From: a virus
Reading direction: 5' to 3' (one strand)
Length of the DNA: 23,879 bases
IMG/VR virus record: IMGVR_UViG_3300032087_000763
Span: 1 to 23,879 of that record
In this document: piece by piece, positions 1 through 23,879 of the stretch
Position numbering within the stretch: position 1 is the first letter of the stretch
Layout of the letters: each line of letters opens with the position of its first letter
Made by a program: the position numbers and the translations under genes
Notes under the pieces: generated by a model
The model's database searches: none
What the model saw: only the letters and a program-made list of their open reading frames with translations
What the model was told of the DNA's origin: nothing

Positions 1-1
1 T

Positions 2-301
2 TTACCAAACGCCCATGATTTCGAGCGCCACGCGGTCTCTGTCGAGGCCGCGCACGTCTGTCTCCTTTAACGCGTCGTCAATAGCGCGATAAATGGCGCT
101 CTGACGGTCGGTAAAAAACATAATGTGACCCATACCGATTTTGTAAGGATTGGCGTATCTCATGAGCGCTTGCCAAGCGGCGGCGGCGTCGGTTCCCATG
201 GGCGGGCACTTAGATTTTAGCATTCCCTTTTGTTTGCCGCGCGATACCAGTGCCGCGTCGATGGCGTCAATGCAAATGTCTCTTAGCTCTTTACTTTCCA
301 T
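2..301 (-). CDS. Hypothetical protein, 99 aa, after the terminase and non-coding block
   Basis: I do not recognise this family. The reading frame is complete: ATG at 301, TAA at 2-4. A purine-rich ribosome binding site (AAAGGAAAAGG) lies a few bases upstream, which supports real translation. The protein is soluble-looking, with no membrane segment. It has a helical N-terminal half (residues 1-25), a KSKCPP segment near residue 30 and an acidic/basic C-terminal third (DALKETDVRGLDRDR). It is separated from the terminase gene by about 410 bases of gene-free DNA. It may therefore belong to a different transcription unit, possibly the start of the early region if the genome ends lie nearby. No function is assigned. 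Confidence 0.7.
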   Translation of the reverse strand: MESKELRDICIDAIDAALVSRGKQKGMLKSKCPPMGTDAAAAWQALMRYANPYKIGMGHIMFFTDRQSAIYRAIDDALKETDVRGLDRDRVALEIMGVW

Positions 302-471
302 TGTACCTTTTCCTTTCGTTTGGTTTCGATGTTCAAGAAATACAACATTCAGGTTTACTGTACAAGAAAAAATAGTGCCACGGGTTTCGGCTGGTTTCCG
401 CTAGGAATATTCAGCCCGCCCGCCGCCGTCGCCGGACGTTATCACAAGCCGCCGCTCGCCGCCCTTGGTAT

Positions 472-496
472 GCCGTCATGTCTATAGACTGATGGC
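472..496. repeat. Near-perfect inverted repeat, possible operator or hairpin
   Basis: The arms GCCGTCATGTCTA and TAGACTGATGGC pair except for one unpaired T and one G:T wobble. The core GTCTATAGAC is a perfect palindrome with no loop, which fits a protein-binding dyad better than a terminator. No U-run follows on either strand. Confidence 0.45.
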
Positions 497-517
497 CGAC
501 CATCCGTAGTCCGCGCG

Positions 518-561
518 ATTGCTGGGCTTGCGACGCCGCCCGCCCTTAGTGTGCCAGCAAT
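518..561. repeat. 8-base inverted repeat ATTGCTGG / CCAGCAAT with 28-base loop
   Basis: ATTGCTGG at 518-525 is perfectly complementary to CCAGCAAT at 554-561. The intervening 28 bases are very G+C-rich and can fold further. This could be part of a structured RNA or DNA element in the gene-free region; no known family is recognised. Confidence 0.35.
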
Positions 562-677
562 GTGCCACCCGCCGTCGATTGTCAGCGCTGATTGGTCGCC
601 GGACTTTCGATGCCGTGGTCTGCAAATTTTTCGGGGGGCGTCGGGGGGTCGCCGTGTTTGCGGCGGGGGAAGATATG

Positions 678-705
678 TGTATACGAATTGCTGTACAAAA
701 TTCAA
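678..705 (-). promoter_or_regulatory. Sigma-70-like promoter candidate downstream of terminase
   Basis: On the minus strand TTGAAT (700-705) is followed after 16 bases by TATACA (678-683). Each hexamer matches the bacterial consensus at four of six positions. It would read left through the gene-free region into the gene at 2-301. The octamer TTGTACAG between the hexamers recurs near 357-364, closer to that gene. The prediction comes from base pattern only. Confidence 0.3.
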
Positions 706-712
706 TTTGGGT

Positions 713-2566
713 CTAAAGATCGACTCTAGACACCTCAGTCCTTACACCAGCCCGCCTCACGCCACGCTGCCCGACTAACGCACCCCCACGCATGAACTCT
801 ACGAAGTCCTCGATCTCCTCGTCCATACGTGCATCCAGTACAGCCTGAGCCGCTTCATCGACACTCTGGCTCATAGACCGCTGATAGTGAGCCACAGCCC
901 CTGCAAGTGCATCCAGACGGTCGTCATGCCTGAGCGCACCACGGTCTCTAGTAACGTGAGTTAACTGGTACAGCAGGGAGTATCTGTGGTCTTCCGCCCG
1001 TGACTCACGCCGCGCTAGTGTCTCGTCTATGATCAGCCTGTGCTGTGTCATAACGGGCTCCAGCGTGTCTATGATCCGTAGTTCCTTTTGTCCTTTAGCC
1101 CACTCTGACTCTTCGACGGTACAACCACCGGGCCAGATGTCACTGAGGATCGGCTGGAACGCCGCTATCCACATGCCTTGCCCGTAGTTTGGCTCTACTT
1201 CGATTAGATTGACATCGTACTTGCGAGCGTCCATCGCAATGCGTGTCATGGCTTCCGTAGGGTCTCCGGTGAACCCGCCGACATGAAGCACGTACATAAG
1301 ACCATTGAGAGCCGCAACGATGGCCCATGCCGTCTCGTCAGCGCCGCGACCACTGGGGTCAACGAAGAGCATCTTGCTCTCGTATGGTTCCCATTCGCTG
1401 TCGATGAACAGCGGGCGCAGGAAATGGTCACCGGAGAAGCCAAGGTTCGGGATGTCCTTAATCAGGTTCTCTTTGTCATTCTCACGCCCCCACTGGACTG
1501 TCAGGGGAGCCTTGAGGGGACTGAGAGACATCGTGACTAAGTCGAAGGTCTTTAGTGGATATCGCTCTGCATCCGACAAACTGGTGTCCAGCATGTATTG
1601 GAGCGCAAAGGCACTACGTCCTTTGGACTCAATAGCGATTAACTCGTCATCCCCGAAGCGTGTGTCTGTCGATTGTCCGTAAGACAACTCACCGTCTTCG
1701 TATTGCTTTCTGAGATAGTGCGCTAGGATGTTCACTTCCTGACCACTGTTGTTATTCGTCAACAGGTAGTTGCCCAGCTTTTCTACAGACGGATACCGTA
1801 CTGGTATTGTGAAACAGTCAAAGTCCATTTCCTTGACCAACACGTTATAGACACTTTCCTCTGTCTGAGGTGTTCCCAGAAATATGATGTCGCCTTTCCC
1901 GTGTTCAGTCTTGGTGATTGGCACAAAGTCATTCTGTACGATCCTGATGATCCGCTGCCGTGCTTCTTCCGTCAGGCTGTTGCGTTCCACCTCGATGTCG
2001 TCAGCAATCAACAGTGTCGCCCGACTACCTGTGATCTGACCTGTAATACCTCTCGCGGCTACGCTGTAGCTCTGCGACAAACTTGCGTTGCTAACGTCAA
2101 ACTGATCCGCCATGTCGCGACGGGTAGCTCCGTTATCTCGCGGACCTTCCAATAACCACTGCACCAGCGGCATACTCTCCAGTATACCTTTCGTCTGCGC
2201 TACGAACTCTTTCGCCTTGGAGCCGGTAGCAGACACCACCATGATCTTCTCATCTCTTGGGTTTCTCATCAGTCGCCAGATGGCGTACACGCTGGTAATG
2301 TAAGACTTACCCAGAGACCGAAAGCATCTAATGATATCCTCGCGTGGGCGTTCGGTGTCTATCCTCTTTTGTGCAATGTCAGTACTGTCGACACCATGCT
2401 GTAAGCGATGGGCAATCTCGTACTGTGCTGTGGTGGGGTTTGGTAGACCGAGATGCGCCCACGCGAGAAACAGGAAATTTCTAAAGTCTTCAAAAGCGGG
2501 ATGAACGTCCTCTGGCATGTTTGTCTCCCAATGCGGGCGACCGTTTATCTCCAGAGGTTTCAGCAT
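713..2566 (-). CDS. Terminase large subunit (DNA maturase B, T7 gp19-like)
   Basis: ATP-driven motor and nuclease that packages concatemeric DNA into the prohead through the portal. An N-terminal ATPase carries a terminase-type Walker A (FRSLGKSY, Lys at about 87) and a Walker B (TLLIADDIE, about 184-192), followed by FLGTPQTEESVY near 229-240, which fits the coupling motif. The C-terminal RNase H-like nuclease shows the expected acidic residues: LFVDPSGRG (Asp about 403), LIEVEPNYGQ (about 454-463) and HDDRLDAL (Asp about 549 and 552). At 617 aa it is close to T7 gp19 in length. I chose ATG 2566 because AGGTGG lies at proper spacing before it; the GTG at 2572 is in frame but lies inside that site. 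The start overlaps the upstream basic-protein gene by a few bases. It is the last gene before the gene-free region. Confidence 0.95.
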   Translation of the reverse strand: MLKPLEINGRPHWETNMPEDVHPAFEDFRNFLFLAWAHLGLPNPTTAQYEIAHRLQHGVDSTDIAQKRIDTERPREDIIRCFRSLGKSYITSVYAIWRLMRNPRDEKIMVVSATGSKAKEFVAQTKGILESMPLVQWLLEGPRDNGATRRDMADQFDVSNASLSQSYSVAARGITGQITGSRATLLIADDIEVERNSLTEEARQRIIRIVQNDFVPITKTEHGKGDIIFLGTPQTEESVYNVLVKEMDFDCFTIPVRYPSVEKLGNYLLTNNNSGQEVNILAHYLRKQYEDGELSYGQSTDTRFGDDELIAIESKGRSAFALQYMLDTSLSDAERYPLKTFDLVTMSLSPLKAPLTVQWGRENDKENLIKDIPNLGFSGDHFLRPLFIDSEWEPYESKMLFVDPSGRGADETAWAIVAALNGLMYVLHVGGFTGDPTEAMTRIAMDARKYDVNLIEVEPNYGQGMWIAAFQPILSDIWPGGCTVEESEWAKGQKELRIIDTLEPVMTQHRLIIDETLARRESRAEDHRYSLLYQLTHVTRDRGALRHDDRLDALAGAVAHYQRSMSQSVDEAAQAVLDARMDEEIEDFVEFMRGGALVGQRGVRRAGVRTEVSRVDL

Positions 2567-2802
2567 TTCCACCTACGCAGTGCCAAAGCCTTGCGGGTAG
2601 GCTTGCCGTTCTTTGACATCGGTCCTTTAACACCACTCATGCGAGCGCAGAACGACCGTTTACGAGCGCCACCACCGGGCTGTGGTGCTTTCAGTTTACT
2701 TCCGGTTTTGCGGTTGTAGTACGCTCGTCCCTTAGCGGTGAGACCACCTTTCTTGGACTTGTGTTCTTTGCGTAGACTTACAGACTTTTTCTTAGCCGCC
2801 AC
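2560..2802 (-). CDS. Small basic phage protein, 80 aa (DUF6321-like)
   Basis: Very Lys/Arg-rich, with two recognisable blocks: GGLTAKGRAYYNRKTGSKLK (about residues 19-38) and SFCARMSGVKGPM...NGKPTRKALALRRWKC at the C-terminus. From memory these blocks match a small protein carried next to terminase genes in many marine and environmental phages (DUF6321). Its function is unknown; the charge suggests nucleic-acid binding, which is inference. The start is GTG at 2802, overlapping the TAG of the preceding gene (TAGTG) and preceded by AGGAAGAAG as ribosome binding site. Two cysteines are present, in SFCARM and at the last residue. It overlaps the terminase start, so the two are probably translationally coupled. 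Confidence 0.9.
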   Translation of the reverse strand: MAAKKKSVSLRKEHKSKKGGLTAKGRAYYNRKTGSKLKAPQPGGGARKRSFCARMSGVKGPMSKNGKPTRKALALRRWKC

Positions 2803-2960
2803 TACTTCTTCCTTTTTTTGGCGGTCTTCGCGCTACGCTTAAAGTCTTTGGCAGAGGGTGCGCCTTTGGCACCGGGCTTCCTCATTCGTTCACCAGAGCC
2901 CGCTTTGATTCTGGCTCTCTTTTTGTGGATATTGGCATATAGGCCGGGACGTTTGCTCAT
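2802..2960 (-). CDS. Small basic phage protein, 52 aa
   Basis: Translates as a 52-residue, strongly basic protein beginning MSKRPGLYANIHKKRARIK and continuing with an AGSGERMRKPGAKGAPSAKDF block and a Lys-rich tail. RPGLYANIHxKR is a motif I know from small phage proteins encoded beside terminase genes, without known function. The ATG at 2960 overlaps the stop of the upstream maturase A gene (ATGA), and its own TAG overlaps the GTG of the following basic protein. Both junctions are typical of coupled phage genes, so the gene is real despite its size. A role in DNA packaging or DNA binding is inferred from location and charge only. Confidence 0.88.
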   Translation of the reverse strand: MSKRPGLYANIHKKRARIKAGSGERMRKPGAKGAPSAKDFKRSAKTAKKRKK

Positions 2961-3211
2961 GTGATCTTCACCACTTTGTCGTTAAAAGGCATCTGGCTCT
3001 TGTAGTGCTTGAGACTGTCTGAGATGTACTGAGCGGACGGCAGTTCATCTAAAGGCTCTGCTGGCGGAAACTGTTTGAGAAAGTTGACCATCGCGGAGAC
3101 CATCGCGGGCGACAGTTCCTCTTCGTCAGCAACAATCGATAACAGCCGGTCACCCAAGGCATCCTTAAGACGCTCAGACTGGCTCATATTGTCTCTTGCT
3201 GTGTCGCTCAT
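2957..3211 (-). CDS. Terminase small subunit (DNA maturase A, T7 gp18-like)
   Basis: At 84 aa it is close to T7 gp18 (89 aa) and shares its pattern: a leading helix, then RLLSIVADEEELSPAMVSAM, which parallels RMLADLSDDERRSPQLYNAI of T7 gp18, then a short linker and a second helical part. The small subunit recognises phage DNA and works with the large terminase to start and end packaging. The gene lies two small genes before the large subunit, as expected. The ATG at 3211 overlaps the TGA of the upstream Lys-rich peptide (ATGA), and its TGA overlaps the ATG of the next gene. An internal Met (residue 9) is an alternative start, but the coupling favours the first ATG. Confidence 0.85.
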   Translation of the reverse strand: MSDTARDNMSQSERLKDALGDRLLSIVADEEELSPAMVSAMVNFLKQFPPAEPLDELPSAQYISDSLKHYKSQMPFNDKVVKIT

Positions 3212-3297
3212 TTTTTCTTCTTTTTCTTTCGCGCAGCAGCGGCTTTCTTTTTGCCCGCTTTGGTATACGGGTACTTCTTACCTTTTACGGTAGGCAT
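3208..3297 (-). CDS. 29-aa lysine-rich peptide
   Basis: A 29-residue reading frame, MPTVKGKKYPYTKAGKKK followed by an Ala block and a run of Lys. Small proteins beginning with a similar PTV/KKYPYTKxG pattern occur in many phage genomes; no function is known. The ATG follows the stop codon of the oxygenase gene directly (TGAATG), with AAGGAGAGA upstream as a strong ribosome binding site. Its stop overlaps the start of maturase A. About half the residues are Lys or Arg, so nucleic-acid or membrane binding is plausible but not shown. Confidence 0.8.
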   Translation of the reverse strand: MPTVKGKKYPYTKAGKKKAAAARKKKKKK

Positions 3298-3753
3298 TCA
3301 TCTCTCCTTCATAAACATAAGTAAGACACGCCTGTCTCCGGTATGAGGACGGACGCAATGCTCCTCGTTTGACGAGAAGATCAACAAGTCCAAATAGTGG
3401 ACTAATGCTCTGTGGTCACTTCGGAAGAAAAACTCACCACCGTTAAAACCACTGGGCGGCGTAAGAACTATGCTGGCGCTATAAGCGCACCACGGCATGT
3501 GGTTGTTGTTACCAGTGTCTTTATGCCAGCCGTGTCCATCTTTCTTTGACTCAACACAGCAATACGATGGATGGCTAAAGTCTGCGTCAATGACAGTAGA
3601 AATAATGTCTGTTATATCTGCAATGTCGTCTTCAAAAAAATCACGGGGGCCTAGCTTTGATGCTATGCGTTTAGCTGTAGAGGGCCTTAAGACACTACTG
3701 ATCTTTTGGTGCATTGCATGGACATTCTGATTTACTGCGTCCACACTTCTCAC
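3298..3753 (-). CDS. 2-oxoglutarate/Fe(II)-dependent oxygenase, prolyl-4-hydroxylase type
   Basis: The sequence shows the double-stranded beta-helix signature of the 2OG-Fe(II) oxygenase superfamily: the HxD metal motif in GWHKDTG (His77, Asp79), a GGEFFF strand, then LLIFSSNEEHCVRPHTGDRR with the distal metal His132 and the 2-oxoglutarate-binding Arg141. Such enzymes oxidise a protein, nucleic acid or small-molecule substrate using O2 and 2-oxoglutarate; the substrate cannot be told from sequence. At about 150 aa it is a minimal catalytic domain. The start is uncertain: GTG at 3753 gives 151 aa and overlaps the Cys-knuckle gene by 59 bases; ATG at 3714 gives 138 aa and a 20-base overlap. Neither has a clear Shine-Dalgarno site. 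It lies between the lysis and packaging genes. Confidence 0.88.
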   Translation of the reverse strand: MRSVDAVNQNVHAMHQKISSVLRPSTAKRIASKLGPRDFFEDDIADITDIISTVIDADFSHPSYCCVESKKDGHGWHKDTGNNNHMPWCAYSASIVLTPPSGFNGGEFFFRSDHRALVHYLDLLIFSSNEEHCVRPHTGDRRVLLMFMKER

Positions 3754-3802
3754 ACTTTGGGTCTACTGTTTGCCCAAACCTAACGGGGTTACTTTGCGTC
3801 AT
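3695..3802 (-). CDS. 35-aa Cys-knuckle peptide, possible zinc binder
   Basis: A 35-residue protein whose second half, KCEKCGRSKSECPC, carries four cysteines as CxxC-x6-CxC (Cys17, 20, 27, 29), a spacing that can hold one zinc ion. The start is ATG at 3802, with TTGGAGGACAAAA upstream as a near-ideal ribosome binding site. An in-frame extension upstream to 3898 is open but has no comparable site and would run under the lipoprotein gene. It overlaps the lipoprotein gene by 14 bases and the oxygenase by 20 or 59 bases. No family is named with certainty and the function is unknown. Confidence 0.72.
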   Translation of the reverse strand: MTQSNPVRFGQTVDPKCEKCGRSKSECPCNAPKDQ

Positions 3803-3944
3803 TTTTGTCCTCCAATTTATCGAGACGGTTTTCCAGTTTATCCATCTTATCGAATGTATAAGCATTCGACATAATGGCTGGAATGACGAGATGCACACAC
3901 CCGGAAATAAACAAACAGCTTATTAAGCAAACGACTGTTTTCAT
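3789..3944 (-). CDS. 51-aa lipoprotein, candidate outer-membrane spanin (Rz1-like)
   Basis: Translation from ATG 3944 gives MKTVVCLISCLFISGC and then a 36-residue mature part. The first 16 residues are a textbook lipoprotein signal: a Lys after Met, a hydrophobic core, and a lipobox ISGC with Cys16 as the lipidated residue. The mature part ends in a short coiled coil (FDKMDKLENRLDKLEDK). The ATG overlaps the holin stop codon (ATGA), so it should be translated right after the holin. Position in the lysis block, size and lipidation suit an o-spanin that would bridge to an inner-membrane partner and disrupt the outer membrane. However, Rz1 proteins are usually proline-rich and this one is not, so the spanin role is a proposal. 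Confidence 0.78.
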   Translation of the reverse strand: MKTVVCLISCLFISGCVHLVIPAIMSNAYTFDKMDKLENRLDKLEDKNDAK

Positions 3945-4357
3945 TCTTTAAGGTTCTTGGCTGTTTGGCGCTTGTCGTAACTACGCGCACCGGAATACCC
4001 AAGATAACCAGCGCCGAAGAGCGCCCAGAGGCTGTCAGGAATAGCAGTCAAAAGGTCTTTGATGTTCACCGCTGCCATTGCGACATGCTCAGGAAACCAA
4101 ATGCCAATAATACCGCCAACAAAGCATAATATAATGACAGCATACATGACGTAAAGAAACGAAGGTCTTGCCCTCGATGTCCAACCGTCAGCCGATTTAG
4201 CTTCGGCAACAATAGCCGACATTTGTATTTCGTATCTTTTAAGATCGAGGTTAACAAGTTTAGCCTTGGCGTTAGCTTTTTCTTCTTCTGTTTCAAACAG
4301 ATTATCGATAAGCTCGCCACCTAGCTTGCCAAGTATTGGCCCCAGCACTCCAATCAT
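3941..4357 (-). CDS. Holin, GTA three-TM type
   Basis: A 138-aa membrane protein. The N-terminal part is amphipathic (GVLGPILGKLGGELIDNLF), followed by a charged helix (about 22-50). A SADGWTSRARPSFLY segment (about 55-69) leads into a hydrophobic stretch (70-90) and a second weaker one (about 105-122). An EA.S...W..RARP segment before the TM region is characteristic of the holin family found in gene transfer agents and many alphaproteobacterial phages (PF11351, from memory). Holins open the inner membrane at the end of infection so that murein hydrolases reach the cell wall. The gene overlaps its neighbours by ATGA junctions on both sides, with AAAGGA as ribosome binding site, in a compact lysis block. 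Confidence 0.82.
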   Translation of the reverse strand: MIGVLGPILGKLGGELIDNLFETEEEKANAKAKLVNLDLKRYEIQMSAIVAEAKSADGWTSRARPSFLYVMYAVIILCFVGGIIGIWFPEHVAMAAVNIKDLLTAIPDSLWALFGAGYLGYSGARSYDKRQTAKNLKE

Positions 4358-4563
4358 ACTGACGGTCCTTTCTTAAAGATAAGAGGAAAACATAAGCCGT
4401 CCCATGACACAAATTCACCAGCTTTTTGTCTGGTATTCATATTTATTGTTATAAGTTCTGCTGGAGGGCATCCATCATTCACCAGAGTTTTTTCGTAGGA
4501 AAAGGAACCATCGTGGTTAAGAGTTACTAAAATCAATAAAAACTTTTGTATTATTTCCATCAT
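4354..4563 (-). CDS. Small hypothetical protein with two cysteines, 69 aa
   Basis: Begins with a hydrophobic segment (IIQKFLLILVTL, residues 4-15), then a polar part with two cysteines at 32 and 58 (DGCPPAE and WDGLCFP). The early hydrophobic stretch and the paired cysteines suggest export and a disulfide in the periplasm, although no clear signal peptidase site is visible. The ATG (a double ATG) overlaps the stop of the coiled-coil protein upstream (TAATG), with AAAGG as ribosome binding site. The gene ends in an ATGA overlap with the holin. A part in lysis is suggested by location only. Confidence 0.75.
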   Translation of the reverse strand: MMEIIQKFLLILVTLNHDGSFSYEKTLVNDGCPPAELITINMNTRQKAGEFVSWDGLCFPLIFKKGPSV

Positions 4564-4907
4564 TAATCGCCTTTAATAACCGGGTGTTTTCCATTGTGCA
4601 TGTGGTTAAGTCTTGTCACTTCTGAACGAAGATATGAAATATCAGACTCCATTTTTGCTATAGTTTTGTGCTGACTTTCAAGTTTATCTGGATGAAGTAT
4701 TCCAGACAAAACATTCACTCGGTTTTCTGCGACCTGTGTGGAAATGTTGTTTTTTTCTAGGTTGTCGAAGAGTTCGGCGATCTGTCTCTGCATGGTTTTA
4801 GAGTCTTCTTCTAGCTCCACGCATTTTTGTCGGGTTACGACGAACGATGTAATGACGCTGATTAACATCCCTCCTAATGTTATTAGTAGCCTTGCGTCCA
4901 GTTCCAT
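4563..4907 (-). CDS. TM plus coiled-coil protein, candidate inner-membrane spanin
   Basis: A 114-aa protein with one N-terminal membrane segment (LLITLGGMLISVITSFVV, about 7-24) and then a long predicted coiled coil (about 28-105; ELEEDSKTMQRQIAELFDNL and onward), ending in HMHNGKHP. This is the layout of an Rz-type inner-membrane spanin (T7 gp18.5 equivalent), and it lies in the lysis block two genes upstream of the holin. Other phage families share the TM plus coil layout (for example DUF2730-type proteins near packaging genes), so the spanin call is tentative. AGGAAG is well placed before the ATG, which supports this start. Confidence 0.7.
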   Translation of the reverse strand: MELDARLLITLGGMLISVITSFVVTRQKCVELEEDSKTMQRQIAELFDNLEKNNISTQVAENRVNVLSGILHPDKLESQHKTIAKMESDISYLRSEVTRLNHMHNGKHPVIKGD

Positions 4908-4941
4908 ACCCGCTTCCTGTCTCGCTTTTGCCAGCTTGCGA

Positions 4942-5121
4942 TTAGCGAGCGGATAGCCATGATCGAATCACGCCCACGAAGCGCCCAGCGTACCAGATTA
5001 TTGTAAAACCCGCCGCGATCTCGGGCAGCCACGACAAAAAAGCCGCCAGACCATTCAGACCGGCGGCGGCGTCTCCAAGATTGCGGAGATCGTTCACGGC
5101 TTTGTCGGCCAAGTCGGCCAC
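4942..5121 (-). CDS. Small one-TM protein (59 aa), holin-like candidate
   Basis: Between the tail chaperone and the coiled-coil protein, one minus frame reads VADLADKAVNDLRNLGDAAA, then GLNGLAAFLSWLPEIAAGFT and IIWYAGRFVGVIRSWLSAR. An amphipathic helix is followed by a single hydrophobic segment (about 24-51) and a basic tail. The LSWLPEIAAGFTIIWYxxR pattern resembles small membrane proteins that follow tail fibre genes in many podoviruses, where T7 has its class II holin gp17.5. The start is GTG at 5121 or GTG at 5097, and neither has a clear Shine-Dalgarno site. It overlaps the end of the chaperone gene. An Arg-rich frame (4883-5146) covers the same bases but looks non-biological. Confidence 0.55.
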   Translation of the reverse strand: MADLADKAVNDLRNLGDAAAGLNGLAAFLSWLPEIAAGFTIIWYAGRFVGVIRSWLSAR

Positions 5122-5462
5122 GCGGCAAGCGCGTCTTCGTCGCCAATTGGCGGATCGCCCGCTGTTGCAGGGAGGTCGCGCAGGGCTTGGCGGTATGCCT
5201 TCTGCTCGTCAGTCATCGTTACATCGCCGCTGGCCCACCAATCTGTCTCAGCAAGTCGCCGGTCTCGCTCGACACGCAGCGAGTTCCAATACCCATCGAC
5301 ATTAGTCGGATGCACGAATTTCGTAAGAACGCTGCCATCCCAACTATCTCCGATTGCGGCATCAACATTGTCACAAATCGTATAGCCGTCAGGCGCTTGA
5401 TAGCCCTGATCCGCGACGATGATGTTTTCAATTTTACCGTTTCTAGCTAATGCAATTTTCAT
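5094..5462 (-). CDS. Phage tail assembly chaperone
   Basis: A 122-aa protein. The second half carries the tail assembly chaperone signature (PF16778 type, from memory): YWNSLRVERDRRLAETDWWA (about 58-77), then DVTMTDEQKAYRQALRDLP (about 80-98). The N-terminal part (MKIALARNGKIENIIVAD) is a small beta domain often found in front of it. Such proteins help fold or assemble distal tail proteins and are commonly encoded directly after the fibre genes, as here. The gene begins 4 bases after the stop of the glycine-rich adhesin. It ends in a Pro/Trp-rich tail whose codons overlap the small TM gene in another frame. Confidence 0.85.
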   Translation of the reverse strand: MKIALARNGKIENIIVADQGYQAPDGYTICDNVDAAIGDSWDGSVLTKFVHPTNVDGYWNSLRVERDRRLAETDWWASGDVTMTDEQKAYRQALRDLPATAGDPPIGDEDALAAWPTWPTKP

Positions 5463-5466
5463 TTCA

Positions 5467-6495
5467 TCAATTCCAAATGCTTATGCGAACATACCCGTCA
5501 CCGCCCGCGCCGGATGAGGTAACCGTTCCGCCGCCACCGCCGCCGCCCGGCACCTTGCCGTCTTCGCCTTGACCATTGCCATCACCGTACCCGCCGTTCC
5601 CGCCGAACACAGACATGCCGCCTTGTTTGTAGTAACCGCTGCCGCCTCCACCACCGTAAATGGAATTGCCGCCGATTGAAGAGCCGCCGCCGCCACCGCC
5701 GTAAATCGAGTTACCGCCACGTCCTTGGTTGAAACAGCCGCCAGAACCGCCGCCATGATGACTGTCGAATCCGTGGCCAGCAGAACTCAACGCTGCGCCG
5801 CCACGCGGGTTGCCGCCCGCGCCCGAGGCGAGTCGCGCTGTGGCCGTGCTACCGGCCGAGCCTAGCTCGCCGCCTCCGCCTCCGCCGCCACCTGCACCGA
5901 CGTTAGCGCCATCACCACCCCCACCGCCGTAAGCGTATAAAGTGCGTCTATTTGTAACAGTGACCGACGTGGTGCCGCCGATGTCACCGTTGTTGCCATT
6001 TCCTGTCTTGGCCGCACCGCCAGCACCAATCGTCACGGTCTCAGTCGAACCAAAATCGGCCAAAACGTGATAGCTGAAGTCATAGCCACCACCACCACCG
6101 CCGCCAGACTCTTGTCCAGGCGCTCCCATGCCGCCAGAACCGCCGCCACCCCAAACCTCAATTAAAATTTTTGAGGCGCTAGCGGGGACCGTCCAAGTAC
6201 CGCTGCTGGTAAATGTTGTTATGGTGTCGGGTTCTCCGTCGGCGTCAGAATGACCGTCAGGTCCATCGCCCGCTGCAACAGCTTTCCAAGTTCCGTCGCC
6301 CGCCAAAAAGGTAGACCCGCTTGGCGATCCTGATCCAAGTCGCGCTGTTGGCACAGTGCCAGAGGCAAGGTTGCTCGCGTTGAGCGCCGTAAGGTTTGCG
6401 CCGCTTCCATTTGGCGCCAAAACATCGGTTCCGATGGCAAGCCCAAGATCGGAACGCGTTGTAGCAAGGTCGGCGGGGTTAAGTCGTATAGTCAT
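5467..6495 (-). CDS. Glycine-rich tail adhesin
   Basis: A 342-aa protein in two parts. The first part (about 1-40) is LATTRSDLGLAIGTDVLAP...GSGANLT, almost the same as in the preceding gene, and is followed by a linker with a GTVPTARLG repeat-like piece. From about residue 92 (TTFTSSGTWTVPASASKIL) to the end it is a glycine-rich domain with many runs of 5-8 Gly and a duplicated GGNSIYGGGGG unit, closing with DGYVRISIW. From memory, this domain (Gly_rich type) occurs at the tips of phage tail fibres, and glycine-rich adhesins such as gp38 of T-even-type phages form stacked polyglycine helices with host-binding loops. The likely role is receptor recognition. GGAG in the 3' end of the previous gene serves as ribosome binding site. 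Confidence 0.82.
   Translation of the reverse strand: MTIRLNPADLATTRSDLGLAIGTDVLAPNGSGANLTALNASNLASGTVPTARLGSGSPSGSTFLAGDGTWKAVAAGDGPDGHSDADGEPDTITTFTSSGTWTVPASASKILIEVWGGGGSGGMGAPGQESGGGGGGGYDFSYHVLADFGSTETVTIGAGGAAKTGNGNNGDIGGTTSVTVTNRRTLYAYGGGGGDGANVGAGGGGGGGGELGSAGSTATARLASGAGGNPRGGAALSSAGHGFDSHHGGGSGGCFNQGRGGNSIYGGGGGGSSIGGNSIYGGGGGSGYYKQGGMSVFGGNGGYGDGNGQGEDGKVPGGGGGGGTVTSSGAGGDGYVRISIWN
6392..6481 (-). repeat. Direct repeat copy 2: N-terminal module of the glycine-rich adhesin
   Basis: About 90 bases matching 7442-7531 at roughly three quarters of positions, in register, 1050 bases apart. It encodes the shared LGLAIGTDVLAPxGSGANLT module. The match fades on both sides, as expected for duplication or exchange of a docking segment. 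Confidence 0.75.
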
Positions 6496-6498
6496 CTA

Positions 6499-7548
6499 CT
6501 AGCTCCATTTCAGGGCAACGCCGTGAACCTCAATGTCTTTGTTATTGAGGCTCTTGACCCGGTATTTCATTGAAGTTCCGGAGGGCTGAGACGAGATGTC
6601 GGTTGACGGGGATTCGTAATATTTCGTTCCGCTTGCGCCCAAAGTTGTGTTCAGAGCTAATGTGCAAGCCGTGAACGTCGTTCCGCCATCGCGTGACACC
6701 TCTGCCGTCAGGTCGGTGTTAATCGTGATGCTTTCGTTTTCGACAACCTGAACACCGATGACTGCACTTGACGGCGCTGAGTCAGCCGTAAAAGCATTGC
6801 TGACAAGCGTCATATTATTAGGCGTTCCAGAAAATAATTGAAGTTCGGCAAGGTATGCGGTACCGCCGCTGAACAATAACTCGCAATAATAGTTTTCGTA
6901 GCTGGTCGAGCCAGTTATTGCAAAAGTGCTTACATCGTTCGTAGTGTTATTGTAATCGACGCCCGCTGTACCCGAAAAAAGCAGGGTTCCTCCAGAAGTC
7001 GATGCGCTACTGTTGCCGTAAATTTTAATACCATTCGAGGCATTATACCCGGTGTTGTTCGGCGCGTAGACTTTAGCCTGACCCAGACGAAAACCATTCC
7101 CGCTGCCGAGTGCAACACCCACCGTTCCCGGCTGCGTGGTTCCCGCTGCCGTCGCGGTGTAAGCTTGACTTGTCGTGCCGTCGAACGCCGCCGCCAAACC
7201 GCCGCTGCTGGTCATGTTGCCAAAATATGTTTTGCTGGAAAGGTCTTCGACGGACCCGATGGCCAGCGAAGAGGTGTAGTAGGTACTGGAACTATTAAAC
7301 ACCTGATTTGTTGATGTGCCGGTGTCAACATCGGTCTCGTCGGTAAAAGGATCGGCGATTCCGTTTTCCAGCGCAATCCTGTCAGACGCAACCTGAAGCG
7401 CGAGGAATCGAATGTCGGCGGAAAGATCAGGAAGATTGGTCAGGTTTGCACCGGACCCACTTGGAGCAAGAACATCGGTACCAATGGCAAGGCCAAGCCC
7501 CGCTCGCGTTGCCGCGAGATCATCAGGATTAAAAGTAATCGTTCCCAT
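6499..7548 (-). CDS. Tail adhesin with galactose-binding-like (discoidin-type) domain
   Basis: A 349-aa protein. Residues 1-37 carry the shared module LAATRAGLGLAIGTDVLAPS. A helical linker follows (about 40-65). Residues about 108-242 look like an F5/8-type or galactose-binding-like beta sandwich: GGLAAAFDGTTSQAY, VALGSGNGFRLGQAKVYAP, NGIKIYGNSS and YLAELQLFS, the usual order for this fold. The C-terminal part (about 255-349) is a second beta domain with EVSRDGGTTFTACTL and SGTSMKYRVKSLNN, seen in other phage tail proteins. Such domains bind sugars on the cell surface, so a role in host attachment is likely. It sits between the gp17-like fibre and the glycine-rich adhesin, with AGGAAC before the ATG. 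Confidence 0.8.
   Translation of the reverse strand: MGTITFNPDDLAATRAGLGLAIGTDVLAPSGSGANLTNLPDLSADIRFLALQVASDRIALENGIADPFTDETDVDTGTSTNQVFNSSSTYYTSSLAIGSVEDLSSKTYFGNMTSSGGLAAAFDGTTSQAYTATAAGTTQPGTVGVALGSGNGFRLGQAKVYAPNNTGYNASNGIKIYGNSSASTSGGTLLFSGTAGVDYNNTTNDVSTFAITGSTSYENYYCELLFSGGTAYLAELQLFSGTPNNMTLVSNAFTADSAPSSAVIGVQVVENESITINTDLTAEVSRDGGTTFTACTLALNTTLGASGTKYYESPSTDISSQPSGTSMKYRVKSLNNKDIEVHGVALKWS
7442..7531 (-). repeat. Direct repeat copy 1: N-terminal module of the discoidin-type adhesin
   Basis: Partner of 6392-6481, with about three quarters of the 90 positions identical. Both copies lie at the same place in their genes, just after the start codon. Confidence 0.75.
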
Positions 7549-7549
7549 A

Positions 7550-8611
7550 TTAAGTTCCTACAATGTGCCAAGCCGCGCCCGTCGAAACGGTGACGCTGCT
7601 GCCTGTTGTGATTGTGACAGGACCGGCGGACATCCCGTTTGACCCGCTAGGAATTGTGAGGCTGACGCTGCCGCTAATCTGATTCTTATTTGTACGGATG
7701 ACGCTTTCTTCGCCAATTCCTCCACCATCTAAGCCGGGACCGCCGCCGCCAATCGAGCCCCACTCGGAGCCGTTGTAGCCCTCGAACACCGTGTCCGTGC
7801 TGTTGAATCGGATGAAGCCAGCGGACGGGGAGCCGTCGCGTTGTCCTGTCGTGCCAACTGGCAGTTGACCACTGCCTGTTACAGACGTTTTGCCAACGAC
7901 AGCATCACCGCTTACAGCAGCGTCTTGCCAGCTTGACCCGTTGTAAATTTTGAGGACATTAGAGGTCGTGTTGAAATATTGGTCACCCGCCGTCAGCGCA
8001 TCGCCGTCGTTGTCTGTCGCAGGATCGGTAGCGAAAGCCCCAAGATAAATATCAGTAAAACTGTCGAGCGCTGTTTCGGCTGCTGTTTGCGCGGTCTCAG
8101 CCGCCGTCTTTGCCGTTTCAGCAGCGGTCTGTGCGGTTTGCGCGGCAGTTACATTTGCAGCGTTGGTTGTGATGACCCCGTCGACATAGCTTTTCGTTGC
8201 TGCGTCTTGTGCTGTTGTGGGATTGCTAACATTAACAATTTTATTGTTTGTAGCGTCCCAGTTGTTGTTTGAGTCTCTATTAATGACGTATGTAGCAACG
8301 TCATTAGCCTCTTGAGCAAGATAGAACGCTTGGAGACTATCAGTATCAAGGATTTCTTCGGACAAGATCGATCCAGATTGATAGTCCACCAATCGGGTTG
8401 AAGGCGAGGTTGCTCGATAAATAAGGATGTCGTCGCCGGATGCCGGCATTGAATCCATTTGGATTCGGGAACTGGAGATAAACGTGAAATCTGTGGTCAG
8501 AGTTCCGTTCAACTCCACTTTGACATGCGTCTGGCTGATGTATGGAAAGGTTACGTCGAACTCGTCAGTCGAACCGTCCAGATCAGTGTGGACGATTCGA
8601 GCAAACGCCAT
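7550..8611 (-). CDS. Tail fibre, T7 gp17-like N-terminal anchor
   Basis: A 353-aa protein. Residues 1-125 match the T7 tail fibre N-terminal domain that docks on the tail: LDGSTDEFDVTFPYISQTHV, TRLVDYQSGSIL (compare TDRLVDFTDGSIL in T7), and ANDVATYVINRDSNNNWDA. Next come NKIVNVSNPTTAQDAATKSY, a heptad-like Ala/Thr coiled coil (about 150-185, TAAETAKTAAETAQ), and the YLGAFATDPATDNDGDALTA...LKIYNGSSWQ block common in marine phage fibres. A short Gly-rich and beta C-terminus follows, with no recognised receptor-binding tip. At 353 aa it is much shorter than T7 gp17 (553 aa), which suggests that host binding is delegated to the two adhesins encoded next. Confidence 0.9.
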   Translation of the reverse strand: MAFARIVHTDLDGSTDEFDVTFPYISQTHVKVELNGTLTTDFTFISSSRIQMDSMPASGDDILIYRATSPSTRLVDYQSGSILSEEILDTDSLQAFYLAQEANDVATYVINRDSNNNWDATNNKIVNVSNPTTAQDAATKSYVDGVITTNAANVTAAQTAQTAAETAKTAAETAQTAAETALDSFTDIYLGAFATDPATDNDGDALTAGDQYFNTTSNVLKIYNGSSWQDAAVSGDAVVGKTSVTGSGQLPVGTTGQRDGSPSAGFIRFNSTDTVFEGYNGSEWGSIGGGGPGLDGGGIGEESVIRTNKNQISGSVSLTIPSGSNGMSAGPVTITTGSSVTVSTGAAWHIVGT

Positions 8612-8612
8612 A

Positions 8613-11600
8613 CTAATCTCCTGCTATTTTTTCAGATACTTGTTTAAGGATTTGGAAAGGCGCGAGTTTAAGCGCCGTCTTTTTGACGCCTTCCATGTCT
8701 CCATAGACTGCGTCAGTGCCAAGGCTGCTAAGGTTATAAATGAGGTTGCCGGACGGACCAGCGAGTAAAGACATCACGTTAGCTGATTGTGAGTATCGCG
8801 AAGGTCTTTCCCCAGAACCAAGATAGTACGAAGCAGTCCTGTAAAGAGCCGCTGATGGAACGGTGAGATACATCAAATACCCTGATCGATCTAAAATATC
8901 GTATGCCCACGCGCTGGGACTTCTGTCTTTTATCGTTCCGTCTCGGAGTAAGTCTTTGCTTGCAACAACACCGCTGCCGAGCCCAGCAGCAAACGCCATC
9001 GATAAAACAGCTTCCATGTCACCGTATGTCATCGGGTTGCCGCGCTGCAACGCGGGAGCGACAAAACGGTTCACAGAAACAAACCCGTACGTCTGAAACT
9101 GAAGAATTGTTTTACCCATCGATGTAGACATCAGCAGTGGGGTGTCACCAATACCGGGGGTCATTACCGCTCGATTGGCAGTCCTACGCAGCGCGGTCAA
9201 AACATCTTGATACGCAAGATTTCCAGCGTCACCTTCGTCTAACCAGCGATGCATATCGAGTTCAAAGAGACCGTCAATATTTTGCGGTTCATGTTTTGCC
9301 ATCATGCGGGCAATACGACCGGCTTGTTCAGAGCCAATCCCGATAGACGCTAGTTTACTGATTTCCAACTGCGCCTTTCTGGAACCGGCAGAAGCCTGTC
9401 GGAGTAGGTCTGGATATTGTCTTACAAGTCCAACAAGGTTGTGTTGCATCTCCAACATAGCCAGAGCTTTGAGACGAGTGTTCCACCATGTCATCCCAGA
9501 TATAACACTTGCTGTGTTTGAAAGACCTTGGACAGCGCGAGTGACTGTTGATGTCGTGTTGTGTGTTATCGAACCAAGTTCACCAATACCGGCCATGTCT
9601 TTCAGATCACCGACATCGTTAATTTTCAGTGTTCGGCTATTATGAAGCACACGCTCAAGAGCGACACTGAGGCGTCGTATCTCATCGTTCTTCATACCCT
9701 TCATGGTTCTGCTAAGAGCAGACATATGCTTAACACTGAGAGTATGAAAACCGGTCGTAAGGGCTACAGACGCTAGGTCAGTCAAGGATGACAAGAGGAA
9801 GCCTGAGCCATACATGACGTAGTTCCAAGCTCTCAACGTCCCTGTACCCCAGTGTAAAAACCCATCAGGGTCTTGCGGGAGCCCGTAGCGGCCTAACGCT
9901 CTGTTCCACACACCTTCGGCACGGCTGAGAGCCCCGCGCTTTTCTCTTTCAAGCTGGCGGATGTAGCGAGGTGTCAGGTTACGCTGGCGAGCATTGGACA
10001 ATAAACTGTCATACTCGTCCTCTATGCGTTGCAGCATTTCGTCTGGAGCCTCTGATCCAAACTTTTTACGCAATGCTATACGACTAGCTACATCATCGAA
10101 GCCGCTGTACATGACGCCGTAGAGGTCGTCGCGTAGTAGTCCAAGTTCGATAGCTTCTCTACGCTCCTCGTTTGTCAGTTCGATCTTGCGGCTTTTAGCT
10201 CGACCGCTTTCAAAAACCTCTGTGTCCAGGATGCCACGCGGCATCTGCGTCTGTTTGCTTAGGCGTTTTACAAGCTCTTCCACGTACAAATGGACAGGCA
10301 GCTTTGCTTCAGTCCGTCTTGCAGACTTCTTTGCAGATTTTAACTTCCTTTTTGCTTTGTTGGATTCCTTGGCGGCTTCTTTTTTTATCTGCCGTAGAGC
10401 AACGCGGGCTTGCCGTCGTGCAACCACAGCTTGCCTCGCGGCTTGTACCATTGCGTCCAACTTTTCTGTCTTCGGATCGAGGCGGGCAAGGCGTCTGTCG
10501 AGCTTGTTAATTTCACGGTTAATGTTGTTCTGACGCTCTTTCAGTTTACTGAGAGCGCGGCTGTACACAGGCTTTTGGCGGGCATCGAGGACAGCAGCAT
10601 TAAGTGCGTCAGGGCCGATACGATCAATCTCCGCATCAGCCTCAGTGAGCATCTTTCGCGCTTCGTCAATATCCGCATACGGCGCTTGTTCTTTCTCCAG
10701 TGACTTGAGTAAGTCTTCAGTCTCCTCGACTTGGCTTGTGCGCTCGCTTCTGTACTTACGCTGCCACCTACCAGTGTCATGGTACTGGTTCATGCGAACA
10801 CGTTGCTCTTCCTCAAGGCGTCTAAGCTCAGTGTCTATTGCTCGCTTTTCCAGCGCTAGTTTTTCGCGGTTAGCTTGCGTTCTTTCGCGTTCTGCCACAC
10901 GCTTTTCCAGTATGGCCTTAGCTTCAGCGACACTGGATTTTCGGTAGTCTGTCTCAGAGGTCCGTAGGTCTCGACCGGCTAACACGGCTTCGCGTCTTGC
11001 TGTCTGATAGGCTGCTTCAGCTTGTTCGACAGCTAACTCCGCTTCCATGATTGAGCGGTCATACGTGTTGCCAGACCAGTCTTCTAAAATTTCAACACGG
11101 CGGTCTAGGCCACTTTCTGGCGTGTAAGTCACAGCCTCGTCGCCGTCGCCTTTTATTGTGACTGCTTCTTTTCCGAGCTTGTCAAACTCGTCCAGCGTCA
11201 TTCCAAAATTAGCATCAAGCCACTCGGCGTCAGGATCATTAATCAGCTTTTTAATAAAGAAAGCAGTTGCGGCTTTAGGGTTTGCCGCAATGCCTTTGGG
11301 ATTCCAAAGTTGAGCCAAACCATATTTGCGGCCCATCCGTTGGCTCTCTTTAATCATACCGCTCTCAACCATCAGGTCTTCCATGACTTGGTTGGCGTTA
11401 TGTATAAGTTCGGCTTGCTCTTTAGCCTTAGACAAAATCAACTCTGCACCTTCGTCACCGAAGCGAGACTTTAGATTGTCTAGCGTACGATCATCGATGT
11501 CGTCGTGCAGCGCACGATATGTAATGTCTTGCCACTCAAAATCTTCAAAGTGTGTGCCGGTAGGTTGCTCTACATCTCTACCAAATGTCTGTTTAAAGTA

Positions 11601-12773
11601 ACGACCTACGCCTCTCGCAGCATCACCAAGGTCTTGAACGACACGCGATTGGACACCGCCAGTTAACTTTTCCAGTTCCATGCGGAGCGCGTAATAGTTG
11701 TCCACGGAAGAGACAAACGTGTCTTCGAACAAGCTCATTATAGTTGCTTTTTCGTCTTCGAAAGATCGTGCGGCTTGGCCTGTAGCCATTTGATCCGTAA
11801 GTAAACCAGCCGTATCCATCATCTTGACGGCAAAATCCCGCGCTGATGTTGCTTTCGCCGCCATTAGATAACCGACAGGGGTGACCTTCGCTAGTGTTGT
11901 AGCACCGGCTGATTTAACGAGTTGTCCAGCTTCGACAGCTTTAGCACCTACGCTGCTGTCGGCAGCAAATTTGACTGAAGATCTGCCAGCTTTGACCGCT
12001 GGCTCCACAATCGGATTATCCTTTAACCGACTGCCAACTGTTCCAATTGCAACTCTTAACTTGTTGTCTGGCTTAAAAACGTAGTTAGCGGATTTCGGGT
12101 GCAGTAGATGGCCCGGTTGTCTTGCGCCGACAAACAGCCCAATGCCGCCACCTAGTGTCGCGCCAGCGGCTATGTTGAACAGGCTTTCTTGCTGGGTTCG
12201 CAGGTCTTGCTGCATGTGCAGAATTGCTTCGTGTGAGCCTGTAATCGTACCGCCCGCTAAAGCATATTTAGCGCCTTTGGCTAATGTCTTGCCTTTAGAT
12301 AGCCAGCCGCCGACAGGAACAAGAGTTGCAACATCAAGCAATGACAGGCCCATTCCAGCAATCAGACCTAGTGCGCTGTCGGATTCCGCTAGTCTCTTTC
12401 TGTTCTCTGCTTCCTCTCTCAGACGACCCAGACGATCTTGGAATTGATCCTCGCTGACAACATCGTGGAATAATCCAGTGCGGACCCACGGCATTGCGTC
12501 TTCCATCGTGTCCGCGTTTTCCAAATGATACCGATACGGGTTAAAGGTCTTGTCATACGTGTAATTGCCCTGCACCCGGTCTGGAGAGAAGCCGTACGTC
12601 AGGGCGCTGCCAATCACCGTTTCCTGCTGGTACATCAATCCAGCAGTTTCAAAGAAACCAGCAGGGTCTGGAGTGGTCGCTGTGTATAGAGGCGCGTTTT
12701 GAACACGGTACATTTCTGCCGCTGCGACATTGTCAGCGGTGCCAGCGAAGTCACGCTCTAAGACAATTGTCAT
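8613..12773 (-). CDS. Internal virion protein D, ejection protein (T7 gp16-like)
   Basis: At 1386 aa this is the largest gene here, similar in size to T7 gp16 (1318 aa) and in the same place. In T7 this protein is ejected and spans the inner membrane, forming part of the DNA-transfer channel. Visible parts are: an N-terminal region with two hydrophobic segments (about 138-158 and 196-214); a strongly charged helical region with long heptad stretches (about 575-825, rich in Lys, Arg, Glu); and a C-terminal part (about 930-1386) with hydrophobic helices and MTPGIGDTPLLMSTSMGKT...LQFQTYGF, resembling gp16 C-termini. No SLT transglycosylase motif is seen at the N-terminus; a lysozyme is encoded just upstream instead, overlapping by ATGA. 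Confidence 0.85.
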   Translation of the reverse strand: MTIVLERDFAGTADNVAAAEMYRVQNAPLYTATTPDPAGFFETAGLMYQQETVIGSALTYGFSPDRVQGNYTYDKTFNPYRYHLENADTMEDAMPWVRTGLFHDVVSEDQFQDRLGRLREEAENRKRLAESDSALGLIAGMGLSLLDVATLVPVGGWLSKGKTLAKGAKYALAGGTITGSHEAILHMQQDLRTQQESLFNIAAGATLGGGIGLFVGARQPGHLLHPKSANYVFKPDNKLRVAIGTVGSRLKDNPIVEPAVKAGRSSVKFAADSSVGAKAVEAGQLVKSAGATTLAKVTPVGYLMAAKATSARDFAVKMMDTAGLLTDQMATGQAARSFEDEKATIMSLFEDTFVSSVDNYYALRMELEKLTGGVQSRVVQDLGDAARGVGRYFKQTFGRDVEQPTGTHFEDFEWQDITYRALHDDIDDRTLDNLKSRFGDEGAELILSKAKEQAELIHNANQVMEDLMVESGMIKESQRMGRKYGLAQLWNPKGIAANPKAATAFFIKKLINDPDAEWLDANFGMTLDEFDKLGKEAVTIKGDGDEAVTYTPESGLDRRVEILEDWSGNTYDRSIMEAELAVEQAEAAYQTARREAVLAGRDLRTSETDYRKSSVAEAKAILEKRVAERERTQANREKLALEKRAIDTELRRLEEEQRVRMNQYHDTGRWQRKYRSERTSQVEETEDLLKSLEKEQAPYADIDEARKMLTEADAEIDRIGPDALNAAVLDARQKPVYSRALSKLKERQNNINREINKLDRRLARLDPKTEKLDAMVQAARQAVVARRQARVALRQIKKEAAKESNKAKRKLKSAKKSARRTEAKLPVHLYVEELVKRLSKQTQMPRGILDTEVFESGRAKSRKIELTNEERREAIELGLLRDDLYGVMYSGFDDVASRIALRKKFGSEAPDEMLQRIEDEYDSLLSNARQRNLTPRYIRQLEREKRGALSRAEGVWNRALGRYGLPQDPDGFLHWGTGTLRAWNYVMYGSGFLLSSLTDLASVALTTGFHTLSVKHMSALSRTMKGMKNDEIRRLSVALERVLHNSRTLKINDVGDLKDMAGIGELGSITHNTTSTVTRAVQGLSNTASVISGMTWWNTRLKALAMLEMQHNLVGLVRQYPDLLRQASAGSRKAQLEISKLASIGIGSEQAGRIARMMAKHEPQNIDGLFELDMHRWLDEGDAGNLAYQDVLTALRRTANRAVMTPGIGDTPLLMSTSMGKTILQFQTYGFVSVNRFVAPALQRGNPMTYGDMEAVLSMAFAAGLGSGVVASKDLLRDGTIKDRSPSAWAYDILDRSGYLMYLTVPSAALYRTASYYLGSGERPSRYSQSANVMSLLAGPSGNLIYNLSSLGTDAVYGDMEGVKKTALKLAPFQILKQVSEKIAGD

Positions 12774-14242
12774 TTAGCGGCGACCTTAAATCGCAGATTG
12801 GAGACAGGGCCGAGATCGATATCGAACTCTGCGCCTTCGTTTTCTTTCGAGCCCCATAGTCCACCAACGCGACGGATGATACCGTAGCCACCCGTGTTAG
12901 CATCACCAGAGTAATTAAGAAGATTCTTTATTTTGTCTTCGTTGGTTGGGTTTTGTTTTTGCAACTTTTCAGCGTCGTTGAAATTGTATCGATCAGTGAC
13001 GATAAGATGACCCCTGTCGTCAATTCTGTAAGTAAATTGTCCAAGGGTAGTTTTAATTGCGTACTCAGGATCAGCCAAAAGCGTTTTCACGATTCCTGAG
13101 CTACCGCCGAAGGATACATCAGACTGACCGGTCTCGTAATCTGCGTACTCAACAAATCCAGACTGACGACCGCTTTTTTTAATCTTATTGACTACCAAAG
13201 TAAGAAGGGCTTCTTTTTCTGAGTCAGAGAAATAGTCCTCGTTTCTCGTTTGATCTAAGTCCTTTTCCAACAAGTCCGCTGTTAAAGCACGAACTTGAGC
13301 GGGAATAATACCGGACAGCCAAGAACCCACTTTTTCTGGTTCTTTGTATTCTGGTTTTATTCGAGGCCGAGGCGCTAAACTTCTGCCTTGTTCTATTAAC
13401 TGGGCTGATGATTTTAAGTCAGACGCTTCAGCAGCACTGACGCCAAATATTGATGCGATAGACCAGCCGCTGTCACTAGCATCGTCAGGGTCCATGCCTG
13501 TGAACATCTCAGCTTCAAGATTGCGACGGTTTTGGATGCCTTTCGATTTGCGTAGGTTGCTCTTGTATTTAATCTCATCAAATGCAGCTTTCTTGTCGCC
13601 AGCTTTAATATGTCTGGTCAGGTTAGGCCCAATCAGACTAGGCGAGTTGTAGGCGAGGGAGACTAACGCAAGACGCTCGTAACCCTTAAGATCGACATCA
13701 GAGAACTGAGAGCTTATTAGCTTTTCGGCTGATCCAGCAGCGGCTTCAAAAAGAATACGTCCGTCGCTGTTTGATAGGACAGACTTACCGTCTCTCAAAT
13801 TGTCGTAGTCTTCGTCGGTTTTTCCCAAAGCATTCTTGTATAACTGTCGATTTGACGGCTCATCTAAATTGAAACCATAGCCAATCGTGCGAAATCCTCG
13901 CGTATCTTTATAGACTTTGTTTCTCCAGCCTTCGTGATCACTGATGAACTCGAAACGTCTTTGCAGATAATTCCGTCGATCAGTATCAGCCGGATCATCA
14001 AATAATGCAGGATTAGCCTTCATAATTGTCCTCGACATGCTATCAAACCAGCTACGGTTTTCTTCGGGCTCTAGGTTAAAATTTGTCACGCCAGATGTTG
14101 GGCTGATAAGTCCAGCCGAGCGGAGTTGGTCGCGGACACTATCGTGGACGGCGGCGTCATATTCTTCTGCTGTCCTCGCAGACATCACGGCAGACATGTC
14201 TAACGGAAAACTCTCGTTTGCTTGCGCTAAGGACATTGTCAT
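12770..14242 (-). CDS. Virion-associated GH24 lysozyme (muramidase), 490 aa
   Basis: Residues about 95-250 form a T4-lysozyme-type (GH24) domain. The catalytic Glu104 is in SDHEGWRNKVYKD, Asp113 follows in YKDTRG, and Thr119 is in RTIGYG, the usual E-D-T arrangement. NSDGRILFE and the closing GIQNRRNLEAEMF also fit the family. An N-terminal helical part (1-90) and a 240-residue C-terminal part without a recognised domain surround it. The protein lies between the gp15-like and gp16-like genes, with TGATG and ATGA overlaps, so it is probably made with them and packed in the virion to open the peptidoglycan during DNA entry. A late-lysis role cannot be excluded. GGAGG upstream of the ATG supports the start. 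Confidence 0.85.
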   Translation of the reverse strand: MTMSLAQANESFPLDMSAVMSARTAEEYDAAVHDSVRDQLRSAGLISPTSGVTNFNLEPEENRSWFDSMSRTIMKANPALFDDPADTDRRNYLQRRFEFISDHEGWRNKVYKDTRGFRTIGYGFNLDEPSNRQLYKNALGKTDEDYDNLRDGKSVLSNSDGRILFEAAAGSAEKLISSQFSDVDLKGYERLALVSLAYNSPSLIGPNLTRHIKAGDKKAAFDEIKYKSNLRKSKGIQNRRNLEAEMFTGMDPDDASDSGWSIASIFGVSAAEASDLKSSAQLIEQGRSLAPRPRIKPEYKEPEKVGSWLSGIIPAQVRALTADLLEKDLDQTRNEDYFSDSEKEALLTLVVNKIKKSGRQSGFVEYADYETGQSDVSFGGSSGIVKTLLADPEYAIKTTLGQFTYRIDDRGHLIVTDRYNFNDAEKLQKQNPTNEDKIKNLLNYSGDANTGGYGIIRRVGGLWGSKENEGAEFDIDLGPVSNLRFKVAAK

Positions 14243-16863
14243 CAGTACCCACCTCCCGTAATTATTCTACGGCTTGCGGGTATATTTGGGTCCAACAATC
14301 TTAACTGGTAATCACTGTACTGCTTACGAGCTACCATTGGGCCTTCTTCCTTCAACAGTTTCTGGTACTCCTCAGAATTTATGTAATTCTCGTCAATGTT
14401 CTTATAGTACGGAACGACCGCGAGATTATAAGCAACGACATCGCCACTTAGGTTTCGGATTGGCACCAAGCCAATTGATGGATGAAGAAACGATTTAACA
14501 AGCTCCGCGTCTGCTGCCGGATCGCCGGTCAGTTTTACATCCTGATTTTCAAAACCTTCAAACATGAAGCTAGGTAGAAAATCTCGAATGCCGCTAAAGC
14601 GTTCACCTTGTTGGTCATAAATGCGTTCAGTTTTATAGGTCGTCCCAACGCCGAGACGCAGAGGCTCTTTGGTGCTGTCTTCAAAAATCAACAAACCGTT
14701 GTTCTTAGCTACACCGGGGTCGGGCCGGACGTATAAGTTATCGGAATCTAGTTCAACGCCTGATGCGCTTGTTAACCCAAGAAGACCGTTCTCGATGTCC
14801 TCAACAGCCTCTTGCACGTTGTCGACCGTGCTTTCCGGCGTACCAGACGGGTTCATTGTGTAGTTTGATAAAGGCGGGATTTCTGTGCCGTCTACGGTCT
14901 TTGTAGATGTCCGCTGAAAATCAACGAGGTTATCTGGGTGGACAATAATTTGACCCTTGAAGTGTGTAACAAGCTCAGAACGTAGCCCTTCAAGCGTCAT
15001 TTGCTTTCCGGCTTTTCTGCTATTGGCAACAAGAATTTGTGCCTGATCCATGACGGCTTTTTCGAGGCTAGGACTAAGTCTGAGGTTTTCTCCAAAAAAC
15101 CACGGATCACTTTTACCCGCTAAATCTTCAGCGAGTGTGTCCGTCGTCCATGTCAGACCATCTCCAAGTACGTTCTTTTGAAAATTTGCTTTGTCAGTTT
15201 CTTCACGGTTTTTATCCGGTCTTACACCGCCATTCATAAGAGCCGATAGATCGTCGGGAGCCGTCACCATCGCTTCAATCATATTTGGGTCATTCATGTC
15301 TATTCGCTTACCAGCGATGACACCCTGATAAACAGCGGCTGCTGTCGGTTGGTCTTTAATGAGTGACTGAAAGATACGGTTGTTTGGATCGAACGCTTTG
15401 ATGGCTGACACTGTAAGCGTTTGCACATTAGGATCAGGGTTATTCAGACCTTCAATCAGATAGTTAACTGCGCTTTTGGGTATAAAGTTTTTTTGTTGAT
15501 GTATGTTTCGGACCATAGTTCCAAAAGCATTCACATCAGTCATACTTTTCGTAGTCTGAAAATCAGCGAGTGAGATTAACTTTGGAACCTCTTTGTCCAG
15601 TTGTTCGTTTGTCAGGTTCGGCTGTCCCGGCACCAGCTTACGACCAGATGCAATATCAGACGCCGCTCGTAAATTTAGAATTTCAGTTTTGATTTGATTC
15701 TGCTCTTTCCGTAGATCGGTCATAAATTTAGAAATGTTTGCGCCACCTACGCCTTCCGTGTTGTTTAGTTCTTGCGACTGTAAGTCGAGCCGTGCAAGCC
15801 GCTCTGCTTTTAATTTCATGTTAGCTGGTGTGCTGGTGTCCATGTTTTGTATGTCAAGCAGAGTGCTACTGTGCTTTGTGAGAACCTGTGTCCCACCCAT
15901 CGTCACATGCTCACGATATTTTTTGTTGAGAGCTTGCAATTGTATTTCCATTTCGCGTGGAAATTTTTCATACAAGGATTGCGATATTTGATTTCCGTCA
16001 TCGTCATAAAACGGTTGAGTTAAGAATGACGAAAGTGACTTAGCCGTCGTAGCTTTTTTTGATGCGACAGAAATCCAAGTGCCAATGACAGCCGATGCCG
16101 CTTGTCCTTCTGTAAGATTAGGCGCAGCGCTCTTCACTTGGCTGATGGAATCCAAGTAATTATTTTCTGTTATATCGGCAGAGTTTTCGGCATAGTTTCC
16201 AACTTGTGTGCCGACAGCTTCCGCCAGTTTTTCTTTAGCTTTTTTCGCTAGTTCCAAATTGTTCTGAAGTCTTAGCTCATCGATTTTGGTGTTCCACTGT
16301 CCAACCATCGCTGCGTCGTGAAACGGGTTACCGGTGCCGCCTGTAAAATTTTGGTTGAAGTATTGTGTGGAAAAGTCATCGAAGGTGTTTAGATCAAAAC
16401 CGGGTTGTGCGATTGTCGTTTGAAAATCGTCAATCATGCGTTGTCCGCTTAGTGTTCCTATTGCGTGACTATAAGTCCGTGTAAAGGACTTACGTTCGGA
16501 CACATCTATAAAGTCACCGTTTTGCAGTTGAACCTGTGACGGCATACTCGATATTGCAGTCTCCGCATTCTGTTGGAATGCTTCACTGGCCTTGACCGTA
16601 GCAAGTTTTTTTAACTCTTCATTCTGGTCTGCAATGTTTAGCGCTTCGATCTTACCAAGCGTCGACATTGTGCTTTGAACAGCGTTTCCTATTGTTCCAA
16701 AAAAATTGCTGAAAGCAGCCGTCATGTCACCGGCTCTAGGATCAATACCGCGCATTGCTCCGACAAATTGCGGAACTTGGTGAGGGACCGGACCAGCCGC
16801 ACGAACACGAGGTGTGTTTGATGTAGCCAGATTTACCCGCGATCTTTGAAACCTTTCAGACAT
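14242..16863 (-). CDS. Internal virion protein C, ejection protein (T7 gp15-like)
   Basis: An 873-aa protein in the gp15 position, somewhat longer than T7 gp15 (747 aa). It is mostly helical and soluble-looking: no convincing membrane segment, several predicted coils (for example EIQLQALNKKYREHV near residue 300), and repeated short Gln/Asn/Leu-rich helices. gp15 forms the periplasmic tunnel with gp16 in T7 after ejection. Assignment rests on gene order, size and composition, since sequence similarity in this family is weak. It begins after a gap of a few bases from the gp14-like gene, with AAAAGG as ribosome binding site, and ends in TGATG overlap with the lysozyme gene. Confidence 0.75.
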   Translation of the reverse strand: MSERFQRSRVNLATSNTPRVRAAGPVPHQVPQFVGAMRGIDPRAGDMTAAFSNFFGTIGNAVQSTMSTLGKIEALNIADQNEELKKLATVKASEAFQQNAETAISSMPSQVQLQNGDFIDVSERKSFTRTYSHAIGTLSGQRMIDDFQTTIAQPGFDLNTFDDFSTQYFNQNFTGGTGNPFHDAAMVGQWNTKIDELRLQNNLELAKKAKEKLAEAVGTQVGNYAENSADITENNYLDSISQVKSAAPNLTEGQAASAVIGTWISVASKKATTAKSLSSFLTQPFYDDDGNQISQSLYEKFPREMEIQLQALNKKYREHVTMGGTQVLTKHSSTLLDIQNMDTSTPANMKLKAERLARLDLQSQELNNTEGVGGANISKFMTDLRKEQNQIKTEILNLRAASDIASGRKLVPGQPNLTNEQLDKEVPKLISLADFQTTKSMTDVNAFGTMVRNIHQQKNFIPKSAVNYLIEGLNNPDPNVQTLTVSAIKAFDPNNRIFQSLIKDQPTAAAVYQGVIAGKRIDMNDPNMIEAMVTAPDDLSALMNGGVRPDKNREETDKANFQKNVLGDGLTWTTDTLAEDLAGKSDPWFFGENLRLSPSLEKAVMDQAQILVANSRKAGKQMTLEGLRSELVTHFKGQIIVHPDNLVDFQRTSTKTVDGTEIPPLSNYTMNPSGTPESTVDNVQEAVEDIENGLLGLTSASGVELDSDNLYVRPDPGVAKNNGLLIFEDSTKEPLRLGVGTTYKTERIYDQQGERFSGIRDFLPSFMFEGFENQDVKLTGDPAADAELVKSFLHPSIGLVPIRNLSGDVVAYNLAVVPYYKNIDENYINSEEYQKLLKEEGPMVARKQYSDYQLRLLDPNIPASRRIITGGGY

Positions 16864-16868
16864 GTTTT

Positions 16869-17450
16869 TTACCTTTTAGCCAAAGCATCGAGAGTGTTTT
16901 TCTGGTTCACAGCGCTTGTGGTTCCGGACACAATCGTGCCTATGCCTTGAAGAACGGCAGCATTCGAAGCGGCATTGGCTCGCATCAGCGTGTTTTGAGC
17001 ATTATTTTTTGCTATCGTTACAGCGTTTATGTAGCCCTGAGACGCGGCTGCTTTTGCTGCCCGTCCAGCATCAACTTGTTTGTCAACATTTTCTGTGATG
17101 CGGACAAGGTCAGCGCTGTTTTGATAGTGGCTTTCAAAGAAGAGATTGCCTAAAGAGCCTTCTGACAATGCAGTCTCAGCGGCCCGCAAAGAGCCTAGCT
17201 GTTCATTGGCTTGTCTGATCAAATCTGATTTTTCCTCGATCTCTTGATTTTGAACTTCGGCAACCTGTCTGTTAGCTTCGCTGTACTCAGCTTCGGCCCG
17301 CGCTTTTGCAGCGGCATACTCTGCTTCCGCTTGCTGTCTAGCGATTGCAGCTTGTTGCTCTGCTTGTTGTTGAGCCATCATCATCTGCATCCCACCCATA
17401 GCAACAGATGTGGCTATAGAGACAGCCATCATCGTCGTAGGTTCACACAT
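16869..17450 (-). CDS. Internal virion protein B, ejection protein (T7 gp14-like)
   Basis: A 193-aa protein starting MCEPTTMMAVSIATSVAMG, a hydrophobic, Met/Ala-rich N-terminus typical of gp14-like proteins (often MCEP or MCDP). It is followed by a long Ala/Gln/Glu helix (AIARQQAEAEYAAAKARAEA) and a second Ala-rich helical part. T7 gp14 (196 aa) inserts in the outer membrane and forms the first section of the DNA-ejection channel. I start at ATG 17450, which overlaps the tail tube B stop (TGATG). The in-frame GTG one codon earlier is less likely given the family N-terminus. Confidence 0.82.
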   Translation of the reverse strand: MCEPTTMMAVSIATSVAMGGMQMMMAQQQAEQQAAIARQQAEAEYAAAKARAEAEYSEANRQVAEVQNQEIEEKSDLIRQANEQLGSLRAAETALSEGSLGNLFFESHYQNSADLVRITENVDKQVDAGRAAKAAASQGYINAVTIAKNNAQNTLMRANAASNAAVLQGIGTIVSGTTSAVNQKNTLDALAKR

Positions 17451-19774
17451 CACTCAGCCCTCGTAAGTTCGTTGAAGAAGCCTCGATAATCTATAGAAGT
17501 TATAGTCATGGGCTTCTCCGTATCATTGGTAATTTTAATTACTGATGTTGAGGCGTCAGTTTGCAGAGGGGCTGCAAAGTGACCGCTGTCGACAATCGCT
17601 ACAGTTCCGACAAGGTTGTCTCCAAAGCCCACACGGCGACCGTTGAAAGTAAAGACCTGCTCATCGCGAAAACTTGGCGTGACCTTAATCCTAAAGAAAC
17701 CAGTGTTTTGAAAATTTACTTGCAGCCGTCGTAACTGAAGACGGCCTGATGTAATTGTTTTCGAGGTATTTGTCGCTTCTCTGACAAAGAGCTTCGATAG
17801 CTGAACCTCTTGGTCAAACGGCAGTCCGATGACAGCCTGACCAGCACTGAAGTCACCATTTGCCGTAATTGTTGTTGTCGTCGGATATGCCACAGTCAGA
17901 CGTTCTCCAACTTTTCCTGTCGGAAAATCTGTCGACAAAATAACAGCAGCTTTGCTGTTGTGAAGATACGGCGTTGTCCATGTCGTCACATCAGTCGTGC
18001 TGTTGTAGCTGCCCGTTACTTTTGTTTGCTGGTCAAGACAGATTTGATAAGGATGCTTGTCATCACTTAGCTCATACCGAAGTTTGGTTTTTTCCAGAAA
18101 CGTCTGTGTTCCCCTTGTGACGACCGCATAAAGGTCACCTTCGATCACTTTGATCCAATGTATGTATACAGTTGAGTCGCCATAGTCCCACATGTGCCAT
18201 GCAGACTGGGCTTTTTGGTCACCGTCGACATACATCTTGTATATATAAATTCTGGACCGGTCCTTATCAGACAGCAGCAACAACATGTCGTTGGTTGGAT
18301 CACCGGTCATCATGACTACTGGAGCCGGAACATAGCCTAACGCATGAAGCGTTACGTCAGACGCCAAGTTCGACAGTGTGTTGTCGTCAAATTTGTACTC
18401 GTAGATACAAGCGTCTCTTCCGCTCTTCGCAGCAAAATATAAAGTGCTGCCTAAATTTATAGGACGGCAGAGTGTCTCAGTGAGATATGTGGTCGATAGG
18501 TCGAGCGTTGCATTTTCTGGGATAAGCCGCTCGTCACCTGCGACCTCAAATTGGTTTTTGTCGCTCGTAATGAATAACGCTTTTCTGAACGACAACGCAT
18601 GTTTTAGAAGGTTAACTTCCGAAGCACTTGCGGTTAGGCCAAAGCTGTCGCTGTCTAGGCTTTGGGTGCTGAAATCCGGCCAAAATGTAAAGTACTTACC
18701 AGATTGACTGAATGTCACTGTTTCGCCCGCGATGAATGCTAACCTATTTCGATGGTAGATAACCGACTGAACCTTTTGTCCGACAAAATCTGGGTTAGGG
18801 GCCGTCGTGGTGTCTCCCGCTATACGAGCGTCATACGTGCCTTTTTCGAAAACAAACGTGCCATTTGACTGGCGGGTGAGAAAATGAGGCATCGTTGTGT
18901 CGTCAAAATCATTGTCGGCATAGGGGTCAGCAGCCTCTACCCATCCGCCATCCGCTAGTGAAAATTTAGCCCAATACCCTAGCTCGTTGCCGTCGATGGT
19001 AGCACCCACGCGGATGAGATAACCGTCAGGAGCAGTCGGCGGAAGGTGGGTTCGTTTGGCGACGTTGTCGCGCATGGTGATAGGACCGTAGATGTCGTCA
19101 GAACCTGTATGCGCGATGGTAAAATCACTGTCCGCGCTATCCTCGATGACAATCGTCAAGTCGTCGCGAGTAGCTGAAAAGCCAGTAGGAAGAGAAATGT
19201 TGGATATAATGTTAGACGCTAGTTCGGTCGCGCTGATAGCGCTGCCGCTGTAAGTCCAAACGCTTGACCCATCAATTGAGATTGAATAGCTGGTCGAATT
19301 ATTCGTTGTTCGACAATTGATAAGAGCCTGAGTAGGGCTCTCGACATACGAATTAGCAGCCATAGCGACGGTGATGGAGTTGTTCGCAATTATTGTCCTG
19401 TCTGCAATTGTGACAGCAGAAAAACTTTCGTTTGGTGTTGCTGCTGTTAGATAGGTTTTGCCGTCTGGATAGGTCACGGTGACTTCGACACCATCGAGGT
19501 CAAAAACTTTTAGGTCACCGTTTTTTATGACAACAATGTATTTTTCCGTAGCATCTCTTGCGTACGAATAAATAAATGGCTTGTCAGAAGATCCGGTAAT
19601 GAAAGTGTTTTGAGCTATATGCCGAGAACTTGGACGGCTTTCAAAACCACCGGTTACTACAGACATCAAAACATTCGTAGCTTCTTGAACTTGGCCGGGC
19701 AACCGCACTGAGTCCGGCTGTCTGCTGACTCCTTGATACAGCGTTTTAATGCTTTGCTCGATCAAACGTCCCAT
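17450..19774 (-). CDS. Tail tubular protein B, nozzle (T7 gp12-like)
   Basis: A 774-aa protein, close to T7 gp12 (794 aa), in the right place and order. The N-terminus GRLIEQSIKTLYQGVSRQPD matches the strongly conserved start of this family (IxxLxxGVSQQP). Later blocks also fit: VTGGFESRPSSRHIA (about 36-50), VQSVIYHRNRLAFIAGETV (about 334-352) and FALxxSxGKYFTFWPDF-type segments (about 360-370). The protein forms the distal nozzle of the short tail. TGATG overlap with tail tube A and AGGACG before the ATG confirm the start. Confidence 0.93.
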   Translation of the reverse strand: MGRLIEQSIKTLYQGVSRQPDSVRLPGQVQEATNVLMSVVTGGFESRPSSRHIAQNTFITGSSDKPFIYSYARDATEKYIVVIKNGDLKVFDLDGVEVTVTYPDGKTYLTAATPNESFSAVTIADRTIIANNSITVAMAANSYVESPTQALINCRTTNNSTSYSISIDGSSVWTYSGSAISATELASNIISNISLPTGFSATRDDLTIVIEDSADSDFTIAHTGSDDIYGPITMRDNVAKRTHLPPTAPDGYLIRVGATIDGNELGYWAKFSLADGGWVEAADPYADNDFDDTTMPHFLTRQSNGTFVFEKGTYDARIAGDTTTAPNPDFVGQKVQSVIYHRNRLAFIAGETVTFSQSGKYFTFWPDFSTQSLDSDSFGLTASASEVNLLKHALSFRKALFITSDKNQFEVAGDERLIPENATLDLSTTYLTETLCRPINLGSTLYFAAKSGRDACIYEYKFDDNTLSNLASDVTLHALGYVPAPVVMMTGDPTNDMLLLLSDKDRSRIYIYKMYVDGDQKAQSAWHMWDYGDSTVYIHWIKVIEGDLYAVVTRGTQTFLEKTKLRYELSDDKHPYQICLDQQTKVTGSYNSTTDVTTWTTPYLHNSKAAVILSTDFPTGKVGERLTVAYPTTTTITANGDFSAGQAVIGLPFDQEVQLSKLFVREATNTSKTITSGRLQLRRLQVNFQNTGFFRIKVTPSFRDEQVFTFNGRRVGFGDNLVGTVAIVDSGHFAAPLQTDASTSVIKITNDTEKPMTITSIDYRGFFNELTRAE

Positions 19775-20373
19775 CAGCGTCCTGCAAGTTTATGATATCT
19801 GTAGGTCGCGTAGAAGCAGTGAGCGTTGTCGCTTAATATATTCAGGTCTTCGTTTTCGCACTCACTGTCCATGAGCGATGCGTACGCCTCTTGTTCAGCG
19901 CGAACTGTAAATCCATCCAGTGTCGTGGACTGCATTTGGGCTTCTTGGAATTTTCGCGCCGCTCGATACGCGATGTAATTCGATAGCTCCAAGCTAAGGT
20001 CTTCAAAATCCAGTAATTGGATTACGTCACACTGTAGGCTTCGGGTGAAAACGAAAGTTCGATTTTTTACGTTGTATAACATACTGACGCCGGTAAGACG
20101 CCTGACTGACACGTTGATTTCTTTGTCACTACCTCGGGTGTCGACGCGCAAATAATCGGCTGGAACTAAGATATTGCTGTCAGCGTTAGGCGATAGCTTG
20201 ATGTTATATTCAGTGTTCTGGTGCCAGCCCTTGGCTTGAACGAGCTTGTTTACCTCATCCAATTTGTTTTCCGCTGCTTCAGCGTCTGGCAGACCTGAAC
20301 TAAGAGTCGAGACCGGGCTTTCGCCGATGCTGTCGAGCATGATATTTACAGCTTCCAGCTTTGTGAATCCCAT
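19774..20373 (-). CDS. Tail tubular protein A, adaptor (T7 gp11-like)
   Basis: A 199-aa protein, nearly the length of T7 gp11 (196 aa). It opens with KLEAVNIMLDSIGESPVSTL, the typical AVNxxLxxIGxxPVxSL start, and contains AAENKLDEVNKLVQAKGW and NYIAYRAARKFQEAQM. It forms the ring between the portal and the nozzle and carries the docking surface for fibres. The ATG has AGGAG at good spacing. The terminator after the capsid gene lies only about 15 bases upstream, so this gene depends on read-through or on a promoter within that short space. Confidence 0.92.
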   Translation of the reverse strand: MGFTKLEAVNIMLDSIGESPVSTLSSGLPDAEAAENKLDEVNKLVQAKGWHQNTEYNIKLSPNADSNILVPADYLRVDTRGSDKEINVSVRRLTGVSMLYNVKNRTFVFTRSLQCDVIQLLDFEDLSLELSNYIAYRAARKFQEAQMQSTTLDGFTVRAEQEAYASLMDSECENEDLNILSDNAHCFYATYRYHKLAGR

Positions 20374-20387
20374 GCGGGTCTCCTATC

Positions 20388-20430
20388 AAAAAAAATCAGA
20401 GCCGCCGCCAGTGTTAGCCAGCGACGGCTC
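20388..20430 (-). terminator. Rho-independent terminator after the major capsid gene
   Basis: On the minus strand a 13-pair stem (GAGCCGTCGCTGG with CTGGCGGCGGCTC, with some G:U pairs) closes a 6-base loop. Three bases later comes a run of eight U (plus-strand A at 20388-20395). It starts just after the capsid stop codon, where T7 has its main late terminator (after gene 10). Confidence 0.88.
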
Positions 20431-20437
20431 CGATCAA

Positions 20438-21430
20438 TTAAGCGTCTTTAAGCTCAATCGCCAATTCGGGGCGAAGGACGCCATGTCCAACAAACATTTT
20501 CGAGACCATGAAGTCTTCAAGACGGCGAACGTCTCGTTCAGTCTCCATCGAAATGTCCATCATTTTAACAGTCGCAATCGACTGCGGACACCACATGACA
20601 GCAGCAGTGTTGCTGTAATCGGCGCGGTACTTGGAGTACACGCTGGTGTCAGCAGACTCGTTGGTCGACGGAATGTTCCGCGATTTCACGACAGTCACAC
20701 CATCGATGTTCATCGTCTCAGCGCGATTTTCCACGCCGCCCGCACCTGAGTGCGAGAAATCACGATTCAGGACAAGATAGTTATTCGACGCATCTTTAGC
20801 GTACTTGATTGCGTCGAAGACTTCGTACGTCACCGCCAAATAGCGCGGCATGTCTTCCGGCACGTCCTTATTGAAAAGACGTTTGTTGGCATCTCGAATG
20901 GCGTCGATCCAGTCAACACCACTGTAAACACCAGCGGTCGGAGCCAGCGACGTATCAGTGATCGATTCACCGCCGGGGAACGGCGAAGCCGCCGCCGTCC
21001 GGCCCGCAAGAATAATCTGCCGGAAAACGTTTTTGTCGAACACCTTTGCCAACGCTCGGCCCATTTCGGTTGCAATAATCGAGCGCATATCGAAGTGGGA
21101 CAGGATGCGATCCAGATCAGCGATCGCGTAGTGAGAGACAAGGATGTCATCGACTGTTACGACTTGCTCTGAGGTCGAAAGATCATTCCCAAGCAGTTCA
21201 GTGCCGGGGGTGTGATATTCCGCGCTCGCAAGCCAAGTTTTCGGAAAACGATAAGACTTAGCTCCACCCGGAACTGTCTTAACAAAGTGCTTATCAAGGG
21301 TGACCGTCGCACTATCGAAAGCCGTTAGCACCTCACCTCCGAAAATCGAAAGGAAGAGTTCGCGGTTATCAACAGGACTTGAGGCACCCTTACCAAAGCG
21401 TACGGGGGACGATGAGTCACCAGTAGCCAT
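20438..21430 (-). CDS. Major capsid protein (T7 gp10-like)
   Basis: A 330-aa protein, close to T7 gp10A (345 aa), expected to have the HK97 fold and to form the icosahedral shell. The N-terminal part has GEVLTAFDSATVTLDKHFVK and KSYRFPKTWLASAEYHTPG, which follow the gp10 pattern, then VTVDDILVSHYAIADLDRIL and a C-terminal part with EVFDAIKYAKDASNNYLVLN. GGAGAT precedes the ATG. The gene lies alone between two strong terminators, which would let it be expressed at a level different from its neighbours. No frameshifted minor form is evident, since there is no space after the stop before the terminator. Confidence 0.92.
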   Translation of the reverse strand: MATGDSSSPVRFGKGASSPVDNRELFLSIFGGEVLTAFDSATVTLDKHFVKTVPGGAKSYRFPKTWLASAEYHTPGTELLGNDLSTSEQVVTVDDILVSHYAIADLDRILSHFDMRSIIATEMGRALAKVFDKNVFRQIILAGRTAAASPFPGGESITDTSLAPTAGVYSGVDWIDAIRDANKRLFNKDVPEDMPRYLAVTYEVFDAIKYAKDASNNYLVLNRDFSHSGAGGVENRAETMNIDGVTVVKSRNIPSTNESADTSVYSKYRADYSNTAAVMWCPQSIATVKMMDISMETERDVRRLEDFMVSKMFVGHGVLRPELAIELKDA

Positions 21431-21536
21431 AATACATCTCCATTAAAGTAAAGGTTTAGGTTAAGGTTTTGCCGCTTGCGCCTGTCAGATTGTCGACCGT
21501 AGCCGGGTCCGCGTTAGCAGTGGGCAGAAGCCCCAG
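21431..21536 (-). promoter_or_regulatory. Capsid leader, probable phage RNA polymerase promoter region
   Basis: This 106-base stretch lies between an intrinsic terminator and the capsid ATG, so a promoter is expected here, as with the phi10 promoter of T7. I see no good sigma-70 pair of hexamers and cannot name a phage promoter because the polymerase is not in the window. The last bases carry the ribosome binding site GGAGAT. Confidence 0.35.
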
Positions 21537-21565
21537 AAAAAAAGGGCCGTGCCGAAGCACGACCC
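21537..21565 (-). terminator. Rho-independent terminator with UUCG loop, after scaffold and before capsid
   Basis: On the minus strand GGGTCGTGC and GCACGGCCC form a 9-pair stem (one G:U) around a TTCG tetraloop, closed by C:G, the most stable kind. Seven U follow directly (plus-strand A at 21537-21543). It lies about 48 bases past the scaffold stop. Confidence 0.92.
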
Positions 21566-21612
21566 TAGTTTGGCGGGGGAGGTAAACTGTTTAACTTAAG
21601 TTCACTGTACGT

Positions 21613-22467
21613 CTATTCCTGATACTGATCAAGATCAAAAGTAGCAGCTTGCATCTTTTTCATAACTTCTTGGCGGAAAACTGGACTGCTTGCGTACTCA
21701 GGTTTTCGCATATCAGCCATCATCTCTGATTTTGAGCGATACCCAGTTGTGCCGCCTGTCCGTTGCTCTCCGCTGATAAACTGTGGCTCATTTTGTAAAC
21801 CAACTGGACCCATACGAGCGCGTATGCTGTCCATCGCAAGACGCCAGTTTCCGTTGGAAAGCTGATCGTTCAAAGCATTAATCTCAGCGTCTTGCATGTT
21901 TTCCGCAGCCCATGAAGACATGTTGTTCCAATTATCTTCACCACCAACATATTCAAACATAGACTTTCTTTCACCTTCTCGGCGATAATTCAAATTTTCA
22001 ACATACTGTCGAGCGAGGCTTTCTGGAATACCAACGCGCTCCAACGCTTGGTAATCTTCAGTATCAAGATCACCGTTGTTGTTCACTTTTTCAACTAAGG
22101 AGTCATTGTTTAATCCAGCCGACTCAATGATGTTTAAGACTTGCTGTTGTTCTGTCTCCGATTTTTTCTCAATCTGGACTTCGTTATTTTCCTGTTCTGC
22201 CTTTTCCGGTTCATTTTTACGGCGACCATCGAGGTTAAACTGAAGCTCTTTTGCGTGAGCTTCCCAGTTATAATTTCCGGTTTCCTTGTCATAGTATTTT
22301 TCAAGACCACCCTCGGGCATCTCAGCAACTGGTGCTAATTCACGCTCGTCCTCAACGTCAGCATTTTCATTCTTACCCTCGAAACGGTCGATCATTTGCT
22401 GATTGTACTCGTCACTGCCCGGTACGACCGGATCAGTCGGCGTTGGTTCTATTGGTTGTTCAGACAT
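21613..22467 (-). CDS. Capsid assembly scaffold protein (T7 gp9-like)
   Basis: A 284-aa, acidic, Gln/Glu/Asn-rich helical protein between portal and capsid, the fixed place of the scaffold gene in T7-like phages (T7 gp9 is 307 aa). It starts MSEQPIEPTPTDPVVPG, has a disordered acidic first third (ENADVEDERELAPVAEMPEG), a helical centre with NVEVQxEKKSETEQQ-type composition, and a more conserved C-terminus with RKPEYASSPVFRQEVMKKMQ, usual for the capsid-binding end. It guides prohead assembly and then leaves. It overlaps the portal gene by 8 bases and has GGAG before the ATG. Confidence 0.87.
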   Translation of the reverse strand: MSEQPIEPTPTDPVVPGSDEYNQQMIDRFEGKNENADVEDERELAPVAEMPEGGLEKYYDKETGNYNWEAHAKELQFNLDGRRKNEPEKAEQENNEVQIEKKSETEQQQVLNIIESAGLNNDSLVEKVNNNGDLDTEDYQALERVGIPESLARQYVENLNYRREGERKSMFEYVGGEDNWNNMSSWAAENMQDAEINALNDQLSNGNWRLAMDSIRARMGPVGLQNEPQFISGEQRTGGTTGYRSKSEMMADMRKPEYASSPVFRQEVMKKMQAATFDLDQYQE

Positions 22468-23879
22468 CTGGCTCCTCGGTCTGTTGTGGTTGTGTCATCT
22501 GCTGTGCGGCTCTTGTCGCTAATTCACTACCGCCCGCTGCCATCGCTTGTTGACCAGCTTGCATCATCATCTGCTGCTGCATTTGCTGCTGCATTTCTGC
22601 TTCTGATCGGACAGCATCCGGTAAATTAAGCCCGTAGAAAGCCTTACCCAAAAGCTCAGTCCATTTCACATAACTGAGAACATCCGGCGGCATCCCTTGT
22701 AGAAACTGAAGAGCCGCTTGAACTTTGGTAACATCCTGTTCGCGTCCAAGCGCCTCAAGTCCAGTAAGGATCGTAGGCTCGATCATCCCGTCCGGCCAAT
22801 TTGGTAGCTGGTTGCTTGCCTTCATCTGGAGGATTAATCGTTGCAAACGTGTTTGTTGCATTGTCTGATTTAACTGCGAGTAGACACCCCCCAACGCGCC
22901 CTCAAGCTCTTCTTGAGATCGTTGGATTTCGTAAGCTGTCGTACGTTCGCTATCTCTGACAGTCGACGACCCTAGCAAAAACGCAAAACCTAGTTCGCGC
23001 GATTGTCTGTCCAGTTCAGCCGCTGTGATCTGAAGCCCGTTGCCGTTCTGAAATTGTAACATCATTACGTCTTCGGGGTTTCCGACAATAATGTCGCCAT
23101 TGTCAGCTTGCGCTAAACGCCGTCTTAAGTTGAGACCACCCGCCGCATTCGGGCGAATCATAGTGACGTTGCGGCTTGCCATCGCTGCGCCATCCAGCAT
23201 CGATTTGCTGAGTGCATCGACACCGCGAAAATCAGGCAAGTGTTCTTCGACTTTACCTCGCCCGTAATCTTCACCGATGACGTTAGTCCACGTAAGTGCG
23301 TTATACGGCAGCATATCAAAGATGCCGTCTGAGTTTGGCACCTTTTCTTTGTTTACTTCCTGATAGCTTTTATATGTTCCATCGTTCAGCAGCATCGTGT
23401 GTGTCAGCAATTGCACACGGTCAGCGCTATAGTCTTCCGCTGTGACCATAGATTTTATTTGTTCCGGTAAACTTTCCGGACTGAGATATTCCTCAGTAAT
23501 TATTTCACGGACACGCCCTTGCATATCTCGTGAGACAACAAACTGATCCAGACGAAACACACGCATGGTGTTATCCGGCATCATCATCTCAAGAGCATTT
23601 CCGGTTACGATAAGATATTGTAAGACAAGGTTAGTAACAGGACGCCATTCTTTCCGCTCAATCTCAGCTTGGATAAGTTGTTCCGATAAAATCAGTCCTT
23701 GTTCGATGTCTTTGTCTACAGACATGTCGCCGTTCTGGATGCGAACTTCTGGCGGAATATCCAGCTTAAATGATGGCTTGCCGGGTGGGTACATAGCCAC
23801 CATTAATCGGCTCGCTAAGGAAACCACAGCCCTCGCGCCCAAGCCTTGGTAAGGCTCGGGCAACATGGTCGCATCGCTG
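22460..23879 (-). CDS. Portal (head-tail connector) protein, T7 gp8-like, 5' end outside window
   Basis: Dodecameric ring at the unique vertex through which DNA is packaged and ejected. The frame stays open to the right edge, and the conserved block PYQGLGARAVVSLASRLMVA, which in this family usually lies some tens of residues from the N-terminus, is at the very start of the visible part. The ATG at 23866 is therefore probably internal and the true start lies beyond 23879. Further family features are AMYPPGKPSFKL, YGRGKVEEHLPDFRGVDALS (about 197-216), SERTTAYEIQRSQEELEGAL (about 308-327), and a Gln/Met-rich C-terminal tail. About 470 residues are visible; T7 gp8 has 536. Confidence 0.93.
   Translation of the reverse strand, partial: SDATMLPEPYQGLGARAVVSLASRLMVAMYPPGKPSFKLDIPPEVRIQNGDMSVDKDIEQGLILSEQLIQAEIERKEWRPVTNLVLQYLIVTGNALEMMMPDNTMRVFRLDQFVVSRDMQGRVREIITEEYLSPESLPEQIKSMVTAEDYSADRVQLLTHTMLLNDGTYKSYQEVNKEKVPNSDGIFDMLPYNALTWTNVIGEDYGRGKVEEHLPDFRGVDALSKSMLDGAAMASRNVTMIRPNAAGGLNLRRRLAQADNGDIIVGNPEDVMMLQFQNGNGLQITAAELDRQSRELGFAFLLGSSTVRDSERTTAYEIQRSQEELEGALGGVYSQLNQTMQQTRLQRLILQMKASNQLPNWPDGMIEPTILTGLEALGREQDVTKVQAALQFLQGMPPDVLSYVKWTELLGKAFYGLNLPDAVRSEAEMQQQMQQQMMMQAGQQAMAAGGSELATRAAQQMTQPQQTEEPDV

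Follow-up and report, generated by a model that had tools for sequence, protein, structure and literature searches.

The window analysed here, a viral record of 23,879 bases, contains at positions 5467 to 6495 a gene with an ATG start for a very glycine-rich protein of 342 residues, which raises the question of what such an adhesin does on a T7-like virus and why its gene is followed by one for a chaperone. The podovirus label of the initial annotation is reasonable, as the window carries T7-like fibre and terminase genes; the best T7-like matches listed for the terminase, many from marine phages, are ~40-43% identical to it. Along the direction of transcription, a fibre adaptor of the T7 gp17 N-terminal type (7550-8611; PF03906, 118.7 bits) precedes a sibling fibre protein (6499-7548), the adhesin (5467-6495) and a tail-fibre chaperone of 122 residues with a layout like that of Pam3 gp25 (5094-5462; PF16778, 54.1 bits for a cut-off of 26.6). 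These four genes, and the parts of the adhesin and chaperone located below, are on the minus strand. The gap between the end of the adhesin and the start of this Phage_tail_APC gene is 4 nt, so that the adhesin does lie directly before a tail chaperone, as had been noted. Rhizobium phage proteins that carry a concanavalin A-like lectin/glucanase annotation share ~45-48% identity with the C-terminal third of the sibling. Elsewhere in the window, a small DUF6321 protein is encoded at 2560-2802 by a gene that overlaps the start of the terminase gene. We consider it likely that a T7-like marine phage carries the adhesin at the end of a split fibre as its receptor-binding tip, and that the matched half of the adjoining chaperone is exchanged together with the tip.

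Glycine accounts for 93 of the 254 residues between positions 89 and 342 of the adhesin (37%); it makes up 6-11% of the products of eight other large genes of the window. The same part contains six runs of at least five Gly (lengths 7, 5, 8, 6, 5 and 7), while 5,000 composition-preserving shuffles of residues 89-342 gave a mean of 0.99 such runs and reached six in a fraction of 0.0002, in agreement with the glycine richness and the runs of five to eight Gly reported initially. The repeated GGNSIYGGGGG unit described at the same time was found in two exact copies, at residues 260-270 (5686-5718) and 275-285 (5641-5673), with a looser third version, GGMSVFGG, at residue 292. Glycine codons are mixed in runs of at least four Gly (GGC 23, GGT 14, GGA 4, GGG 1), and these runs are therefore no simple DNA repeat. 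Searches of isolates by tblastn, using the adhesin or its N-terminal 82 residues as queries, yielded no match; masking of the glycine-rich region by the low-complexity filter is probably one of the reasons.

The Pfam family Gly_rich_2 (PF21722) spans residues 96-339 with a score of 50.8 bits, above the curated cut-off of 24.3, and was the only Pfam family found in the adhesin. A first-pass search of the window's own record with the PF21722 profile had missed the gene (0 matches), which hmmscan scores over the cut-off. An AlphaFold2 model of the single chain, built on a 33-row alignment, has a mean pLDDT of 75.8, with values of 82-98 in ten-residue blocks over residues 91-210 and 261-342 and low values at the N terminus (residues 1-60) and in much of 211-260. 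Comparison with solved structures using VIA-align gave Bxb1 gp33 (PDB 9D93; Z 20.9, rmsd 2.3 over 181 residues), the Pam3 tail fibre gp24 (Z 17.4 and 16.6; chain 7ypx_A, rmsd 2.4 over 183 residues) and the glycine-rich domain of ALK/LTK (Z 7-9), unrelated rows scoring at most 3.7; the Foldseek ranking of the model agrees. Chains 7ypx_A and 7ypx_a were assigned to gp24 and gp25, respectively, from chain lengths and the Pam3 paper. Sequence searches of the PDB with the single adhesin protein and with the A2 profile found no match; the A4 profile, whose alignment left out duplicates of contigs already represented and six available domains with odd starts or ends (L016, L065, L098, L099, L101 and L102), retrieved Bxb1 gp33 (E 0.019) and one unrelated chain (E 0.5).

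Pfam, the homologue alignment, the model and the fold matches point to a TNF-like plus glycine-rich (TG) domain at residues 91-342 (5470-6225), with a predicted TNF-like base and a bundle of glycine-rich strands of the Pam3 gp24 type. These would be polyglycine strands, judging by the matches to Bxb1 gp33, Pam3 gp24 and ALK/LTK. By its fold, the tip belongs to a class already known, of which it is a new member. As for the polyglycine-helix sandwich that the initial annotation had proposed, structure prediction supports stacked glycine-rich strands such as those of the three matched proteins, but the nearest relative is of the Pam3 gp24 type and the suggested kinship with gp38 was not supported by the matches listed. 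It is highly unlikely that a true gp38 homologue, which would combine a beta-helix with a polyglycine sandwich of three layers, has moved into a podovirus. The general design is alike, in that PP01 and S16 gp38 are likewise tip proteins with glycine-rich strands and loops that vary in the accessible part of their description (PMC12892980), but the best solved matches of the adhesin are Bxb1 gp33, Pam3 gp24 and ALK/LTK, and Pfam gives Gly_rich_2 only. We do not favor gp38 homology, as neither a solved-structure match nor a family match pointed to it; S16 gp38 (6F45) was not among the matches listed by Foldseek or VIA-align, an absence that proves nothing by itself. A similar fold is also predicted in proteins of giant viruses in BFVD (Klosneuvirus, Fadolivirus, Bandra megavirus and Powai lake megavirus), some of which are named collagen-like.

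Linkers between the glycine-rich strands alternate in the 33-row alignment of homologues, the odd ones being hypervariable and the even ones less variable. The seven odd linkers differ in length and have mean entropies of 2.11-2.95 bits, and the six even linkers are mostly of fixed length with 1.12-2.06 bits; the borders were drawn after the column table was seen, and the test covered the domain on either side of residues 214-266. In the adhesin, the hypervariable linkers are residues 123-130 (6106-6129), 161-169 (5989-6015), 195-203 (5887-5913), 272-274 (5674-5682; 1 to 18 residues in homologues), 288-291 (5623-5634), 305-312 (5560-5583) and 323-328 (5512-5529). Distal-linker identity was lower than framework identity in 528/528 pairs, the framework including the glycines, which raise its identity. 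Six close pairs, one of which (L019 and the second copy in L072) consists of tandem paralogues on one contig, had similar synonymous change in distal linkers and framework (pS 0.43-0.75 versus 0.45-0.76), while amino acid change was 1.9 to 6 times higher in the loops (pN 0.09-0.47 versus 0.05-0.12). Positive selection (dN/dS above 1) was not seen in the loops, dN in the distal linkers being smaller than dS where dS was computable. These sequence data fit loops that are free to change on a constrained scaffold. The short variable loops first noted between the glycine-rich strands were thus found again, at every second linker, in homologues outside the window's lineage. Within that lineage, the only relative with the gene (L001) has an identical adhesin protein and differs from the window at 40 nucleotides over 6,554, one of them inside the adhesin gene; 24 of the 40 cluster at window positions 494-632, beyond the terminase end. 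Some contigs carry two glycine-rich adhesins with different loops (L019/L072, L024/L025), in tandem (3300027971_000256) or apart (3300014208_000019).

The alternation, taken together with Pam3, suggests that the odd linkers are at the far end of the bundle, where by analogy they may form the host-contact surface. Alternatively, the adhesin might be a structural or spacer protein of the tail whose glycine-rich part does not bind a receptor, leaving host binding to the sibling at 6499-7548. Bxb1 gp33, the protein it matches best, carries the name tail wing brush, and the sibling has the same type of N-terminal module and a part resembling the Rhizobium phage proteins with lectin-like annotation. 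Nevertheless, this explanation is unlikely given that alternate linkers of the adhesin are hypervariable and that it is the adhesin gene that the chaperone adjoins. We therefore retain the adhesin as the receptor-binding tip.

Residues 1-76 of the adhesin (6268-6495) recur, partly or whole, on other contigs before quite different C-terminal domains, mostly at 52-86% identity, and the sibling opens with a stretch paralogous to them. An adhesin-type start is fused to a sibling-type C terminus at two loci (L007 and L008), the second of which has in addition a separate glycine-rich protein with another N terminus. As the start recurs with other tips and the glycine-rich tip occurs with another start, the two are independent modules. 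This recurrence marks residues 1-76 as a probable docking module to the fibre, a role that we put no more firmly because residues 1-60 model at low confidence.

We then turn to the chaperone, whose model (pLDDT 88) has a beta N-terminal half and a helical C-terminal half. The latter contains the APC domain (residues 60-119; 5106-5285; PF16778), and the former (residues 1-55; 5298-5462) is of the kind that adjoins other glycine-rich adhesins: a beta-domain profile of 22 such genes, with the window excluded, gave the window's chaperone 32.7 bits, compared with 13.5 for the best of 2,000 shuffles; where the adhesin's N-terminal module carries another tip, the chaperone alongside scored at most 2.7. 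In a Foldseek search with the model, the Pam3 chaperone chain 7ypx_a was in the second row of 350,542 chains, a match weak both by E value (0.12) and by Z score (4.6, tied with unrelated helical rows). By eye, 23 of 32 glycine-rich adhesin genes are followed by a gene that begins with the beta domain. No recognisable beta-domain gene adjoins the other nine, and the pairing is therefore not obligate; L008, where a small gene after the glycine-rich gene is loosely similar (4.7 bits), was counted as lacking the domain. Among 23 small beta-type proteins scanned, 14 match PHROG 14370, a family of unknown function. The element common to the partners of glycine-rich adhesins is the beta domain and not APC. 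APC as their general partner was rejected, PF16778 being present in 2 of the 32 genes scanned, the window's included, a count resting on the longest ORF within 250 nt, by which several small beta-only genes were skipped. The window also has a weak 2OG-Fe(II) oxygenase-like gene (3298-3753; PHROG, E 0.0055), and another type of locus (L115, 2284-3246) has, immediately downstream of a glycine-rich adhesin, an oxygenase-looking stretch, recognised by eye, that shares one open frame with a beta domain and APC; a link of such stretches to fibre modification is possible.

The association of beta domain and glycine-rich tip was analyzed at 80 loci with an APC chaperone related to that of the window, 73 of which have an upstream gene. 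With thresholds of 15 and 10 bits, set after the scores were seen, 14 of the 73 had both a beta domain and a glycine-rich upstream gene, 59 had neither and none was mixed. The beta domain is thus present by 14/14 glycine-rich tips and 0/59 other tips, and the APC half is common to both. Many of these loci are near-identical; by clusters, the numbers are 3 and 27 (n = 30), L176 sitting in a cluster represented by a non-beta member. The seven loci without an upstream gene include one of beta type (L125, 43.1 bits) and a cut copy (L107, 11.2 bits). Searches from two small beta-only genes gave 18 loci with 11 distinct upstream sequences. All 16 loci above 15 bits with an upstream gene have a glycine-rich one, and at one weak locus (L194, 12.9 bits) the upstream gene is not glycine-rich.

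Of 40 matching records of named isolates, 18 were analyzed, with 19 chaperone genes between them, and in three of these genes, those of KBS-P-1A, HTVC115P and NATL2A-133, the upstream gene is glycine-rich. The first profile gave these three 10.8, 16.1 and 2.4 bits, respectively, so that two of them fell below the 15-bit line, and the other 16 at most 2.1 bits. A second-round profile recognised 3/3 of the glycine-rich isolates and 0/16 of the others; as it included KBS-P-1A and HTVC115P, NATL2A-133 alone was held out, and it scored 19.5 bits, the next best being 3.8. KBS-P-1A and NATL2A-133 are cyanophages filed under Autographiviridae, and HTVC115P is a Pelagibacter phage. Since all three carry glycine-rich tip genes, there is nothing unusual about a tip of this kind in phages other than the T-even group. 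Their adhesins are annotated merely as hypothetical or predicted (KBS-P-1A, L204 2273-2986; HTVC115P, L206 2303-2995; NATL2A-133, L220 1-2827).

Two of the loci record an apparent exchange. As far as the adhesin start codon, L157 and L176 share 79.7% DNA identity. No similarity is detectable over the adhesin or the first part of the chaperone gene; it returns, at 79.5% identity, within that gene at L176 position 3196 (codon 68 of 112) and continues from there. In L176, the adhesin is glycine-rich (PF21722, 51.2 bits) and the chaperone has the beta domain (19.1 bits); L157 has another tip, with no Pfam match, and another chaperone N-terminal half. From the sequences, a single block comprising the whole adhesin and the front of the chaperone was apparently replaced, its downstream breakpoint falling within the chaperone gene. 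Between the window and relatives with other tips, DNA similarity ends within the N-terminal module, at codon 76 (L002) at the latest. It resumes at chaperone codons 67-70 (5255-5263) in L004, L006, L108, L157 and L176; the same comparison found no DNA match at this point in L002, L003 and L005. Because this junction recurs, crossover may take place at the conserved beginning of the APC half.

These junctions also bear on whether beta domain and glycine-rich tip co-occur by shared inheritance in a few lineages and not by a functional match. That the APC-type evidence comes down to three clusters out of the 30 that have an upstream gene, and that the 18 loci of the beta-only search have only 11 distinct upstream sequences, would be in keeping with inheritance. 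Against it, the APC end of L176 is 84.9% identical to that of L157 over 53 residues, yet N-terminal half and tip differ; the pairing recurs elsewhere, with beta-domain genes by 23/32 adhesins and in three isolates; and Pam3 gp25 touches gp24 through its beta half, according to the accessible part of the Pam3 report (PMC9608196). We thus give shared inheritance little credence and favor a functional match, in which the tip is exchanged with its half of the chaperone.

The following sequence of events is consistent with this reading. The first ~76 residues of the adhesin would dock the tip to the fibre. In residues 91-342, glycine-rich strands would rise as a packed bundle from a small TNF-like beta base, and every second linker would contribute, at the far end, to the surface that meets the host. 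As described for Pam3 gp25 in the sections available, residues 1-55 of the chaperone would be a beta domain that holds the glycine-rich client, and residues 60-119 a helical APC part that trimerises while the client is held. The finished tip would then join the fibre through the N-terminal module, its distal loops touching the host. Tip and matching chaperone half may be swapped as one contiguous segment between the adhesin start and the APC half. Through such joint exchange, each new tip would arrive with a helper able to fold it.

More generally, on balance we favor the view that the tip fold and the client-binding half of the chaperone form one exchangeable genetic unit, replaced in a single recombination between docking and APC ends that are kept. 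It would follow that the first ~55 residues of a chaperone predict the fold of its tip; small beta-only genes after glycine-rich adhesins, such as those of PHROG 14370, would be dedicated helpers. In the literature searched, we found no link of the beta domain to glycine-rich tips as a class, no role for the small beta-only genes and no swap breakpoint inside a chaperone gene. Such a unit would explain how phages change tips of unrelated folds yet still fold them. A number of small genes without annotation would gain a likely role, and a sequence rule, from chaperone N-terminal half to tip fold, could be applied to marine isolates such as KBS-P-1A, NATL2A-133 and HTVC115P.

Among known systems, the locus most resembles Pam3 gp24-gp25 (PDB 7YPX, 7YFW). 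As far as the accessible part of that report goes, gp24 begins with a helical domain, followed by a TNF-like domain and a domain of 39% glycine similar to ALK, the last with twelve glycine-rich motifs in four layers and a variable distal tip; the beta domain of gp25 (residues 1-55) binds the TNF-like/glycine-rich junction of gp24, and its helical half trimerises (PMC9608196). That gp25 and Tfa combine distinct client N-terminal halves with a conserved C-terminal half was already stated there. The window shares with Pam3 a predicted TNF-like and glycine-rich tip, with hypervariable distal linkers and a conserved stem in homologues, and a chaperone with a beta N-terminal half (1-55) and a helical C-terminal half, the structural match of the latter protein being weak. 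Unlike Pam3, the window's phage is a T7-like podovirus with a fibre split over at least three genes. No long helix is predicted in the N terminus of the adhesin, where another module replaces the helical baseplate domain, and the adhesin is therefore a relative of Pam3 gp24 in its tip only. Bxb1 gp33, the tail wing brush (PDB 9D93) and a part of a mycobacteriophage tail tip, has the closest fold to the tip. The T-even gp38 proteins (S16, 6F45; PP01) are alike in their polyglycine sandwich and variable receptor loops and differ in having a beta-helix and not a TNF-like base, in both cases by the published descriptions accessible. They attach to the tip of a gp37 fibre; in the part of the genome that the record covers, the neighboring fibre gene is of the T7 gp17 N-terminal type (PF03906). 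In the accessible part of another paper, the Pam3 and Bxb1 domains are counted as bundles of the polyproline-II type and described as resembling S16 gp38. The ALK/LTK receptor domain also combines a TNF-like base with glycine-rich strands, but belongs to animal receptor kinases. In the G segment of phage Mu, tip and chaperone are exchanged together by means of an invertible segment. Here, in contrast, the exchange appears to have occurred by recombination with a breakpoint inside the chaperone gene.

Follow-up and report, generated by a model that had tools for sequence, protein, structure and literature searches.

Gene content of the window

The window, a 23,879-base IMG/VR virus record, is a linear fragment of 24 kb whose source was treated in this analysis as a marine phage. 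Its minus strand encodes a T7-like virion module comprising portal, scaffold, capsid, tube, nozzle, gp14-like, gp15-position, 490-aa, gp16-like and fibre-type proteins, a 3TM holin and a terminase. The nozzle protein (17450..19774; Pfam Phage_nozzle, 2e-187) was used to gather relatives, and the gp14-like internal virion protein lies at 16869..17453 (Pfam T7_gp14, 1.2e-8). The gp15-position ejection protein (873 aa; 14242..16863), assigned by position alone, contained no detectable hydrolase domain. Between it and the gp16-like ejection protein (1386 aa; 8613..12773) lies the 490-aa gene (12770..14242), which overlaps the upstream ORF by 1 nt and the downstream ORF by 4 nt (ATGA). This position, referred to here as the slot, recurs in related contigs. 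The 3TM holin (3941..4357; PF11351, 2.2e-19; phrog_3427 holin, 6e-28) has no recognised endolysin gene adjoining it, and the terminase large subunit (713..2572; phrog_38, 1e-103) is followed by a stretch (1..712) at which an M15 endolysin would be expected.

A small ORF among the lysis and packaging genes (3298-3753) resembled PKHD/2OG-Fe(II) dioxygenases (NCBIfam 8e-4, below the cut-off), and similar ORFs were present in the relatives L084 and L087. A possible acetyltransferase gene, recognised by reading only, lies between the nozzle and gp14-like genes of the relative L003 (5882-6334), and cobaviruses carry a GNAT gene at the matching position; the window lacks this gene despite 94% slot-protein identity to L003.

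A predicted muramidase in the ejection operon

Pfam searches of the 490-aa protein revealed a Phage_lysozyme (GH24, PF00959) domain at residues 102-243 (13514..13939, minus strand; 7.1e-12, 46.2 bits against a curated cut-off of 22.3), and PF00959 also matched at the DNA level (1.2e-14). Residues E104 (13931-13933), D113 (13904-13906) and T119 (13886-13888) have the spacing of the T4 lysozyme triad E11-D20-T26 and were invariant in an alignment of nine sequences with pairwise domain identity down to 67%. A chance GH24 match was ruled out by the E value of 7e-12 together with the invariant triad. These analyses confirmed what the first-pass annotation had described, a stand-alone 490-aa GH24 protein with an E-D-T triad and overlaps of 1 nt and 4 nt. 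An N-terminal leader (residues 1-90; 13973..14242), common to slot proteins with intact and with broken triads, contains the invariant residues R37, G44, S47-T49, V52 and T53. No hydrophobic segment above threshold was identified, pointing to a soluble protein with no transmembrane segment, and the window thus encodes both a predicted soluble muralytic enzyme and a holin (3941-4357), the combination looked for in an endolysin. An AlphaFold2 model of the whole protein, built from five sequences, reached a pLDDT of 45 and was discarded. We conclude that the 490-aa protein is a predicted soluble GH24 muramidase encoded within the ejection-protein operon, in which leader, lysozyme fold and C-terminal module would together make up a conserved ejection-set component.

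The earlier statement that the gp16-like protein is devoid of an SLT domain also held. No SLT domain (PF01464) was detected in the window or in 14 related records, while the T7 gp16 control was found at 5.8e-33, and Amidase_2 was absent from the window and the related records searched, with T7 as positive control. Profile searches of the 490-aa and gp16-like proteins therefore placed GH24 in the former and SLT in neither, and an SLT domain concealed in the gp15- or gp16-like protein was excluded by the same search. The 1386-aa ORF is called gp16-like because it matched phrog_342 (T7 gp16 type, 6.7e-58); this alignment starts only at profile position 211, and an hhalign comparison of the gp16-like family with T7 gp16 was not significant (probability 2.5%). 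A long, charged, helical, coiled-coil-like stretch occupies the middle of this protein (residues about 570-830). The label 'gp15-like' given earlier to the 873-aa ORF stands as a description of its position after a T7_gp14 family member (1.2e-8) and has no sequence support as a statement of homology, as sequence and profile searches matched neither T7 gp15 nor anything beyond its own close relatives.

Known phages offer several points of comparison. Virion lysozymes replace SLT in SP6 gp36, K1-5 gp38 and phiKMV gp36 (PMC5380687), and domain swapping between gp15 and gp16 has been described (PMC8954989). In these three phages, compared with the window by function and gene position, an ejection protein encoded ahead of the gp16 homologue likewise has lysozyme activity associated with it (PMC5380687, PMC8954989), but the lysozyme is there a domain of the gp15-position protein; in the window no hydrolase was matched by the 873-aa ORF and the enzyme is a separate ORF. 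In T7, too, an ejection gene supplies the peptidoglycan-cutting activity, but the SLT domain responsible belongs to another enzyme family and is fused to the N-terminus of gp16, where the gp16-like protein of the window has none. A pesticin-domain gene is present in the ejection region of pelagiphages (PMC5628999). The corresponding 'pesticin domain protein' of Bylgja (gp11) and HTVC309P (gp36) shares a lysozyme fold (PF16754) and the location between gp15-position and gp16-like genes, but the Bylgja protein additionally includes part of gp16 (phrog_342 176-400) and showed no C-terminal module. Enzyme swapping between ejection proteins is thus already known from SP6 and phiKMV gp36 and the pelagiphage pesticin protein, and is not new.

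Slot contents across relatives

A slot protein was found in all relatives in which the slot was covered, including those with an M15 endolysin, and its contents varied between GH24 plus module, GH24 plus peptidase, a GH104-like enzyme and a peptidase. Window and L004 DNA are 83-95% identical through the end of the gp15-position gene and the first 250 or so codons of the slot gene; identity then falls to 39-62% in the remainder of that gene and returns to 95% where the gp16-like gene begins. This profile indicates a clean exchange of the C-terminal module, with a breakpoint at about residue 265-275. L042 has an NlpC/P60-like domain in place of the module (Pfam 0.0016, below the cut-off; phrog_1259, 3e-10).

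In a sister clade the slot carries other enzymes behind a leader of its own. The slot proteins of L058 and L079 were classed as GH104-like from the motif 'STPMGRYQ', a Pfam search having given no match; they also matched a phrog_90 endolysin (2e-11) and were 46% identical to SIO1 gp24. L072 encodes another lysozyme-like protein at this position, and L061 a protein with a peptidase-like domain. A gene for a small membrane protein separates the slot gene from gp16 in L061 (11001-11441), L079 (13519-13959) and L072 (17083-17526). The L061 product belongs to phrog_38283, a family of unknown function, and neither Pfam nor PHROGs gave a holin name for this gene, which could be a candidate holin. In L029, a stand-alone GH73 glucosaminidase gene (11369-11968; Pfam 1e-26) directly precedes a large ejection-type protein, placing another enzyme class at a comparable position.

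A C-terminal module shared with lysis cassettes

The C-terminal part of the 490-aa protein had earlier been described as lacking a recognised fold. Its sequence was recognised: residues 310-479 (12806..13315, minus strand) matched the end of phrog_7348 'endolysin' (2e-17; profile positions 2389-2551 of 2564), and residues 269-486 matched HTVC115P gp40. A model of the module alone (pLDDT 74, pTM 0.63) gave no PDB fold, the top values being E 1.3 in Foldseek and Z 2.6 in VIA-align. The only significant BFVD matches of this model were phage proteins of no known function.

This module of about 170 aa was found elsewhere fused to domains of SLT, GH24, GH104-like or peptidoglycan-binding type, and also encoded alone. 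A 1248-aa gp15-position protein (L020) combines it with a lysozyme-like part that has an E-D-S motif and a weak profile match only (phrog_28234, 1.5e-4). Hhalign detected no homology between this fused protein and the gp15-position family, so that the fusion is 'gp15' by position only. In L021 the module occurs in a protein with an SLT domain (Pfam 1.8e-10), in L028 and L029 it is joined to PG_binding_1, and in L026/L027 it ends a gp15-position protein with no recognised enzyme. Five further loci (L030-L034; L032 is truncated at the contig edge) encode the module alone. In L034 the neighbours of this gene are a GH24 endolysin (Pfam 1.4e-37) on one side and an Rz-like gene on the other. The L030 copy is flanked by a GH19-type gene and an Rz-like gene, with one further membrane-protein ORF in the interval, and that of L033 comes after a portal gene. 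No module relatives were found in genome_contigs, and a tblastn search of phages with the module-only protein of L034 gave no match.

The endolysins of cobaviruses span several enzyme classes (PMC6775973). In the cultured cobavirus ICBM1, the hypothetical gene flanked by endolysin and spanin is a homologue of the module (hhalign 97%, E 2e-11), and the SIO1 arrangement gp24-gp23-gp22 looks similar to this endolysin/module/spanin order. The cobaviruses share with the window a homologue of the module, but there it and the endolysin are separate genes followed by a spanin, and the pair comes after the large internal virion protein and not between gp15- and gp16-position genes. Together with the contexts above, this indicates that the module accompanies cell-wall enzymes whether these belong to lysis or to ejection gene sets.

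The first-pass annotation had proposed that the C-terminus attaches the enzyme to the ejection core. Such virion docking concerns the module only and is compatible with any reading of the whole protein; the module at the end of the L026/L027 gp15-position protein, which has no recognised enzyme, would fit it. The idea is nevertheless disfavoured, and we consider it quite improbable, because the module is mobile: it is cleanly exchanged in L004, replaced by a peptidase-like domain in L042, joined to peptidoglycan-binding domains in L028/L029 and present in lysis cassettes as a gene of its own.

Broken triads in relatives with an M15 endolysin

A 44-kb record, L044, has a slot protein whose GH24 triad is lost (R-D-V) and an M15 endolysin (phrog_465, 7.5e-56) that begins 35 nt behind the terminase. 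A terminase scan gave 48 loci, of which 36 were analysed. M15 was identified behind the terminase in 16 of the 36, making 17 terminase-bearing records with L044, and was absent from 15 records including the window, each with at least 0.7 kb read past the terminase. The window, with its intact triad, showed no M15 in the 712 nt after the terminase or elsewhere. The slot was covered in nine M15 records, and all nine encode a GH24-like slot protein in which the aspartate is lost and the threonine is histidine. With the L044, L068 (M15 gene cut by the contig end) and L070 records added, the triad was broken and the GH24 fold kept in 12/12 informative M15 records.

In the terminase tree, M15 and non-M15 records form two sister clades; the contrast follows this one split and therefore counts as a single event, which weighs against a dual role. 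The window is the one contig that combines an intact slot with an M15-less terminase. For several other contigs with an intact slot, the same metagenome contains a terminase contig lacking M15 (e.g. 3300020428, 3300031773), a pairing that is only suggestive.

Conversion of engineered T4 lysozyme to a transglycosidase is the topic, by title, of two papers cited in PMC9213883 (Kuroki 1999, Hiromoto 2017). In the slot GH24 regions of L140-L148, the D20 equivalent is lost, the T26 equivalent is histidine and the glutamate is kept in most, while fold residues stay well conserved. As some broken-triad proteins thus retain the glutamate alongside a threonine-to-histidine change, 'broken' need not mean inactive. 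The engineered T4 lysozyme mutant of 1999 was reportedly T26H; in the nine relatives the natural change is accompanied by a missing D20 equivalent, which makes activity unpredictable from the T26H case.

Entry, lysis or both

The first-pass annotation had proposed for the locus a different enzyme class and a split architecture serving the same entry step as in T7. Enzyme class and split architecture were borne out. The same entry step was not, as the triad is broken in all M15-bearing relatives examined; entry there seems not to need muramidase activity, and where the triad is intact the enzyme may act as the endolysin in lysis. The relatives pull in opposite directions. Retention of the slot protein despite a separate endolysin points to a function in the ejection set other than lysis, and retention of the active site where no M15 endolysin was seen argues for work in lysis; a dual role explains both.

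We therefore favour, at a probability of about 0.45, a muramidase of the ejection operon that would also act as endolysin. The slot protein would probably be packaged and released with the gp15 and gp16 proteins, with possible activity in entry, and its active site would probably double as the lysis endolysin, let out by the 3TM holin. This reading builds on the operon position, the intact triad, the absence of SLT, modular swapping and the broken triads beside another endolysin. Occurrence of the module in the lysozyme-like gp15-position fusion of L020 and in an SLT protein (L021) would be consistent with it, and its lysis half may be supported by the module genes between endolysin and spanin (ICBM1) and between GH24 endolysin and Rz-like gene (L034), and by a window holin with no neighbouring endolysin. 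On the other side, about 8 kb separates the gene of the slot enzyme from that of the holin, and another endolysin may lie in the part missing from the 24-kb fragment. A stricter version, in which a single protein is packaged as an ejection component and is also the phage's only lysis endolysin, while the M15 lineages keep a structural pseudo-lysozyme (E, no D, H), is put forward tentatively.

Two single-role explanations were weighed against the dual role. In the first, the protein is packaged and cuts peptidoglycan at DNA entry, like the T7 gp16 SLT domain or SP6/phiKMV gp36, and the endolysin is encoded in the unsequenced part. Operon position and translational overlaps, a gp16-like protein devoid of SLT, the virion lysozymes known in SP6, K1-5 and phiKMV ejection proteins (PMC5380687) and the L020 and L021 fusions all fit, but a virion muramidase seems dispensable in the 12/12 triad-broken M15 relatives, since those searched contained neither SLT nor Amidase_2, and the module is common to lysis cassettes; we regard this explanation as somewhat doubtful. 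In the second, an endolysin gene has been relocated into the ejection operon and its product is not packaged. The M15 contrast, hydrolase-class swapping of the kind typical of endolysins, module genes adjoining endolysin and spanin genes and the sister-clade membrane-protein gene (phrog_38283) after the slot gene agree with relocation. It is unlikely, however, given that a well-kept fold persists in the slot of relatives with their own endolysin and that gp15-position fusions exist (L020, L021). No virion proteomics for the clade was found in the literature.

In a limited literature search we found no description of a conserved slot with swapping enzymes, of the M15 contrast, or of the module common to ejection proteins and lysis cassettes that is now defined. 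Taken together, these data present the murein-hydrolase component of the ejection set as a cassette with interchangeable contents, and recast what looked like an enzyme swap as a question that can be tested: can one podophage gene provide murein cutting at both entry and exit?
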